Source: Candidatus Marivariicella framensis (GTDB lineage: Bacteria > Bacteroidota > Bacteroidia > Flavobacteriales > Flavobacteriaceae). From it: 64,000 nt of DNA. The notes below the pieces were generated by a model. The model saw nothing but the letters and a program-made list of their open reading frames with translations, was not told the DNA's origin and ran no database searches. Below, one piece after another: positions 1 to 64,000 of the stretch (position 1 is its first letter; every line of letters starts with the position of its first letter). Position numbers and translations under genes: made by a program. Location of the stretch: NCBI GenBank assembly GCA_905182735.1, contig CAJJCT010000007.1, positions 44,491 to 108,490 on the forward strand. Reading direction: 5' to 3'.

Positions 1-477
1 ATAGAATCTTTTATGAATGGAATTATATGAAAATAAGTAAAACAAAGATGAAATAAAAAATATTAACATAAAGCCAATTGACATAAAGGACCAAATTCTA
101 AAAGAAAATAAAAAAATTAAAGAATCTATGTTTTTTTGAACTTGTGTTTTTGGAAGCTCTTCAATACTATCTAATATCATGTTTTTCGCAAATGATAAAT
201 TTTTTAAAATATATTGATCTTTTGGTGATAAAATTAGTGCCTTTTCAAAATAAAAATTACTCTTAGCTACTTCATTAAGCTTATAAAAACAATTTCCTAG
301 ATTAAAATATAATTCAGGGCTATGCAGCTCATTTTCTAATATTTTATTGTATTCATTAATAGCTAACTCAAATTCACCTTTATTATATAATTCATTACCC
401 TTTTCAAATAATAAATCTGAAGTTTGTGAAAATCCGATTTTGAATAATAAAAAAACTATGTAAAAAGATTTTTTCAT
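1..477 (-). CDS. batE: BatE-like TPR membrane protein, cut by the window edge
   Basis: The first 159 codons are present; the C-terminus lies beyond position 1. I translated this from the minus strand: ATG at 475-477, then a hydrophobic signal segment ending in a GFSQ cleavage-like site, then two or more TPR-like helical pairs (motifs LFEKGNELYNKGEFELAI and LYFNLGNCFYKLNEVAKS), then a hydrophobic stretch around residues 133-152. BatE of the Bacteroidota aerotolerance operon has this plan, usually followed by an SH3-type domain. It starts 1 base after batD and is the last visible gene of the moxR-bat operon. Function in the family is poorly defined (envelope stress or aerotolerance). Assignment rests on architecture and position. 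Confidence 0.8.
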   Translation of the reverse strand, partial: MKKSFYIVFLLFKIGFSQTSDLLFEKGNELYNKGEFELAINEYNKILENELHSPELYFNLGNCFYKLNEVAKSNFYFEKALILSPKDQYILKNLSFAKNMILDSIEELPKTQVQKNIDSLIFLFSFRIWSFMSIGFMLIFFISSLFYLFSYNSIHKRFY

Positions 478-478
478 A

Positions 479-2230
479 TTAAATTTCATAATCAAGTTTT
501 TCAATGATTTCAATTGCAGAATCATAATCATGTTTCATTTTAACCTCGGTTATTGGAGAATATCTAGCCATATCACAATTATCTAAAATGATCATAAAAG
601 AATCAATTGTTGATGTATTAGCTCCTAATTTAATTAATGAATCAACTATTATTTCTTTTTTCATATCTACAGTTTCAATTTTAAGTTTTGCTTTTAAATA
701 ATTATGAAATGCTTTTTCCAAAGAGTCATAAAACTTGGACTTATTATTAATATGTTTTTTTGCATTTCCCAAAAACTTGATAGCAAGCTTACTTCTTCTT
801 TTCAATTTTAAATAATTTTCATCAATGGTTCTAGAACTCCATAATCTTTTAATAAAAATAATAATAGGTAAAAGTATTAGTGGCAAAATTATTATTAACC
901 AATAGGTTGATTTTTTCCAAAATTCAACTTGATTAATTGGAGAAAATTTTGATTTTAATTTTATAAAACCAAAAGTATTATTAGTGTTTGTTTTTAAATC
1001 TTGATTAATTTTATCTTGTTTTTCAATTAAATTATCAGAATCACCCCCATAAACATCAACCATATGATCAATAGAGCTTAGAGTTTGATATGAGACTTTG
1101 TCGGGGTCAAAATAGATAAATTCAATTGATGGAATCGGATATTTTCCCTGATATTGCGGAACCATCGTATAAGTATTTTGAATTGTCCCTTCCATACCTG
1201 AAAGAGTAGTGTTGATTTCTTCTTTGTATTCTGGCTCAAATACCTCAATAGAGCTTGGAACTTTTATTTTTGGAAGTTCAAAAAGCTTTAAGTTTCCTTT
1301 TCCTGTAACCTTAACAATTGATTGAAATGATTCTAATGCTTTAAGAGATTTTTTATTGATCAAAAAATCTAATTTAAATTTTCCAACTGCTCCAGAAAAA
1401 TCATTTGGTCGATTTTTAATTGGAAGTTCCTTTACGTTTAAAACACGTTTTCCCGCATTAACAGACCTTGAAACTTGTTTATAGATAGTATTTCCAAAAA
1501 AGTCTCTACGTTTAGTTGGAATTTCTAGAACTAAACTCAATGCAAGAGGTTCAATAATTAATTTTCCTATTTTTTGAGGATATAACACAGTTTTTCTCCA
1601 TATTACTTCATTGTAAGCCTCTCCCTTATATGATCCTGATTCAACCCTTAACTGTGGAATTTTTATTGAACTACTCCAAAAGTCTCTGAATTTAGGGCTT
1701 TGAATTTCACGAGCATCAGAAATTTTAATCGGATTTCTAAAATACAGTTTATAGACAACAGTTATTGCCTCATTTAAATAAGGATTGGTATTAGAAATTT
1801 CTGCTATGAGATGCATGTTCTCATCAGCTAAATACTCAACACTTGAAGATCCAGAAGGCTTTATAACAGAAGGTAAAACCTCAATTGAAACAGGAGATGT
1901 TTGATATGAAATTCCTTCAAAGCTGATCTCAGCAGATCCTATTATAAATGTTCCTTTTTCTTTAGGTGCTAAAAAATATGTAAAAGTTTTTGAAAAAGAT
2001 TTTTTACCATTAATCCATGAATTACTTACAGATTGATTTGGACCTCCTACTAAATTGAAATTTTCAAATGATGGAGGATTAAAATTGTCTCCATTTTGAT
2101 TCATCACAAAATCAATTCTTAAGCGCTCATTTACTCCTAATTTTTTCTTACTGACCCTAAGATCAAAATCAACCTGAGCATTTATAAAAAAACTAGATAG
2201 AATTATATATATGTATGTTATTATACGCAT
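479..2230 (-). CDS. batD: BatD, oxygen-tolerance-family membrane protein
   Basis: 583 residues. The N-terminus is a signal peptide (MRIITYIYIILSSFFINAQ), followed by a long beta-rich periplasmic part with Ig-like domains, one membrane helix near residues 442-461, and a cytoplasmic helical tail of about 120 residues. This is the BatD (PF13584) layout. An in-frame ATG 54 bases upstream exists, but it lies inside batC and would put 18 basic residues before the signal peptide, so I use the ATG at 2230, 4 bases after the batC stop. Bat proteins are thought to form an envelope complex with BatA and BatB; the biochemical role is unknown. Co-transcribed with batC and batE. Confidence 0.9.
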   Translation of the reverse strand: MRIITYIYIILSSFFINAQVDFDLRVSKKKLGVNERLRIDFVMNQNGDNFNPPSFENFNLVGGPNQSVSNSWINGKKSFSKTFTYFLAPKEKGTFIIGSAEISFEGISYQTSPVSIEVLPSVIKPSGSSSVEYLADENMHLIAEISNTNPYLNEAITVVYKLYFRNPIKISDAREIQSPKFRDFWSSSIKIPQLRVESGSYKGEAYNEVIWRKTVLYPQKIGKLIIEPLALSLVLEIPTKRRDFFGNTIYKQVSRSVNAGKRVLNVKELPIKNRPNDFSGAVGKFKLDFLINKKSLKALESFQSIVKVTGKGNLKLFELPKIKVPSSIEVFEPEYKEEINTTLSGMEGTIQNTYTMVPQYQGKYPIPSIEFIYFDPDKVSYQTLSSIDHMVDVYGGDSDNLIEKQDKINQDLKTNTNNTFGFIKLKSKFSPINQVEFWKKSTYWLIIILPLILLPIIIFIKRLWSSRTIDENYLKLKRRSKLAIKFLGNAKKHINNKSKFYDSLEKAFHNYLKAKLKIETVDMKKEIIVDSLIKLGANTSTIDSFMIILDNCDMARYSPITEVKMKHDYDSAIEIIEKLDYEI

Positions 2231-2234
2231 TGAA

Positions 2235-3005
2235 TTACCAATCCTTTTTAGTTTTAACTGGTTTACCTTTAACTTTTTTAGCATTGATTTTATCTTGTAC
2301 TTTTTTCTCTTGATTATTTATTGCTTCAAGAAGACTTTTAACCTGTTCTGGTGATAACTGTCCTGGTTTTCTGTTTTGATTTGAATTATCTTTTTTAGAG
2401 TCTTTCTGATTTTTATCATTCGCCTCGTTATTTTCTTTATTGGGTTTATCTTCTTTTTCTTCTTTACCATTATCATCTTTGTCAGAAGATTTTTCATTTT
2501 TATCATCCTCTCCTTTTTTATTTTTGTCTTTATTCTTGTCATTATTTTGTTTATCCTTGTCTTTATTATTTTTATTTTCATCCTCTAATAAAGACTTTGC
2601 AAGAGCATAATTATATCTAGTTTCGTTATCTGAAGGATTATTTCTTAGTGCATTTTTATAGGATTCTACTGCTTTTTCATATTCTTTTTTCTTCATATAA
2701 ACATTACCCATATTGTGAAGCGCTGCATGCTTTTCAGTTTTATTTTCAGAAAATTTTTGAGTTCTAAAAAACTGTTGTGCAGCTTCATCATATGCATTTG
2801 CCTGATATTGAGTGTTTCCAAGGTTAAATAAAGCTTTTGGAGTTTGAGGTGCTCTTGTTAGAGCAAGACGATAATCCATTTCTGCTCCTAAATAATCTTC
2901 CTTTTTAACTTTTTCATTTCCTTCATACAATTCATTGTCAATAGAAGTTTTTTGAGAAATCAAAGAAAAGCTAATAAGTAAAAATAATAGGTTTAAGTAT
3001 TTCAT
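2235..3005 (-). CDS. batC: BatC, TPR protein with charged low-complexity tail
   Basis: 256 residues. A signal peptide (residues 1-18) is followed by about three TPR units (roughly residues 23-126, with motifs ALFNLGNTQYQ and ALHNMGNVYMKKKEYEKAV). Residues about 136-205 are almost only Lys, Asp, Asn and Glu, and a short basic C-terminus follows. It overlaps the end of batB by 4 bases (ATGA), indicating translational coupling. TPR domains are protein-interaction modules, so BatC probably bridges the VWA proteins BatA and BatB and the rest of the complex; that is family-based inference. The low-complexity tail produces a Met/Lys-rich shadow frame on the same DNA that I do not regard as a gene. 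Confidence 0.9.
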   Translation of the reverse strand: MKYLNLLFLLISFSLISQKTSIDNELYEGNEKVKKEDYLGAEMDYRLALTRAPQTPKALFNLGNTQYQANAYDEAAQQFFRTQKFSENKTEKHAALHNMGNVYMKKKEYEKAVESYKNALRNNPSDNETRYNYALAKSLLEDENKNNKDKDKQNNDKNKDKNKKGEDDKNEKSSDKDDNGKEEKEDKPNKENNEANDKNQKDSKKDNSNQNRKPGQLSPEQVKSLLEAINNQEKKVQDKINAKKVKGKPVKTKKDW

Positions 3006-4045
3006 TTTAATTTTTTTTCATTAAAAAGGTTTAATTTTTTTAACCACATTGTTTCTTTTTCAAAAATAAATAATTCGATTAAAAGTAATATAAATGATAT
3101 AAAAATAAATGGCTGAAACCGATCTTTATAACTGACGAATTTTTTTGCTTCAAATTCTTTTTTTTCTAAATTTTTTAAAATCTCAGACACAAAGGCTAAT
3201 ACCTCTTTCGTGTCATTTCCATCTATATATTGTCCATTAGCATTTTCAGAAATTAATTTTAAAATTTCAGTATTTCTTTTTGTTATTACAACCTCTCCAT
3301 TTTCATCTTTTTTATAACTTTCCAATACGCCATTTCTTTTAATTGGGATTGGTCCTCCTGATTCTGTTCCAATTCCAAAAGTAAAAATTTTAATTCCATT
3401 AGCAGCTGCTCTCTTAGATGCACTTTCTGCCTCGTCAGAGTGGTCTTCTCCGTCAGAAATAATAAAAACAACTCTATTGGTTTGATCCTCATCATTAAAA
3501 TATGTTGATGACAAATCTAATGCAGAATTTAGAGCAGTTCCTTGAGAAGACAACATATCCGTGTTTAAACTTTGTAAAAACATTTTACCTGCATTATAAT
3601 CAGTCGTTATCGGCAGTTGGGGAATAGCCTGGTTTGCATAAGCTATTATACCTATTCTATCACCAACCAAATTATTTATTATTGCTGAAACAAGTCGTTT
3701 AGCTTTTTCAATACGATTAGGGGCAATATCCTCTGCTAACATGCTTTTAGAAACATCTACAGCAAAAACAAGATCCACCCCTTCTCTTTTTACAGTTTCT
3801 AACTCTGTACCTATCTTAGGATTAATTAACCCTATTATTAAAAAAAATAACGAAAGAATTAAAAGAAGAAACTTCAATGAAATCTTAAATATTGATCGAT
3901 TGGGACTTAAATATTTTATCATTTTTAAACTAATAAACTTTTTTTGAGTATTTAACTTCCATCTCATAACCCATAAAAATAAAACCAAAAGAAATGGAAT
4001 AATAAAAAATAAGTACGTGTAGGATGGTTCGTCTAATAAATACAT
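3002..4045 (-). CDS. batB: BatB, VWA-domain membrane protein
   Basis: 347 residues. Two N-terminal membrane helices (about 9-27 and 53-74) precede a von Willebrand A domain with an intact MIDAS motif D97-V-S-K-S101, the downstream T (SSQGTALNSAL) and the ISDGEDH segment. A last membrane helix lies near residues 312-330. The VWA domain is therefore tethered to the inner membrane by both ends. It is paralogous to batA next to it but clearly diverged. It overlaps batC by 4 bases and follows batA after 3 bases. Role: metal-dependent protein binding in the Bat complex, probably acted on by MoxR; the ligand is unknown. Confidence 0.9.
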   Translation of the reverse strand: MYLLDEPSYTYLFFIIPFLLVLFLWVMRWKLNTQKKFISLKMIKYLSPNRSIFKISLKFLLLILSLFFLIIGLINPKIGTELETVKREGVDLVFAVDVSKSMLAEDIAPNRIEKAKRLVSAIINNLVGDRIGIIAYANQAIPQLPITTDYNAGKMFLQSLNTDMLSSQGTALNSALDLSSTYFNDEDQTNRVVFIISDGEDHSDEAESASKRAAANGIKIFTFGIGTESGGPIPIKRNGVLESYKKDENGEVVITKRNTEILKLISENANGQYIDGNDTKEVLAFVSEILKNLEKKEFEAKKFVSYKDRFQPFIFISFILLLIELFIFEKETMWLKKLNLFNEKKLK

Positions 4046-4048
4046 AAT

Positions 4049-5050
4049 TTATATAAAGCTTCTAAAAAGTGTGTTACGTAAAATAAATTCTAATATTATG
4101 AAGGTTAAAGCCAAAAAAATAAAAGGACGATATTTCTCATTATAGTTAGTATACTTAAATTCTTCGATTTCTGTTTTTTCTAACTTATTAATAACAGAAT
4201 AAATTTGTTTTAATTTTTCGTTATCTGTAGCTCTGAAATATTGACCACCTGTCATGTCAGCTATTGATCTTAGGAGCTTTTCATCAATTTCAACTTTAGT
4301 CATTCCATATTGAAAGCTACCATTAGGCATAATTCCTATTGGAGCTTTTGCCATTCCATTGCTCCCAAGGCCAATAGTATATGTTTTAATTTCATATTCA
4401 GCTGCTAATTCAGAAGCGATTTTTGGATCAATAAAACCAGAATTATTAACTCCATCTGTCAAAAGAATAATTACTTTACTTTTAGCTTTGCTATCTTTTA
4501 ACCTATTAACTGATGTGGCTAATCCCATTCCAATTGCAGTACCATCTTCGATTAATCCTTGATATTGAATTTCAGATAAACTATTTTTAATGATATTTTT
4601 ATCACTGGTAATTGGAGTAAGAGTATAACTCTCGCCAGCGTATACTACCAAACCTATTCTGTCAGATACTCTATCATCAATAAAATCTGAAGCCACCCTT
4701 TTTAAAGCATTAAGACGATTTGGTTTTAAATCTTGAGCTAACATACTAGAAGAGACGTCAATTGCCATAACAATATCTATTCCTTTGTTAGTTTTACTCT
4801 TAACCGATGTTTCTGAGGTTTGAGGTCTAGCCATTGCAATTATTAATAGAGATAAAGTAATTATTCTAAAAATAAAAAGTGTTGGCCTTAAGTATATTCT
4901 CAATGTTTTTCTTTTAATGGTATCTAAATTTGATAATTGAAGATGAGCTTGTCTATTTTTATGAGAATAGATTTCCCATATAATTAACAATGGTATTAGA
5001 CCAAAAAGCCAGAAAAAGTATGGGTTTAAAAAAGATAAGTTTTCTAACAT
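4049..5050 (-). CDS. batA: BatA, VWA-domain membrane protein
   Basis: 333 residues. Membrane helices around 8-25 and 56-73, then a VWA domain with MIDAS residues D98-x-S100-x-S102, the EDGTAIG threonine and the LLTDGVNN aspartate, then a C-terminal membrane helix near 310-327. This is the standard BatA (aerotolerance BatA/VWA) plan. It starts 2 bases after the preceding 540-residue gene and ends 3 bases before batB, so all are one transcription unit. MIDAS is complete, so metal-dependent ligand binding is expected. Distinguishing BatA from BatB relies on gene order (BatA first). Confidence 0.9.
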   Translation of the reverse strand: MLENLSFLNPYFFWLFGLIPLLIIWEIYSHKNRQAHLQLSNLDTIKRKTLRIYLRPTLFIFRIITLSLLIIAMARPQTSETSVKSKTNKGIDIVMAIDVSSSMLAQDLKPNRLNALKRVASDFIDDRVSDRIGLVVYAGESYTLTPITSDKNIIKNSLSEIQYQGLIEDGTAIGMGLATSVNRLKDSKAKSKVIILLTDGVNNSGFIDPKIASELAAEYEIKTYTIGLGSNGMAKAPIGIMPNGSFQYGMTKVEIDEKLLRSIADMTGGQYFRATDNEKLKQIYSVINKLEKTEIEEFKYTNYNEKYRPFIFLALTFIILEFILRNTLFRSFI

Positions 5051-5052
5051 AT

Positions 5053-6675
5053 TTATAATTCTTTTATTAATTCAATACTATTAATAATTTTTTTACTTAT
5101 TTCATTACCATAACGGTCATCTTTATTGTAAATCAATGTTAAACTAACTCTCCCTTTATCATAATCAATAATTAAAGTTGTGAAATAGCATCTTACCATC
5201 TCATCGTCTTTAACCTTTAGAAGATCAAGAGTCCCTGATATTTTAAGTGTAGGAAGACCAGAAGATGTTTCATAATTATCTGTATCCATTAATATATTCA
5301 CAGCTCCCTGACTTTGGTATCTTTCAATTGTTTGATTAATAATTTTTTTAGTTTTTTCTTCTCCACTTATCTTACTGTTTCCCTGTGAGTTTTCATTTGA
5401 ATCACTTTTATCATTCTTTTCAAAAAGTAATTCAATATAGTATTTGGATTGAATACTATCCATTATAAAAAGAGTGGATGTGTTTGGATTAATTATTTTT
5501 CTTTCTAAAATTTTTGGAGTTAACAATTTTATTGGAGGGGAGCCATACTGAGAATTAAACCACTCATTATTAATTAATTTTTTGGTTGGATATCCAAATA
5601 ATGTATCTCTAACAGGATAATATCCAAATATTAATATTAGAAGTATAATTGACGAAACGGATAAAATAAATATTGAACTTAAAACCCATTTTAATATTTT
5701 TTTTTGTTTTTCTTTTCTTAAAAATTCTTTATAATTTTTTTTAGCTTTTAATTCTTCGATTGTTGGCTCTGGTAAAACCTCTTTTGTTTCTATAACAACA
5801 TCTTCTAACAATTGCCTGTCTAACTTAGCAGCACCTGAGTCTGGAACGGCTCTAGCAAACTTTACTAAATCAGCAGTTCTAAGAACAGTTTTTAAATTCT
5901 TGATGGTTAATTCTTCTAAATCTAATTTTCCTTCTTGTTTGTGTAGCTCTAATTTTAATAACAGTTGATCTGAAGTACTTTCCAATGCATCTATATTAAT
6001 TTCTTCTTCGATATATCTTCTAACGACCTGTGTTAATTCAGAATAGTATGTTTTAAAGTCCTCTTGAATTTCAGGATTTCTTTTTTCTAATTCTTTGAGA
6101 GCTTTAATTGCTCTTTCAAAAGGAGGAATAATTTTTTTTCTTTCTGATGATTTTCTTTGATAAACAAGTGTTAAATAAATCAAACCAATAAAAATAAGTG
6201 CTATTATAACTGCATAAACAGATCTCTTAATTAGATCATCATAATTTTTTCTAACCTTTTGAAGTGGTTTGATTTGATAGAGCTTCTGTTTAAATGTATC
6301 AACAATAATGTCTTTTACCTCAATTTTTACTGAGTCTGAAAGCTTGGAAAAACCATTAACTAACACTCGTTGTGGAGGTATCTTATAGTGTCCTGAATCA
6401 AATTGAATTAAGGCATATTTCTTGGTCAATAAGTACTTGTTTTTAATTTTCTGAGTGTCTGTTGGGAAAATTTCTAAAAGTTCCATTGGGGCAATTTGCA
6501 ACTCCTCTGGAAATTCAATTCTTTGAATTGAATCAACTTCAATATTTAAAAAATAATCAATTTGTTCTCCAATATTAATTGTACTAGAAACAACACCAGA
6601 ATTGACTTTTGGCATGATTTGACAATTAACTTTACCAAATACTAAAAAAATTAAAGTAAATCTGAAAAAATTCAT
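5053..6675 (-). CDS. Two-helix membrane protein of the moxR-bat operon, function unknown
   Basis: 540 residues. A signal peptide ending near NCQ at residues 17-19 is followed by a beta-rich domain of about 110 residues resembling the N-terminal part of BatD. A membrane helix at 152-171 precedes a helical cytoplasmic segment (about 180-325) like the BatD or DUF4381 tail, with PFERAIKALKELEKRN and a conserved DLVKFARAVP stretch. A second helix at 329-351 leads to a C-terminal domain of about 190 residues that I do not recognise. It sits between the DUF58 gene and batA with no gap, where Bacteroidota operons usually carry a hypothetical gene. I cannot name a function; membership of the Bat complex is inference. 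Confidence 0.75.
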   Translation of the reverse strand: MNFFRFTLIFLVFGKVNCQIMPKVNSGVVSSTINIGEQIDYFLNIEVDSIQRIEFPEELQIAPMELLEIFPTDTQKIKNKYLLTKKYALIQFDSGHYKIPPQRVLVNGFSKLSDSVKIEVKDIIVDTFKQKLYQIKPLQKVRKNYDDLIKRSVYAVIIALIFIGLIYLTLVYQRKSSERKKIIPPFERAIKALKELEKRNPEIQEDFKTYYSELTQVVRRYIEEEINIDALESTSDQLLLKLELHKQEGKLDLEELTIKNLKTVLRTADLVKFARAVPDSGAAKLDRQLLEDVVIETKEVLPEPTIEELKAKKNYKEFLRKEKQKKILKWVLSSIFILSVSSIILLILIFGYYPVRDTLFGYPTKKLINNEWFNSQYGSPPIKLLTPKILERKIINPNTSTLFIMDSIQSKYYIELLFEKNDKSDSNENSQGNSKISGEEKTKKIINQTIERYQSQGAVNILMDTDNYETSSGLPTLKISGTLDLLKVKDDEMVRCYFTTLIIDYDKGRVSLTLIYNKDDRYGNEISKKIINSIELIKEL

Positions 6676-7545
6676 TTATCTAGTTCTTTTTTTAAAATAA
6701 CCTAATAGTTTTTTTACATAACTTTCTGAAACTCCACAACTGATTGATCCTGCGCCATTTTTATTGAATAATGTTGAAAAGTTTTCAGCATTTTTCGCAT
6801 ACTCAATTGAATAAGACTCGCGAATTAATTTAGAATCAGTATCAACCCATGAAAGTCCTTTTTTTTCTGAATCCATAATTGGTATAAGTCCCATTTTAGG
6901 CATAAATGTTTCTAGTTTATCATAAATTCTAATCCCTGTCAAATCATGTTTTTTTGCAGCAATTTTTAATGTTTTTTCGTAATTAGAATCAATAAAGTCT
7001 GACAAAAGGAACACTATCGCTTTCTTTTTCAGAACACTAGATAAAAAAGCTAATGCTTCTCCAATATTAGTTGATCTATTAATGGGTTCAAACTCAAGCA
7101 ATTCACGTATTATTCTTAAAACATGTGAGCGTCCTTTTTTGGGGGGTATATATAACTCTATATTACCTGAAAACATTGCTACACCTACTTTATCATTATT
7201 TTGAAGTGCAGAAAAAGCTAAAGTAGCTGCTATTTCAGTTATCACTTCTCTTTTTGTTTGAGATTGAGAACCAAAAAACTCCGAGCCACTAATATCTATC
7301 AAAAGCATCAAAGTAAGTTCCCTTTCTTCTTCAAAAATTTTTATATAAGGGCTGTTGTACCTTGCAGTTACATTCCAATCAATGGCTCTTACGTCATCTC
7401 CAAACTGATATTGTCTAACCTCACTAAATGTCATACCTCTACCTTTAAAAGTACTATGGTATTCTCCACCAAATATATGATTGCTTAATCTTCGAGTTTT
7501 AATCTCGATTTTACGAACTTTTTTTAAAAGTGCTTTAGTATCCAT
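6676..7545 (-). CDS. DUF58 / VWA-like protein
   Basis: 289 residues, no signal peptide, so cytoplasmic. The DUF58 signature is clear around residues 44-62: R-x-Y-x-x-G-D-D-x-R-x-I-D-W, then TAR. A degenerate VWA fold follows with DISGS at 84-88, the usual MIDAS-like site. DUF58 proteins are encoded directly after moxR in most bacteria and are presumed substrates or adaptors of the MoxR AAA+ ATPase. Here it starts 11 bases after moxR and its stop abuts the start of the next gene. The precise biochemical role is not known. Confidence 0.9.
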   Translation of the reverse strand: MDTKALLKKVRKIEIKTRRLSNHIFGGEYHSTFKGRGMTFSEVRQYQFGDDVRAIDWNVTARYNSPYIKIFEEERELTLMLLIDISGSEFFGSQSQTKREVITEIAATLAFSALQNNDKVGVAMFSGNIELYIPPKKGRSHVLRIIRELLEFEPINRSTNIGEALAFLSSVLKKKAIVFLLSDFIDSNYEKTLKIAAKKHDLTGIRIYDKLETFMPKMGLIPIMDSEKKGLSWVDTDSKLIRESYSIEYAKNAENFSTLFNKNGAGSISCGVSESYVKKLLGYFKKRTR

Positions 7546-7556
7546 GAAATTATAGC

Positions 7557-8555
7557 TTAGGGTACTTCTACTTCATTTACTATTTGACTAATTATTTCTT
7601 CAGTACTAATATTTTCAGCCTCAGCTTCGTATGTTAAGCCAATTCTATGACGAAGAACATCATAAATTACAGCTCTTATGTCCTCAGGAATGACATACCC
7701 TCGATGTCTTAAAAACGCATGGCATTTTGCGGCAGTTGCTAAATTAATACTTCCCCTAGGAGATGATCCAAATCCAATTAATGGATTAAGTTTACTTAGG
7801 TTATAGTTTTCAGGATAACGAGTACAAAAGATTAAATCAAGTATATATTTCTCAATTTTTTCATCCATATATACTAACCTAACTGATTCTTGGGCGCTAA
7901 TAATTTGCTTTATTGAAACAACTGGCTTTATTTTTTCGAAAGCTCCTTTTAAATTTGAACGAACAATTAATCGTTCGTCTTCAATTTTGGGATAATCAAT
8001 GATTGTTTTTAACATAAATCTATCAACCTGAGCTTCAGGTAATGGATAAGTTCCTTCTTGTTCTACTGGATTTTGAGTTGCCATTACTAAAAAGGGTTCC
8101 GTTAGCTTAAATGAAGTATCTCCAATTGTAACTTGCTTCTCCTGCATAGCTTCTAGAAGCGCAGACTGAACTTTTGCTGGAGCACGGTTTATTTCATCAG
8201 CCAATACAAAGTTTGCAAATATAGGCCCCTTCTTTATTGAAAAATCATTCTCTTTCATATTAAATATCATAGTTCCTATTACATCGGCAGGTAAAAGGTC
8301 TGGTGTAAACTGTATACGACTGAAACTGCCTTTAACTGCCTGACTTAAAGTGTTAATCGCTAAAGTTTTTGCAAGACCTGGAACTCCTTCTAATAAAACG
8401 TGGCCACGACCTAAAAGCCCAATGACAAGTCTTTCAATCATAGTTTTTTGACCAACTATAACTTTATTCATTTCCATAGTAAGAAGATCTACAAAGGCAC
8501 TTTCCTTCTCAATGATTTCATTTATCGAATTAATATCTATGTTAGTGTTTTCCAT
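7557..8555 (-). CDS. moxR: MoxR-family AAA+ ATPase
   Basis: 332 residues. Walker A GVPGLAKT is at 57-64, Walker B FVLADEINRAP at about 116-126, and sensor 1 MATQNP follows. The C-terminal helical lid includes the conserved FGSSPRGSINLATAAK segment. MoxR ATPases act as chaperones that assemble or insert metal cofactors into partner complexes, typically those with VWA domains. As first gene of the operon it precedes DUF58, batA and batB, the usual VWA partners. The divergent gap to the next gene upstream is 144 bases; I find no convincing TAnnTTTG promoter on this strand there, only a one-mismatch CATTTTTG. Confidence 0.95.
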   Translation of the reverse strand: MENTNIDINSINEIIEKESAFVDLLTMEMNKVIVGQKTMIERLVIGLLGRGHVLLEGVPGLAKTLAINTLSQAVKGSFSRIQFTPDLLPADVIGTMIFNMKENDFSIKKGPIFANFVLADEINRAPAKVQSALLEAMQEKQVTIGDTSFKLTEPFLVMATQNPVEQEGTYPLPEAQVDRFMLKTIIDYPKIEDERLIVRSNLKGAFEKIKPVVSIKQIISAQESVRLVYMDEKIEKYILDLIFCTRYPENYNLSKLNPLIGFGSSPRGSINLATAAKCHAFLRHRGYVIPEDIRAVIYDVLRHRIGLTYEAEAENISTEEIISQIVNEVEVP

Positions 8556-8699
8556 GATATATATTAAGGTTTAAAATTTAGTGCAACAAAAATGAAGATT
8601 AATTTTAGCAATTGTTGTTAATAATTGGTTAAAAAATAGAACTAGTTGCAAGCCTAGAGGCACAAAGTATTACTATTTTAGAAGAAATTATAGCTTTTA
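8556..8699. other. Divergent intergenic region, moxR / aldo-keto reductase
   Basis: This 144-base AT-rich gap must hold the promoters for the bat operon (leftward) and the aldo/keto reductase pair (rightward). I see no perfect TAnnTTTG box on either strand. The best leftward candidate is CATTTTTG near 8586-8593 (minus), one mismatch. No RNA gene, repeat or riboswitch is apparent. Confidence 0.4.
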
Positions 8700-9572
8700 A
8701 TGAATAAAGAACTGGCTTCTAATATTATTTCAGGAACAATGACTTGGGGCAAATGGGGTATAGGACTATCCACCCATAAAATGCAGGAACTAATTGAATA
8801 TAATCTTGAAATAGGTATAAATTCTTTTGATCATGCAGATATTTATGGCGGATATACTACTGAATCTGAATTTGGAAAGGCACTTCAGCTTTCAAGTATT
8901 CAAAGAGAAAATATAAAACTAATTTCTAAATGTGGAATTCAGTATCCATCAGACTTAAGGCCAGTTAAAGTAAAGCACTATGATTATTCAGCTAAACATA
9001 TAAGATATTCTGTTGAGAATACATTGAGAAATTTAAAAACTGAATATATTGATGTGTTTTTACTCCACCGACCGAGCCCTTTGATGAATCCTGATGAAAT
9101 TGGTCCTGTAATTTCAGATCTCGTAAACGAAGGGAAAATACTAGAATTTGGAGTCTCTAATTTTACAAAACATCAAATAGAATTATTAAGTGTATCAACA
9201 AATATCAAACATAACCAGATTGAATGCTCTTTAACTCATACTGATTCATTTAGTAATGGAACTCTTGACTACTGTCAGCTAAAAAAAATAAATGTAATGG
9301 CATGGTCTCCTTTAGGTAGTTATTTTAAGGTTTTAGACAAAAAAAGAGCTAGAATTAATTCTGTTTTAGAAAATCTCTCCCAAAAGTATTCTTGCAATGA
9401 AGATCAGCTTATTTTAGCATGGTTATTTAAGCATCCTTCGGGAATCAACCCTGTAGTTGGAACCACTAAAAAAGAAAGACTTTTATCATCTGTAAAAGCA
9501 AAATTTATAAATCTTGAAACAACCGATTGGTTTGAAATTCTAGAAGCTAGCTGGGGAGAACGTATACCATAA
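8700..9572 (+). CDS. Aldo/keto reductase (YdhF-like)
   Basis: 290 residues with the complete aldo/keto reductase tetrad: D47 and Y52 in ADIYGGY, K77 in ISKCG, H113 in LLHRPSP. The C-terminal NADPH-binding loop is visible in VVGTTKKERL. It belongs with the predicted oxidoreductases close to E. coli YdhF, which reduce aldehydes or ketones of unknown identity. It is followed 5 bases later by a short-chain dehydrogenase, so the two are probably co-transcribed; both are NADP-type cytoplasmic reductases. The substrate cannot be told from sequence. Confidence 0.9.
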   Translation: MNKELASNIISGTMTWGKWGIGLSTHKMQELIEYNLEIGINSFDHADIYGGYTTESEFGKALQLSSIQRENIKLISKCGIQYPSDLRPVKVKHYDYSAKHIRYSVENTLRNLKTEYIDVFLLHRPSPLMNPDEIGPVISDLVNEGKILEFGVSNFTKHQIELLSVSTNIKHNQIECSLTHTDSFSNGTLDYCQLKKINVMAWSPLGSYFKVLDKKRARINSVLENLSQKYSCNEDQLILAWLFKHPSGINPVVGTTKKERLLSSVKAKFINLETTDWFEILEASWGERIP

Positions 9573-9577
9573 AAACT

Positions 9578-10330
9578 ATGATAAAAAAAACAATTTTAAT
9601 AACTGGGTCAAGTAGTGGAATTGGCTGGTCTACTGCAGAAAAACTAGCAACAAAAGGACATCATTTAATATTATGTGGAAGAAATTTAAATAAACTTGAG
9701 GAGTTGTCAAATAAATTAAATACAAATACACATATTTTAACTTTTGACGTTAGAAATAAAGAGGATGTTTTTAAATCCATTGCATCCATTCCAAAAAAGT
9801 TTAAAGATATTGATGTAATAATTAATAATGCTGGAAATGCTCATGGACTTGCCCTTGTGCATGAATCAAATATTTCAGATTGGGAAGCGATGATTGATGG
9901 AAATGTTAAGGGTCTTTTTTATGTAACAAAAGCAATTTTGAATGATATGGTTGAAAAAAAATCAGGTCAAATAATTAATGTTGGATCAATTGCTGGAAAG
10001 GAATCTTATCCAAAAGGAAATGTTTATTGTGCGAGTAAAGCTGCTGTTGAAAAATTTACAGAGGGTCTTCGCTTAGACTTAAATCCTTTTGGCATAAGAG
10101 TTGGCGCTATTAATCCTGGATTAGTAGAAACAAACTTTTCTAATGTTAGGTTTAAAGGTGACAAGGAAAGAGCTAAAAAAGTTTATGAAGGTTTTACTCC
10201 ATTATCTCCTGAGGATGTTGCAGATTCTATTTGCTATATGATAGACGCTCCAAATCATGTTAATGTAGCTGATTTAACGATTTTACCTACTGATCAAGCT
10301 GGAGCTTATGTCTTAAATAAATTAAATTAA
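9578..10330 (+). CDS. Short-chain dehydrogenase/reductase (YdfG-like)
   Basis: 250 residues. Cofactor motif TGSSSGIG at 9-16, NNAG at 83-86, catalytic S137, Y150 and K154 (VGSIAG and YCASK), all in classical SDR spacing. An arginine after the second strand (CGRN) fits NADP preference. The closest recognised group is the YdfG-type 3-hydroxy acid dehydrogenases (serine or L-allo-threonine). It lies 5 bases after the aldo/keto reductase. Its TAA stop overlaps the stop of hflX on the other strand through a shared TTAA at 10327-10330. Confidence 0.9.
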   Translation: MIKKTILITGSSSGIGWSTAEKLATKGHHLILCGRNLNKLEELSNKLNTNTHILTFDVRNKEDVFKSIASIPKKFKDIDVIINNAGNAHGLALVHESNISDWEAMIDGNVKGLFYVTKAILNDMVEKKSGQIINVGSIAGKESYPKGNVYCASKAAVEKFTEGLRLDLNPFGIRVGAINPGLVETNFSNVRFKGDKERAKKVYEGFTPLSPEDVADSICYMIDAPNHVNVADLTILPTDQAGAYVLNKLN

Positions 10331-11538
10331 TACCCGTCTAGTCCCTCTGGATACAAAAAGTGATTATAAGGGAATCTAGTAATATGAATATCACGAACGA
10401 CTTTATATGTGTCTTCTCTAAACTTTTTAAAATTATCTTTTTGAAGAGCAGATATAAATACACTTTTACCATTACTTTGACTAACCCAAGAAGTTTCTAA
10501 TTCTTCAATAGTAAAGTTCTTGTTTGTCTTTTTAGAAATTAAATCATCTGAATCCCATGGTTCTGGCTCGTATGCATCAATCTTATTAAAAACCATTAAT
10601 GTAGGTTTGTCTATACTTTTTATATCGTGTAAAATTTGATTTACAGACTCAATGTGATCTTCAAAATTAGGGTGAGATATATCAACAACATGAAGGAGCA
10701 AGTCGGCCTCTTGAACTTCATCAAGGGTGCTTTTAAATGATTCAACCAATTGAGTTGGAAGCTTTCTTATAAAACCTACTGTATCACTAAGCAAAAAAGG
10801 AAGATTACCAATTACAACTTTACGCACAGTAGTATCTAAGGTAGCGAACAATTTATTCTCAGCAAAAACATCACTTTTTGAAATTACATTCATTAAGGTT
10901 GACTTTCCAACGTTGGTGTATCCAACTAAAGCTACTCTAACAAGATCCCCTCTATTTCCTCTTTGAGTTGCCATTTGCTTATCTATAAGTAATAACCTTT
11001 TTTTTAGAAGTGAAATTTTATCTCTGACTATTCTTCTATCGGTTTCAATTTCGGTTTCTCCTGGACCCCTCATTCCTATTCCTCCTTTTTGCCTTTCAAG
11101 ATGAGTCCAAAGCCCCTTCAAACGGGGAAGTAAATATTGATATTGAGCTAATTCTACTTGGGTTCTTGCATAGCTTGTTTTAGCACGTTGAGCAAAAATA
11201 TCAAGTATCAAGCCAGTTCTATCTAATATTTTACACCTAAGAATTTTTTCTATATTATTTTGTTGAGCAGGGGTTAATTCATCATCAAAAACAACTGTAC
11301 TTACATCATTTTTACTAACAAAAACCTCAACTTCTGCTAACTTACCGCTTCCAATAAAAGTTTTTGGGTTAGGTAAATTTATTTTTTGAGTAAATCTCTT
11401 TATCACTTCTCCCCCTGCAGTAAAAGATAAAAACTCAAGTTCATCTATATATTCTCTTGATTTTTCTTCGTTTTGCTCAGGGGTTATTACACCAACTAAG
11501 ACGGTCTTTTCGTAAACTAATGATTTTTGTTCAATCAT
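10327..11538 (-). CDS. hflX: GTPase HflX
   Basis: 403 residues. The N-terminal HflX domain contains FIGSGKL and the VFDDELTPAQQ segment, followed by the basic GGIGMRGPGETEIE linker. The G domain has G1 GYTNVGKST at 206-214, G3 DTVGF and G4 NKID. HflX is a ribosome-associated GTPase that splits stalled or hibernating 70S ribosomes. The start codon lies 8 bases inside the end of lpxH, so translation is probably coupled to that gene. Length is typical for Bacteroidota HflX. Confidence 0.95.
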   Translation of the reverse strand: MIEQKSLVYEKTVLVGVITPEQNEEKSREYIDELEFLSFTAGGEVIKRFTQKINLPNPKTFIGSGKLAEVEVFVSKNDVSTVVFDDELTPAQQNNIEKILRCKILDRTGLILDIFAQRAKTSYARTQVELAQYQYLLPRLKGLWTHLERQKGGIGMRGPGETEIETDRRIVRDKISLLKKRLLLIDKQMATQRGNRGDLVRVALVGYTNVGKSTLMNVISKSDVFAENKLFATLDTTVRKVVIGNLPFLLSDTVGFIRKLPTQLVESFKSTLDEVQEADLLLHVVDISHPNFEDHIESVNQILHDIKSIDKPTLMVFNKIDAYEPEPWDSDDLISKKTNKNFTIEELETSWVSQSNGKSVFISALQKDNFKKFREDTYKVVRDIHITRFPYNHFLYPEGLDGY

Positions 11539-12304
11539 TAGTTAGTTTCCAAGTTTTCAACAATAGATTATAATTATTAAATTCAGCATATGTGTAATGA
11601 TTAATCCAATCTCCTAGATTAATATAACGAGATTTTTCAGTTGAAAGGTCCAAAGGAATATGTCTATGACCAAAAACATAAAAGTCTCTTGATTTTTCTT
11701 TTTGTTTTCTCAAAACGTATTGAAAAATAATTTCATTTTCAGGCCCATCATATTTTATATTATCATCACCAGAAATTAATTTATTGTTTATAGATAAATA
11801 CTGAGCCAGTTTTACTCCAATATCAGGATGAATCCATCTAAATAAAAATTTCGATATTGGATTAATGAAGATTTTTTTCATTCTTTTATATCCATAATCT
11901 CCAGGGCCAAGACCATCTCCATGACCAATTAAAAAAGACTTACCATTTAAATTGAACTCCTGAGGCTTATGAAATACAGGAATGCCAAGTTCAGTAATAA
12001 AATAATTCTCCATCCACAAGTCATGGTTACCTACGAAAAAATATATTGGAATACCCTTATCAGACAGATTGGCTAATTTTCCAAGAATTCTCACAAACCC
12101 TTTTGGAACAACAGATTTATATTCAAACCAAAAATCAAAAAGATCGCCTAATAAAAATAAAGCACCGACATCTTTTTCTATATAATTAAGCCATTCTAAA
12201 AACTTATTTTCTCTAATTTTACTAGAATCTGTAGATGGAGCACCAAAATGCTGGTCTGAAGCAAAATAGATTTTTTTATTTTTTGAAATGGATAAAGTAT
12301 TCAT
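11531..12304 (-). CDS. lpxH: UDP-2,3-diacylglucosamine diphosphatase LpxH-type
   Basis: 257 residues. The calcineurin-type metallophosphoesterase motifs occur in order: D17-x-H19, GDLFD, GNHD, GHGD and GHRH. These supply the dinuclear metal site of LpxH, which cleaves UDP-2,3-diacylglucosamine to lipid X in lipid A synthesis. The LpxH-type aromatic GDLFDFWFEY segment favours this over a generic phosphoesterase. It is followed by hflX with an 8-base overlap. A TATCTTTG box ends only 6 bases before the ATG. Confidence 0.9.
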   Translation of the reverse strand: MNTLSISKNKKIYFASDQHFGAPSTDSSKIRENKFLEWLNYIEKDVGALFLLGDLFDFWFEYKSVVPKGFVRILGKLANLSDKGIPIYFFVGNHDLWMENYFITELGIPVFHKPQEFNLNGKSFLIGHGDGLGPGDYGYKRMKKIFINPISKFLFRWIHPDIGVKLAQYLSINNKLISGDDNIKYDGPENEIIFQYVLRKQKEKSRDFYVFGHRHIPLDLSTEKSRYINLGDWINHYTYAEFNNYNLLLKTWKLTND

Positions 12305-12310
12305 CTACTA

Positions 12311-12318
12311 CAAAGATA
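12311..12318 (-). promoter_or_regulatory. Candidate -7 promoter element for lpxH-hflX
   Basis: On the minus strand this reads TATCTTTG, a perfect match to the Bacteroidota TAnnTTTG box. Its last base is 6 bases upstream of the lpxH ATG, so transcription would begin within a few bases of the start codon. No good TTTG element is seen about 20 bases further up, which lowers confidence. Confidence 0.45.
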
Positions 12319-12325
12319 GTGAAGC

Positions 12326-13480
12326 TTAATGATTAACCGCTTGTTCAATATCATCTATCAAGTCTTGAGAATCTTCTATTCCAACACTAAGTCTTATCAA
12401 AGAGTCTAAAACTCCACTTTTTTCTCTTATTTTTTTTGGGATAGATGCGTGTGTCATACTTGCTGGATGACCAGATAAACTTTCAACACCACCAAGAGAT
12501 TCAGCTAAAGTAAAGATCTTAAGGTTTTCAATAATTTTTATAGCATTTTCATAGTTAGAACCTTTAGGGATAAAAGAAATCATTCCTCCAAAATCATTCA
12601 TTTGCTTTTTTGCGATTAAATGATTTGGATGATCAATTAAACCTGGCCAATATACTTTTTCAATTAAAGGACTCTTATTTAAAAACTCTGCTATTTTTTT
12701 GCCATTATAACAATGACGTTCCATCCTTACAGCTAAAGTTTTAATTCCTCTTAGGGTAAGGAAACAGTCCATTGGTCCTGGAACAGCTCCACTTGCGTTT
12801 TGAATAAAACGGAGACGTTCCTCAAGGTCGTCAGAATTTACAATTAATGCTCCTAAAATGACATCACTATGGCCAGCAATATATTTTGTCGCAGAGTGCA
12901 TAACAATATCAGCTCCTAGTAAAAGTGGATTCTGTAAATAGGGTGATGCAAATGTATTATCAACAGCTAATAATATACTGTTTGACTGTGAGATATTACT
13001 TACAGCTTGAATATCTACAATATTCATCATTGGATTGGTAGGAGTTTCAACCCAAATTAATTTTGTTTTTTTATTAACCTTAGACTCTATTTCATTTATG
13101 TTTTGAAGATCAACAAAATGAAATTTTAAATCAAAGATTTCAAAAATTTTAGTGAAGAGTCTATAAGAACCTCCATACAAATCATGGGTAGCAATTATTT
13201 CATCACCAGGCTTTAACAATTTAAGTACTGCATCCATAGCTGCAAGACCCGAGCCAAAAGCTAATCCATGTTTTCCAGATTCTATACTGGCTAATGCATT
13301 TTCAAGAGCAGTTCTTGTCGGATTATGGGTCCTACTGTACTCATAACCTTTATGGCCCCCAGGAGTGGTTTGAGCATAAGTAGAAGTTTGATAAATAGGA
13401 GGCATAACTGCTCCAAAGGATTCATCAAGTTTTTGACCTCCGTGTATTACTCTAGAGTTAAAATGCATTTTTTTCTTCAT
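12326..13480 (-). CDS. metB: Cystathionine gamma-synthase / beta-lyase family enzyme
   Basis: 384 residues, PLP fold type I. The PLP lysine is K199 in HSATKYIAGHSD; EYSRTHNPTR carries the phosphate-binding tyrosine and arginine, and the C-terminal SLGGVESLSGHP and RLSVGIED segments are typical of the Cys/Met metabolism PLP family. The likely reaction is trans-sulfuration (cystathionine from O-acyl-homoserine and cysteine, or cystathionine cleavage); the family cannot be split reliably by eye. An alternative in-frame ATG is four codons in. It has its own candidate promoter (TACATTTG at 13504-13511). The leader, about 20 bases, is too short for a SAM riboswitch. Confidence 0.85.
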   Translation of the reverse strand: MKKKMHFNSRVIHGGQKLDESFGAVMPPIYQTSTYAQTTPGGHKGYEYSRTHNPTRTALENALASIESGKHGLAFGSGLAAMDAVLKLLKPGDEIIATHDLYGGSYRLFTKIFEIFDLKFHFVDLQNINEIESKVNKKTKLIWVETPTNPMMNIVDIQAVSNISQSNSILLAVDNTFASPYLQNPLLLGADIVMHSATKYIAGHSDVILGALIVNSDDLEERLRFIQNASGAVPGPMDCFLTLRGIKTLAVRMERHCYNGKKIAEFLNKSPLIEKVYWPGLIDHPNHLIAKKQMNDFGGMISFIPKGSNYENAIKIIENLKIFTLAESLGGVESLSGHPASMTHASIPKKIREKSGVLDSLIRLSVGIEDSQDLIDDIEQAVNH

Positions 13481-13503
13481 GAAATTTGGACTTAAATTTT
13501 AAA

Positions 13504-13511
13504 CAAATGTA
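13504..13511 (-). promoter_or_regulatory. Candidate -7 element for the cystathionine synthase gene
   Basis: Minus-strand TACATTTG, perfect TAnnTTTG, placed so that transcription would start about 20 bases before the ATG at 13480. The -33 region is AT-rich without a clear TTTG. Confidence 0.5.
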
Positions 13512-13583
13512 TTTGATTTTATCATAAATATAATTACATATGATTAAAATACATTTTCTTTGTAAATGAAAAAATGAGTTTAA

Positions 13584-13937
13584 ATGTTATCTTTTTACTA
13601 TTTAAAAAACTGTTCAACTTGTAAAAAAATTATTAAAAAATTGGACTTAATTGAGTCAGAGAGCTTAATAGACATTAAAAAACAAGGTATTACTGAAAGT
13701 GAACTTGATTTTTTACACTCTCTTTCAGGTAGTTATGAATCATTGTTTAGCAAAAGATCTCAGTTATATAAGCAAAGAAAATTAAAGGATGTTAATCTTG
13801 ATGAAATTGACTTTAAAAAACTTATTTTGGAACACTACACCTTTCTGAAACGACCAGTATTAGTAATTGATGATAAAATTTTTATTGGAAATTCCCCAGA
13901 AATTATTAAACAGGCAAAAAATATTATTAATGGATAA
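13584..13937 (+). CDS. ArsC/Spx-family thioredoxin-fold protein
   Basis: 117 residues. The N-terminal active-site motif is C10-S-T-C13 in YYLKNCSTCKK, and the RPVLVIDDKIFIG segment near residue 92 carries the conserved Arg-Pro of the ArsC family. This is the short ArsC-like group (YffB/Spx relatives), a thioredoxin fold that acts as glutathione-dependent reductase or regulator; true arsenate reductase activity is not implied. It overlaps the next gene by 8 bases. The divergent gap to the cystathionine synthase gene is 103 bases. Confidence 0.85.
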   Translation: MLSFYYLKNCSTCKKIIKKLDLIESESLIDIKKQGITESELDFLHSLSGSYESLFSKRSQLYKQRKLKDVNLDEIDFKKLILEHYTFLKRPVLVIDDKIFIGNSPEIIKQAKNIING

Positions 13938-14826
13938 AAGTAAAATTTTAGCTCTTATTGCTGCTTTGATTGCAACTACTATATATGGCTTAAATCATAC
14001 TATTGCCAAAGTTATAATGCCTCAATATATTGGAGCCTTTGGATTAGTTCAATTGAGACTTATGGGAGCTGGTTTTATTTTTTTCATCATTAGTTTCTTT
14101 GCTCCAAAACAGAAAATTGATACCGCCGATTATTTAAGATTATTTTTCGCCGCATTACTTGGTACATGTATTAATATGTTAATGTTTTTAAAAGGATTAG
14201 AACTATCTACACCTATTAATAGTGGTGTAATAATTACGTTAACTCCTGTAATGGTTTTGATTTTATCTTATATTTTTCTAAAAGAAAAAATTGGACTCAC
14301 AAAACTTGGAGGAATTATATTTGGTTTTGCTGGAGCTCTTATATTAATTTTTTATGGAAAAGAAGTTAGTGAAAATGCCCCTAATGCAATGTTGGGGAAT
14401 ATTATGTTTTTAATTAACGCATCTGCGTTTGCTGGATATTTAGTTTTATCCAAGCCACTTACTCAAAGATATCACACTTTAGTTTTGATGAAATGGATGT
14501 TTTTTATTGGATTTATTTTATCTTTTCCAGTTACATATAACGAATTTAGGTTAGTACAATGGACCTCACTGCCGTTTGAAGCTTTATGGCGAATGGCTTT
14601 TGTTGTTATTGGAACAACCTTTTTAACTTATATGTTAAACATGTATGCACTTAAAAGTCTTCCCGCCTCAACAATAGGGGCTTTCATATACTTACAACCC
14701 CCAATTGCAATAATTTATGCTATAGTAACAGGAAATGATTCACTAGATTTAATAAAAGTTATTGCAATGGTTTTAGTTTTTTCAGGTGTATATTTTGCTA
14801 CTACTAAATTAAAAAAAACATCCTAA
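13930..14826 (+). CDS. EamA-family (DMT) transporter
   Basis: 298 residues, about ten hydrophobic helices in two EamA repeats (the second begins near residue 150). I start it at ATG 13930 (MDKSKILALIAALIA), which places the first helix at residue 6; a longer frame would begin with a hydrophilic stretch inside the ArsC-like gene. Drug/metabolite exporters of this family carry amino acids or other small metabolites outward; the substrate is not predictable. The 8-base overlap with the ArsC-like gene indicates coupling. The gene ends 4 bases from the convergent oxidoreductase subunit. Confidence 0.9.
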   Translation: MDKSKILALIAALIATTIYGLNHTIAKVIMPQYIGAFGLVQLRLMGAGFIFFIISFFAPKQKIDTADYLRLFFAALLGTCINMLMFLKGLELSTPINSGVIITLTPVMVLILSYIFLKEKIGLTKLGGIIFGFAGALILIFYGKEVSENAPNAMLGNIMFLINASAFAGYLVLSKPLTQRYHTLVLMKWMFFIGFILSFPVTYNEFRLVQWTSLPFEALWRMAFVVIGTTFLTYMLNMYALKSLPASTIGAFIYLQPPIAIIYAIVTGNDSLDLIKVIAMVLVFSGVYFATTKLKKTS

Positions 14827-14830
14827 TAAC

Positions 14831-15475
14831 TTATTGAACAGCCCAAACTAACCCACCTGTTGCTTCCTGAAGGTCAACACATCCCTTTTGTTCTCCTGGA
14901 ACAGGTCTAAAGTCAAGTACATTTTTTGCTATATATTCGTTGTGCCATCTATAGGCAGACACTGCCCATTGTCTAAGAGTTACAAGTGAAACATATGCCA
15001 TAGCCTCCTCGGGAACTGATGTGTTTTGATCGTTTAAAATTTTTGACCAATAATTACTATTCATTGAATCCCATTCTTTAATTTGATCACCCTCTGCTAA
15101 AAGAAACTTTTTTAATTGATTTTCACATTCATCAAAAGTTAATTTATAAACACTTGATTTTGAATTGGAAATCAATGTGTTATTAATAAGTGAATTCACG
15201 TTTTGAATACCATATGTATCTTCTTTCTTAGCTAAACTTGCATATGAGTCAATATACCTGATAAGCTTAAGTTCTGATGCTCCGGGTATTCCATCAGATT
15301 CAGGAATAATGAGCTCAAGAAATTTCTCTACAATTTCTTTTTGATCTAATGAAAAAAAGCTTGGTTTCCAATCTATTTCTGATTGACAACTTTGAAATAT
15401 ACTTGCAAGAGCAGGAGTTACAGTTAGTGAACCAACTGAAAATCCAATATTTTTTAATGCGTTTCTTCTGTTCAT
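14831..15475 (-). CDS. Gluconate 2-dehydrogenase subunit 3-type small subunit
   Basis: 214 residues. The N-terminus carries a Tat-like signal (MNRRNALKNIGFSVGSLTV) and a possible lipobox-like cysteine at residue 30. The body matches the gluconate 2-dehydrogenase subunit 3 family, whose members pair with a GMC flavoprotein and export it through the Tat system. It lies 3 bases after the GMC gene. In 3-dehydrogenase complexes of the LacABC type this is the hitch-hiker subunit, which would carry the flavoprotein to the periplasm; that is inference, supported by the lack of a signal peptide on the large subunit. Confidence 0.85.
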   Translation of the reverse strand: MNRRNALKNIGFSVGSLTVTPALASIFQSCQSEIDWKPSFFSLDQKEIVEKFLELIIPESDGIPGASELKLIRYIDSYASLAKKEDTYGIQNVNSLINNTLISNSKSSVYKLTFDECENQLKKFLLAEGDQIKEWDSMNSNYWSKILNDQNTSVPEEAMAYVSLVTLRQWAVSAYRWHNEYIAKNVLDFRPVPGEQKGCVDLQEATGGLVWAVQ

Positions 15476-15478
15476 TTT

Positions 15479-17170
15479 TTAAATATTCATTTTTTTAAGT
15501 TCTTCTACCGCATGATTAGCAGCTCTTGCAGATAAAGCCATATAGGTAATAGAGGGGTTTGTACACCCAGCAGATGTCATAGCAGATCCATCAGTAACAT
15601 AAACATTAGGAACACTATGAAGTTGGTTGTTTTTATTTAAAATGGAAGTTTTTGGATCATGTCCCATACGTGCTGTTCCCATCTCATGAATACCATTCCC
15701 AAAATTGTAAGTAGAATCATATCCAGTAATATTTTTAAAACCAGCCTTATCGAGCATTTCAATGGCTTGTTGCTGCATATCTTTTCTCATATTCAATTCG
15801 TTTTCTTTAATTTCACAATCAAAGTTTACTGTAGGCAAACCCCATTTATCAGTTTTATCATAATCTAACGACATGTGATTTTCATGATATGGTAGAATTT
15901 CACCAAATGCTCCAAGGTTAATTCCCCAATCTCCAGGAGTTAATATTTCTTTTTTAAATTCAGATCCATATGCATTCTCTGGAATGACATTCCATGAACC
16001 TCTACTTCCTCCTCCTTGATACCCATAACCTCTAATGAAATCTTTTTGATCAGTTTTACCTCCAAGATTTCTAAATCTAGGTAAATAATGTCCGTTGGGT
16101 CTAGAGCCTGTATAGTATTTGTCTTTATGAGCATCTGAGGTTCCATATGCTCCAATTTGAAAATGATGATCCATTAGGTTGTGTCCTAATTCTCCAGAAT
16201 CATTTCCCATTCCATTTGGGAATCGATCTGATTTTGACTGCATTAATATTGAAGTTGTTGGAATAGTTGAAGCGCACAAGAAAACGACTTTTGCTGAATA
16301 TTCTATAGTTTCATTTGTTTCTGAATCTGTAATTCTTACTCCGGAAGCACGTTTTGCCTCTTCATCATAGATAACCTCTGTAACAATAGAGTTAGGTCTT
16401 AAAGTCATGTTTCCTGAAGCTTCGGCTGCTGGAAGTGTTGAGGAGTTACTACTGAAATAAGCCCCATAAGGACAGCCTCTTCTGCATTTATTTCTGTACT
16501 GACAAGACACTCTTCCTAAGCCTGGCTTAGTTCCCTCAGTAATGTGAGCAACTCTTCCAATTGTAAGTAAACGATCATCATAATTTTGTTCTAGAGATTT
16601 TTTTAAATCCTTCTCAACACAAAACATTTCCATTGGTTTGAGGAACTTTCCATCTGGAATTTGAGGTAAGCCTAATTTTTCACCACTAATACCTATGTAC
16701 TCCTCAACATAATCATACCATGGAGCTATATCTTTGTATCTTATTGGCCAATCAACGGCAACACCTTCTTTTAAATTTGCATCAAAATCTAAATCTCCTA
16801 ATCGATAAACTTGACGACCCCACAATAATGATCTTCCCCCAACATGGTATCCTCTAATCCAGTTAAATGGTTTTGTTTCGCTGTATGGGTTTTCAATGTC
16901 ATCAACAAAAAAATGTTTTGTTGATTCAGAATTCACATAACCTGTTCTACTTTGTTTTGGTTGACTTTTTTTAATTTCTTCTGTAATTATATCACCTGCT
17001 GGATAATCCCATTTCTGATCGTTCATTGTCTTATAATCCTCAACATGCTTTACCATTGGACCTCTTTCAAGGACTAATGTCTTTAATCCTTTTTCACATA
17101 ATTCTTTTGCAGCCCATCCTCCACTGACTCCAGTTCCAACGACTATAGCGTCGTAATTGTTTTTAATCAT
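15479..17170 (-). CDS. GMC-family FAD oxidoreductase (glucoside 3-dehydrogenase-like)
   Basis: 563 residues. The FAD-binding motif VVGTGVSGGWAAKEL begins at about residue 10, followed by LERG. The C-terminal GMC domain holds GIHEMGTARMGHDP and VTDGSAMTSAGCTNPS. A cysteine cluster, RVSCQYRNKCRRGCPYG, lies mid-protein, as in the gluconate dehydrogenase/LacA branch. No signal peptide is seen. With the small subunit just downstream it should oxidise a sugar hydroxyl (probably C3 of a glucoside or other polyol) and pass electrons to a cytochrome. The cytochrome subunit is not in this window. Confidence 0.88.
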   Translation of the reverse strand: MIKNNYDAIVVGTGVSGGWAAKELCEKGLKTLVLERGPMVKHVEDYKTMNDQKWDYPAGDIITEEIKKSQPKQSRTGYVNSESTKHFFVDDIENPYSETKPFNWIRGYHVGGRSLLWGRQVYRLGDLDFDANLKEGVAVDWPIRYKDIAPWYDYVEEYIGISGEKLGLPQIPDGKFLKPMEMFCVEKDLKKSLEQNYDDRLLTIGRVAHITEGTKPGLGRVSCQYRNKCRRGCPYGAYFSSNSSTLPAAEASGNMTLRPNSIVTEVIYDEEAKRASGVRITDSETNETIEYSAKVVFLCASTIPTTSILMQSKSDRFPNGMGNDSGELGHNLMDHHFQIGAYGTSDAHKDKYYTGSRPNGHYLPRFRNLGGKTDQKDFIRGYGYQGGGSRGSWNVIPENAYGSEFKKEILTPGDWGINLGAFGEILPYHENHMSLDYDKTDKWGLPTVNFDCEIKENELNMRKDMQQQAIEMLDKAGFKNITGYDSTYNFGNGIHEMGTARMGHDPKTSILNKNNQLHSVPNVYVTDGSAMTSAGCTNPSITYMALSARAANHAVEELKKMNI

Positions 17171-17202
17171 TAATTAATGTTTTATTACTCTTAGTTGGTG
17201 TT

Positions 17203-17228
17203 TTTTATTTCGCTTTACTGAAATAAAA
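17203..17228. repeat. Inverted repeat in the leader of the GMC operon
   Basis: TTTTATTTC and GAAATAAAA are exact complements separated by 8 bases. The repeat is about 33 bases upstream of the GMC start codon, so it may be an operator or a leader hairpin. It is AT-rich and some such repeats occur by chance. Confidence 0.5.
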
Positions 17229-17285
17229 GATGAATTTACAAATTATTATCAATTTTTTTTTTTTTTAATGTTTATTTCTAAATAA

Positions 17286-17293
17286 TAATTTTG
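17286..17293 (+). promoter_or_regulatory. Candidate -7 element for the rightward sugar cluster
   Basis: TAATTTTG matches TAnnTTTG, preceded by a T-rich -33 zone. It implies a leader of about 87 bases before the ATG at 17385. The palindrome TGAAATTTCA lies 5 bases downstream and would overlap the transcription start. Confidence 0.4.
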
Positions 17294-17384
17294 ATAAGTG
17301 AAATTTCAATAATATTAAGTTTTTTTAATATGAGTATATTTATCTACTTTTAGAAAAGCACAACCAACCTTAACATTCAAATAA

Positions 17385-18353
17385 ATGAATCGTAAAAAAT
17401 TTTTATCCAACATTACTTTTGCAGGAATAGGGATTAGTTCTCTAGGAATAACCGCTTGCAATAACCAAGCTAAAAAAAGGATTGTTTCTTCAGCTGCTAA
17501 AAATCCTTTTTTTAAAATATCACTTGCACAGTGGTCCATTAATAGAATGATTAAAAATGGGGATATTTCTCCGTACAAGTTTGCTGAATTAGCGAAAAAA
17601 TGGGGTTTTGAAGGAATAGAATATGTTAATACTTTGTATGAAGATGTTATGAATAGCTCCAATAAAAGTTCAGCCCTAAAAAACTTTATAATTAAAAATA
17701 ATCAGCTTGCAAATCAATATGACATAAAAAACTTATTGATTATGATAGATGAAGAAGGAGATTTATCTTCAGGGGATAAAAATACTCGATTATTAGCTAT
17801 AGAAAATCATAAACCATGGGTTGAGGTAGCAAGTGAAATGGGGTGTCATTCTATAAGGGTAAATTTACATGGTAGTATTAATAAAGTTGAATCATGGAAA
17901 GCTTCATCAAAATACAGCTTAAGTATTCTATCAGATTATGCCTCAAATTATAACATTAATATAATTGTGGAAAATCATGGGGGTTATTCTTCTGATGCAG
18001 ATCTTTTGATTGGTGTTATAAATGATGTCAATAAAATCAATTGTGGAACACTACCAGACTTTGGTAATTTTTGCATTTCAAAAAAATGGGGGGCTGCTAA
18101 CGATGAATGTGATAAAGAATATGATAGGTATTTAGGCGTTAAAAAGCTTATGTCAAAAGCTTTTGCAGTTAGTGCCAAATCATATGACTTTAACCTAGAA
18201 GGAAATGAAAAAACTATAGATTATGATAAAATGTTAAATATTGTCAAAGAGGCTAACTATTCAGGCTATATTGGAGTGGAATATGAAGGGTCTATATTGA
18301 CTGAGGAAGCTGGAACTATTGCCACTAGAGACCTTTTATTAAAGCATAATTAA
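17385..18353 (+). CDS. Exported sugar phosphate isomerase/epimerase-like TIM-barrel protein
   Basis: 322 residues. The N-terminus (MNRKKFLSNITFAGIGISSLGITAC) looks like a Tat-variant (RK) lipoprotein signal with the lipobox cysteine at residue 25. The body is an AP-endonuclease-2/xylose-isomerase-like barrel: ISLAQWSI near the start, VENHGGYSSD (metal glutamate), LPDFGNF (metal aspartate) and VEYEGS near the end. Exported members of this family act as epimerases, isomerases or lyases on oxidised sugars. It is the first gene of the rightward cluster, 21 bases ahead of the permease gene. The substrate is unknown; a 3-keto sugar is likely from context. Confidence 0.8.
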   Translation: MNRKKFLSNITFAGIGISSLGITACNNQAKKRIVSSAAKNPFFKISLAQWSINRMIKNGDISPYKFAELAKKWGFEGIEYVNTLYEDVMNSSNKSSALKNFIIKNNQLANQYDIKNLLIMIDEEGDLSSGDKNTRLLAIENHKPWVEVASEMGCHSIRVNLHGSINKVESWKASSKYSLSILSDYASNYNINIIVENHGGYSSDADLLIGVINDVNKINCGTLPDFGNFCISKKWGAANDECDKEYDRYLGVKKLMSKAFAVSAKSYDFNLEGNEKTIDYDKMLNIVKEANYSGYIGVEYEGSILTEEAGTIATRDLLLKHN

Positions 18354-18374
18354 AAATAATAAATCTTAATCACT

Positions 18375-19580
18375 ATGAATAAAATTAAATTTCAATTATC
18401 ATTTATGATGTTTCTTGAGTTTTTTATTTGGGGAGGATGGTTTGTAACAATGGGAACATTTCTTTCTCAATCATTTAATGCAAGCGGATCTCAACTAGCT
18501 CAAGCCTATGAAACTCAATCTATTGGAGCAATAATAGCTCCGTTTATAATTGGTTTAATAGCCGATCGTTATTTTTCAGCACAAAAAATTCTTGGATTCC
18601 TACATATACTGGGTGCAGTGATTCTTTATTTAGCAGGTACATCCGATGACTTTTTATCATTCTACCCATTTGTGTTAATCTATATGATTCTTTACATGCC
18701 AACACTAGCATTAGTAAATTCTGTTGCATTTCGTCAAATGAAAGATCCTTCTAAGGAGTTTCCTCCTATTCGAGTTTTTGGAACTGTTGGTTGGATTGTT
18801 GCAGGCTTAATAATCGGATACCTGGGGTGGGAATCTCAAAAATTATTAGCAAATACATTTTACGTAACTGCATCGGCATCAGCAATTCTTGGAGTATTTA
18901 GTTTCAGTCTTCCAGATACTCCTCCTACAGCAGACAAAGGGGATTATAGTATTAGTAAAATCTTAGGGCTTGACGCTTTATCTCTTTTAAAAGACACTAG
19001 ATATCTAATATTTTTTGTATCATCAATATTAATTTGTATTCCATTAGCGTTTTATTATCAACATGCAAATCAGTTTTTAAATGAACTTGGAATGCCAAAA
19101 GCTGCAGCAGTAATGACATTGGGGCAAGTATCTGAGGCTCTATTTATACTGTTACTTCCAATATTTTTGAAACGTTATGGTATTAAAACAACATTGATTG
19201 TTGGAATGCTTGCATGGGTTATTAGATATATTCTTTTTGCATATGGAGATATTGGTGAAAATGCATGGATGTTAATTTTTGGGGTAATACTTCATGGAAT
19301 TTGTTATGATTTCTTTTTTGTTTCTGGACAAATATACACTGATCATAAGGCAGGTAACCAGTTTAAAAGCTCTGCTCAAGGACTCATCACCCTTGCCACA
19401 TACGGCTTGGGCATGTTAGTTGGGTTTAGATTAGCTGGATACATTACAGATCAATATACAAATGCTTCAGGTCATGACTGGACACAGATTTGGATTATAC
19501 CCTCTGGATTTGCTCTTTTTGTTCTAGTCTTTTTTATGTTGACTTTTAAAAATGAAAAAATTAAATTAAAAGATGAGTAA
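18375..19580 (+). CDS. MFS permease, nucleoside:H+ symporter-like family
   Basis: 401 residues, twelve predicted helices. The N-terminal FLEFFIWGGWFVTMGTFL is the signature of the NupG/XapB-like nucleoside symporter family as found in Bacteroidota. In sugar-oxidation clusters, relatives of this permease probably import the processed sugar rather than a nucleoside. It overlaps the dehydrogenase gene by 8 bases, so the two are coupled. Inner membrane. Substrate assignment is inference from neighbours. Confidence 0.85.
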   Translation: MNKIKFQLSFMMFLEFFIWGGWFVTMGTFLSQSFNASGSQLAQAYETQSIGAIIAPFIIGLIADRYFSAQKILGFLHILGAVILYLAGTSDDFLSFYPFVLIYMILYMPTLALVNSVAFRQMKDPSKEFPPIRVFGTVGWIVAGLIIGYLGWESQKLLANTFYVTASASAILGVFSFSLPDTPPTADKGDYSISKILGLDALSLLKDTRYLIFFVSSILICIPLAFYYQHANQFLNELGMPKAAAVMTLGQVSEALFILLLPIFLKRYGIKTTLIVGMLAWVIRYILFAYGDIGENAWMLIFGVILHGICYDFFFVSGQIYTDHKAGNQFKSSAQGLITLATYGLGMLVGFRLAGYITDQYTNASGHDWTQIWIIPSGFALFVLVFFMLTFKNEKIKLKDE

Positions 19581-20703
19581 AATTCGTTTAGGTATTTTGG
19601 GTGGAGGTGGCGACTCTCTAATTGGAGTAGTTCATCGTATTGCCTCTCAAATGTTTGATAAATATCAAATTATTGGTGGGGTTTTTAACCCTAATTGGAA
19701 GGAAAATTATGATTTTGCAAAAAAAATTGATTTGCCCACAAACAGGGTTTATAAAGATTTTGAAAACTTAATAGCTGAAGAGTTAAAATTACCGGAGAAT
19801 AAAAGAATGCAAGTGATATCAATCTTGACTCCAAATTTTTTACATTATCCAATGGCAAAAAAATTAATTGAAAGTGGTTTCAATGTCATATGTGAAAAAC
19901 CTTTAACCACAAGCTATCAAGAAGCTATAGAATTAGAGTCACTAAAAAATGAGAAGAAATGTGTATTTGCAGTTACTTATACCTACACAGGATACCCAAT
20001 GGTTAGGCAAATGAAACAAATGATTTCAGATGGTGTTCTTGGAAGAATTCAAAAGGTTGATCTTCAATACTATCAAGGTTGGATCAATCCAATCATTCAT
20101 GATAGCGAAAAAAGAACTAACACTTGGAGATTAAACCCAGAAAAATCTGGCATAAGTTGTTGCATCGGAGATATTGGGACTCACGCTTTTGACATGTTAG
20201 AGTATGTTACCGATCTTAAAGTGTCTAAATTACTTTCTGACCTAAATTATATGTATGATGACAATCCGATGGATGTTGATGGTACAATATTAGTTAGGAT
20301 GGATAATGGAAGTAAAGGAGTGATAAGAACAAGCCAGATTGCTACAGGTGAAGAAAATAATTTTACAGTAGCAATTTATGGGGAGAAAGGGTCTTTAAAA
20401 TGGGAACAAGAAAATCCTAATTACTTAAATTATCTTACAGAAAATAAACCATTTCAAATTCTCAAAAGAGGAAATGTATACAATTCTGATTTTGCAGAAG
20501 ATGGAGTGAAAATACCTTCGGGTCATCCTGAAGGCATTTTTGATGCAATGGGGAATATTTATAAAGGAGTTGCAAAGGCAATTAATAAAGAAAAATCATT
20601 TTCTGGAGAATATCCTGAATTATCTGATGGAGTAAGGGGAATGTTATTTATTGAAAAAGCAATAACTTCAAATAATAACGGAAATATCTGGGTAGAACTT
20701 TAA
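19573..20703 (+). CDS. Gfo/Idh/MocA-family oxidoreductase
   Basis: 376 residues. Rossmann motif LGILGGGGDS near residue 5, the hallmark CEKPLTT near residue 109, and the catalytic-type segment GDIGTHAFDM near 200, which gives the conserved Asp and His. No signal peptide, so cytoplasmic. Such enzymes interconvert hydroxyl and keto groups on sugars with NAD(H); E. coli YcjS is a glucoside 3-dehydrogenase of this family. Between a permease and an isomerase it probably reduces an imported 3-keto sugar or oxidises its C3. Confidence 0.88.
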   Translation: MSKIRLGILGGGGDSLIGVVHRIASQMFDKYQIIGGVFNPNWKENYDFAKKIDLPTNRVYKDFENLIAEELKLPENKRMQVISILTPNFLHYPMAKKLIESGFNVICEKPLTTSYQEAIELESLKNEKKCVFAVTYTYTGYPMVRQMKQMISDGVLGRIQKVDLQYYQGWINPIIHDSEKRTNTWRLNPEKSGISCCIGDIGTHAFDMLEYVTDLKVSKLLSDLNYMYDDNPMDVDGTILVRMDNGSKGVIRTSQIATGEENNFTVAIYGEKGSLKWEQENPNYLNYLTENKPFQILKRGNVYNSDFAEDGVKIPSGHPEGIFDAMGNIYKGVAKAINKEKSFSGEYPELSDGVRGMLFIEKAITSNNNGNIWVEL

Positions 20704-20706
20704 AAA

Positions 20707-21768
20707 TTGAAAACATTGAAAACAATAAAAGGACCTGCTATATTTTTAGCACAATTTGTAGATAAAAAAGCTCCATTTAATTCTCTAGATGGAATGTGTA
20801 AATGGGCAGCAGATCTAGGTTATAAAGGAATTCAAATTCCAACTTGGGAGTCTTTCCTCATAGATATTGATAGAGCTGCTGAGAGTCAAACTTATTGCGA
20901 TGAATTAAAGGGTAAAATTAATAGCTATGGTCTAGAAATAACCGAACTTTCGACTCACCTTCAGGGCCAACTGGTTGCAGTTCATCATTCTTATGACTTA
21001 ATGTTTGATAATTTTGCTCCTGAAAAGTATAAAAACAATCCAAAAGCCAGAACAGAATGGGCTATTTCTACTGTAAAAAAAGCTGCAACAGCAAGCAGAA
21101 GACTTGGTTTGAAAACACATGCCACATTTTCAGGCGCACTCTTATGGCATACGTGGCATCCATGGCCTCAAAGACCTAGTGGATTAGTAGAAATGGGCTT
21201 TTCAGAACTAGCAAGACGATGGCTTCCAATATTAAATCACTTTGATGAAGAAGGAGTTGATGTTTGCTATGAGATTCACCCAGGAGAAGATCTTCACGAT
21301 GGGGTTACTTTTGAGCGATTTTTAAAAGCTACTAATAATCATAAACGAGTAAATATATTATACGATCCAAGTCATTTTGTTCTTCAACAACTTAATTACG
21401 TTGAATATATTGATCATTATCACGAATTCATTAAATCTTTTCATGTAAAAGATTCTGAGTTTAGACCTAATGGTAAAAAAGGAGTTTTTGGAGGTTATAG
21501 TGATTGGATCGATAGAGCAGGAAGATACCGTTCACCTGGTGATGGGCAAATTGATTTTAAACAAATTTTTAGTAAATTAACAGAATATGGCTGTGATTTG
21601 TGGGCTGTTATGGAGTGGGAATGTTGTATCAAAAGTCCTGAACAAGGAGCTAAAGAAGGAGCTAAATTTATTGAGCAACACATAATTGAAGCAACCAATA
21701 AAACATTTGATGACTTTGCTGGGGGAGAAATTGATGAAAATCATTTAAAAAAAATTTTAAACTTATAA
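20707..21768 (+). CDS. Sugar phosphate isomerase/epimerase (TIM barrel, cytoplasmic)
   Basis: 353 residues, starting at TTG (20707); the nearest in-frame ATG would remove 29 residues of the first barrel strand. Metal ligands typical of the family are visible: YEIHPGED, YDPSHFV, SFHVKDSE and VMEWECC. It has no signal peptide, unlike the first isomerase of the cluster, so the pair may act on the two sides of the membrane. Relatives such as YcjR epimerise 3-keto sugars. It lies 3 bases after the Gfo/Idh gene and 1 base before the DUF1080 gene. Confidence 0.85.
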   Translation: MKTLKTIKGPAIFLAQFVDKKAPFNSLDGMCKWAADLGYKGIQIPTWESFLIDIDRAAESQTYCDELKGKINSYGLEITELSTHLQGQLVAVHHSYDLMFDNFAPEKYKNNPKARTEWAISTVKKAATASRRLGLKTHATFSGALLWHTWHPWPQRPSGLVEMGFSELARRWLPILNHFDEEGVDVCYEIHPGEDLHDGVTFERFLKATNNHKRVNILYDPSHFVLQQLNYVEYIDHYHEFIKSFHVKDSEFRPNGKKGVFGGYSDWIDRAGRYRSPGDGQIDFKQIFSKLTEYGCDLWAVMEWECCIKSPEQGAKEGAKFIEQHIIEATNKTFDDFAGGEIDENHLKKILNL

Positions 21769-21769
21769 A

Positions 21770-22522
21770 ATGAAAAATATAATACTATTAATGGGGGCTT
21801 TTATTTTATCCTGTCAGGATGTGCCCAAAAAAAATACAACTGAATTAACTTCTTCAAAGACAGAAAAAATTGATAATTCAAAGTTAACAAATTGGACTAG
21901 TCTATTTGACGGTAAGACATTTAATGGATGGCACCAATTTAACAAGTCAGAGATGAGTCCTGCTTGGTCTATTGAGGATGGAGCTTTGGTTTTTACTCCA
22001 AATGAAAAGTATGGTGGAGGTCATAACATTGTTACTGATGGTGTATATACAAATTTTGTGTTGTCTTTAGAATGGAAGATTTCAAAGGGTGGAAATAGTG
22101 GAATTTTTTATGGAGTAAAAGAAGATTCAAAATATAGTGAAGCATACCAAACTGGCCCTGAAATTCAAGTACTAGATAATGAAAGACATCCAGATGCTAA
22201 AGCTAATCCTAAATATCATCAAGCAGGTGCCCTTTATGATTTAGTTCAACCAAGTGAGGACGTTTGTAACCCTGCTGAAAGCTGGAACCTAGTCGTTCTA
22301 AAGATCAATCATGTTTCAAACAAGGGCAGTGTAAGTCTAAATGGAACTGAAATTGCTATTTTTCCAGTTAATGGAAAACCATGGGAGGAATTAGTTAGTG
22401 GATCTAAATTTGATAATGAATCTTTTGCTGACTTTGGTAAATTTAAAACAGGAAGTATAGGTCTTCAAGACCATGGTGATGTTGTATCTTACCGTGAGAT
22501 CAAAATACGTGAGATAGAGTAA
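21770..22522 (+). CDS. DUF1080 (3-keto-disaccharide hydrolase domain) lipoprotein
   Basis: 250 residues. A lipoprotein signal (MKNIILLMGAFILSC, lipidated Cys at 15) precedes one DUF1080 domain: WTSLFDGKTFNGWHQF, a concanavalin-like sandwich with GGNSGIFYG and the C-terminal GSIGLQDHGD. Characterised DUF1080 proteins cleave 3-keto-glycosides. Together with the GMC dehydrogenase this suggests oxidation at C3 followed by cleavage in the periplasm. It closes the sugar cluster, only 3 bases before yicC. Confidence 0.88.
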   Translation: MKNIILLMGAFILSCQDVPKKNTTELTSSKTEKIDNSKLTNWTSLFDGKTFNGWHQFNKSEMSPAWSIEDGALVFTPNEKYGGGHNIVTDGVYTNFVLSLEWKISKGGNSGIFYGVKEDSKYSEAYQTGPEIQVLDNERHPDAKANPKYHQAGALYDLVQPSEDVCNPAESWNLVVLKINHVSNKGSVSLNGTEIAIFPVNGKPWEELVSGSKFDNESFADFGKFKTGSIGLQDHGDVVSYREIKIREIE

Positions 22523-22525
22523 AAT

Positions 22526-23383
22526 ATGATAAAGTCTATGACAGGTTTTGGAAAAGGTGAATCCTCTTTCGAAAGCAAAATAATTGTAGTAGAAATCAGA
22601 ACTTTAAATAGTAAAAATCTTGATATAAATTCTAGGATATCATATAACTATAAAGAATTAGAATCTGAATTCAGAAAAGAAATAGCTAATTCACTTAAAA
22701 GAGGTAAGGTTGATATTTCAATTTATGAAAAATCGGTTGGTGAAGAATCTCCTTCAAAAATTAACAAAGAAGTAGTTAAAAATTATGTTGCTCAATTAAA
22801 AAAACTATCGAAAAATAGTAAAATAGATTTTTTATCTATAGCTATGAGATTACCTGATACAATGAAAACTGAAAAAGAAGATGTAAGTGATAATGAAAAA
22901 ACTGAAGTATTATCATTGTTCAAAAATACATTGAAAAAGGTCATCGATTTTAGAAGTCAAGAAGGAAGAATTATTTTTGATGATTTTAACAATCGACTAG
23001 CTCTAATTGAGGATGATCTCAAGGCAATTTCAAAAATTGATCAAAATCGAGTTCTTTTAGTAAAAGAAAAATTAAAAAATTCTTTAGGGGAGCTTAAAAT
23101 AAATATTGATGAAAATAGATTCGAACAAGAATTAATTTATTACTTAGAAAAATATGATATTACTGAGGAAAAAGTACGTCTAAATAATCATATTAATTAT
23201 TTTAGAGAAACTTTGAGCTCCAAAGAATCAAATGGAAAAAAACTTGGATTTGTTTTGCAGGAAATGGGTCGCGAAATTAATACAATAGGGTCAAAAGCAA
23301 ATGATTTTAAACTTCAGAAAATAGTTGTTCAAATGAAAGATGAATTAGAAAAAATAAAAGAGCAACTTTTAAACTTGTTATAG
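22526..23383 (+). CDS. yicC: YicC-family endoribonuclease
   Basis: 285 residues. The family start motif MIKSMTGFGKGES and the end motif KLGFVLQEMGREINTIGSKAND are both present. YicC proteins are endoribonucleases implicated in RNA turnover. The gene directly precedes gmk in many bacteria, and here the two overlap by one base (TAG/GTG). It follows DUF1080 after 3 bases, so yicC-gmk-nadD may be transcribed from the sugar cluster or from an internal promoter that I cannot identify. Confidence 0.93.
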   Translation: MIKSMTGFGKGESSFESKIIVVEIRTLNSKNLDINSRISYNYKELESEFRKEIANSLKRGKVDISIYEKSVGEESPSKINKEVVKNYVAQLKKLSKNSKIDFLSIAMRLPDTMKTEKEDVSDNEKTEVLSLFKNTLKKVIDFRSQEGRIIFDDFNNRLALIEDDLKAISKIDQNRVLLVKEKLKNSLGELKINIDENRFEQELIYYLEKYDITEEKVRLNNHINYFRETLSSKESNGKKLGFVLQEMGREINTIGSKANDFKLQKIVVQMKDELEKIKEQLLNLL

Positions 23384-23955
23384 TGAAAACTAGAAAAATG
23401 ATTGTTTTTTCTGCTCCTTCAGGCTCTGGAAAAACTACTCTTGTGAAACATTTATTAAATATTTTTCCTGATTTAGAGTTTTCAATTTCTGCAACTACTA
23501 GACGTCCCAGGGGTAAAGAAATCAGCGGAAATGATTATCATTTTTTTAAAAAAAAATCTTTTATAGATGCAATAAAAAATAAATCTTTTATTGAGTATGA
23601 AGAGGTTTATCCCGGAACCTATTACGGAACCCTCAAGTCTGAATTAGAAAAAATATGGAAGAAAAACAAAATAGTTGTTTTTGATATTGATGTTGTTGGC
23701 GGTTTAAACATAAAAAAACAATTCTTTGAAAACACTTTATCAATTTTCATAAAACCTCCAAACATTAAGACTCTTGAAGGTCGTCTAATTAATAGACAAA
23801 CTGATAATTTAGAGAAAATTAGAATTCGAATATCAAAAGCTAAAAAAGAAATAGCTTTGTCTGATAAGTTTGATTTCACCGTAGTTAATGACAATTTGGA
23901 AATTGCTAAAGTAGAAATTGAAAAAATTGTCAGTGACTTTATATATAATAAATGA
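23383..23955 (+). CDS. gmk: Guanylate kinase
   Basis: 190 residues. P-loop APSGSGKT at about 11-18, then SATTRRPRGKEISGNDYHF, the GMP-binding segment, and EYEEVYPGTYYGT. It phosphorylates GMP to GDP with ATP. The start is GTG at 23383, overlapping the yicC stop by one base; an ATG five codons later would leave only a few residues before the first strand, so I keep GTG. It overlaps nadD by 4 bases. Confidence 0.95.
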   Translation: MKTRKMIVFSAPSGSGKTTLVKHLLNIFPDLEFSISATTRRPRGKEISGNDYHFFKKKSFIDAIKNKSFIEYEEVYPGTYYGTLKSELEKIWKKNKIVVFDIDVVGGLNIKKQFFENTLSIFIKPPNIKTLEGRLINRQTDNLEKIRIRISKAKKEIALSDKFDFTVVNDNLEIAKVEIEKIVSDFIYNK

Positions 23956-24536
23956 TAAAAAAAGGACTCTTTTTTGGTTCATTTGACCCAATTCATAATG
24001 GGCATTTAGAAATAGTTAAATTCTTTTTAAATAAAAAAATATTAAGTGACGTAATCTTTGTGATAACTCCCCAAAATCCTTTTAAATCTGAAATTAAATA
24101 TCAGGATTTTGAGAAAAGATATGAGGCAGTTGAAATAGCAACTATAAGTAATCCGAAAATTAAAATATCTGATATTGAATCAAGGCTTCCAACTCCAAAT
24201 TACACTTGTGATACACTAAAGTTTTTAAGAAATGAAAGTCCAGAAATAGAATATGTTTTTTTAATGGGTAGTGATCTATTAAAGGATTTTGATAAATGGA
24301 AAAACTTTGAGGATATTTTAAAACACCACAGTTTATATATTTATCCTAGAATTAATAAAAATTCTATTCCTGAAAAGTTTAAAATAAATGAAAAAATAAA
24401 ATTCTTTGAGGCTCCGCTTATGAAAATGTCAAGTTCTCTTATTCGCGAAAAATATAAAAATGGAGAATCTGTTAAGGATCTAGTTCCATTAGTTGTTTTA
24501 GAATTTATTAAAAAGAATAACTTGTATACTATTTAA
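23952..24536 (+). CDS. nadD: Nicotinate-nucleotide adenylyltransferase
   Basis: 194 residues. Nucleotidyltransferase motif GSFDPIHNGHLEI at about 9-21, the LMGSDLLKDFDKW segment that binds the nicotinate mononucleotide, and the C-terminal MSSSLIREK (ISSTxIR equivalent). It makes deamido-NAD from NaMN and ATP. It overlaps gmk by 4 bases (ATGA) and shares a TTAA stop with the convergent glycosyltransferase. Confidence 0.95.
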   Translation: MIKKGLFFGSFDPIHNGHLEIVKFFLNKKILSDVIFVITPQNPFKSEIKYQDFEKRYEAVEIATISNPKIKISDIESRLPTPNYTCDTLKFLRNESPEIEYVFLMGSDLLKDFDKWKNFEDILKHHSLYIYPRINKNSIPEKFKINEKIKFFEAPLMKMSSSLIREKYKNGESVKDLVPLVVLEFIKKNNLYTI

Positions 24537-25822
24537 AGGTTATCAATTATTTTGACTAATTTTTTTGTATTCTCTTCCCTGGAAAAAGGTAAAACTGAAT
24601 CAAACTCACCTTTAATTTTTTTTCCATTTAACCAATTGTCATAATTGCTTTTCAAAAATGATGTGATTAACTTAATTTCAGTAGGTTTTACCGTTAAATT
24701 ATAACTTTGTTTGGATAACAAATTTGCTGCTTCACTCTCTGTATCTCCAACCATTAAAATTGGATTTCCCGTAGCCATGTATTCAATTAATTTTCCTGAA
24801 ATCATCGTAGATTTTTTATTTTGATCAAATAAAAAATTTAAAAGTATATTTCCTTGATGCATCAAATCAACTGCTATGGAGTGATCAACATAACCATAAT
24901 ACTTAATATTTAAAACTTGCTTAAATTCTTTTAAAATTTCATCAGAAATTGAACCCGCAAAGATTATTTTGAACTTAATTTCAGGGTAAAGCTTCTTAAA
25001 GTTAATCAATGAATTAATAATTGACTTATAAGGGTGGTTTTTTGTTAATAGTCCAGTAAAAACGATTTTAAAATTCTTATTAATTTTCTTATAATCTTTA
25101 TTAAAAAGGTTCGTGTCAAAACCATTGTAAATTTTATAAAAATTTTGCTTTACTGATATTTTTGATTGCAACTCCATGTGAAAGTTTTCTGACGCAGTTG
25201 TTAAAATTGCATCTGCATTTGATAAAACTTTTTTTTCCAATAGAGAATCTTTTTTTTTGGCAAAAGGAAGTCGATAAAATGATTTGAGATAAAACATATC
25301 TGTCCATGGGTCTCTAAAATCAGCAATCCATTTTAAATTTAGTTTAGATTTTAAATGTAAACCTATCATATGGGTTGAGTGAGGGGGACCTGATGTAATA
25401 ATTTTATCAATTTTGTTATCATTTATTATATGTAAAGCCTTTTTAATAGCTGGCTTAACCCAAGAAACTCTTGCATCTGGAATAAAAAAATTTCCTCTAA
25501 TAAAACTTGCAAAATGATCTAAATTTTCTTTTTTTGAAAATTCACCTTGTGGAATTTTATTTCCATTTTTACCTTTTTTAAGTGAAGTGTAAATTTTAAG
25601 CCAATTATAAGCCTTTACATAATGAACTGAGATGCCGTCAGCCTCTTTTAATAATGATTTGTCTATAGAAGGGTACGAGGCTGATCCTAAATCAATAGTT
25701 AATACAATTGGAGAATAACCTAGTTTTTTTAAATATTTTGAAAAATACAACCACCTTTGAACTCCTGATCCTCCAGATGGTGGCCAGTAATATGTAATTA
25801 TAAGTATTGGTTTAGACAACAT
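24533..25822 (-). CDS. Glycosyltransferase family 4-like protein
   Basis: 429 residues, GT-B fold. The N-terminal domain begins ILIITYYWPPSGGSGVQRW, typical of the WcaI-like GT4 branch; FTGLLTKNHPYKS opens the C-terminal domain, and the donor-binding region near KLIEYMATGNPIL has the expected glutamate. It probably transfers a sugar in surface polysaccharide or glycolipid synthesis. It lies 32 bases after the DUF2480 gene on the same strand and may be read from the SUF operon, although the function seems unrelated. Confidence 0.85.
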   Translation of the reverse strand: MLSKPILIITYYWPPSGGSGVQRWLYFSKYLKKLGYSPIVLTIDLGSASYPSIDKSLLKEADGISVHYVKAYNWLKIYTSLKKGKNGNKIPQGEFSKKENLDHFASFIRGNFFIPDARVSWVKPAIKKALHIINDNKIDKIITSGPPHSTHMIGLHLKSKLNLKWIADFRDPWTDMFYLKSFYRLPFAKKKDSLLEKKVLSNADAILTTASENFHMELQSKISVKQNFYKIYNGFDTNLFNKDYKKINKNFKIVFTGLLTKNHPYKSIINSLINFKKLYPEIKFKIIFAGSISDEILKEFKQVLNIKYYGYVDHSIAVDLMHQGNILLNFLFDQNKKSTMISGKLIEYMATGNPILMVGDTESEAANLLSKQSYNLTVKPTEIKLITSFLKSNYDNWLNGKKIKGEFDSVLPFSREENTKKLVKIIDNL

Positions 25823-25854
25823 AGGGTCTAATATAAAAAATATAAGTAAGGAAT

Positions 25855-26364
25855 TTATTTATTTGACTTCCAAAGAGGCACAGATGAACAAGCTTCTCCA
25901 TAAGATATTTTTTTGGCAACTCCTTGTAGTTTGTTAATCAAAAATCCATAGGCAGAATCTGGTATTGAAGGATCACTACATCCTTTAATTATAATTGATT
26001 TATTAATATATTTAGTGAAATCTAATTGATTAATAGCTGATTCAAAAAGTACTGTTTCCAACTGTTCCAAATCACCTATTACAATTTTTCTTGCATATGA
26101 TTTGAGCGATGCTGCTATGAGTAGTTTAGACCATGAAGGAAGAATTGCTTCTGAACTACAGCCAACAGCAACAAATTGACTTGAATACTGTGTCCAGTCG
26201 TGATTCTTAACATAGTCTCTTATTTTGTTTTCTCGAAGAATGACCCCCTTATCTAAAATGTTTTTTAAATCAAAAAAACATCTAGTTCCTTCAAAACGTA
26301 TTTTTTCAAGGTTAATAGTAATTAAGGGACTATTTGAAACTCGATTTACAATAGGCTTATCCAT
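25855..26364 (-). CDS. DUF2480 family protein of the SUF operon
   Basis: 169 residues. I recognise DUF2480 by INLEKIRFEGTRCFFDL near the N-terminus and VAVGCSSEAILPSWSKLLIA in the middle. The family is found in Bacteroidota, usually next to suf genes. Two cysteines stand out (GCSSEA and KGCSDPSIP) plus one in EACSSVPLW. No signal peptide. It starts 4 bases after the DUF59 gene. A role in Fe-S cluster assembly or delivery is plausible from the operon only; no biochemical function is known to me. Confidence 0.8.
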   Translation of the reverse strand: MDKPIVNRVSNSPLITINLEKIRFEGTRCFFDLKNILDKGVILRENKIRDYVKNHDWTQYSSQFVAVGCSSEAILPSWSKLLIAASLKSYARKIVIGDLEQLETVLFESAINQLDFTKYINKSIIIKGCSDPSIPDSAYGFLINKLQGVAKKISYGEACSSVPLWKSNK

Positions 26365-26368
26365 AACT

Positions 26369-26692
26369 TTATAGCATTCCTAGTTCTAATTTAGCTTCAT
26401 CACTCATTAAATCTTTTGACCATGGAGGGTCAAAAGTTATTTCGACTGATGCGCTTTTAACTTCATCAATTGACATCACTTTTTCTTCTACTTCAACTGG
26501 AAGAGTTTCAGCAACAGGACAGTTTGGAGTTGTTAATGTCATTAAAATTTTAACTTCTAAATCTTCATTAACAAACACGTCATATATCAGTCCTAATTCA
26601 TAAATATCAACAGGAATTTCAGGATCAAAAATAGTTTTGATGACTCGAACAATTTTTTCTCCTAACTCATTAACATCAATCTGTGTATCCAT
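26369..26692 (-). CDS. DUF59/MIP18 (SufT-like) Fe-S assembly protein
   Basis: 107 residues. The DUF59 core is clear: IFDPEIPVDIYELGLIY, LTLTTPNCPVAE-type segment with the conserved Cys, and ITFDPPWSKDLMSDEAKLELGML at the end. Proteins of this family help mature Fe-S proteins. The gene is 1 base after sufE and 4 bases before DUF2480. Confidence 0.9.
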   Translation of the reverse strand: MDTQIDVNELGEKIVRVIKTIFDPEIPVDIYELGLIYDVFVNEDLEVKILMTLTTPNCPVAETLPVEVEEKVMSIDEVKSASVEITFDPPWSKDLMSDEAKLELGML

Positions 26693-26693
26693 T

Positions 26694-27119
26694 TTAATTC
26701 AATTGTGTTTGATATGCAATTGCATACATTTTTAGTTGTTTAATCATAGACAAAAGTCCATTTGCTCTTGTAGGGGAAAGGTGCTCTTTTAAACCTATTT
26801 CATCTATAAAGCTTGTGTCTGCAGCTAAAATATCTGAAGGATGTTGTTCAGAAAAAACTCTCAAAAGTAAAGCAATAATTCCCTTAGTAATAATGGCATC
26901 GCTATCAGCTGTATATATAATTTTATCTTTTTTTAATTCTGCATAAACCCAGACTTTGCTTTGGCAACCTTTAATGATATTATTATCTGTTTTATTTTTT
27001 TTATCAATAATTGGTAATGATTTGCCAAGTTCAATCATATATTCATAACGTTGCATCCAATCCTCAAATAGTCTAAACTCATCTATAATTTCTTTTTGTA
27101 TGCTAGTTATTGATTTCAT
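26694..27119 (-). CDS. sufE: Cysteine desulfuration protein SufE
   Basis: 141 residues. The acceptor cysteine C52 lies in IIKGCQSKVWV, and LSPTRANGLLSMI is the conserved C-terminal motif. SufE takes persulfide sulfur from SufS and passes it to SufB. It follows sufS after 15 bases. Complete and of normal length. Confidence 0.95.
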   Translation of the reverse strand: MKSITSIQKEIIDEFRLFEDWMQRYEYMIELGKSLPIIDKKNKTDNNIIKGCQSKVWVYAELKKDKIIYTADSDAIITKGIIALLLRVFSEQHPSDILAADTSFIDEIGLKEHLSPTRANGLLSMIKQLKMYAIAYQTQLN

Positions 27120-27134
27120 GATTAAATTTACTAA

Positions 27135-28349
27135 TTAAATTAACATCATTTTTGCTCGTTTTATTGCTTTAACCATAATATCAATTTCATCTTTAGTATT
27201 GTAGAAAGAAAAAGAAGCTCTAATTGTTCCTGGTATTTGAAAATAGTCCATTATTGGCTGTGCACAGTGATGACCTGTTCTTACCGCTATTCCTAATTTA
27301 TCTAGAATTGCACCTACATCATATGGATGAATTGATTTAATATTAAAAGACACTACTGCTGTTTTCTGGGTAGATTTTCCATAAATTTTTAGACCTTCTA
27401 TTTTAAGAAGCTCAGAAGTGGCATATTCAAGAAGTGTTTTTTCATATTTAGCTATCAAATTATATCCGATTTTATTGAGATAGTTTATTGCTGTTCCCAA
27501 AGCTATTACTCCAGATATATTCGGTGTGCCAGCTTCAAACTTGTGAGGCAATTTAGCGTAGGTAGTTTTTTCAAAAGTAACTTCTTCTATCATTTCACCA
27601 CCACCTTGATATGGCGGCAACATATTTAAAAGTATTTCTTTTCCGTAAAGCACTCCTACTCCTGTGGGTCCCATTAATTTATGACCTGAAACAACATAAA
27701 AATCAATATCTAATTCTTGTAAGTCAACTTTTATATGAGGAGCAGCTTGCGCACCATCGATCAAGACAACTGCATCATAAGAATGTGATATTGATAAAAT
27801 TAATTCAATTGGATTAATGGTTCCTAAAGCATTTGAAACATGGGACACAACTACCAGCTGAGTTTTTTTATTACATATTTTTTCAAATTCTTCTATAATT
27901 AAAACCCCATTATTATCCATTGGAGCAACTTTTAAAATTGCTCCAGTTTTTTCACAAAGCATCTGCCAGGGAACAATATTAGAATGATGTTCCATTGCTG
28001 ATAAAATAATTTCATCTCCTTTTTTTAGAATTTCTCCATATCCTGATGCAACTATATTTATGCTGTGGGTTGATCCTGATGTAAAAATAATTTCATGAGA
28101 ATATTTAGCATTAAAGTTTGACTGAATAGTTCGTCTAGCTTTTTCATAAGCATCAGTAGCTTCTTGACTCAATTTATGAACCCCTCTATGAATATTCGAA
28201 TTGTAGTTAGAGTAATAATTAGAAATTTCATCTATTACAACTTGAGGAGTTTGAGATGTTGCAGCATTATCAAAATAAACCAATTGATTTCCATTTATCT
28301 TTCTTTTTAAGATTGGGAAATCATTTCTTATTTTTTTAATATCTATCAT
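27135..28349 (-). CDS. sufS: Cysteine desulfurase SufS
   Basis: 404 residues, PLP fold type I, group II desulfurase. The PLP lysine is K224 in VVSGHKLMGP, and the persulfide cysteine is C362 in RTGHHCAQP. It converts cysteine to alanine and hands sulfur to SufE. Its start overlaps the sufD stop by one base (TAATG). Confidence 0.96.
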   Translation of the reverse strand: MIDIKKIRNDFPILKRKINGNQLVYFDNAATSQTPQVVIDEISNYYSNYNSNIHRGVHKLSQEATDAYEKARRTIQSNFNAKYSHEIIFTSGSTHSINIVASGYGEILKKGDEIILSAMEHHSNIVPWQMLCEKTGAILKVAPMDNNGVLIIEEFEKICNKKTQLVVVSHVSNALGTINPIELILSISHSYDAVVLIDGAQAAPHIKVDLQELDIDFYVVSGHKLMGPTGVGVLYGKEILLNMLPPYQGGGEMIEEVTFEKTTYAKLPHKFEAGTPNISGVIALGTAINYLNKIGYNLIAKYEKTLLEYATSELLKIEGLKIYGKSTQKTAVVSFNIKSIHPYDVGAILDKLGIAVRTGHHCAQPIMDYFQIPGTIRASFSFYNTKDEIDIMVKAIKRAKMMLI

Positions 28350-29665
28350 TATAAATCAAAACCAAGGTTAACTCCTAACTTTTCAGCAATTTGTCCGTTT
28401 ATCCTTTTTTTCAAAACATTAATCTTAACACTTTGTAAAATATTATTTGCAAAAGCATAAGTTAATAACGCTTTAGCTTCTTTTCTTGGAATACCTCTTG
28501 AACGAAGATAAAACAAGGTGTCTTCGTCTAGTTGCCCAATGGTGCATCCATGAGAGCACTTAACATCATCAGCAAAAATTTCAAGTTGTGGTTTAGAGTT
28601 TATAGTAGCTTTATTATCGATCAAAATATTATTACTTTGCTGAAAAGCATTTGTTTTTTGAGCAATTTTATCTACAAATATTTTTCCATTAAAAACTCCT
28701 TTGGATTCTTCAGAATAAATTCCTTTATAATCTTGATGACTATTACAATTTGGCTTAGAATGGTTAACTAATGTGTTATGGTCTACATGTTGTTTGCCTT
28801 TTAATATTGTTAATCCTTTGAGAGTTGACATTATATTTTCACCCTTATGAAAATAATTTAAATTATTTCTAATTAGTTTCCCTCCAAATGAAAAAGTATG
28901 GACACTAGCGTGACTGTTTTTTTCTTGAACTATATATGTGTTGTCAATTAAACTTGCTGAATCCAGATCATTTTGAATTTTATAATAGTCTACAAAAGAG
29001 TCTTTATGAGCATAGATTTCGGTAACAGTATTGGTCACCATATCATGTTCACAAATGCTTTGATGTCTTTCAATAATTTGAACCTGAGCATTTTCTTCAA
29101 CAACTATAAGATTTCGAGGTTGAAGCCATAAAGCTTTTTGCTCTCCAGTAGAAAAATGAATAATTTCAATCGGTTTTTCTGAAACTTTACTTTTAGGAAT
29201 ATATACATAAGCACCTTCTTTGGCAAATGCTGTATTTAACGCAGTCAAACTTTCATCTTTAATCGCAGCTTTATTATAGTATTTCTCAATAATTGGTTTG
29301 TATTTAGGTTTACTAAGAGCCGCTGATAAAAGACATACGTCTAATCCGTCATGTGTTGTTTCTGAAAGAAACGGGCTGAATACACCATCAATAAAAACTA
29401 CTTTATAAGTGTCAATATCATATAAAAAATATGGCTTTACAGTTTTAAGTTCAATCCCAGAGTCCGTTTTTGGAAATAAAGCATAATCTTTATTAACTAT
29501 TGGAGCCAAGGAAGTGTATTTCCATGACTCGACTTTTTTTGTTGGAAAACCTTTTTCTTCAAAAATTCTCAAGGCTTTACTTCTAAAGTTTTGAATAGTT
29601 TCATTAACCTCTGATTGTTCTTCAAAAGCAAGATGTGAATCTAATAGTTTTTCCTTTAACTCCAT
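28349..29665 (-). CDS. sufD: Fe-S scaffold subunit SufD
   Basis: 438 residues. The C-terminal SUF beta-helix contains HQDYKGIYSEESKGVFNGKIFV, ALTNSKPQLEIFADDVKCSHGCTIGQLD-type segments and the end FYLRSRGIPRKEAKALL. SufD pairs with SufB in the SufBC2D scaffold. One-base TAATG junctions connect it to both sufC and sufS, implying tight translational coupling. Confidence 0.95.
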   Translation of the reverse strand: MELKEKLLDSHLAFEEQSEVNETIQNFRSKALRIFEEKGFPTKKVESWKYTSLAPIVNKDYALFPKTDSGIELKTVKPYFLYDIDTYKVVFIDGVFSPFLSETTHDGLDVCLLSAALSKPKYKPIIEKYYNKAAIKDESLTALNTAFAKEGAYVYIPKSKVSEKPIEIIHFSTGEQKALWLQPRNLIVVEENAQVQIIERHQSICEHDMVTNTVTEIYAHKDSFVDYYKIQNDLDSASLIDNTYIVQEKNSHASVHTFSFGGKLIRNNLNYFHKGENIMSTLKGLTILKGKQHVDHNTLVNHSKPNCNSHQDYKGIYSEESKGVFNGKIFVDKIAQKTNAFQQSNNILIDNKATINSKPQLEIFADDVKCSHGCTIGQLDEDTLFYLRSRGIPRKEAKALLTYAFANNILQSVKINVLKKRINGQIAEKLGVNLGFDL

Positions 29666-30414
29666 TAACTTGATTCTTGTTTAACCCAATCATAACCCTT
29701 AGCTTCTAATTCGTGAGCTAAATCTTTTGTTCCTGATTTAACAATCTTACCATTGTGAAGAACATGAACAAAATCAGGAGCTATGTAATTCAAAAGTCTT
29801 TGGTAATGAGTAATTATAATTACTGCATTATTTTTATTCCTTAGTTTATTAACGCCATTAGCTACAATTTTAAGCGCATCTATATCTAAACCAGAGTCAG
29901 TCTCATCAAGTATGGATAATTTAGGCTCTAACATTGCCATTTGAAAAATTTCGTTTCGTTTTTTTTCTCCTCCGGAGAACCCTTCATTAAGGGAACGGGA
30001 TAAAAACTTTGTGTCGATTTCAAGGAGTGCAGCTTTTTGTCTAATTTTTTTCAACATTTCACTAGCAGGCATATCCTCTAGACCTTGAGCTTTTCTGGAA
30101 GAGTTGATCGCTGTTTTAATAAAATTTGTAACACTGACTCCAGGTATTTCAACTGGATATTGGAAAGACATAAAAACCCCTTTATGAGCTCTTTCTTCAG
30201 CATCGAGTTCATTAATATCTTCACCATTTAAAAGGAGGTTTCCTTTGGTCATTTCGTATACTTCATTTCCAGCAATAACAGATGCCAAAGTGCTTTTTCC
30301 TGATCCGTTTGGACCCATAATTGCATGAATCTCCCCTGCTTTTACATCTAGGTCTACTCCTTTAAGAATTGATTTACCATCAACTGCTGCGTGAAGATTT
30401 TCTATAGTTAACAT
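29665..30414 (-). CDS. sufC: Fe-S assembly ATPase SufC
   Basis: 249 residues. Walker A GPNGSGKST near 35-43, the signature FSGGEKKRNEI, and Walker B LSILDETDSGLDIDAL, with the D-loop typical of SufC. It is the ABC-type ATPase that drives SufBC2D. It is 13 bases after sufB. Confidence 0.96.
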   Translation of the reverse strand: MLTIENLHAAVDGKSILKGVDLDVKAGEIHAIMGPNGSGKSTLASVIAGNEVYEMTKGNLLLNGEDINELDAEERAHKGVFMSFQYPVEIPGVSVTNFIKTAINSSRKAQGLEDMPASEMLKKIRQKAALLEIDTKFLSRSLNEGFSGGEKKRNEIFQMAMLEPKLSILDETDSGLDIDALKIVANGVNKLRNKNNAVIIITHYQRLLNYIAPDFVHVLHNGKIVKSGTKDLAHELEAKGYDWVKQESS

Positions 30415-30427
30415 AATTATTTTGTGT

Positions 30428-31873
30428 TTATCCCACCGATCCTTCGAGGGAAATTTCTAATAGTTTTTGAGCTTCAACTGCAAACTCCATTGGTAATTTA
30501 TTTAAAACTTCTTTACTGAAACCATTTACAATTAGAGCAATTGCTTTTTCATTATCAATCCCTCTTTGGTTACAATAAAAAATTTGATCCTCACCTATTT
30601 TACTTGTTGTTGCCTCATGTTCAATTTGAGCAGAATTATTTTTAGCCTCTATATAGGGAAAGGTGTGAGCTCCACATTCATTACCCATTAACAATGAATC
30701 ACATTGAGAAAAATTTCTGGCATTGTGAGCTCTTGAATTTACCTGAACTAATCCTCTGTAGCTATTTTGAGATTTCCCTGCAGAAATACCTTTAGAGATT
30801 ATTGTACTTCTTGTGTTTTTTCCAATATGAATCATTTTAGTCCCTGTATCAGCTTGTTGAAAGTTATTTGTTACAGCAATCGAGTAAAATTCACCTATTG
30901 AATTATCTCCTTTTAAAATACAAGAAGGATATTTCCATGTTACAGCAGAACCAGTTTCTACTTGAGTCCAAGAAATTTTAGAATTGTTGTGACATATTCC
31001 TCTTTTTGTAACAAAATTATAAACTCCTCCTTTACCCTCTTTATTTCCAGGATACCAATTTTGAACTGTTGAATATTTTATTTCAGCATTATCGTGAGCA
31101 ATTAATTCTACAACTGCTGCATGCAATTGATTCTCGTCTCTAGAAGGAGCCGTACATCCTTCAAGATAACTAACATAACTTCCTTCATCAGCTATAACAA
31201 GTGTTCTTTCGAACTGACCAGTTCCTCCTTGATTTATTCTAAAGTAGGTAGATAATTCCATTGGACATTTAACACCTTTTGGGATATAACAAAATGATCC
31301 ATCAGAAAACACTGCTGAGTTTAGTGCTGCATAATAATTATCTGTAGAGGGAATAATAGATCCAATGTATTTTTTAACTAATTCTGGATGATCTTTAATT
31401 GCCTCAGAAATTGGACAAAAAATAATACCTTTTTTTGCCAAAGTGTCTCTAAATGTTGTTGCTACAGAAACAGAATCAATAACAATATCCATTGCAACAC
31501 CAGATAGTTTTTTTTGCTCGTCAATGGAGATTCCTAATTTATTAAAAGTCTCTAATAATTCTGGATCAACTTCATCTAAACTTTTATATTTATCCTGTTT
31601 TTTGGGAGCGGAGTAATATGAAATAGCCTGAAAATCAGGTTTTTTATAATTTACATTTGCCCAATCAGGTTCATCCATCTTTAACCACGCTCTATAAGCA
31701 TCCAGTCTCCATGAAGTCATCCATTGAGGTTCATTTTTCTTTTTTGAAATTGCAGTAACAATTTTCTCATTGAGTCCTACAGGGAATGTCTCAGATTCTA
31801 TATCGGTATAAAACCCATATTCATACTCCTTAGTCTCAAGTTCTTTTTTTAATTCTTCTTCCGTATAAGCCAT
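30428..31873 (-). CDS. sufB: Fe-S scaffold subunit SufB
   Basis: 481 residues. Conserved blocks include [12 protein letters not shown], the YLEGCTAPS cysteine segment, [11 protein letters not shown] and C-terminal [10 protein letters not shown] followed by [16 protein letters not shown]. It carries the sites on which the nascent cluster forms. The gene is 10 bases after the iscA-like gene. Length is normal for the family. Confidence 0.96.
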
Positions 31874-31883
31874 AAAATATTAT

Positions 31884-32213
31884 TTATAGAGAGAAACTTT
31901 CTCCACAACCACAAGTTCTTTGTGCGTTTGGATTATTAAACACAAATCCTTTTCCATTAAGCCCACCGGAATACTCCAAAGTAGTCCCAATTAGATAAAG
32001 AAGACTTTTTTTATCAACTATAATTTTAACATCATTGTTTTCATAAAGCTTATCTTTTTGATTGGTTTCATTATCAAAATTAAGCTCATATGACAAGCCA
32101 GAACAACCACCACTTTTAACCCCAACTCTAACGTAGGCTTGGTTTGGGTCAAAGCCTTCTTCCGTCATTAACATCCTAACTTTATTTTTTGCCGAAGCAG
32201 ACACCTTAATCAT
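31884..32213 (-). CDS. IscA/SufA-type (ErpA-like) Fe-S carrier
   Basis: 109 residues. The three family cysteines are C37 (SGGCSGLSY), C101 and C103 (RTCGCGESF). A-type carriers accept and deliver clusters. It is the first gene of the SUF operon and has a candidate promoter at 32242-32249. SufA, IscA and ErpA cannot be told apart here, so no symbol is given. Confidence 0.92.
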   Translation of the reverse strand: MIKVSASAKNKVRMLMTEEGFDPNQAYVRVGVKSGGCSGLSYELNFDNETNQKDKLYENNDVKIIVDKKSLLYLIGTTLEYSGGLNGKGFVFNNPNAQRTCGCGESFSL

Positions 32214-32241
32214 CTTTATTTAAAGTTTGATTAATAGAGTG

Positions 32242-32249
32242 CAAATATA
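32242..32249 (-). promoter_or_regulatory. Candidate -7 element for the SUF operon
   Basis: Minus-strand TATATTTG, a perfect TAnnTTTG, within the sequence GTATATTTGCAC. It predicts a leader of about 25 bases before the ATG at 32213. I see no IscR-like operator with confidence. Confidence 0.55.
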
Positions 32250-32308
32250 CGTAATACTATATATATAAAGGTTTTCATCTGAAAATATTGATAATAAAAA
32301 GATAATAT

Positions 32309-33634
32309 TTACTTATTCAAAATAGCAATAAAAATATCATTTCCAGTTAATTTTTTAATATTAAAGTCTCCATCATTACTTTCAGTTGTTCCAACCATAA
32401 TGATTGAGCCATTTTGAAGCTGAGAAATTGAGCTTCCAAGATCCTCATTACTTCCATTTAACTTCCAAGTATTTTGAATAATACCATTTGGCTGAATTTG
32501 ACTTAAAAAAACAGCATTATTTTCAAAGTTTACTCCTTGTGAATTTAATGGATTTCTTGAATAACCTGTGACAAAATAGCTTCCGTCTATCGTTTGTTTT
32601 AGGTCTTTTGCGTAATCAAACTGTGGACTGCCATGTCGTACTTTACTTAATATACCTCCTGAAGAGTCTAACTTTATTAATAAAAAATCATTCATTCCTT
32701 GAGTTTTAAATCCATCAATTTTTGGACTATTTGTATTTCCTAAAATTGTATAACTATTATCTTGATTATTAATAATAATAATACCTTCATCAATAGCAGA
32801 ACCTCCAAAAGATTTTTCCCACATCAATTCTCCAGAGGATGATAACCTTACTACCCAAATATCATAGCTTCCAAATGAATTTGAAATTTCTATGTCTTGA
32901 CTTTCCGATGTACCAACTAAAATAAAGCCTCCATCTTGCGTTTCAACTGAATCATATGATCTGTCATTATTTGACCCTCCAAAGTATCTTCTCCAAACCA
33001 CATCTCCATTCATATTTACTTTATGGCACCAAAATTCTCCAACTCCATGCCTAGATGTACTTCCCTGACCTTCTGAAGCTGTAACATCTAAAAATCCATT
33101 AAAAAATAACCCCCCATCTCTTGTTTTAATTATATTATAAGCATGATCATGTCCAGCAAAACCATAACTTTTTTCCCAAAGTAGTTTTCCGAAAGAATCG
33201 GTTTTTAGTAACCAATTATCATGCTGACCTTTATTAATTGAAGCATCACCGTCATTACTTTTACTGTAACCAATAATGTAAAAGCTGCCATCAGAAGACT
33301 CTATAACATCATTTCCTATATCATCGTCAGAACCTCCATAAGTATTTGTCCAAATTATTTGACCTTTGGAGTCAAGTTTAGTTAAAAAAATATCATTTCC
33401 TTCTCTATTTTTATTTTCAAAATCACCATCTGTACTTTTCGTATGACCTACAATAACAAAACCACCGTCATCTGTTGCCAAAACTTTTTTTACAACATCT
33501 TCTTTAGTTCCACCTATAATTCGTATAACTTTTAAACTATTTTCAATAAAAGTTATATCAGAGAAGCTGATTTCTGAAAAATCAGGAGAACATGAGAAAT
33601 TTAAAAAGAATACAAGTATTAAGGTTTTTTTCAT
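32309..33634 (-). CDS. Repeat lipoprotein, delta-60-like beta-propeller
   Basis: 441 residues. A short lipoprotein signal has its lipobox Cys at residue 15 (FFLNFSCSP). The rest consists of about seven repeats of roughly 50-60 residues, each with a GG-x-x-x-D start, a DGGF-(V/I)-(I/L)-VG-x-(T/S)-x-S segment and a KLDS-x-G-x-x-x-W end. This resembles delta-60/propeller repeats found in secreted Bacteroidota proteins. It should be anchored in the envelope facing outward; ligand unknown. It follows the next propeller lipoprotein with no gap, so the two are likely co-expressed. Confidence 0.75.
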   Translation of the reverse strand: MKKTLILVFFLNFSCSPDFSEISFSDITFIENSLKVIRIIGGTKEDVVKKVLATDDGGFVIVGHTKSTDGDFENKNREGNDIFLTKLDSKGQIIWTNTYGGSDDDIGNDVIESSDGSFYIIGYSKSNDGDASINKGQHDNWLLKTDSFGKLLWEKSYGFAGHDHAYNIIKTRDGGLFFNGFLDVTASEGQGSTSRHGVGEFWCHKVNMNGDVVWRRYFGGSNNDRSYDSVETQDGGFILVGTSESQDIEISNSFGSYDIWVVRLSSSGELMWEKSFGGSAIDEGIIIINNQDNSYTILGNTNSPKIDGFKTQGMNDFLLIKLDSSGGILSKVRHGSPQFDYAKDLKQTIDGSYFVTGYSRNPLNSQGVNFENNAVFLSQIQPNGIIQNTWKLNGSNEDLGSSISQLQNGSIIMVGTTESNDGDFNIKKLTGNDIFIAILNK

Positions 33635-34912
33635 TTAATCAGACGCTTTAACTAAAAAAAGCCCGCTCTGACCATCACTTATGGCAATAATTCCACTTTG
33701 AAAAAAAGGATAAATATTCCAAACTCCGTCAAAACTACTAAGGTCACTCTCGGGATAAGTATCAAAATACATAACTTCATCCATAGCCTTATTTTGAATT
33801 TGTGAAATATCCATTACTCTTAAACCTGCTGTGTAATTTGATAAATAATATAGACCTCCAACGACATAACCATTATGATCAATTGCAGTTGTAGTTCCAT
33901 TGTATGTAAAAGATAATAACGGTTCAGATAAATTGGTCATATCAAAAACAAATGTTTTTGTATTTCCACCAAAATAATATTCATCTAATTCATCTCCAAA
34001 AAATAAATATTTGTGATCTGATGACAACCAACTTTGATGAGCATAACCGGATCCACCATAAGATTTTGTAGTTATTAATTCAGGATTACTTTTATCTGTT
34101 ACATCAACAATAACAACTTTATTATTTGATCCACCATCACTATTACTTCCAATATAAATTTCTTTACCTGTAAAGTTTTCATCTGGGCCGTGATATGAAA
34201 CAACTTGAGCATCATGAGAATATCCCATATTTCTATATCCACCAGCTTCTATTGGATTCTTAGGATCATTGATATCAATAAATAATGGGCCGCCAGAATA
34301 CCTCTGAGTTCCTATAACATAAGCGTAACCGGTACTTTCATTGATTGCGATATTATGAGCATTTCCAAAGGTGTTCAATCTTTTATCTGGGATTAAGCTT
34401 TGAAAAGTATTGATTTCTCTTAATCGGGTTAAATCAAATATTTGAAGGCCGTGATCATTTGCCTCAGACACAATAAAAGCATGATTTTTAAAAACCTTAA
34501 TATCTCTCCATGTGCTGGGGGTGGAAACAGATATTTTAGCTAGATAAATAGGATTAAGCGGATCACTTATATCAATAAAGGCCGTTCCGTCATTTAAACC
34601 CTGAATAACATATTCTTTTCCAGTTTCACGATCAGTCCATCCCCAATTATCATTAGCAAAATCACTCCCTAATTCTGTTAATGTAATTTGACTATAGAAA
34701 TCCATTCCACTGCATGGATATTCATTTGCAAATCCATTTTCACATAACACAACTACTCTACTAGGAGGGTCGGGTGTTAGAGGATCAATAACAACAGGAG
34801 GGTTTATAATTGAATCAGAAACAATTTCTTCATTTATTATCTCATATTCATATTTATAACAACTGGTGAAAATAATTATAAAAATGAGTAAAAAATATTT
34901 TTTTTGCATCAT
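33635..34912 (-). CDS. LVIVD-repeat lipoprotein (choice-of-anchor B type)
   Basis: 425 residues from ATG 34912 (a second ATG is the very next codon; a longer frame would need TTG). Lipobox Cys lies in IIFTSCYK. The body carries LVIVD-type propeller blades: AFIDISDPLNPIYLAKI, LFIDINDPKNPIEAGGY and VVIVDVTDKSNPELI. Conserved DHNGYVVGGLYYLSNYTAGLRV matches proteins annotated choice-of-anchor B. It is surface or periplasmic; function unknown. It ends directly at the start of the preceding propeller gene. No promoter was recognised in the 68-base gap to thiL. Confidence 0.8.
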   Translation of the reverse strand: MMQKKYFLLIFIIIFTSCYKYEYEIINEEIVSDSIINPPVVIDPLTPDPPSRVVVLCENGFANEYPCSGMDFYSQITLTELGSDFANDNWGWTDRETGKEYVIQGLNDGTAFIDISDPLNPIYLAKISVSTPSTWRDIKVFKNHAFIVSEANDHGLQIFDLTRLREINTFQSLIPDKRLNTFGNAHNIAINESTGYAYVIGTQRYSGGPLFIDINDPKNPIEAGGYRNMGYSHDAQVVSYHGPDENFTGKEIYIGSNSDGGSNNKVVIVDVTDKSNPELITTKSYGGSGYAHQSWLSSDHKYLFFGDELDEYYFGGNTKTFVFDMTNLSEPLLSFTYNGTTTAIDHNGYVVGGLYYLSNYTAGLRVMDISQIQNKAMDEVMYFDTYPESDLSSFDGVWNIYPFFQSGIIAISDGQSGLFLVKASD

Positions 34913-34980
34913 GCAATTTAAGAAATTCAAAGCTAATAAATAGATCTAAAAGAATACATCTATTTATGTACTTTTACCGA

Positions 34981-36021
34981 ATGTTAGAAAATAAAAAAAC
35001 AAAGCTTACACCCATAGAAAATCTTGGAGAATTTGAATTGATTAATCACTTAACCAAGAATTTTTCGATTGATAACCTCTCATCAAAAACTGGAATAGGA
35101 GATGATGGATGTGTAATAGATTTTAAAAAAAATTTAGGTGTAATAAGCACAGATTTATTAATAGAAGGGGTTCATTTTGACTTATCATATGTTCCACTTA
35201 AGCATCTTGGATATAAAGCCGTAATAGTCAATCTTTCTGACATTTATTCAATGAATGCAAAACCAAGTCAAATTACGGTTTCTTTGGCTATATCTAATCG
35301 CTTTACTGTTGAAGCTTTAGAAGAATTTTACGATGGAATAAAAGCAGCGTGTTCTAAATACAAAGTAGACTTAGTTGGGGGGGATACTACGAGTTCAACA
35401 ACAGGAATGGTAGTCTCAATAACAGCAATTGGACAAGTAACTAATAAAAATATTTCTAAAAGAAGTGGAGCGAAAAATAATGACTTACTAGTTGTTTCTG
35501 GAGACCTAGGAGGTGCTTATGCAGGACTTCAAATTTTAGAGCGAGAAAAGGCTGTTTTTAAAGTTAATCCCAAAGTTCAACCTGATCTAGATTCATATAC
35601 CTATAGCATAGGAAGGCAATTAAAGCCAGAAGCCCGGAAAGATGTTTTTGAGCTTTTAAATGAGTTGAAAATCACCCCTAATGCGATGATTGATATTAGT
35701 GATGGACTTTCCTCAGAAACTCTTCATTTATGCAAATCCTCAAATTTAGGATGCCATGTATATGAAGAAAAGATCCCTATAGATCCAGAAGTAATTAAAA
35801 TATGTGAAGAATTTAAAATTAACCCAACCACTGCAGCGCTTAACGGTGGAGAGGATTATGAGCTTTTAATGGCTCTTCCACAATCTGATTATGATAAGAT
35901 TAAAAACCATCCTTATTTGACTATTATCGGTCACTTTACTGATTCAGAAACTGGAGGAAAACTAATAACTGGTTTGAATCAACAAATAGAATTGACAGCG
36001 CAAGGCTGGAATCCAATTTGA
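34981..36021 (+). CDS. thiL: Thiamine-monophosphate kinase
   Basis: 346 residues. Motifs of the ThiL/AIR-synthase fold: IGDDGCVID near the N-terminus, the STDLLIEGVHFD metal loop, VGGDTT, MIDISDGLSSE and NGGEDYELL. It makes thiamine pyrophosphate from thiamine monophosphate. I start it at ATG 34981 (MLENKKTKLTPIENLGEFEL), which matches the usual flavobacterial N-terminus; an ATG five codons earlier adds an odd extension. No riboswitch fits in the short upstream gap. Confidence 0.95.
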   Translation: MLENKKTKLTPIENLGEFELINHLTKNFSIDNLSSKTGIGDDGCVIDFKKNLGVISTDLLIEGVHFDLSYVPLKHLGYKAVIVNLSDIYSMNAKPSQITVSLAISNRFTVEALEEFYDGIKAACSKYKVDLVGGDTTSSTTGMVVSITAIGQVTNKNISKRSGAKNNDLLVVSGDLGGAYAGLQILEREKAVFKVNPKVQPDLDSYTYSIGRQLKPEARKDVFELLNELKITPNAMIDISDGLSSETLHLCKSSNLGCHVYEEKIPIDPEVIKICEEFKINPTTAALNGGEDYELLMALPQSDYDKIKNHPYLTIIGHFTDSETGGKLITGLNQQIELTAQGWNPI

Positions 36022-36029
36022 AAATTAAG

Positions 36030-36845
36030 TTAGCCTAGTGAAACATCTAGAATCATCATTACTATAAATCCACCTATAAAGCCTAAAGTAGCAATATCAG
36101 TATATTTATCTTGCTGAGTTTCAGGAATGACTTCTTCAACCACAACAAAAATCATAGCACCTGCCGCAAATGCTAAGGCGTATGGAAGAATAGGAGTGAA
36201 AAATGTTACTGCTACTGCGCCAATAACAGCAGCAATCGGCTCAACAATTGCTGAAAGTTGTCCATACCAAAAGCTTTTAAATCGACTGACACCTTGTCTT
36301 CTTAAAGGCATAGCAACAGCAATTCCTTCAGGAAAATTTTGAATACCTATACCAATTGCTAATGTTAAAGCACCTGCAATAGATGCCTCAGGAATACCAG
36401 AGGCAACACCTCCAAATAATACACCAACTGCTAATCCTTCAGGAATATTGTGAAGTGTTATTGCTAAAACCATTAAAGTGGTTCTTCTCCAAGGCGTTTT
36501 AATCCCTTCAGTTTTTTTAAAATTTATATGGATATGAGGAAGAATTTTATCGAGAGAAAATAAAAAAATTGCACCTAAACCAAATCCTATAGCTGCAGGA
36601 ATAACCTTTTCAACACCTGATCCTGGAGTCATTTCAATAGCTGGAGACAAAAGACTCCAAAAACTTGCGGCAACCATAACTCCACCAGTAAAACCAAGCA
36701 TTCCATCAAGAACAGCCCTATTCATTGTTTTAAATAAAAAAACAAATGAGGCACCAAAAGCAGTTAAACCCCAAGTAAAAATAGTTGCATAAAGTGCTCC
36801 TAAAATAGGATTTATAGACTCAAAAAATGAAATAATACTATCCAT
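36030..36845 (-). CDS. ZIP-family metal transporter
   Basis: 271 residues, about eight helices. Metal-site motifs are HNIPEGLAVGV (helix 4) and QNFPEGIAVA (helix 5), with a histidine-containing loop HIHINF between. This is the GufA-like ZIP branch, importing zinc or related divalent metals across the inner membrane. A good promoter (36864-36893) precedes it. It converges on thiL with an 8-base gap. Confidence 0.92.
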   Translation of the reverse strand: MDSIISFFESINPILGALYATIFTWGLTAFGASFVFLFKTMNRAVLDGMLGFTGGVMVAASFWSLLSPAIEMTPGSGVEKVIPAAIGFGLGAIFLFSLDKILPHIHINFKKTEGIKTPWRRTTLMVLAITLHNIPEGLAVGVLFGGVASGIPEASIAGALTLAIGIGIQNFPEGIAVAMPLRRQGVSRFKSFWYGQLSAIVEPIAAVIGAVAVTFFTPILPYALAFAAGAMIFVVVEEVIPETQQDKYTDIATLGFIGGFIVMMILDVSLG

Positions 36846-36863
36846 TCATATATGATTATAGTG

Positions 36864-36893
36864 CAAAAATATCATAAAGTTTTATACTACAAA
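36864..36893 (-). promoter_or_regulatory. Promoter for the ZIP transporter gene
   Basis: On the minus strand TTTG (36890-36893) and TATTTTTG (36864-36871) are 18 bases apart, matching the Bacteroidota -33/-7 consensus. Transcription would start about 15 bases before the ATG at 36845. Confidence 0.6.
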
Positions 36894-36943
36894 ACATTTA
36901 CAAAAAAAACAATTAATAAATAAGAGTATTAATGTTAATTATA

Positions 36944-36951
36944 TACTTTTG
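36944..36951 (+). promoter_or_regulatory. Candidate -7 element for lycopene cyclase
   Basis: TACTTTTG matches TAnnTTTG and ends 12 bases before the ATG at 36964, giving a short leader. No clear -33 element. Confidence 0.4.
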
Positions 36952-36963
36952 AAGTTAAGACTT

Positions 36964-38103
36964 ATGGAAACAGAGAAATTTGATTATGTTATTTGTGGTG
37001 GTGGAGCTTCTGGAACGCTTCTAGCAAATAGCTTAGTTTCAGATTCCTTTTTTTCTAATAAAAAAATTTTATTAATAGAAAAAGACTCCAAAGCTATAAA
37101 TGACAGAACCTGGTGTTTTTGGGAAAAAGGTGAAAGTGAATTAGACCATATTGTAAGTAAGAAATGGAACTCTGCTATCTTTAAAGCTAATAATTTTAAA
37201 AAACAGTTTGAAACCTCACCATACAGATATAAACTAATAAGAGGAATTGATTTTTACAATAATTTTAAGGGTTTAAAGTCAAAATATAATAATCTTACGT
37301 ATTTAAATTCTGAAATTCTTAAAATTGATAAGATTACAAATATTATTACTACTGATAAAGGATGTTTTGAAGGAGATCTTATCTTTTCAAGTATTTTTGA
37401 TGCTAGTCTTATTAAGAATCAAAAAAAATATCCATACTTAAAACAACATTTTATCGGTCAGTTGGTTGAAACTAAAAATGAAATATTCAATCCAAATGTT
37501 GTTACCTTAATGGACTTTGATATACCTCAAAAAAATTCAACCAGATTTATATATGTTCTTCCATTTTCAAAAACAAAAGCTCTTGTTGAGTACACACTTT
37601 TTTCTCCAAATGAATTAAAAAAAGATGAATATCTCAACTCTATAAAAAGCTATCTTAAAAATTTAAATTCTGGAAACTACGAAGTTGTTGAAACCGAACA
37701 AGGTAGTATTCCAATGACAGCCTATAAATTTAAGTCAGGTAATACCAAAAATTTACTCAATATCGGAACAGCTGGAGGATGGACAAAAGCAAGTACCGGA
37801 TATACTTTTTTAAATACTGTAAATAAAACTAAAGAGCTTGTGTTATTTCTTAAAAAAGGAAAGCCCTTAAATGAATTTGAGAAAACTAATCGATTTTGGT
37901 TTTTTGATTTACTTTTCATAGATGTACTTAATAAACATAATGATATGGGGGGATCGATATTCAAAACAATGTTTGAAAAAAATAATTCAGAAATAATTTT
38001 TAAATTTTTAGATAACAAAACCTCTATTTTAGAAGAAATAAAGCTAATGATGACTTTTAAAAAAAGATGGTTTATTGAAGCATTGATTAAAAGACTTTTT
38101 TAA
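36964..38103 (+). CDS. crtY: Lycopene cyclase (CrtY type)
   Basis: 379 residues. The FAD-binding motif FDYVICGGGASGTLLA is at the N-terminus, followed by the family segments NDRTWCFWEKGE and, later, EQGSIPMTAYKF and TAGGWTKASTGYTF. It cyclises the ends of lycopene to beta-carotene, the step leading to zeaxanthin or retinal in marine flavobacteria. I use ATG 36964; an in-frame TTG five codons upstream is unlikely. Other crt genes are not in the window. Its stop shares TTAA with the convergent prenyl synthase gene. Confidence 0.92.
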   Translation: METEKFDYVICGGGASGTLLANSLVSDSFFSNKKILLIEKDSKAINDRTWCFWEKGESELDHIVSKKWNSAIFKANNFKKQFETSPYRYKLIRGIDFYNNFKGLKSKYNNLTYLNSEILKIDKITNIITTDKGCFEGDLIFSSIFDASLIKNQKKYPYLKQHFIGQLVETKNEIFNPNVVTLMDFDIPQKNSTRFIYVLPFSKTKALVEYTLFSPNELKKDEYLNSIKSYLKNLNSGNYEVVETEQGSIPMTAYKFKSGNTKNLLNIGTAGGWTKASTGYTFLNTVNKTKELVLFLKKGKPLNEFEKTNRFWFFDLLFIDVLNKHNDMGGSIFKTMFEKNNSEIIFKFLDNKTSILEEIKLMMTFKKRWFIEALIKRLF

Positions 38104-39074
38104 AAATCTCTATTTACTAGTTTATTCACAAAGTCCAGTAGTAGTATTTTCTTTTTGGAACCTATTCCTAGATTGTCAATTTTAAGAAAAACTGATTTAG
38201 AAAAATCTTCAATCTTATCTTTAATTGCTTTTTCCGCTCCAGAAGATCTGTAAATTGATGTAACTGCTAATATTTTTTCTTTTGTATTATTTGGGTTAAG
38301 TTTAATCCAATTGCTAAATTCATTTTTAACTTTTTGAGATGAATTTGATTTAACATATAAATGAAGAAAAGTTTTTTTATTTTCAATTATGTCTCCACCT
38401 ATTTGTTTTCCAAATTTATTAATGTCTCCAAAAACATCTAAATAATCATCCTGTAATTGAAAAGCTAAGCCTAACTCTACCCCAATATTATATATTTCAG
38501 ATATCTGTTTATTATTTGCTTTTGAAATTATTGCTCCTACTGAAAGAGCACATCCTATTAAAACAGCAGTTTTATTTTCAATCATTCCCATGTAATCATT
38601 AATAGAAACATTTTCTTGATTTGGAAAATCCATGTCTAATTGCTGACCTTCGCAAACCTTCCTTGCTGTTTTAGAAAATATTTTAGTCAAAGAATAACTT
38701 ATGTCTGGTGAATACTTTTGAAGAAGTTCGTAAGACCATATGAGCATCGCGTCTCCAGAAAGAATTGCTGTATTTGTGTTCCATTTCTTATGAACAGTTT
38801 CTTGACCTCTTCTTAGTGGCGCCTCATCCATAATATCATCATGAACCAAAGAGAAATTATGAAAAACTTCGATTGCTAAAGCTGCTGGTAGAGCATCTTT
38901 AAATTCACCCTCAAAAACCTCTGATGAAATCAAGGTTAAAATTGGACGAATTCTTTTGCCTCCTAATTTTAAAATGTATTTAGCAGGTTTATAGAGGTTT
39001 TCAGGAGATTTATTTGGCAAACTTGATTCTAAATACTCTATAAATGAATTTTGATATTCCTCAATTGAAGGCAT
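38100..39074 (-). CDS. Polyprenyl diphosphate synthase (FPP/GGPP type)
   Basis: 324 residues from ATG 39074 (MPSIEEYQNSFIEYLESSL, the usual family start); a longer frame needs TTG at 39122. First aspartate-rich motif VHDDIMD and second FQLQDDYLD are intact, with GGKRIRP and the GDAMLI segment. It condenses isopentenyl units onto allylic diphosphates. Being back to back with lycopene cyclase suggests GGPP supply for carotenoids, but chain length cannot be set from sequence by eye. The 5' end faces the tetR promoter region. Confidence 0.9.
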   Translation of the reverse strand: MPSIEEYQNSFIEYLESSLPNKSPENLYKPAKYILKLGGKRIRPILTLISSEVFEGEFKDALPAALAIEVFHNFSLVHDDIMDEAPLRRGQETVHKKWNTNTAILSGDAMLIWSYELLQKYSPDISYSLTKIFSKTARKVCEGQQLDMDFPNQENVSINDYMGMIENKTAVLIGCALSVGAIISKANNKQISEIYNIGVELGLAFQLQDDYLDVFGDINKFGKQIGGDIIENKKTFLHLYVKSNSSQKVKNEFSNWIKLNPNNTKEKILAVTSIYRSSGAEKAIKDKIEDFSKSVFLKIDNLGIGSKKKILLLDFVNKLVNRDF

Positions 39075-39131
39075 GAAATAATTTTTTATAAATGTAAATA
39101 AATTATCTAACGATAAGTTCAAATAAACAAC

Positions 39132-39159
39132 GGAAACTGTTTTGGTTTTTTAAGTTTCC
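39132..39159. repeat. Inverted repeat over the tetR promoter, likely TetR operator
   Basis: GGAAACT (39132-39138) and AGTTTCC (39153-39159) are perfect complements 14 bases apart. The repeat straddles the -33 element and the spacer of the tetR promoter, so a bound dimer would block RNA polymerase. TetR family repressors commonly bind such operators upstream of their own gene. No binding data. Confidence 0.6.
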
Positions 39160-39172
39160 TTTCATATCTTTG
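39141..39172 (+). promoter_or_regulatory. Promoter of the tetR-efflux operon
   Basis: TTTG (39141-39144) and TATCTTTG (39165-39172) are 20 bases apart, an excellent match to the Bacteroidota -33/-7 consensus. The ATG is only 8 bases after the -7 box, so the transcript would be nearly leaderless. Confidence 0.75.
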
Positions 39173-39179
39173 CACCATC

Positions 39180-39785
39180 ATGAAAGAAAAAATCATAATA
39201 AAGGCTACAGAACTCTTTTTATCCATAGGGTTTAAAAGTGTCACAATGGATGATTTGGCTCAGTCTATGGGGATATCAAAAAAGACTATTTATCAGTTTT
39301 TTAAAAATAAAAATCATTTGATTAGTTTATGTATGAAAACGCTCCAAAAAGGAGTAGTCAAGTCTTTTAAACAGATTAGTATAAATGCGAATAATCCAAT
39401 AATAGAATTATTCCAGATAAAAAAAGAAGCAATGAAAGTATTAGGAAATACCGAAACTGCCCCTCAATTTCAACTTCAAAAGTTTTATCCAGAAATTTAT
39501 CAAGAGCTTAAGGGTAGAGAATTTGATCTAGTTAGAGATGTTTTTCAAGAGAGCTTAAAAAAAGGAATCAAGTCCGGTTATTACAGAGAAGAAATTAACA
39601 TTGATTTCATAACTAGAATCTACATAAATGGAATGAGAGGAGTAAGGGATATCAACTTGTTTCCGTTACATGAATTTAAATTGGAAAAAGTTATAGAGGA
39701 TTTTTTAGAGTATCACGTCAGAGCTATTTCCACAAATAAAGGTCTAATTCTTTTAAATAAAATTTATAACAAATCAGAATCATGA
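39180..39785 (+). CDS. TetR-family transcriptional regulator
   Basis: 201 residues. The N-terminal helix-turn-helix is typical: KATELFLSIGFKSVTMDDLA, then QSMGISKKTIYQFFKNK. The C-terminal ligand domain is not assignable. It heads an operon with tolC, hlyD and RND genes (4-base overlap with tolC), so it probably represses them and its own promoter until an effector binds. The operator candidate is at 39132-39159. Confidence 0.93.
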   Translation: MKEKIIIKATELFLSIGFKSVTMDDLAQSMGISKKTIYQFFKNKNHLISLCMKTLQKGVVKSFKQISINANNPIIELFQIKKEAMKVLGNTETAPQFQLQKFYPEIYQELKGREFDLVRDVFQESLKKGIKSGYYREEINIDFITRIYINGMRGVRDINLFPLHEFKLEKVIEDFLEYHVRAISTNKGLILLNKIYNKSES

Positions 39786-41119
39786 AAAAATATGTATGTA
39801 TTTTGTTTTTCTCACTTGGCCTTTTAAAGGCTCAAGAATTCCCTAATAATCTTAATGTTGATGAAGCAATAAGTTTTGCACTTGAAAATAACACTGAAAT
39901 TATAAATGCTAAACTAGAAGTAGATAAAGCTTATAAAGAAAAATGGAAAACAATTTCAATTGGGCTACCTCAGGTAAAAGCTAGTTTTGATTATACTAAT
40001 TTTTTAGAACTCCCTGTATCTTTAATTCCTGCACAATTTTTTGGTGGTCAAGAAGGAGATTTTGCTGAAGTCAGTTTTGGAACGGAGCAGAACTTAGTGG
40101 GATCTGCTCGAATTAGTCAAATGATTTTTGACGGATCTTATATTGTTGGGGTAAAGGCAACCAAAACCTATTTGAAAGTTTCAGATAACGCTCTACAAAA
40201 AACAAATTTAAATGTTAGAAGGTCTGTCAATAATGCCTATTTAAACACCTTATTATCGAAGGAAAATATTGATTTTATAGATAAGAATATTAAAAACTTA
40301 GAAGGCACCCTTAGAGAAACAAAAAAATTATTTAAAAATGGTTTTATAGAAGAAGAAAGTGTCGAACAGTTAAAAATTACATTGTCAGAGTTAAAGTCAA
40401 AAAGGAAGTTTGCTTACCAATTTAGTTTATTATCAAAAGATATCTTGAAAATTTCTCTAGGTTATGAGGAAGAAGATGAGCTAAATCTCACTAGTTCTCT
40501 TGAATCTATAATTAATTCTCAGGTTTTTGAAGTGCCTGTAATAGAATCATGGGATATAAATTCAAATATTGATGTTAAAATAGCAAATAATAATGTTGAG
40601 TTTAAAAGGCTTGAGTATAAATTAGAGCAGAGTAAATCATTACCTACTCTTTCTACATTTATAAGTGGCGCTTATACTGGAAACAACAACTCTTTCTCAT
40701 TTAATAAACAAAATCAAAAATGGTTTGGATCAGCTTTATTTGGTGTAAGTCTGGAAGTCCCATTATTTAGTTCATTCGGAAGGTCAGCAAGTTCTCAAAT
40801 GGCAAAAATATCCTATCAGCAATCTAAAAAAATACTTGAAAAAACTCAACGAGAAATTAAAGTTTCTGCCAAAAATGCAAAGGCTAATTATGAACTTGCA
40901 ATAGATGATTTTTATGTTTCAAAAAACAACATGAACCTGGCAGAAAGAATAGAAAGAAAAAATCAAATAAAGTTCTCGCAAGGGATGGCGAATAGTTTTG
41001 AATTGAGACAGGCTCAATCTCAACTTTATAAAACACAGAAAAATTATTTAGATGCTGTGCAAAAACTGGTGTCTAAGAAGATTGAATTAAAAACAATTTT
41101 AAACATTACTAATAATTAA
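39782..41119 (+). CDS. TolC-family outer membrane efflux protein
   Basis: 445 residues. Signal peptide MKKYVCILFFSLGLLKAQ, then the two long helical TolC repeats (helical barrel) with the LNVDEAISFALENN start and a second copy near residue 260 onward. It forms the outer-membrane channel for the RND pump. ATGA overlap with tetR; 5 bases before the adaptor gene. Confidence 0.92.
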   Translation: MKKYVCILFFSLGLLKAQEFPNNLNVDEAISFALENNTEIINAKLEVDKAYKEKWKTISIGLPQVKASFDYTNFLELPVSLIPAQFFGGQEGDFAEVSFGTEQNLVGSARISQMIFDGSYIVGVKATKTYLKVSDNALQKTNLNVRRSVNNAYLNTLLSKENIDFIDKNIKNLEGTLRETKKLFKNGFIEEESVEQLKITLSELKSKRKFAYQFSLLSKDILKISLGYEEEDELNLTSSLESIINSQVFEVPVIESWDINSNIDVKIANNNVEFKRLEYKLEQSKSLPTLSTFISGAYTGNNNSFSFNKQNQKWFGSALFGVSLEVPLFSSFGRSASSQMAKISYQQSKKILEKTQREIKVSAKNAKANYELAIDDFYVSKNNMNLAERIERKNQIKFSQGMANSFELRQAQSQLYKTQKNYLDAVQKLVSKKIELKTILNITNN

Positions 41120-41124
41120 ATATT

Positions 41125-42291
41125 ATGAAATTCAAAATATGCTTTTTAACTTTTGCTTTAATATTCTTTAGCTGTAATAAGAATGAAAAAGACACAACCT
41201 CGATTATTAATTCGAAAGATCTGAAATTAATTCAAAATAAGAAAGCTGAAGTTGGAAGGCAAATAAACACTCTTCAAAAAGAATTAAAAATATTAAATGA
41301 AGTCATTTTTGATTTAGATGAAAATCAAAAATTTCCACTTGTAACAAATGTCAAAATTGAAAGCAAACCCTTTAAGCATTTTATCGAAGTACAAGGATCA
41401 TTAGATTCTGATAAAAACTTAAAACTATACCCAGAAATTCCTGGAATCATTAAAACTATTCATGTTAAAGAAGGACAAAAAGTTTTAAAAGGAACTGTAC
41501 TTATTGAACTATCTAACGAAGGAATTATAGCTCAACTGGATCAAATGAGATTACAAGTGAAACTGGCTAAAACAACTTATGAAAGACAATCAAGTTTATG
41601 GAAAGAAAAAATCGGATCAGAAATTCAATTTTTACAAGCTGAAACCAATTATCTAAGTTTAAAGAAAAACATAGACCAATTAAAAGTTCAAATAACTAAA
41701 TCAAAAATAATTGCTCCATTTGATGGCATAATTGATGAACTAATTGCTGATTCCGGAAGCAACGTTAATCCAGGGGTAACTCCTGTTTTAAGAATTATTA
41801 ACCTTGATAAGATTAAAGTAAAAGCAGAAATTCCAGAAACTCACATTACAAAAATCAAAAAAAATTCTGAAGCTATAGTTTTTATTCCAATCCTCTCTAG
41901 CACTATTATTTCTAAAATATCCTCTATAGGAAATATAATTAACCCTAATAACAGAAACTTTAGAATTGAAATTATGCTTAAAAATAATGATAATGATTTT
42001 AAACCAAATATGACAGCAAAAATTTCTATAAATGATTATGAAAATCTTAACGCATTACTAGTTTCTCAAAAAAATATTATTGAAAATAGTGCTAACGAAT
42101 TTTATGTTTTCAAGCTTGATCCGTTGGATTTTGAACAAAATAAGTATACCGCAATTAAAACTTATGTCAAGCTCGGAAAAACATCAGATAATAAAATAGA
42201 AGTTCTAGAAGGATTGAAAAGTGGTGATCTAATTATCGAGGATGGAATTCGACAAGTAAAAGATAAACAAATAGTAAAATCAATAAACTAA
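41125..42291 (+). CDS. RND efflux periplasmic adaptor (HlyD/MFP family)
   Basis: 388 residues. Lipoprotein signal MKFKICFLTFALIFFSC with Cys at 17. A coiled coil flanked by lipoyl halves follows (GIIKTIHVKEGQKVLKGT and SKIIAPFDGIIDELIADSGS), then beta-barrel and membrane-proximal domains. The adaptor links the RND pump to TolC. An N-terminal coiled-coil stretch (about residues 30-65) before the first barrel segment is longer than in classic AcrA. Confidence 0.92.
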   Translation: MKFKICFLTFALIFFSCNKNEKDTTSIINSKDLKLIQNKKAEVGRQINTLQKELKILNEVIFDLDENQKFPLVTNVKIESKPFKHFIEVQGSLDSDKNLKLYPEIPGIIKTIHVKEGQKVLKGTVLIELSNEGIIAQLDQMRLQVKLAKTTYERQSSLWKEKIGSEIQFLQAETNYLSLKKNIDQLKVQITKSKIIAPFDGIIDELIADSGSNVNPGVTPVLRIINLDKIKVKAEIPETHITKIKKNSEAIVFIPILSSTIISKISSIGNIINPNNRNFRIEIMLKNNDNDFKPNMTAKISINDYENLNALLVSQKNIIENSANEFYVFKLDPLDFEQNKYTAIKTYVKLGKTSDNKIEVLEGLKSGDLIIEDGIRQVKDKQIVKSIN

Positions 42292-42309
42292 TAACAAGGA
42301 ATTCCATTC

Positions 42310-45300
42310 ATGAAAAAATCATCAGAATTAAAAGAGTTCAAACCATCTTCCTGGGCAATAAACAGGAGTACAGTGATATATGTGATTATTGGAGTGTTTT
42401 TGTTCCTTGGAGTCTCTGCTTACTTTTCAATGCCTAGAGAGAATTATCCTGAAATAAAAGAAAATCAAATATTTGTAAGCTCTGTCTTTCCTGGAAATAC
42501 AGCAGAAGACATTGAGAGATTAATCACTGATCCTCTAGAAGAGGAACTTAAAGGGGTGAAAAATCTTGTTGAGATTGTATCAACATCAAGAGAAAATGTT
42601 TCTTTAATAACCGTCGAATTTGATGAGGGTATCTCTAATGAAAATGCTAAAATCCAAGTTAAAGACAAAGTTGACTTAATTACCTCTGGATCAGATTGGC
42701 CAACTTTTAATAACGCAAAAGTTGAACCAAATGTTTTTGCACTTACAATATCTGAGGAAATGCCCATTCTAAATATTGGTTTAACTGGGGATCTTCCTAT
42801 CAAGGAAATGAAATTCTATGCAGAATTACTTCAAGATAAAATTGAGCAAATGTCAGAAATTAAAGAAGTTGCATTAAGAGGTGTTCAAGATTTTGAGGTC
42901 GAAGTTGCTATAGATCTTCTTAAGATGACTGCATTGTCCGTTTCTTTCAAAGACATAATAAATGCTATTCAAAGAGAAAATAATACTGTTTCTGCTGGAA
43001 GCGTTGAAGGTGATGGCACAAGGAGAAACCTGAGAGTTTTGGGTGAAATAAATTCCCCTGATGATTTAAATAATTTTGTTGTCAAAACTCAAAATGGTAT
43101 TGTTTATTTAGGAGATATTTCTAAAGTTAAATTTAAAGAAAAAGAGAAAAATTCGTACGCGCGATCAAATGGAAAGACAGCACTAGTTTTAAATGTAAAA
43201 AAAAGAAGTGGAAAAAATCTAATTAAAACTGTCGAAAAAATAAGGGTGTTAATCGATAATGTCAAATCTTCAGACTTTCCAAGTTCAATTGAAATTGAAA
43301 TTTCAAATGATCAATCAAATACTACAAAAAATATAGTAAGTGATTTAGTCAATAATATCATTTTTGGCGTAATACTTGTCGTTACTGTTTTAATGTTTTT
43401 TCTAGGTTTTAGAAATTCTCTGTTTGTTGGGTTTGCTATACCTATGTCAATGCTTATGTCATTTATGATTTTAAACTTTTTAGGAAGCACAATAAACACA
43501 ATGGTTCTTTTCGGTTTAATTATGGGGATGGGAATGCTAGTAGATAATGGGATTGTTGTAGTTGAAAACGCATATCGTCTAATGGAGAAAGAAGGTATGT
43601 CTAAAATAGAAGCTGCAAAAAAAGGGATTGGAGAAATAGCAACACCTATTATTGTTTCAACTGCAACAACAGTTGCAGCATTTATACCCCTAGGTTTTTG
43701 GCCTGGAACAATAGGTAAATTCATGATCTATTTTCCGTTCACTCTTTCGATTGTGCTTGGGTCTTCACTGATTGTAGCTATTTTTTTTAATTCAATGCTT
43801 GTTTCAAAATTCATGAGCACCAAAGACAAAATAATTGGAAGAAAAAAACTTCGAAGATTAACTCTTTTGTTATCTGGAATAGGTTCCTTATTAATCTTTT
43901 TTCCAGGAAAACCTAGAGGTCTTGGTACTTTACTAATTTTACTAAACATACTTTTGTGGGCATATAAACTCTTCATAAAGAGATGGGCTTTATATTTTAG
44001 AACAGTAAGCCTTGTTAGTCTAGAGAAAAGATATACTAAAATTTTACGATTTACATTATCTGGTAAAACTCCTTTTTTATTATTAACTGGAACTATAGGG
44101 CTACTTTTTTCTTCATTTATTATTTTGGGACTATCCGCTCCAAAAGTTGAGTTTTTCCCAGAAAATCAACCTCAACAAATTTTTATTTATATTGAATATC
44201 CTGAAGGAACATCGATAGGTAAAACAAATTCAACTTCAAAACTTATTGAAGCTGATGTTCTAAAAGTCATAAATAGTTCGAAATATATAGACAATGGAAA
44301 TAACTTTATGATTGATTCCAATGTGACTTTTGTGGGTTTAGGATCTCAAAACCCAGAAATTGATAAAGGAGGTGATCAAGAAATGCCTCACAAATCTAAA
44401 ATCACTATAACTACTTCTCAATTTAAATATAGGCGAGGGCTTTCAAGTGAAAACTTAAGAAAGGAATTACAAAAAAAGTTAAAAGATAAATATGCAGGGG
44501 TATCAGTTTCCGTTGAAAAAGATTCAAAAGGGCCGCCAGCAGGCTACCCGGTTAATATTGAAATAGCTGGAGAAGATTATGATGAATTAATTCAAACTGC
44601 TGAAAATTTAAAACTTTATTTGACTTCTGAAAATATATCTGGAGTTGAAGGGTTAAAAATAGATGTTAATAAAAGTAAGCCTGGGATGATAATTAATATT
44701 GACAGGGAAAAAGCAGGAAGTCTGGGCGTTACAGCCGGTCAGATTGGCCAACAACTTAGAGGTTCTGTTTTTGGCGAAAAGGCAGGTGTTTACAAAAATA
44801 ATGGTGAAGATTATGATATTAATGTTAGATTTAATGAAAATGATCGAAATTTTGTTGACCAATTATTAGATCAATATATAGTTTTTAGGGATCCTGCTAG
44901 TGGGAAAATTAAAAAAATTCCTCTCAGTACTTTAGTTGAATATAAAAATTCTGTTTCTTTTAATGCAATTAAACATAGAGACCTTAAGAGGGTTGTTACT
45001 CTGTATTCTCCTGTTTTAGCTGGATATAATGGTAATGATGTTGTGGCGAATGTTAAACAAAGTGTTTCAAGTTTTGATCAAATCAAGCCTGATATTGAAT
45101 TAAGGTTTACTGGTGAAATTGAAGAGCAAGATAAAAATATGCGATTTCTATTAGGAGCTTTAGCGGCAGCATTAGGAATGATATTGTTTCTATTAGTTCT
45201 TCAATTTAATTCAATCTCAAACCCTCTCATAATTCTATTATCAATTTTCTTGAGTTTTACTGGAGTTCTTTATGGTATAAGCTTATTTAATATGCCATTT

Positions 45301-45762
45301 GTAATTATGATGACTATGATGGGGATTATTGCTTTATCTGGAATTGTCGTTAATAACGGAGTGGTTTTAATAGATTACACTCAATTATTAATTGCCAGAA
45401 AAAAAGAAGATTTAGATATTGCCTTTAATAAACTTCTTCCAAAATTAGAGGCTCGTGAAGCAATAGTGTATGGAGGTGCAGCTAGGCTTCGTCCAGTTCT
45501 TTTAACAGCAATAACTACTATTTTAGGACTGATACCTCTAGCTACAGGACTTAATATCGATTTCTTTTCATTAATAACCGAATGGGATCCTAAAATATTT
45601 ATTGGAGGTGACAATGTAATATTCTGGGGTCCACTTGCATGGACTGTAATATTTGGTCTAACTTTTGCGACGTTTTTGACACTATTTATTGTTCCTAGTT
45701 GTTTTTATATAGTTTATCAACTTAAATTAACTATTAGCAATTGGAATAAGATTAAAAACTAA
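42310..45762 (+). CDS. RND efflux permease (AcrB/HAE1-like)
   Basis: 1150 residues, twelve helices and two large periplasmic loops. First helix near 20-40; helices 2-6 in 350-560; second half begins near 585. The TM4 segment reads GMLVDNGIVVVEN at about 409-421, so the usual Asp-Asp pair is Asp412-Asn413. An AAGGAA about 10 bases before the ATG is one of few Shine-Dalgarno-like sites here. It exports drugs, solvents or cell products using the proton gradient; the substrate is unknown. Last gene of the tetR operon. Confidence 0.93.
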   Translation: MKKSSELKEFKPSSWAINRSTVIYVIIGVFLFLGVSAYFSMPRENYPEIKENQIFVSSVFPGNTAEDIERLITDPLEEELKGVKNLVEIVSTSRENVSLITVEFDEGISNENAKIQVKDKVDLITSGSDWPTFNNAKVEPNVFALTISEEMPILNIGLTGDLPIKEMKFYAELLQDKIEQMSEIKEVALRGVQDFEVEVAIDLLKMTALSVSFKDIINAIQRENNTVSAGSVEGDGTRRNLRVLGEINSPDDLNNFVVKTQNGIVYLGDISKVKFKEKEKNSYARSNGKTALVLNVKKRSGKNLIKTVEKIRVLIDNVKSSDFPSSIEIEISNDQSNTTKNIVSDLVNNIIFGVILVVTVLMFFLGFRNSLFVGFAIPMSMLMSFMILNFLGSTINTMVLFGLIMGMGMLVDNGIVVVENAYRLMEKEGMSKIEAAKKGIGEIATPIIVSTATTVAAFIPLGFWPGTIGKFMIYFPFTLSIVLGSSLIVAIFFNSMLVSKFMSTKDKIIGRKKLRRLTLLLSGIGSLLIFFPGKPRGLGTLLILLNILLWAYKLFIKRWALYFRTVSLVSLEKRYTKILRFTLSGKTPFLLLTGTIGLLFSSFIILGLSAPKVEFFPENQPQQIFIYIEYPEGTSIGKTNSTSKLIEADVLKVINSSKYIDNGNNFMIDSNVTFVGLGSQNPEIDKGGDQEMPHKSKITITTSQFKYRRGLSSENLRKELQKKLKDKYAGVSVSVEKDSKGPPAGYPVNIEIAGEDYDELIQTAENLKLYLTSENISGVEGLKIDVNKSKPGMIINIDREKAGSLGVTAGQIGQQLRGSVFGEKAGVYKNNGEDYDINVRFNENDRNFVDQLLDQYIVFRDPASGKIKKIPLSTLVEYKNSVSFNAIKHRDLKRVVTLYSPVLAGYNGNDVVANVKQSVSSFDQIKPDIELRFTGEIEEQDKNMRFLLGALAAALGMILFLLVLQFNSISNPLIILLSIFLSFTGVLYGISLFNMPFVIMMTMMGIIALSGIVVNNGVVLIDYTQLLIARKKEDLDIAFNKLLPKLEAREAIVYGGAARLRPVLLTAITTILGLIPLATGLNIDFFSLITEWDPKIFIGGDNVIFWGPLAWTVIFGLTFATFLTLFIVPSCFYIVYQLKLTISNWNKIKN

Positions 45763-45770
45763 TAACTTAA

Positions 45771-45778
45771 TACCTTTG
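45771..45778 (+). promoter_or_regulatory. Candidate -7 element for aspS
   Basis: TACCTTTG matches TAnnTTTG, 17 bases before the aspS ATG. The -33 position has no clear TTTG (a TTG lies 27 bases upstream, too far). Confidence 0.5.
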
Positions 45779-45795
45779 TAATTCATTTTTAGATT

Positions 45796-47547
45796 ATGTT
45801 AAGATCACACAATTGCGGAGAATTAAAATCCTCAGATATAAATAAAACCGTTACACTTTCAGGGTGGGTTCAAAAAGTTAGAGATAAAGGTTTTATTATA
45901 TGGGTTGACTTAAGGGATCGTTATGGTATTACTCAATTGGTGTTTGACGAAAAAAGATCCTCAAAAAGAGTATTTGAAACTGCAAAGGAACTGTCTAGAG
46001 AGTTTGTAATTCAAATATCTGGAAAAGTAATTGAAAGAGAATCTAAAAACACTGAACTTCAAACCGGAAATATTGAACTTTTAGTCAGTGAATTAAATAT
46101 TTTAAACGCTTCAGAAACCCCTCCTTTTACTATTGAAGATAAAACAGATGGAGGTGAAGAGTTGAGAATGCAATATAGGTACCTTGATATAAGGAGGAAT
46201 AATATTCGAAAAAATTTAATTTTTCGTCATAAAGTCACAATGGAAGTCAGAAATTATTTAAATAATAAAGGTTTTATTGATATTGAAACTCCATATTTAA
46301 TTAAATCCACACCAGAAGGGGCTAGGGATTTTGTTGTTCCTTCAAGAATGAATTCTGGAGAGTTTTATGCCCTTCCACAGTCACCTCAAACCTTCAAGCA
46401 GCTACTAATGGTGGGTGGAATAGATCGATACTTTCAAATAGTAAAATGTTTTAGAGATGAAGATTTGCGTGCTGACAGGCAACCTGAATTTACTCAAATA
46501 GATTGTGAGATGAGTTTTGTCGACCAAGAAGATGTTTTAAACCAATTTGAGGGTTTGATTTCTCATTTAATTATGGAAATTAATAATTATAAGGTTGGTG
46601 TTTTTCCAAGAATCACCTACAACGAGGCTATCAATAATTATGGAAGTGACAAACCAGACATTAGATTTGATATGAAATTTGGAAATATTACAGATAAAGC
46701 AAAAGGTAAAGGCTTCAAAATTTTTGATTCTGAAGAATTGATAATAGGCTTTTCAATAAAAAAAGGAGCTTCTTTTAGTAGAAAAGAAATTGACAACTGG
46801 ATAAGCTGGGTGAAACAACCTCAAATTGGAGCGAAGGGGATAGTTTGGGTAAAATATAATGAAGATAAATCACTAAAATCATCAGTAGATAAATTTTATT
46901 CAGAAAATGACTTAACTGAATGGATAAAAATAATTGACGCTGATCCAGGTGATTTAATTTTTATTCTTTCCGGAAAAACCAAAAAAACATTAAAACAGTT
47001 AGGAGAACTAAGACTTGCTGTTGCTGAAAAAACTGGACTTCGAAATCCAGAAATTTTTGCACCACTTTGGGTGACTGATTTTCCCCTATTAGAATGGGAT
47101 GAGAAATCAAAAAGGTATCATGCTATGCATCATCCTTTTACATCTCCAAAGAAAGAAGATCTTAATTTACTAAATAACTCCCCTGAAAAAGTAAGGGCAA
47201 ATGCCTATGATCTTGTTCTGAACGGAAACGAAGTTGGAGGAGGTTCAATAAGAATTCATGATTCTAAACTTCAAAAACAAATGTTCAACTTATTAGGTTT
47301 TTCTGATGAAGACGCTCAGTCACAATTTGGTTTTTTAATGGGTGCATTTAAGTATGGTGCCCCGCCACACGGAGGAATAGCCTTTGGTTTAGATCGACTT
47401 GTGGCAATCTTGGGAGGTAAAGAAACAATCAGAGACTTCATAGCTTTTCCGAAAAATAATTCAGGTCGAGATACTATGATTGATTCTCCTTCCTTGATTG
47501 AAAAACCTCAACTTGATGAATTAGGATTGGAGTTAAAAAAGATATAA
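45796..47547 (+). CDS. aspS: Aspartyl-tRNA synthetase
   Basis: 583 residues. N-terminal OB fold ([20 protein letters not shown]), then class II motif 2 ([18 protein letters not shown]) and motif 3 ([21 protein letters not shown]). The GAD insertion domain is present between motifs 2 and 3. It charges tRNA-Asp. Length and organisation are those of the bacterial type. It begins 33 bases after the RND gene. Confidence 0.96.
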
Positions 47548-47553
47548 GTCCAT

Positions 47554-47823
47554 ATGAAAATTATACTTCGTTTTTTATTTTTTTCAATTTTATCATCTTT
47601 AATTATAGGTTTTTACTTTAAAAATTATGAAAATGATCAGTTTTTAGGTGAAAAAATTATAGGAAGCACTGTTCTTTTTTCAGTGATATTTTTTTTGCCA
47701 CTATTTCTATACCATCGATGGAAAGACAAAGACATCAGAGACTATACACTTACTGAAGAAAATTATGAAAGGATGAGAAATGAAGTTGAAAAGAAAAAAC
47801 CTAATAAAAATAAAATACAATAA
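47554..47823 (+). CDS. Small membrane protein, two helices
   Basis: 89 residues, two hydrophobic helices (about 4-22 and 34-54) followed by a charged tail (RWKDKDIRDYTLTEENYERM and a Lys-rich end). It lies 6 bases after aspS, so it is probably co-transcribed. I do not recognise a family function; similar small proteins follow aspS in other flavobacteria from what I recall. Confidence 0.7.
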   Translation: MKIILRFLFFSILSSLIIGFYFKNYENDQFLGEKIIGSTVLFSVIFFLPLFLYHRWKDKDIRDYTLTEENYERMRNEVEKKKPNKNKIQ

Positions 47824-47883
47824 GAGTTTTCAGAAAAGAAAGTTGATGTTACTTAGCCAAAATTATTTTTATTATATACAATT

Positions 47884-48075
47884 ATGACTGGTACAGTTAA
47901 ATTTTTTAATGAGTCCAAAGGATATGGGTTTATTACAAATGATGAGTCGGGTGCAGATGTATTCGTTCACATAACAACCCTTAATGGGGTTTCACTCCAA
48001 GAGGGTGATAAAGTTGAGTATGTTGAAAAAGATGGTGATAAAGGGAAGCAAGCTTCCAATCTTACTAAATTATAA
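47884..48075 (+). CDS. Cold-shock domain protein
   Basis: 63 residues, a single CSD: RNP1 KGYGFITN near residue 12 and RNP2 DVFVHI near residue 25. It binds single-stranded nucleic acid and acts as an RNA chaperone. A strong terminator follows at 48095-48121. The 60-base gap upstream shows no clear TAnnTTTG box. Confidence 0.93.
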   Translation: MTGTVKFFNESKGYGFITNDESGADVFVHITTLNGVSLQEGDKVEYVEKDGDKGKQASNLTKL

Positions 48076-48094
48076 TTCTTTATACAAGACAATA

Positions 48095-48121
48095 TAAAAC
48101 CTCCTAATTGGAGGTTTTTTT
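48095..48121. terminator. Intrinsic terminator, bidirectional between csp and tadA
   Basis: AAACCTCC and GGAGGTTT form an 8-base-pair stem around TAATT, followed by a run of T; A-rich sequence on the other side lets it serve tadA as well. The tadA stop codon overlaps its right arm. Seen directly in sequence. Confidence 0.85.
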
Positions 48122-48563
48122 ATTTTCTTGTATTTTTAAAAAATTTTTTTAGTAAGTCTGATGACTCTTTTTCAAACTCTCCTCTTTCTACTTTAGTTTT
48201 TGGATGTAATAAATTCGCCACTTGAGAGTAGCCTCTTTTTAAATCACATGCGCTATATATAATTCTATCAATTTTACTCCAAAAAAGTGCTCCCGCACAC
48301 ATAACGCATGGTTCAAGAGTGATATAAATCGAACAATCCTTTAAATATTTACCATTTAAATAATTCGAAGCAGATGTAACTGCTTGCATTTCAGCATGGG
48401 CTGTTACATCATTTAAACGTTGAGTTAGATTATGAGCTCTTGCAATTATTTTATTTTTTACTACTATTATAGCTCCAACAGGAACTTCCCCAATTTCATA
48501 AGCTTTTTGAGCTTCCTTTAAAGCTTCTCCCATGAAATATTTATCATCAAACACGTTTTTCAT
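48120..48563 (-). CDS. tadA: tRNA-specific adenosine deaminase
   Basis: 147 residues. Zinc site H56-A-E58 and P85-C86-x-x-C89, in the order of cytidine/adenosine deaminases. TadA converts A34 to inosine in tRNA-Arg. Typical length. It faces away from dxs across a 54-base gap. Confidence 0.93.
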   Translation of the reverse strand: MKNVFDDKYFMGEALKEAQKAYEIGEVPVGAIIVVKNKIIARAHNLTQRLNDVTAHAEMQAVTSASNYLNGKYLKDCSIYITLEPCVMCAGALFWSKIDRIIYSACDLKRGYSQVANLLHPKTKVERGEFEKESSDLLKKFFKNTRK

Positions 48564-48605
48564 TATTGAAAATTACAAAAAGTATGGGTTACTAAAACGA
48601 AATAT

Positions 48606-48613
48606 TATATTTG
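48606..48613 (+). promoter_or_regulatory. Candidate -7 element for dxs
   Basis: TATATTTG is a perfect match and ends 4 bases before the dxs ATG, which would give a leaderless transcript. The -33 zone is weak. Confidence 0.45.
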
Positions 48614-48617
48614 TTAA

Positions 48618-50387
48618 ATGCAACTCAAAGATATTAAATCTCCCAAGGAACTAAAGCAATGCTCATTGAAGCAATTAGTTGGTATTTCAAAAGAACTTAG
48701 GGAGTACATAATTGATGTTATTTCATCCAATGAAGGTCATTTAGGAGCTAGTCTTGGCGTGATAGAACTCACAGTTTTACTTCATTATATTTTTGACACC
48801 CCTAAAGACAAGATTTTATGGGATGTTGGACATCAAGCATACGGTCATAAAATTTTAACAGGCAGGTATGAAGAGTTTAAATCAAACAGAAAGTGGAAAG
48901 GAATAAGTGGTTTTCCTAAAATAAAAGAGAGTAAATACGATTCATTTGGAACAGGTCATGCAGGAACAACAGTTTCAGCAGCTTTAGGGATGGCTTTAGC
49001 CTCAGAAATTAGAGGTAAAAAAAATATTAATCATATTTCTGTAATAGGGGATGCGTCTATTGCATCAGGAATGGCTTTTGAAGCTTTAAATCATTTAGGT
49101 ACAACTTCAGCAAATGTTCTTATAATTCTTAACGATAATACTATGGGAATTGATCCTAGTGTTGGGGCGTTAAAAAATTATTTGGAAAAATCAAACATAG
49201 AAATAAATAAAGAAAATAATATATTTAATTCTTTGAATATAGACTATCATGGTCCAATAGATGGTCACAATATGGAGTTATTGAAAAACGAACTCATGCT
49301 TCAAAAAACAAAAAAAGGTCCTAGATTATTACATATTAGAACAATTAAAGGAAAAGGCTTGATATCAGCTGAAAAAGATCAAATTCTTTTTCATGCTCCC
49401 GGTAAATTTGATAAGCTTACGGGAAAGCTTTACAAAAAAAACAAAAGTAGAAAGCTTAAATTTCATCAAGTTTTTGGAAAAACTATCTTGGATCTTGCAA
49501 AGATAAATTCTAAACTAGTCTGTATAACTCCCGCTATGCCCACAGGAAGTGGTCTTAATGAAATGATGAAGCATATTCCCGAAAGGTGTTATGATGTTGG
49601 GATTGCCGAACAACACGCTGTTACACTTGCTGCAGGAATGGCCTGTGAGGGACTTATTCCTTTTTGTGTTATTTATTCTACATTTCTTCAAAGGGCATAC
49701 GATCAAATCATACATGATGTAGCAATTCAAAACTTAAATGTTATTTTTTGCATAGATAGAGCGGGAATTGTTGGTCATGACGGACCAACTCATCATGGGG
49801 TTTATGATATTTCATTTCTAAGATGTATTCCAAATTTAAAAATTATAGCTCCAAGAAACGCACAAAGACTTCGAAATTTTTTATACACATTTCAGTCTAA
49901 ACCCAATGGTCCAATTGCAATCAGATATCCTAGAGGTGATTCACAAATAGAAAAGGTTAATGAATTATTTGAAAATTTAGAACTGTACAAGGCTTATAAA
50001 ATAACTAGTGGGAAAAAAATTGCTATTTTGAGCTTAGGAACACTTTTTAAAAATGTTGAAGAAGCGATCAATAGCAGTAATTTTTCTGAAGAATTTTCTC
50101 ATTATTCCTTTGAATTTGTTTATCCGTTAGATGAAAAAATTCTTCACGAGGTATTTAAAACCCATTCTTATGTATTGACAATTGAGGAAGGAGCTATTAA
50201 AGGAGGATTTGGAACCGCAATAATGGAATATGCTCAAAAATATAATTATATGAAGAAAATTGAGTCCATTGGAGTTCCTCATGAATTTATTTCTCATGGA
50301 GATCCAGATATTTTATATGATTCTATTAATTTAAGTAGTAATAAAATTCTCAACAAAATTGAAGAAGTATTAAGTTTAAACAAATAA
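48618..50387 (+). CDS. dxs: 1-deoxy-D-xylulose-5-phosphate synthase
   Basis: 589 residues. N-terminal TPP-binding: WDVGHQAYGHK, FGTGHAGTT and GDASIASGMAFEALNH. The transketolase central domain has DRAGIVGHDGPTHHGVYD, and a C-terminal domain follows. It makes DXP from pyruvate and glyceraldehyde-3-phosphate, entering isoprenoid synthesis. The protein needs TPP, the cofactor sensed by the riboswitch elsewhere in this window. It is slightly shorter than the E. coli enzyme, as usual in flavobacteria. Confidence 0.95.
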   Translation: MQLKDIKSPKELKQCSLKQLVGISKELREYIIDVISSNEGHLGASLGVIELTVLLHYIFDTPKDKILWDVGHQAYGHKILTGRYEEFKSNRKWKGISGFPKIKESKYDSFGTGHAGTTVSAALGMALASEIRGKKNINHISVIGDASIASGMAFEALNHLGTTSANVLIILNDNTMGIDPSVGALKNYLEKSNIEINKENNIFNSLNIDYHGPIDGHNMELLKNELMLQKTKKGPRLLHIRTIKGKGLISAEKDQILFHAPGKFDKLTGKLYKKNKSRKLKFHQVFGKTILDLAKINSKLVCITPAMPTGSGLNEMMKHIPERCYDVGIAEQHAVTLAAGMACEGLIPFCVIYSTFLQRAYDQIIHDVAIQNLNVIFCIDRAGIVGHDGPTHHGVYDISFLRCIPNLKIIAPRNAQRLRNFLYTFQSKPNGPIAIRYPRGDSQIEKVNELFENLELYKAYKITSGKKIAILSLGTLFKNVEEAINSSNFSEEFSHYSFEFVYPLDEKILHEVFKTHSYVLTIEEGAIKGGFGTAIMEYAQKYNYMKKIESIGVPHEFISHGDPDILYDSINLSSNKILNKIEEVLSLNK

Positions 50388-50396
50388 TATCTGTGT

Positions 50397-53210
50397 ATGA
50401 CAAATAACAAACGTCTTTTTTTACTTGACGCTTATGCTTTAATTTATAGAGGGTATTATGCTTTTATTAAAAACCCTAGGATTAACTCTAAGGGGTTTGA
50501 CACTTCTGCAATTATGGGCTTTACTAATTCATTAATTGATGTAATTAAAAGAGAGCGTCCAGATTATTTAGCGGTATGTTTTGATAAAGGGGGCTCAGAA
50601 TCAAGAACAGAAATTTACACAGATTATAAAGCAAATCGAGATGAAACCCCTGAAGCAATCAAATTAGCCTTACCCTTTATTCAAAATATTCTAAGCGCAA
50701 TGCATATTCCAATAATTATTAAAGAAGGATATGAAGCAGATGATATAATTGGTACACTTGCAAAAAAAGCAGAAAAAGAAGGATTTCAAATATTTATGGT
50801 AACTCCTGATAAAGACTTTGCACAGTTAGTTTCAGATAATATTTTTATGTATCGTCCTGCGAGGATGGGAAATGGTATTGAAATTTGGGGTGTTCCAGAA
50901 GTTCAAGAAAGATTCGGAATTAAAAGACCAGAACAAGTTATAGACTATCTTGGAATGATGGGAGATGCTGTTGATAATATCCCTGGCCTCCCTGGAGTAG
51001 GGGATAAAACTGCGAAAAAGTTTATAGCTGAATTCGGATCAATGGAAAATCTTTTAGCCAATACAGATAAACTTAAAGGTAAACTTAAAGATAAAATTGA
51101 AGCTAATAAACAAATGGGAATTCTTTCAAAAGAATTAGCCAAAATAATACTTGATGTTCCTGTAGAATTTAATGCAAAAGATTTCAAACTGGATAAACCA
51201 GACATGAATTTAGTTGGAGAAATATTTGAAGTATTAGAGTTTAGAAGAATGCGCCAAAGTTTTGAAAAAGTTTTTGACTCAAAACCTTTAGAACAAAATA
51301 TTCCTAAAGCTGTAAATAAAAAAGAAGCAATTGAAGGACATCAATTTGACCTGTTTAATATTCCAGGTGGAGGTTCTTCTGAATCAATCTCTGAAAAAAA
51401 TAATTTATCTACAGTAAATCATTTTTATCAATTAGTAAATGACCCTATAGGAGTATCGTTATTAATTAAAAATCTTTTGAATCAAAAATCTGTTTCTTTC
51501 GATACTGAGACAACAGACTTAGATTCATTAAAAGCTGAACTAGTTGGCATATCTTTTTCTTGGGAAATTGGAAAGGGGTATTATTTGGTAATTCCTAAAA
51601 ACAGAAAAGATGCAGATTGGGTTTTGGAAAAATTAAAGGTATTTTTTGAACATTCTCAAATTCAAAAAATAGGTCATAATTTAAAATATGATATTAAAGT
51701 ATTAAATAACTATAATATTTCTGTAAAAGGACCTCTCTTTGATACATTAATAGCTCATTATTTAATTAATCCTGACATGCGTCATGGAATGGATATTTTA
51801 GCAGAAACCTATCTAGGTTATAAGACAAAACCAATATCTGATTTAATTGGTAAAAAAGGAAAAAATCAAGGAAGTATGAGAGATGTTGATTTATCTCTCC
51901 AAAAAGAATATGCAGTTGAAGACTCAGATATCACTCTTCAGCTTAAGCATCACTTTGAAAAAGAGCTTGTTAAGTCAAACACTATGAGCTTGTTTAAAGA
52001 AGTTGAAATCCCCTTAGTTTCTGTATTAAGTTCAATGGAGTGTGAAGGGATTAATCTAAATATTAAGTTTTTAGCTAAACTATCAAAGGAGTTTCAAGTT
52101 GAAATTAATCTTTTAGAAAAAGAAATATTTAGTCAGGCTGGAGAAAATTTCAATATTGCATCTCCAAAACAACTTGGTCTAATTTTATTTGAAAAATTAA
52201 AGTTAATTGAAAAGCCTAAAAAAACGAAAACTGGACAATATTCAACTTCAGAAGAGGTTCTCTCCTATTTATCAAAAGATCATGAAATTATTGACAATAT
52301 TCTTCAATGGCGTTCGCTTCAAAAACTATTAAATACTTATGTTGAAGCCTTACCCAGGGAGATAAATTTTGAAACAAAAAGAGTTCACACTGTCTACAAT
52401 CAAGCTGTAGCTTCTACAGGTCGTTTAAGCAGTAACAAACCAAACCTTCAAAACATACCAGTTAGGACAAAACGTGGTCAAAAAATAAGAAAAGCTTTTA
52501 TTTCCAGAGACAATAATCATTTAATTGTAGCAGCAGATTATTCTCAAATTGAGCTAAGAATTATAGCTGCTCTTAGTGAAGATCCTGATATGATTTTAGC
52601 TTTTAAAAACGGCGAGGACATTCACCAGTCAACCGCCTCAAAAGTTTTTAATGTTCCATTAACTGAAGTAAGTAGTGAACAAAGAAGTAATGCTAAAACA
52701 ATAAATTTTGGTATAATATATGGAGTTTCTGCCTTCGGATTAAGTCAACAAACAAATCTCAACAGATCAGAGTCTAAAGAACTAATTGAGGCTTATTATT
52801 TAACATATCCTAAACTAAGAAGTTACATGCAAAGTCAAATAAATTTTGCAAGAGATAATGGATATGTAAGCACAGTTCTTGGAAGAAGAAGATATATAAA
52901 AGATATAAATTCAGCAAATGCTTTAGTTCGTGGTGCGGCAGAAAGAAACGCTGTAAATGCTCCAATTCAAGGAAGTGCCGCAGATATAATTAAAGTTGCT
53001 ATGATTAATATTCATGAAAAATTAATTAATGAAGATTGGAAATCTAAAATGTTACTTCAAGTTCATGATGAACTAGTTTTTGATGTTCCAAAATCAGAAT
53101 TAAAAGAGTTAAAAATAATGGTCAAAAAAGAGATGGAAAGTGCCTTTAAACTGAAGGTTCCTCTAACAGTTGATTTAGGAGAGGGTGAGCACTGGTTAGA
53201 TGCTCATTAA
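50397..53210 (+). CDS. polA: DNA polymerase I
   Basis: 937 residues. The 5'-3' exonuclease domain (residues 1-290: LLDAYALIYRGYYAF, YEADDIIGTLA, DYLGMMGDAVDNIPG) is followed by a 3'-5' exonuclease with the acidic motif SFDTETTDLD intact, then the polymerase domain with motifs A (VAADYSQIELRII), B (RSNAKTINFGIIYG) and C (QVHDELVFDV). All three activities should be present. It begins 9 bases after dxs, so the two may be cotranscribed. Confidence 0.96.
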   Translation: MTNNKRLFLLDAYALIYRGYYAFIKNPRINSKGFDTSAIMGFTNSLIDVIKRERPDYLAVCFDKGGSESRTEIYTDYKANRDETPEAIKLALPFIQNILSAMHIPIIIKEGYEADDIIGTLAKKAEKEGFQIFMVTPDKDFAQLVSDNIFMYRPARMGNGIEIWGVPEVQERFGIKRPEQVIDYLGMMGDAVDNIPGLPGVGDKTAKKFIAEFGSMENLLANTDKLKGKLKDKIEANKQMGILSKELAKIILDVPVEFNAKDFKLDKPDMNLVGEIFEVLEFRRMRQSFEKVFDSKPLEQNIPKAVNKKEAIEGHQFDLFNIPGGGSSESISEKNNLSTVNHFYQLVNDPIGVSLLIKNLLNQKSVSFDTETTDLDSLKAELVGISFSWEIGKGYYLVIPKNRKDADWVLEKLKVFFEHSQIQKIGHNLKYDIKVLNNYNISVKGPLFDTLIAHYLINPDMRHGMDILAETYLGYKTKPISDLIGKKGKNQGSMRDVDLSLQKEYAVEDSDITLQLKHHFEKELVKSNTMSLFKEVEIPLVSVLSSMECEGINLNIKFLAKLSKEFQVEINLLEKEIFSQAGENFNIASPKQLGLILFEKLKLIEKPKKTKTGQYSTSEEVLSYLSKDHEIIDNILQWRSLQKLLNTYVEALPREINFETKRVHTVYNQAVASTGRLSSNKPNLQNIPVRTKRGQKIRKAFISRDNNHLIVAADYSQIELRIIAALSEDPDMILAFKNGEDIHQSTASKVFNVPLTEVSSEQRSNAKTINFGIIYGVSAFGLSQQTNLNRSESKELIEAYYLTYPKLRSYMQSQINFARDNGYVSTVLGRRRYIKDINSANALVRGAAERNAVNAPIQGSAADIIKVAMINIHEKLINEDWKSKMLLQVHDELVFDVPKSELKELKIMVKKEMESAFKLKVPLTVDLGEGEHWLDAH

Positions 53211-53261
53211 TTCTTTTTTACACTTTAAACAAAAATATTTTTTCAAAACATTTTTAAATAG

Positions 53262-53269
53262 TACATTTG
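53262..53269 (+). promoter_or_regulatory. Promoter -7 element of the rplM-rpsI operon
   Basis: TACATTTG, followed by GCAGCCCC, with a T-run in the -33 zone. The predicted leader is about 38 bases to the GTG start. Good match to TAnnTTTG. Confidence 0.6.
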
Positions 53270-53311
53270 CAGCCCCATAGCATATAAATGCTTTGTTTAA
53301 AACAACAAAAA

Positions 53312-53767
53312 GTGAATACATTAAGCTACAAAACTGTTTCTGCTAATTCTAACACTGTCGACAAGAAGTGGCTATTAGTAGATGCCGAAGGATTAGCTCT
53401 CGGAAGAGCCGCATCTGCAGTTGCCTCTCTATTAAGAGGGAAGCATAAACCAAATTTTACTCCACACGTAGACTGTGGTGACAATGTAATTGTTATAAAT
53501 GCTGATAAAGTTCTTCTTTCAGGACAAAAATGGAAGCAAAAACAATATATTCGTCATACTGGCTATCCTGGAGGGCAGAGAACTTTATCCGCAGAACAAG
53601 TTCATAAAAAAAACGATACTCGATTAGTTGAAAAATCTATAAAAGGTATGCTTCCTAAAAATAAATTAGGAGCTGACTTATTTCGTAATCTTAGAGTATA
53701 TTCAGGTAATCAACATCAACAAGAAAGTCAAAACCCTACTAGTATTAATTTAAACGATCTACTATAA
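53312..53767 (+). CDS. rplM: 50S ribosomal protein L13
   Basis: 151 residues from GTG 53312 (reads VNTLSYKTVSANSNTV, initiating with Met in the cell). An ATG 24 bases upstream exists, but family N-termini begin with the NTLSYKT segment, so GTG is preferred. Conserved LGRAASAVASLLRGK and GMLPKNKLG are present. Stop and rpsI start overlap as TAATG. Confidence 0.95.
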   Translation: MNTLSYKTVSANSNTVDKKWLLVDAEGLALGRAASAVASLLRGKHKPNFTPHVDCGDNVIVINADKVLLSGQKWKQKQYIRHTGYPGGQRTLSAEQVHKKNDTRLVEKSIKGMLPKNKLGADLFRNLRVYSGNQHQQESQNPTSINLNDLL

Positions 53768-54153
53768 TGGAAGTAATCCACACAATTGGTCGTCGTAAAA
53801 CTTCAGTTGCTCGTATTTTTCTGTCAAAGGGGAAAGGAGATATCAAGGTAAATAAAAAAACTTATACTGATTATTTTACTACTGCCACACTTCAATATAA
53901 AATTATTCAACCTTTTTCTCTTACAGAAACTGAAGGATCATATGATTTAAAAGTAACTGTAAAAGGAGGAGGTATAACTGGTCAGGCTGAAGCAGTTAGA
54001 CTAGCAATTTCTAGAGCTTTATGTAAAATTGATGAGGAGCATCGTATCGCTCTTAAACCAGAAGGATTATTAACTAGAGATCCTCGTATGGTTGAACGTA
54101 AGAAATTCGGTCAAAAAAAAGCAAGAAAAAAATTCCAATTCTCAAAACGATAA
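53767..54153 (+). CDS. rpsI: 30S ribosomal protein S9
   Basis: 128 residues. IGRRKTSVARIF start, GGGITGQAEAVRLAISRAL and basic C-terminus ending KFQFSKR, which reaches the P-site tRNA. The start overlaps the rplM stop by one base. Normal size. Confidence 0.97.
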   Translation: MEVIHTIGRRKTSVARIFLSKGKGDIKVNKKTYTDYFTTATLQYKIIQPFSLTETEGSYDLKVTVKGGGITGQAEAVRLAISRALCKIDEEHRIALKPEGLLTRDPRMVERKKFGQKKARKKFQFSKR

Positions 54154-54208
54154 TTTGTCAATTGAATAAAATTCATTTATATATTAATCAAAGTTGTCTT
54201 ATCGCACA

Positions 54209-54254
54209 AGCGAAAGCTAGTTTAGCATCTAAATAGATTAAATCTATTGCTACT
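54209..54254 (+). promoter_or_regulatory. Structured leader upstream of rpsB
   Basis: In the 128-base gap between rpsI and rpsB, AGC-GAAA-GCT (54209-54218) forms a GNRA-capped mini-hairpin. It is followed by a hairpin whose inner stem is AATAGATT/AATCTATT (54232-54239 and 54241-54248) and whose outer stem is TAGC/GCTA (54223-54226 and 54249-54252) with flanking AG/CT. This could be a ribosomal-protein autoregulatory leader or a processing site. Structure inferred by hand. Confidence 0.5.
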
Positions 54255-54281
54255 ATATCAGAGAACGTAAACTAAAAAATT

Positions 54282-55238
54282 ATGGCACAAACAGAAGTTA
54301 AGGATCTATTGAATGCAGGAGTTCATTTTGGACATCTTACAAGGAAATGGAATCCAAACATGGCTCCATACATCTATATGGAACGAAATGGAATCCATAT
54401 TATAAACTTATATAAAACTGCTGCTAAAATTGAAGAAGCGCAATCAGCCTTGAAAAAAATTGCTGTTTCAGGACGAAAAATTCTTTTTGTAGCAACAAAA
54501 AAACAAGCAAAAGATATCGTTGCCGAAAAAGTAAAAAACGTCAACATGCCATACATAACTGAGCGATGGCCAGGTGGAATGTTAACAAACTTTGTTACTA
54601 TTCGTAAAGCTGTTAAAAAAATGGCTACAGTAGATAGAATGAAAAAAGATGGAACTTTTGAAACCCTTTCTAAAAAAGAAAGATTACAAGTCTCACGAAT
54701 GAGAGCAAAATTAGAAAAGAATTTAGGTTCAATTACTGATATGACTCGTTTACCTGGAGCTTTATTTGTTGTTGACATAAAGAGAGAAAATATTGCTATA
54801 AAAGAAGCTCAAAAGTTGAATATTCCAATTTTTGCAATGGTTGATACAAACTCTGATCCAAGAGAAGTTGATTTTGTAATTCCAGCTAATGATGACGCTT
54901 CTAAGTCTATAGAAAAAATACTTAACCTAGTTACAAGTTCTATTGCAGAAGGATTGTCTGAAAGAAAAAATGAAAAAGAAGCAATTGAAAAAGGGGAGGG
55001 TCAAACAGAAGATCCTATAGCTGCTCCTGAAGTAGAAGCTGCTCCTGAAGTAAAGGCTGCTCCTGAAGTAGAGGTTGCTCCTGAAGTAGAGGTTGCTCCT
55101 GAAGTAAAGGCTGCTCCTGAAGTAAAGGCTGCTCCTGAAGTAGAGGTTGCTCCTGAAGTAGAGGTTGCTCCTGAAGTAGATGTTGCTCCTGAAGTTAAAA
55201 CTGCAACTAAGAAGGCTAAGTCCAAAGAAAAAAAATAA
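54282..55238 (+). CDS. rpsB: 30S ribosomal protein S2 with repeat tail
   Basis: 318 residues. The S2 core (about 1-235) is complete: GVHFGHLTRKWNPNMAPYIY, ERWPGGMLTNF and DTNSDPREVDFVIPANDDA. A C-terminal extension of about 80 residues is made mostly of ten tandem APEV-x-x hexapeptides (nucleotides 55023-55202). Tails on S2 occur in Bacteroidota, but this one is highly regular. The tsf gene follows 23 bases later, as usual. Confidence 0.95.
   Translation: MAQTEVKDLLNAGVHFGHLTRKWNPNMAPYIYMERNGIHIINLYKTAAKIEEAQSALKKIAVSGRKILFVATKKQAKDIVAEKVKNVNMPYITERWPGGMLTNFVTIRKAVKKMATVDRMKKDGTFETLSKKERLQVSRMRAKLEKNLGSITDMTRLPGALFVVDIKRENIAIKEAQKLNIPIFAMVDTNSDPREVDFVIPANDDASKSIEKILNLVTSSIAEGLSERKNEKEAIEKGEGQTEDPIAAPEVEAAPEVKAAPEVEVAPEVEVAPEVKAAPEVKAAPEVEVAPEVEVAPEVDVAPEVKTATKKAKSKEKK
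55023..55202 (+). repeat. Ten 18-base tandem repeats in rpsB
   Basis: Ten units encoding APEV followed by two variable residues. In order, the variable pairs are EA, KA, EV, EV, KA, KA, EV, EV, DV, KT, so a 72-base block (KA-EV-EV-KA) recurs with the last unit changed. The nucleotide copies are nearly identical, including codon choice, so the expansion is recent or homogenised. Confidence 0.95.
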
Positions 55239-55261
55239 ATATTCAACAAAATTAAAAAATT

Positions 55262-56083
55262 GTGAAAATTACTGCTGCAGAAGTAAATAAACTCCGTCAA
55301 TCCACTGGAGCTGGGATGATGGATTGTAAAAAAGCTTTAGTTGAAGCTGAAGGAGACTTTGATAAAGCTATTGAAAATCTTAGAAAGAAAGGTCAAAAAG
55401 TAGCTGCAAATAGAGCTGATAGAATTTCTTCTGAAGGGGCTGTACTAGCTAAAGTTAATTCTGAAAACACTAAGGGTGTTATAATTTCGATTAATTGTGA
55501 AACTGATTTTGTTGCTAAAAATGAATCCTATTTAAACCTTGCAAATGCATTGGTTGATAAGGCGTTAAATCATGAAAGTCTTGAATCTTTTTTAAAATCT
55601 GACTTCTCTGGAATGACCGTTTCTGAAAAACTAATTGAACAAACTGGACTTATAGGAGAAAAAATTGAAATTGGTGGTTTTAAAACTTTACAAGCTTCTT
55701 TTGTGGGCTATTATATTCATGCTGGAAACAAAATAGCTGCCTTAACTGGTCTTTCTTTATCTATTGATAATGCTGCGGAAATATCTAAAAATGTTGCTAT
55801 GCAGGCTGCTGCCATGAATCCAATTGCTCTAAATGAGGAAGGTGTTGATTCAAGTATAATTGAAAAAGAAATTGAAATTGCTAAAGATCAATTACGTCAG
55901 GAAGGTAAGCCAGAGGCTATGTTAGACAACATAGCGAAAGGGAAAATAAAGAGATTTTTTAAAGACAATACCCTTGTTAATCAAGATTATATTAAAGACG
56001 GAAAACAAAGTGTTAAACAGTATGTTTCTTCTTTTGATCAAAACCTTAAAGTAACAGGTTTTTCTAGACTATCTCTAGTATAA
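55262..56083 (+). CDS. tsf: Elongation factor Ts
   Basis: 273 residues from GTG 55262 (KITAAEVNKLRQSTGAGMMDCKKAL). The core contains INCETDFVAKNESY. EF-Ts recycles EF-Tu-GDP. The start is GTG; no nearer ATG gives the conserved N-terminal helix. A strong terminator follows and ends the ribosomal operon. Confidence 0.96.
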   Translation: MKITAAEVNKLRQSTGAGMMDCKKALVEAEGDFDKAIENLRKKGQKVAANRADRISSEGAVLAKVNSENTKGVIISINCETDFVAKNESYLNLANALVDKALNHESLESFLKSDFSGMTVSEKLIEQTGLIGEKIEIGGFKTLQASFVGYYIHAGNKIAALTGLSLSIDNAAEISKNVAMQAAAMNPIALNEEGVDSSIIEKEIEIAKDQLRQEGKPEAMLDNIAKGKIKRFFKDNTLVNQDYIKDGKQSVKQYVSSFDQNLKVTGFSRLSLV

Positions 56084-56103
56084 ACACTATTTAATTTAAA
56101 TAT

Positions 56104-56132
56104 AAAAACCTCCTTAATGGAGGTTTTTTTTT
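56104..56132 (+). terminator. Intrinsic terminator after tsf
   Basis: AAACCTCC (56106-56113) and GGAGGTTT (56119-56126) pair around TTAAT and are followed by T residues to 56132. The stem is identical to that of the terminator at 48095-48121. Confidence 0.9.
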
Positions 56133-56160
56133 GAATTAGTGTTAAATTAAACTTTCTCAA

Positions 56161-56724
56161 ATGAAAGATAAAATTAGATGTTCTTGGTGCTCAAATGATC
56201 AATTGTATAAAAACTATCATGATATAGAATGGGGTGTTCCAATTTCTGATGACAATAAATTATTCGAATTCTTAATATTAGAAATATTTCAAGCAGGTCT
56301 TAGTTGGTATACGGTGCTTAAAAAACGTAAAAACTTTATTTATGCTTTTGATAAGTTTGATTTACATAAAATATCAATTTATGATAATAAAAAAATTGAA
56401 ACACTTATGCTTGATAAAGGCATTATCAGAAATAGGTTAAAAATTACATCAACTATCATGAACGCTAAAAATTTTATTGAGATTCAAAAAAAACATGGAA
56501 GCTTTTACAAATATTTATTAGTTCATAAAAAAAATTCCAAGCTGAAAGAATACCTAGATCCTTTAAATAATTTTTCACCCATGGCATTAAAGATTTGCAA
56601 AGATCTCAAGAAAAAGGGGTTCAAATTTATAGGTCCTAAAATCATATATGCATATCTAATGGCGACCGGAGTAATTAATGGTCATCAAAAAAATTGCTAT
56701 AGGTATTTAGAACTTAATTCTTAA
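56161..56724 (+). CDS. tag: DNA-3-methyladenine glycosylase I
   Basis: 187 residues. The zinc-binding C-x-W-C at the start (IRCSWCSND), YHDIEWGVP and the EIFQAGLSWYTVLKKR catalytic-pocket segment, with C-terminal INGHQKNC completing the zinc site. It excises 3-methyladenine. Own transcription unit after the tsf terminator; shares a TTAA stop with the DUF3127 gene. Confidence 0.94.
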   Translation: MKDKIRCSWCSNDQLYKNYHDIEWGVPISDDNKLFEFLILEIFQAGLSWYTVLKKRKNFIYAFDKFDLHKISIYDNKKIETLMLDKGIIRNRLKITSTIMNAKNFIEIQKKHGSFYKYLLVHKKNSKLKEYLDPLNNFSPMALKICKDLKKKGFKFIGPKIIYAYLMATGVINGHQKNCYRYLELNS

Positions 56725-57095
56725 AATGGTAAATCATCTTCAGCTTCGTTATCATCTCCTTCTGCACTTTCAAAAGTTGTTGGTGGAGGCATTGGAGGCA
56801 TCTCTTTATTTAACTCTTCACTTATTTCTTCTATTCTCCATCCTTGAATAGAATTAAAATACTTTACTTGACCTTCAGGATTAGTCCATTCCCTTCCTCT
56901 TAAATTAATACTAACTTTTGCTTGTTTACCTATTTGAAAGGCGTTTAATAAATCACATTTGTCTTGCACAAATTCAACTAAAATATTTTGGGGATATTGC
57001 TCTTCGGTAGTTATGACTAACTCTCTTTTTCTGAATCCTTTAGTGCCATATTCCTTAGTTTCATCTATCCATTTTATTTTACCAATAATTTCCAT
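56721..57095 (-). CDS. DUF3127 OB-fold-like protein
   Basis: 124 residues from ATG 57095 (MEIIGKIKWIDETKEYGTKG), the usual family start; an upstream frame begins with a hydrophobic stretch inside the promoter. The core FRKRELVITTEEQYPQN and LRGREWTNPEGQVKYFN matches DUF3127, predicted as an SSB-like OB fold. The C-terminal tail is acidic and ends DDLPF, much like the SSB C-terminal acidic tip, suggesting DNA-metabolism partners. That comparison is inference. Confidence 0.8.
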   Translation of the reverse strand: MEIIGKIKWIDETKEYGTKGFRKRELVITTEEQYPQNILVEFVQDKCDLLNAFQIGKQAKVSINLRGREWTNPEGQVKYFNSIQGWRIEEISEELNKEMPPMPPPTTFESAEGDDNEAEDDLPF

Positions 57096-57113
57096 AGGTT
57101 TTGTTTTATTTAT

Positions 57114-57121
57114 CAAAAATA
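57114..57121 (-). promoter_or_regulatory. Candidate -7 element for the DUF3127 gene
   Basis: Minus-strand TATTTTTG, perfect TAnnTTTG, about 18 bases before the ATG at 57095. No clear -33 element at the expected distance. Confidence 0.45.
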
Positions 57122-57196
57122 ACAAAAACTTTTTTCCTTAGGAACTCAAAAGCATTAGATTATTTAAATTCAATTATATTGCAGTAAATAATTTTG

Positions 57197-58357
57197 GTGA
57201 GTAGAAAAACATCTTTAACTCTAAAGCGAATATGGCCCTTGATAGCCTTTGTAATCGTAATCCTAATTGTTTGGAATACAAATCTTCTTTTTCAAAAATT
57301 AAAAAAAGAAGAAAGACTTAAAATGGAGCTATGGGCTATGGCTCAAAAAGATTTTATTGAAAATAAAAACCCCAACAGTATAACATTTGAGATTTTACAA
57401 CAAATTGGAACAAATCCAATGATTCAAGTTAATGCTAATAATAAAATAATTGATTTTAAGAATTTTGAATTAGTATTAGGATCTGATTCAATAAGATTAT
57501 ACAATAGTTTAGAAAAAATAAAAAAAGAAAATAAACCGATAATAATCGAATACAGAGATTCTCTTTCTGGTAAACTTTTAGTTGATCAAAAATTATATTA
57601 TGGTGATTCTACTTTGTTAACAAAACTTCAATATTATCCATTAGCGCTATTTCTAATTATTATGCTTTTTGGCTTGCTGTTATACTTTATTTTTAAAACA
57701 AATAAAATATCTGAACAAAATAGCCTTTGGGCTGCAATGGCAAAAGAAACAGCTCATCAAATCGGAACTCCTTTATCCTCTTTAATAGGCTGGACTACTT
57801 TAATGAAAGAAGGTCAAAAACCAGAAGTTAGTATTTCAGAAATGGAAAAAGATATTGATCGACTCAAAATAATAACCGAAAGATTTTCTAATATTGGGTC
57901 GGATCCAGTATTAGAGTTTCAAGATGTAAATTTAATAATTAGACAAACTGTTATTTATATTCAAAAAAGAAGTTCTGACCTTACCAATATTAAAACACAT
58001 TTAACTGAAGAGTCTACGATAGCCCCTGTTAACAATCAACTTTTAAGCTGGACAATAGAAAACCTAATTAAGAATGGAATTGACGCAATGAAAGGTGAGG
58101 GCCAAATTCTTGTTTCTTCTTACCTAAATGACAATAAATTAATAATCTTGGTTAAAGATAGCGGAGAGGGTATTAAATCAGAAAATTTTAATAAAATATT
58201 TTCTCCTGGTTTTACAACAAAAAAAAGAGGGTGGGGCCTAGGACTATCTCTAGCTAAGAGAATAATAGTTGATTACCATCGAGGGAAAATATATCTGAAA
58301 AATTCTATTCCTAAAAAAGGGACAACCATCTCAATTGAATTACTTAAAGCAGGTTAA
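57197..58357 (+). CDS. Membrane sensor histidine kinase
   Basis: 386 residues from GTG 57197 (a TTG lies immediately before). Two membrane helices (about 12-30 and 149-166) bracket an extracytoplasmic sensor of about 115 residues. H187 sits in AKETAHQIGTPLSSL (a HisKA variant), then the N box (ENLIKNGIDAMKG), G1 (DSGEGI), F (SPGFTTKKRGWG) and G2 (GLGLSLAKRI). No HAMP domain is visible and no response regulator gene is adjacent. Its 3' end overlaps the convergent HIT gene by 14 bases. Signal unknown. Confidence 0.9.
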   Translation: MSRKTSLTLKRIWPLIAFVIVILIVWNTNLLFQKLKKEERLKMELWAMAQKDFIENKNPNSITFEILQQIGTNPMIQVNANNKIIDFKNFELVLGSDSIRLYNSLEKIKKENKPIIIEYRDSLSGKLLVDQKLYYGDSTLLTKLQYYPLALFLIIMLFGLLLYFIFKTNKISEQNSLWAAMAKETAHQIGTPLSSLIGWTTLMKEGQKPEVSISEMEKDIDRLKIITERFSNIGSDPVLEFQDVNLIIRQTVIYIQKRSSDLTNIKTHLTEESTIAPVNNQLLSWTIENLIKNGIDAMKGEGQILVSSYLNDNKLIILVKDSGEGIKSENFNKIFSPGFTTKKRGWGLGLSLAKRIIVDYHRGKIYLKNSIPKKGTTISIELLKAG

Positions 58358-58742
58358 AATTAGAACTTATATTTTTAGATAATTGAATCATTGTTTTTGA
58401 ATCAACTTTTATTTTTTTTTGGAAGGTCATGTCCTCCATCTCATTTAGCGGGATTAAATGAACATGGACATGAGGGACTTCAAGTCCAATAACACTTATA
58501 CCAACTCTTTTGCATTTAACTGATTTTCTTATTGCTAAAGCTACTTTTCTACTAAAACTCATTAATCTAAGATATTCTTGTTCCGAAAGATCAAAGATTT
58601 TATCTTCAGTTTTTTTAGGAACACAAAGAGTATGTCCTAAGGTGTTGGGGTTAATATCCAGAAATGCTAAAAACTCATCAGACTCTGCTACTTTATTGCA
58701 CGGTAATTCTCCATTAATTAATTTAGAAAAGATGCTTTTCAT
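58344..58742 (-). CDS. HIT-family hydrolase
   Basis: 132 residues. The histidine triad HVHVHLIPL is near residue 95, with the N-terminal FSKLINGELPCNKV typical of HinT/PKCI. Such enzymes hydrolyse nucleoside phosphoramidates or related compounds. The start overlaps the greA stop by one base, so the two are translationally linked. Confidence 0.92.
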   Translation of the reverse strand: MKSIFSKLINGELPCNKVAESDEFLAFLDINPNTLGHTLCVPKKTEDKIFDLSEQEYLRLMSFSRKVALAIRKSVKCKRVGISVIGLEVPHVHVHLIPLNEMEDMTFQKKIKVDSKTMIQLSKNISSNFNLL

Positions 58743-59218
58743 TAATCACGATTAATTTTAATTATCTCAAATTCAATTTTTCCATTTGGAATTAAAATTT
58801 CTACAATTTCACCAACTCCTTTACCTAACAAACCTCTACCTATAGGTGATTCAACAGAAATTTTGCCGCTTTTCAGATCTGCCTCAGTCTGAGCAACTAA
58901 AGTAAATTTCATTATCTGACCTGTACTTATATTTTTCACCTCTACAGTGGATAAAATAAGAGCTTTTGAAGTATCTAATTGTGATTCATCAATAATTCTG
59001 GCGCCAGAAAGTACTTCTTCCATTTTTGAAATACGAAGTTCTAACATCCCCTGAGCTTCTTTTGCAGCGTCATACTCAGCGTTCTCACTTAAGTCTCCCT
59101 TATCTCTAGCTTCTGCAATTGCTTGGGAAGCTTTTGGTCTTTCTTTATCTTTAAGCTGATTTAATTCAGCCCGAAGTTTTTTTAGACCTTCTTCGGTGTA
59201 ATATGAAACCTTACTCAT
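58742..59218 (-). CDS. greA: Transcription elongation factor GreA
   Basis: 158 residues. The N-terminal coiled coil (YTEEGLKKLRAELNQL, then GDLSENAEYDAAKEAQ) places the acidic tip, and the C-terminal FKBP-like domain ends in SVESPIGRGLLGKGVGE. It rescues backtracked RNA polymerase. Downstream HIT gene is coupled (TAATG). No good promoter box is seen in the 59-base divergent gap. Confidence 0.95.
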   Translation of the reverse strand: MSKVSYYTEEGLKKLRAELNQLKDKERPKASQAIAEARDKGDLSENAEYDAAKEAQGMLELRISKMEEVLSGARIIDESQLDTSKALILSTVEVKNISTGQIMKFTLVAQTEADLKSGKISVESPIGRGLLGKGVGEIVEILIPNGKIEFEIIKINRD

Positions 59219-59277
59219 AACTTTGTACTTTAATTATTTTAATATAATACCTAAAACAAACAGTAATTAACAAATAT

Positions 59278-59742
59278 ATGAAAACTGAGACCTTTTTAAG
59301 TTTCCATGCCTTTAAAATACTTTCGGTATTATATGTTTTTGCTATTCTATTTTCATGCAATAATGATGATATTAAAAGAAATCCTTTTCTATACGAAGTG
59401 TCTTTTAATCATAGCATTAATTTGAATTTACCTGAATATGACAATCTGAATTTTGCTGGAGGAAGTAAATTTATTCCATATGGAGGGATTAATGGACTTT
59501 TAATTTTTAATATAAACGGAAATGACATTTTTGCTTGGGAGGCCAGTTGCTCAAATCACAAATTAGAAGCCTGCTCTAAACTCATAATCGAGGGGCTTCT
59601 TTCCAATTGCAACTGTGATAATTTTAAATATAGTCTTGCTACTGGTCAATTAATAGAAGGAGATGTTGAAAATTCTTCGCAATATCCTCTTTTAAACTAT
59701 AGGTCTGAAAGGTTTGGTAAAACAATTATTATTTCCAATTAA
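59278..59742 (+). CDS. Lipoprotein with degenerate Rieske-like motif
   Basis: 154 residues. Lipoprotein signal with Cys at 27 (AILFSCNND). The body has the order and spacing of a Rieske domain: C91-S-N-H94, then C111-N-C113-D114-N-F-K-Y followed by LATGQLIEG, comparable to the C-x-H ... C-P-C-H-G-S-x-F boxes. The two cluster histidines appear shifted or replaced (Asn93, Asp114), so a canonical 2Fe-2S site is doubtful. Envelope-located. Its stop shares TTAA with the TonB receptor gene. Confidence 0.75.
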   Translation: MKTETFLSFHAFKILSVLYVFAILFSCNNDDIKRNPFLYEVSFNHSINLNLPEYDNLNFAGGSKFIPYGGINGLLIFNINGNDIFAWEASCSNHKLEACSKLIIEGLLSNCNCDNFKYSLATGQLIEGDVENSSQYPLLNYRSERFGKTIIISN

Positions 59743-61922
59743 AAACTAGTTGTTAATCCTATAAGAAAGTTAATTCCAGCTTGAGGATAATATCCAGTTC
59801 CTTCAATAGTTGTTATCTGATTTGGCGAAGACCAATTATCATCATAAGTATAGAAATATCCATTTGAAACATACTTTTTATCAAAAACATTATTGATTAA
59901 TAAGTTCAAAGTCATCAGACTTATAGCAGATTGAGGTTTCCATTGGTAGCTAATATTAATGTCATTTACAGAATATGAGTCTAATCTTGAACCTTTAGCT
60001 TCAATATTACTCATATACTGTTCTCCTACTAATTTTGTTAGTAACGATATGTTTAAATTTGTTATAGGTTTGTATGTTAAAATATTTCCAAAAACTAATT
60101 CGGGTGAATATGGCAAACGGGTATTGCCAAGGGAATTTAAAACACCATCTCTTTTAAAATAAAAATCTTTATTGGTGTTTTTACTTAATGCAATATTGGA
60201 TTGAAGTAGCCATTTTTCTAATAAATTCACCTTAATCTCAATTTCTATTCCCAGCCTACTACTTTCTCCAATATTTTCTCTTATTGGAGTTCCAACATCG
60301 TCCAAAGCTCCAGTTAAAGCTAATTGATCTTTATAGGCCATTAAATATATATTGGAATATACCTGAAAAAAGTTTTGATTAATTCTCCAGCCAAATTCAA
60401 GGTTGTCTAATATCTCAGGTTTTGGATTCCCGTTTTCAAAATCAGATCTAGTAGGTTCTCTTTGTGCTTTTGAGTAAGAGAAATATAGCTGTTGATTATT
60501 AACCATTTGATATGTTAGACCTGCTTTAGGATTAAAAAAGCTATACTTACTGTTAACTTTAAATAATCGAGGACCTGCCAAAACACCATTAATATCATAA
60601 TTTACATTTCGATATTGAAGGTCAATAAATCCAGTAATTTGATCTGTTAAGGGTTGTTCTAGTTTAGCATAAATATTTATTTCTTTTTTATCTCCTTTAT
60701 TTTCATAAAATCTTTTTCTTGGAAGTATATCACCTGAATTTTGCGCCCATAAAATTGTTCCAAAATGATCTCCAATATATCTACTAAATAACACTCCCAT
60801 GTCTATGCGAGTTTGACCTTTAATATAGTTTGCGCTTGTTGTCAAAACATAATAATTGTTATCTAACCATTTTCTAGTTACATTTTCTGTCTCTGAAATA
60901 GTTTCACTTCCAATATTAAATGGATTTAATTGTAAGTATGAAAAATTTGTATCAGACCCTGAGTCATTATACTCTTCATAGTATCCTCTTCCATAGGTGT
61001 AATTTAGACCTAAAGAGGTGCTCCATAAGGAATTTATTTGCTCATTCCAGTGAAACTGATAGTGATCTTGACGATAATTGTCTTCTTGTGAATCATAAAA
61101 ACTAGTTAATAATCCATTATCATCATATATTGCTCCAGCAGGATTATATGTTCTATTGGATAAGTCTTCAATACCATACCAAGATTGATAAGTAATTTCG
61201 TGACCACCAAAAGCAATAGCTTTAATTAATGTGTTTTCATCTTTATATGCTCCTTGTAAAAAATATGATTTTAAATTAGAACTTGCTCTGTCAACATATC
61301 CATCAGATGTGATTTTAGATAGACGTCCCGACAATTCAAAATAATTATTCAAAAGTCCTGTCGAAAATTTTAATGTGTTTCTTATTGTGTTAAAACTTCC
61401 AACACTAGTAATTAAAGATGATGAAGCTTTATTTTGCATAGCATCAGTTAAAATATTTAAACTTGCTCCAAAAGAACCAGATCCATTTGTTGATGTTCCT
61501 ACTCCTCTTTGAAGCTGAATACTTTCAATTGAACTAGCAAAGTCTGGAAGGTTTACCCAAAATGTTCCTTGTGATTCAGAATCATTAAATGGTATACCAT
61601 TTAATGTTACATTAACTCTAGAAGCATCACTTCCTCTTACGCGTATTCCTGTATAACCAATACCTGCTCCTGCATCACTAGTTGTGACAACACCGGGTAA
61701 ATAATTTAATAGAACTGGAATATCCTGACCTAAATTACGAGATTTTATATCTTCTTTATTAATATTAGAATGTGTTACTGGATCAGTTTTTTTTGCTCTA
61801 ATTGATGAAACTTTTACTTCTTCCAACATGAATACTTTAAGCGAGTCTGTTGATTCTTCTATTTCTTGTGAAAAACCATTTAAAAATGTTAGAAATAAAA
61901 ATGCTCTAATTACTATTTTCAT
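59739..61922 (-). CDS. TonB-dependent outer membrane receptor under TPP riboswitch control
   Basis: 727 residues. Signal peptide (1-18), TonB-box-like VFMLEEVKVSS (about 30-40), plug domain to about residue 155 (IPVLLNYLPGVVTTSDAGAG, GIRVRGSDASRVNVTLNGIP), then a beta barrel ending in aromatic Phe (GLTTSF), the outer-membrane assembly signal. The 5' UTR carries a TPP riboswitch (61977-62052), so the imported ligand is most likely thiamine or a thiamine derivative. It has its own promoter, separate from pnuC upstream. Confidence 0.9.
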   Translation of the reverse strand: MKIVIRAFLFLTFLNGFSQEIEESTDSLKVFMLEEVKVSSIRAKKTDPVTHSNINKEDIKSRNLGQDIPVLLNYLPGVVTTSDAGAGIGYTGIRVRGSDASRVNVTLNGIPFNDSESQGTFWVNLPDFASSIESIQLQRGVGTSTNGSGSFGASLNILTDAMQNKASSSLITSVGSFNTIRNTLKFSTGLLNNYFELSGRLSKITSDGYVDRASSNLKSYFLQGAYKDENTLIKAIAFGGHEITYQSWYGIEDLSNRTYNPAGAIYDDNGLLTSFYDSQEDNYRQDHYQFHWNEQINSLWSTSLGLNYTYGRGYYEEYNDSGSDTNFSYLQLNPFNIGSETISETENVTRKWLDNNYYVLTTSANYIKGQTRIDMGVLFSRYIGDHFGTILWAQNSGDILPRKRFYENKGDKKEINIYAKLEQPLTDQITGFIDLQYRNVNYDINGVLAGPRLFKVNSKYSFFNPKAGLTYQMVNNQQLYFSYSKAQREPTRSDFENGNPKPEILDNLEFGWRINQNFFQVYSNIYLMAYKDQLALTGALDDVGTPIRENIGESSRLGIEIEIKVNLLEKWLLQSNIALSKNTNKDFYFKRDGVLNSLGNTRLPYSPELVFGNILTYKPITNLNISLLTKLVGEQYMSNIEAKGSRLDSYSVNDINISYQWKPQSAISLMTLNLLINNVFDKKYVSNGYFYTYDDNWSSPNQITTIEGTGYYPQAGINFLIGLTTSF

Positions 61923-61942
61923 TTAAATGTGTTTATTTAAAT

Positions 61943-61953
61943 AAAAGGGGCAG
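61943..61953 (-). promoter_or_regulatory. Possible competing strand (expression platform) of the TPP riboswitch
   Basis: On the minus strand this reads CTGCCCCTTTT, 21 bases before the receptor ATG. CTGCCC is complementary to GGGCAG in the aptamer (62001-62006), and CCCCTTT to AAAGGGG (62041-62047). Pairing with either would disrupt the aptamer fold. There is no T-run terminator, so control by translation or another route is more likely. Inference. Confidence 0.45.
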
Positions 61954-61976
61954 TTATTTTATGAATTAAAATTAAA

Positions 61977-62052
61977 TCATTACTTCCTTGGCAGCATTAC
62001 CTGCCCAGGTTCCATGGGTATAATCTCAGCCAATATGGCACCCCTTTGAGAC
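61977..62052 (-). ncRNA. TPP (THI-box) riboswitch aptamer
   Basis: Read on the minus strand, the conserved TPP elements occur in order: AAAGGGGTGCC, then GGCTGAGATTATACCC, then GAACCTG, CAGGTAATGCTG and AAGGAAG. P2/P3 (GGGG with ACCC; GCC with GGC), the pyrimidine-sensor CTGAGA loop and the pyrophosphate-sensor arm are recognisable. It lies in the 5' UTR of the TonB receptor gene, with a TATATTTG promoter box just upstream. Confidence 0.95.
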
Positions 62053-62056
62053 ATCA

Positions 62057-62064
62057 CAAATATA
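62057..62064 (-). promoter_or_regulatory. Promoter -7 element of the riboswitch-receptor transcript
   Basis: Minus-strand TATATTTG, perfect TAnnTTTG, ending a few bases before the TPP aptamer, so the transcript would begin with the riboswitch. Lies between the ATPase gene stop and the aptamer. Confidence 0.65.
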
Positions 62065-62089
62065 CAAATGAAAAGTTGTAGAAAAAAAT

Positions 62090-62638
62090 CTATGACTTTA
62101 AAATGAGCTTATCTATAATTTCAACTGAAGTTTTTATTCGAGTAGTGACGTCTCCTGAAATTAGTTTATAAGGAAAGTCATACAAATCAAGAACTTCTTT
62201 AAAAACATTTAACATTTTTTCTCTATCATTTGGTCGATCTCTTAGGTAATCATTTTGCCATGGAATATCAACATCTGTGAGTAAATAATAATCATACTTT
62301 GAATGTTTTGCTGCTTTTAATATTTTAGAGGAACAATAACCATTAAAGTGAGTTTGAGACCATATTTGAGTTACAACTACATTAGTATCACAAAAAATAA
62401 TTTTATTAGAATTTTTTATAAGTTTATTCTCAAGACTCTTCTGGCCTTCAATAATAATTGGTAGGTCTTCCAAGGAGCAAACCTCATTATTTCTATCCCA
62501 TTTTTTTTGAAGATAATCCCTTGCAAACTCAGGAACACAATTAGTATTATAATGTGCTGCTAAATGATTTGCAAGAGTCGTTTTCCCTGAAGACTCAGGG
62601 CCGAATAAAACAATTTTTAAGCATTTATTCTTTGACAT
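62090..62638 (-). CDS. NadR kinase-domain-like ATPase
   Basis: 182 residues from ATG 62638 (MSKNKCLKIVLFGPESSGKTT); a longer start 27 bases upstream lies deeper in pnuC. P-loop GPESSGKTT at about 12-20, VPEFARDYLQ, IIFCDTN and LRDRPNDRE match the ribosylnicotinamide kinase domain of NadR as a standalone protein. Such kinases phosphorylate nicotinamide riboside; relatives beside PnuT transporters may act on thiamine. It overlaps pnuC by 14 bases, so the two are one unit. Which substrate it uses cannot be decided here. Confidence 0.8.
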   Translation of the reverse strand: MSKNKCLKIVLFGPESSGKTTLANHLAAHYNTNCVPEFARDYLQKKWDRNNEVCSLEDLPIIIEGQKSLENKLIKNSNKIIFCDTNVVVTQIWSQTHFNGYCSSKILKAAKHSKYDYYLLTDVDIPWQNDYLRDRPNDREKMLNVFKEVLDLYDFPYKLISGDVTTRIKTSVEIIDKLILKS

Positions 62639-63251
62639 ATGAAATTTCTTTTTTCCAAGCGACATAGCCAGCTAATGCAATCAGAGTAAAAACCAAATAT
62701 TGAAAGCTTGTTATAGTTAAACCCTTATATAAATAAAGTGGTATTGAAATAATGTCTCCAACTATCCAAAACAACCAGTTTTCAATTTTTCTTCTTGCCA
62801 TCAACCACATTCCAACAACAAAAATAGCTGTTGTGACTGTATCAACATATGCAATCATGTTATTCCACATATTAAAAACATTATATACAATAAAAATAAA
62901 AATAATTGCAAAAATGAATAAGAAAAAAGAGATCTTATATTCATATTTATTCATTTTTGAAATTGGATTTATAGTTATCCCATTACTAGAGCGAGTCCAA
63001 TAATACCACCCATAAATACTTATGAAAAAATAATATGCATTTATAAGCATATCACCAATTAATCCCCAATAAAAAAGGAGATAAACATATATGGAGGTTG
63101 AAATCATTCCAGTTGGATATACCCAAATACTATTATTTTTTGAAAACCACACACTTAAAAAACCTAAAATAGTAGCTATAATTTCCAATGAAATATTTAA
63201 GCATGTGTACTCACTATATGGTTCAAATAAAAATTCTAGAATAGAAGACAT
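62625..63251 (-). CDS. PnuC-family vitamin transporter
   Basis: 208 residues, seven or so helices, with the family segments YFFISIYGWYYW (around residue 75) and AYVDTVTTAIFVVGMWLMARRKIENWLFWIVGD. PnuC proteins facilitate uptake of nicotinamide riboside (PnuC), thiamine (PnuT) or riboflavin, with trapping by a cytoplasmic kinase, here encoded by the overlapping gene. The TPP riboswitch and receptor directly downstream favour thiamine; the NadR-like kinase favours nicotinamide riboside. The gene itself has no riboswitch. Confidence 0.88.
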   Translation of the reverse strand: MSSILEFLFEPYSEYTCLNISLEIIATILGFLSVWFSKNNSIWVYPTGMISTSIYVYLLFYWGLIGDMLINAYYFFISIYGWYYWTRSSNGITINPISKMNKYEYKISFFLFIFAIIFIFIVYNVFNMWNNMIAYVDTVTTAIFVVGMWLMARRKIENWLFWIVGDIISIPLYLYKGLTITSFQYLVFTLIALAGYVAWKKEISYVKE

Positions 63252-63272
63252 TAATTATTTTTATAAGTTAAT

Positions 63273-63280
63273 CAAAGATA
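63273..63280 (-). promoter_or_regulatory. Candidate -7 element for pnuC
   Basis: Minus-strand TATCTTTG, 21 bases upstream of the pnuC ATG; perfect TAnnTTTG but weak -33. It indicates that pnuC and the ATPase gene are transcribed without a riboswitch. Confidence 0.5.
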
Positions 63281-63292
63281 TAATATGTATTA

Positions 63293-63907
63293 TTATTTTT
63301 TAAGTGCAACATTCACAATGTGAGAGTCTAAATTGATAGACGCTAAATCATAGAATTTATATTGATTATTATGAAAAACACTAGCCCGACTAGCTTTTTC
63401 TGAATTATACGGCTTATCAATATTTATTTGTTCTGAAAAGCTAATTCCAGGAGTCCGGAATGCTTTATAAGTTGCTTCTTTTGCGGTCCAAATAAAAGTT
63501 AATTCTTCAATTTTTCCAAGCGCAGAATTTTCTTTGATATTAAGAAACTTAGGGCCTATTTTTATTATTTTCTCTCGAAATGATTCAATATCAATTCCAA
63601 TCTGAAAATCACTTAAACCTATTCCTGAAAAATATTTTGAATGTGAAATTGATATATATTTTCCAGATTTTAAATTAGGCGCTCCATTTGAGTCATAATA
63701 AAGATCACTTTCTATAATGCCTGCAATTTTCATTAATTGTCGTATTGATAAAATTCCCTTTCTATGTTCTTTACTTTTCAAGCTATTCAATCTTTTTCTA
63801 AGAGATTCGTTAATTACAATTCCCTTTTCCAAATTTCTTTCACTTTCATCAATTTTCCATAAATAGATTTTAAAGTTTTTAAAAATAGTTTTTGGAAAAA
63901 ATTGCAT
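63293..63907 (-). CDS. 4'-phosphopantetheinyl transferase superfamily protein
   Basis: 204 residues from ATG 63907; a longer frame would run into the divergent promoter. Sfp-type motifs: IGIDIESFREK (metal aspartate and glutamate) and FIWTAKEATYKAF. It transfers phosphopantetheine from CoA to carrier proteins. The Sfp-like branch often serves fatty acid or secondary-metabolite carriers; the target is not indicated. It is transcribed away from the partial gene at the right edge. Confidence 0.9.
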   Translation of the reverse strand: MQFFPKTIFKNFKIYLWKIDESERNLEKGIVINESLRKRLNSLKSKEHRKGILSIRQLMKIAGIIESDLYYDSNGAPNLKSGKYISISHSKYFSGIGLSDFQIGIDIESFREKIIKIGPKFLNIKENSALGKIEELTFIWTAKEATYKAFRTPGISFSEQINIDKPYNSEKASRASVFHNNQYKFYDLASINLDSHIVNVALKK

Positions 63908-63937
63908 TGTTAATTGGAAATTTTGTGTGTATTTTTG
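63907..63937 (+). promoter_or_regulatory. Promoter for the gene at the right edge
   Basis: TTG (63907-63909) and TATTTTTG (63930-63937) are 20 bases apart, a good -33/-7 pair, with the ATG 25 bases after the -7 box. Confidence 0.6.
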
Positions 63938-63952
63938 TATAAATTTTATACA
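63936..63952. repeat. Palindrome between divergent genes
   Basis: TGTATAAA and TTTATACA are exact complements around a central T. It begins within the last bases of the rightward -7 box and lies next to a leftward TATATTTG (63953-63960), so it could be an operator controlling both directions. Confidence 0.55.
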
Positions 63953-63962
63953 CAAATATACT

Positions 63963-64000
63963 ATGGAATTAAAAGTAAAAGCTAACTATTCGCCTTATAA
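63963..64000 (+). CDS. 5' end of an unidentified gene
   Basis: Twelve full codons and part of the next are visible (MELKVKANYSPY). They follow a good promoter and a palindrome. Too short to name. Confidence 0.5.
   Translation, partial: MELKVKANYSPY

Follow-up and report, generated by a model that had tools for sequence, protein, structure and literature searches.

TPP riboswitches are a textbook case of strand exchange based on the P1 stem. Here we describe a TPP switch preceding a TonB-dependent receptor gene in a 64,000-nucleotide stretch of DNA (the window) from a small-genome flavobacterium whose genome is 86% complete. The switch resembles the THI element of Rfam (RF00059) in its P2-P5 ligand core, in its thiamine-related target and in a predicted exchange of strands with the region before the gene; it differs in having no P1, in offering the 5′ strand of P2 together with an A-tract for exchange, and in carrying the exchange partner within a hairpin loop beside the start codon.

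TPP-switched thiamine receptors of the OMthi and omr1 kind have been described for Bacteroidetes in the accessible text of PMC5613172 and PMC12236431; both the receptor type and its control by TPP are already known. In the Bacteroides OMthi-pnuT-tnr3 system, as far as the accessible text of PMC5613172 goes, a TPP-switched TonB receptor likewise accompanies a PnuC-family transporter, whereas the window has a NadR-like kinase in place of TPK/tnr3 and has its transporter and kinase genes upstream of the switch. Salvage by omr1 and ThiL in Flavobacteriales MAGs (available portions of PMC12236431, PMC10881298 and PMC12442306) matches the window in the putative thiamine TonB receptor, the presence of ThiL, the lack of synthesis genes and a nearby TPP switch, but those portions name no thiamine kinase. 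The window kinase is homologous to the ribosylnicotinamide kinase domain of NadR (1lw7, 8x7f, 9x6f), which pairs with PnuC just as the window kinase does (accessible part of PMC7221760); it differs from NadR in having neither an adenylyltransferase nor a DNA-binding domain and in its thiamine gene neighbourhood. Searches of the open-licence PMC literature turned up no description of a P1-less TPP switch, of its platform of anti-P2 strand and hairpins at the start codon, or of a NadR-type thiamine kinase.

Our most far-reaching reading, to which we assign a probability of roughly 0.55, is that Bacteroidota have a P1-less TPP switch whose own ligand-pocket strand alternates between pairing in P2 and pairing with an anti-P2 loop located at the start codon, and that the salvage route it governs (receptor, PnuC, NadR-like kinase and ThiL) holds an unrecognised NadR-fold thiamine kinase replacing TPK in most of their thiamine auxotrophs.

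The initial annotation had proposed a TPP riboswitch with all conserved THI-box elements on the minus strand at 61977-62052. On that strand RF00059 is matched along the full model at 62055-61966 (48.2 bits, E 1.1e-8), the P2-P5 core lies at 62044-61986, making the proposed frame a fair one, and the runner-up in the genome, at 12.5 bits and E 9.9, leaves this as the sole credible match. The score falls below the Rfam gathering score of 54.3 bits, a curator's threshold and not a biological feature, so the suggested check against the Rfam model gives a full-length match whereas a default scan of the window is empty; we attribute the low score to the lack of a P1 stem. The ligand-binding core of the class (GGGGUG, CUGAGA, ACCC and P4/P5) is present in the window aptamer as GGGGUGCC, GGCUGAGA, ACCC and ACCUG..CAGGUAAUGCUGCC..AAGG, and the claim of a full set of elements thus stands for the ligand core and fails for the P1 of the consensus.

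For comparison we used 70 of the 78 TPP matches from the genome set, omitting eight with E of 0.02 or more; the gene downstream is a TonB receptor in 50 (receptor type), a thiC operon in 13 (thiC type) and another gene in seven. In an alignment of 33 of the 50 receptor-type aptamers (A3; the other 17 were excluded by length or class), 98.9% of cells in the analyst-supplied core structure are paired, a value that none of 500 shuffles reached. A false hit as the explanation of the low Rfam score is ruled out by the conserved core and synteny. On its sequence, the element is classed as a real TPP riboswitch of a P1-less variant and not as an ordinary RF00059 member, because the consensus P1 is absent. 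The loss of P1, the platform at the start codon and the pair of PnuC and kinase genes do not figure in the initial annotation.

A candidate thiamine kinase beside the switch

Just upstream of the switch and on the same strand lie genes for a PnuC-family transporter (62625-63251, minus strand), a candidate thiamine facilitator, and for a stand-alone NadR-kinase-like protein of the AAA_28 family (62090-62665, minus strand), a candidate thiamine kinase; the genome holds one of each. The transporter matches PF04973 (172.7 bits) and TIGR01528 (97.4 bits), both over cut-off, and its best structure match is 4qtn. The kinase matches only positions 165-319 of the NadR profile TIGR01526 (98.7 bits, cut-off 341), contains no NMN adenylyltransferase domain and is thus not a bifunctional NadR; its best structure matches are the three NadR kinase domains named above. 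In one genus mate (G002) the PnuC gene (C13:100354-100897) is split by in-frame stops, through assembly error or decay.

The initial annotation took thiL and dxs as signs of a thiamine-scavenging lifestyle. Both genes are in the window (ThiL, thiamine-phosphate kinase, at 34966-36021 on the plus strand, 293.7 bits; dxs, 676.4 bits), but dxs is a general TPP enzyme and thiL is weak support, because ThiL is present in every one of 119 genomes drawn class-wide from Bacteroidia (118 besides our own, separate from the set of relatives). Better support comes from the absence of matches to ThiC, TMP-TENI/ThiE and TPK, the last sought with profile PF04263, in the genome itself and in six genus mates (completeness 68-90%). 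The same ubiquity defeated our forecast that ThiL would discriminate kinase genomes from TPK genomes: it was present in 119 of 119 and separated none.

The distribution of the kinase itself is more informative. Of the 47 relatives with a completeness of 90% or more, 31 count as ThiE-less under an analyst-set threshold, any ThiE hit falling short of 100 bits. The kinase is present in 29 of the 31; of the remaining two, G022 carries TPK and a 0.3-Mb genome carries neither. In G022 the order is switch, receptor, PnuC, TPK; the receptor of this Bacteroides-like operon (leader L018) is 43% identical to the window receptor over 361 aa, and ThiL is kept alongside TPK. In the class-wide draw, the 79 other ThiE-less genomes comprise 59 with the kinase, 17 with TPK, three with neither and none with both, and across all 118 the two co-occur in two genomes of one genus (Fisher p 9e-8, a test that ignores relatedness). 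A separate arrangement is seen in G028, where the operon led by a TPP switch (L032) comprises a gene for an AIRS/ThiL-like protein of 361 aa and a ThiE-family gene; this genome additionally has a normal ThiL.

The kinase is often found close to a TPP switch. Of 48 kinase-bearing genomes (our own included; in five of the 48 the aligned kinase match runs across stop codons), 36 have a TPP switch no more than 10 kb from the kinase, invariably downstream and on its strand, and 12 of these have it at 200 bp or less. Among the best 80 of 165 named loci found with the kinase alignment, 39 hold a switch, always on the kinase strand, a count that excludes L182 (E 0.063); among 20 class-survey loci a switch is matched in nine, three of them weakly. 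Apart from the riboswitch, 14 of 66 class-survey genomes have a TenI/ThiE-like gene, scoring under the ThiE cut-off, no more than 3.3 kb from the kinase, and in 11 of those it directly precedes PnuC and the kinase on the same strand; three of four such proteins tested exceed the Pfam TMP-TENI cut-off. At L190 the full order is GGGP synthase, TenI-like, PnuC, kinase, TPP switch, receptor, and L192 has the same order with a weak switch (E 0.006). This neighbourhood links the kinase to thiamine independently of the riboswitch, with thiamine as its candidate substrate.

The most serious competing explanation is that PnuC and the NadR-like kinase serve nicotinamide riboside salvage, their nearness to the TPP switch being synteny with no functional link. 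The closest sequence matches, NadR kinase domains and the PnuC structure 4qtn, favour it, as does the NCBIfam PnuC score. NAD salvage does not, however, predict that kinase and TPK should so seldom share a genome (two of 118, none of the 79 ThiE-less), and the proximity to TPP switches in 36 of 48 genomes, the row of TenI/ThiE-like gene, PnuC and kinase at 11 loci and the missing NMN adenylyltransferase domain all stand against it; we regard it as unlikely. From profiles, gene order and distribution, the NadR-like kinase is probably the missing thiamine kinase, and together with PnuC it probably provides a thiamine-capturing step that appears otherwise to be missing from these bacteria.

Other arrangements occur at related loci. 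At L036 a DUF4301 protein and an RF-1-domain protein are encoded between kinase and TPP switch (4976-6936), and ORFs of the same size occupy this place at many other Flavobacteriaceae loci. At L021, L033 and L040 the TPP switch is followed by a PnuC-like gene (∼30% identity to the window PnuC) and an acyl-CoA-dehydrogenase-like gene, perhaps a precursor-salvage operon.

The receptor, its ligand and its promoter

The gene downstream of the switch (59739-61922, minus strand) encodes a TonB-dependent receptor of 727 aa with plug and barrel domains over cut-off (PF07715 and PF00593), which gives it the TonB receptor fold; no solved structure matched it by sequence. From its domains and relatives it is likely a thiamine receptor of the omr1/OMthi kind. 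The proposal that a TPP switch controls this receptor and that thiamine is its likely ligand is well supported, and the same kind has been described for Bacteroidetes. On the opposite strand, between the receptor and GreA genes, 59278-59742 encodes a protein with no Pfam match, homologues of which (26-43% identity) occur at the same place in many relatives.

Import of another thiamine vitamer, such as a precursor or a phosphate ester, would fit the TenI/ThiE-like genes found close to the kinase in those 14 of 66 class-survey genomes. We nevertheless think it quite improbable, since no ThiE for the use of a precursor was detected in the genome and since the Bacteroides OMthi supports growth at low thiamine (PMC5613172, accessible text).

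A promoter box had been proposed at the 5′ edge of the aptamer, and a promoter-like box is found there: TATATTTG, at 62064-62057 on the minus strand, sits 12 nt before the GGGG of P2 and is of the Bacteroidetes TAnnTTTG type. A similar box precedes P2 in 45 of the 50 receptor-type aptamers (our own included), mostly 11 to 16 nt away, a spacing from which the RNA 5′ end is expected near a UCUC motif (62048-62051, minus strand). That the receptor is transcribed from its own promoter is accordingly plausible from the conservation of the box, but 34 nt separate the Rfam match from the end of the kinase ORF at 62090, and read-through into the leader is therefore possible. The UCUC motif is present in 42 of 50 receptor-type leaders and in none of the 20 other aptamers. 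As a side observation, UCUC(A) (62051-62048 in the window; the same 42 leaders), close to where the RNA is predicted to begin, has a complement in the UGAGA strand of the pocket; the two might pair in ligand-free RNA, or the motif might be a mark of transcription initiation. The pairing fits the sequence and lies beyond the reach of covariation, because UGAGA is invariant in A3.

A predicted strand exchange at the start codon

Thirty nucleotides upstream of the receptor start codon, the strand UGCCCCUUU (61944-61952, minus strand) is complementary over 9 bp to AAAGGGGUG (62039-62047), which comprises the A-tract and the 5′ strand of P2 (p 0.01 against shuffles). A CCYCUUU-type strand of this kind, complementary to the A-tract and GGGGUG of P2, precedes the start codon in receptor leaders despite widely varying linkers, and lies at -30 to -35 in 35 of 43. 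Scored against shuffles of the same stretch, the anti-P2 complementarity averages 17.7 versus 12.2 over all 50 leaders (31 singly at p ≤ 0.05) and 17.3 versus 12.5 in 34 further leaders from named genomes (39 less five duplicates), of which 19 are significant. Both sides change together in family f8 (UACGGGGU with ACUCCGUG, p 0.06-0.08) and in leader L026 (GGGGG with CCCCC, p 0.005). In Pontibacter, Botryobacter and Hymenobacter (Cytophagales), UUAGGGGU stands opposite ACCCCUGG or GCCCCUGG (L183, L172, L174, L165); none of seven non-flavobacterial leaders is significant alone.

The anti-P2 strand lies in the loop of a hairpin, H1 (AAAUAA-CUGCCCCUU-UUAUUU, 61939-61959, minus strand), whose arms covary across leaders: AAAUAA/UUAUUU in the window, GAAUAA/UUAUUC in many Flavobacteriaceae, and elsewhere UUCAAA/UUUGAA, CGAG/CUCG, ACAUGCAU/AUGCGUGU and CACGGGUAAC/GUUACUUGUG. 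Its mean score over 43 leaders is 13.33; exchanging arms between families gives at most 10.6, and shuffling them 9.79. In 13 representatives it is 14.08, against at most 11.77 for swaps and 7.95 (sd 0.77) for shuffles. A column count of H1 in fixed register on alignment A1 does not set it apart from shuffles (36% of cells paired), and sliding it by -3 raises the share to 75%; because loop lengths differ, the stems were scored leader by leader, with arm swaps and shuffles as controls. A second covarying hairpin, H2, directly before or in the AUG, scores 13.16 against at most 9.44 in controls (43 leaders). With its extension, H2 would form a clamp in which UUUUAUUUAAAU (61935-61946, minus strand) faces AUUUAAAUGAAA (61917-61928), containing the start codon at 61922-61920; the window stem is 12 bp including one G-U pair. 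A stem covering the A and U of AUG has at least eight pairs in 28 of 43 leaders and at least six in 39, as counts that carry no chance control. All 50 receptor-type leaders enter the anti-P2 count and those of P1 and leader motifs; the H1, H2, energy and openness figures omit L018, L035, L041, L042, L053, L056 and L058, which have no clear platform or start, an omission that favours the platform.

In the proposed mechanism, AAAGGGGUG would pair with UGCCCCUUU when TPP is scarce, drawing the U-run off AUGAAA and leaving the start codon open. Bound TPP would hold GGG in P2 and free UUUUAUUUAAAU to clamp AUUUAAAUGAAA; as TPP fixes P2, the start codon would close, and the predicted logic is that TPP switches receptor translation off. 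Folds forced into the anti-P2 versus the P2 state differ by a mean of -0.2 kcal/mol (range -6.5 to +7.9; window -1.0; n=43) in models of the RNA alone, which leave aside the energy of ligand binding, tertiary contacts and folding during transcription. Unconstrained, the anti-P2 helix is favoured in 36 of 43 leaders and P2 in seven. The anti-P2 state exposes the AUG and next six nucleotides more than the P2 state does in 35 of 43 leaders (0.48 versus 0.30; window 0.65 versus 0.31), and does not in the other eight. It is likely, in our judgement, that this P1-less aptamer stops translation of the TonB receptor at high TPP through a strand folding over the AUG.

The mode of action of TPP riboswitches in Bacteroidetes is called uncertain in the accessible text of PMC5613172, which also reports that the B. 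thetaiotaomicron OMthi transcript barely changes with thiamine, a result from a different organism that is consistent with translational control. Control of transcription, by termination or Rho, is a doubtful alternative: some relatives do have long linkers and other hairpins between aptamer and gene, but the short window linker, judged by eye, has no GC-rich hairpin with a U-run, and the conserved complement sits at the start codon. A feedback loop can be envisaged in which the receptor would import thiamine, PnuC would carry it inward, the NadR-like kinase would make thiamine monophosphate and ThiL would make TPP, closing the loop on the switch.

A leader without P1 and its significance

The longest helix available for P1 averages 2.98 bp in the 50 receptor-type leaders, identical to the 2.98 bp of shuffled sequences, whereas thiC-type leaders average 5.46 bp against 3.74 (n=13), with a P1 of the AACUUU/AAAGUU form reaching at least 5 bp in 12-13 of 13. 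A hidden P1 as a feature of the receptor-type group is thus ruled out. A conventional P1 formed in a non-standard register of the window aptamer, with the low Rfam score a sign of divergence alone, is very improbable: at least five contiguous pairs are possible in seven of 50 receptor-type leaders, but the group mean equals that of shuffles and the window leader offers at most three. Complements to the 5′ strand also occur in thiC-type leaders (significant in five of 13). Both types thus share strand exchange in itself, and the receptor type is set apart by the loss of P1 and by its start-codon hairpins.

An RF00059 match with E ≤ 1 is found in 56 of 60 genomes (our own included) and exceeds the cut-off in 19 of 60; the other 37 of the 56, like the window, have no match over it. 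The P1-less form explains why scans at the Rfam cut-off miss so many. Together with the start-codon clamp, it would provide a concrete translational model for Bacteroidetes. Some auxotrophic Bacteroidota clusters are reported, in the accessible text of PMC10881298, to have no described system for B1 synthesis or transport. If the NadR-like kinase phosphorylates thiamine, it would fill the B1 salvage gap of auxotrophic Bacteroidota and would correct a misleading NAD annotation.
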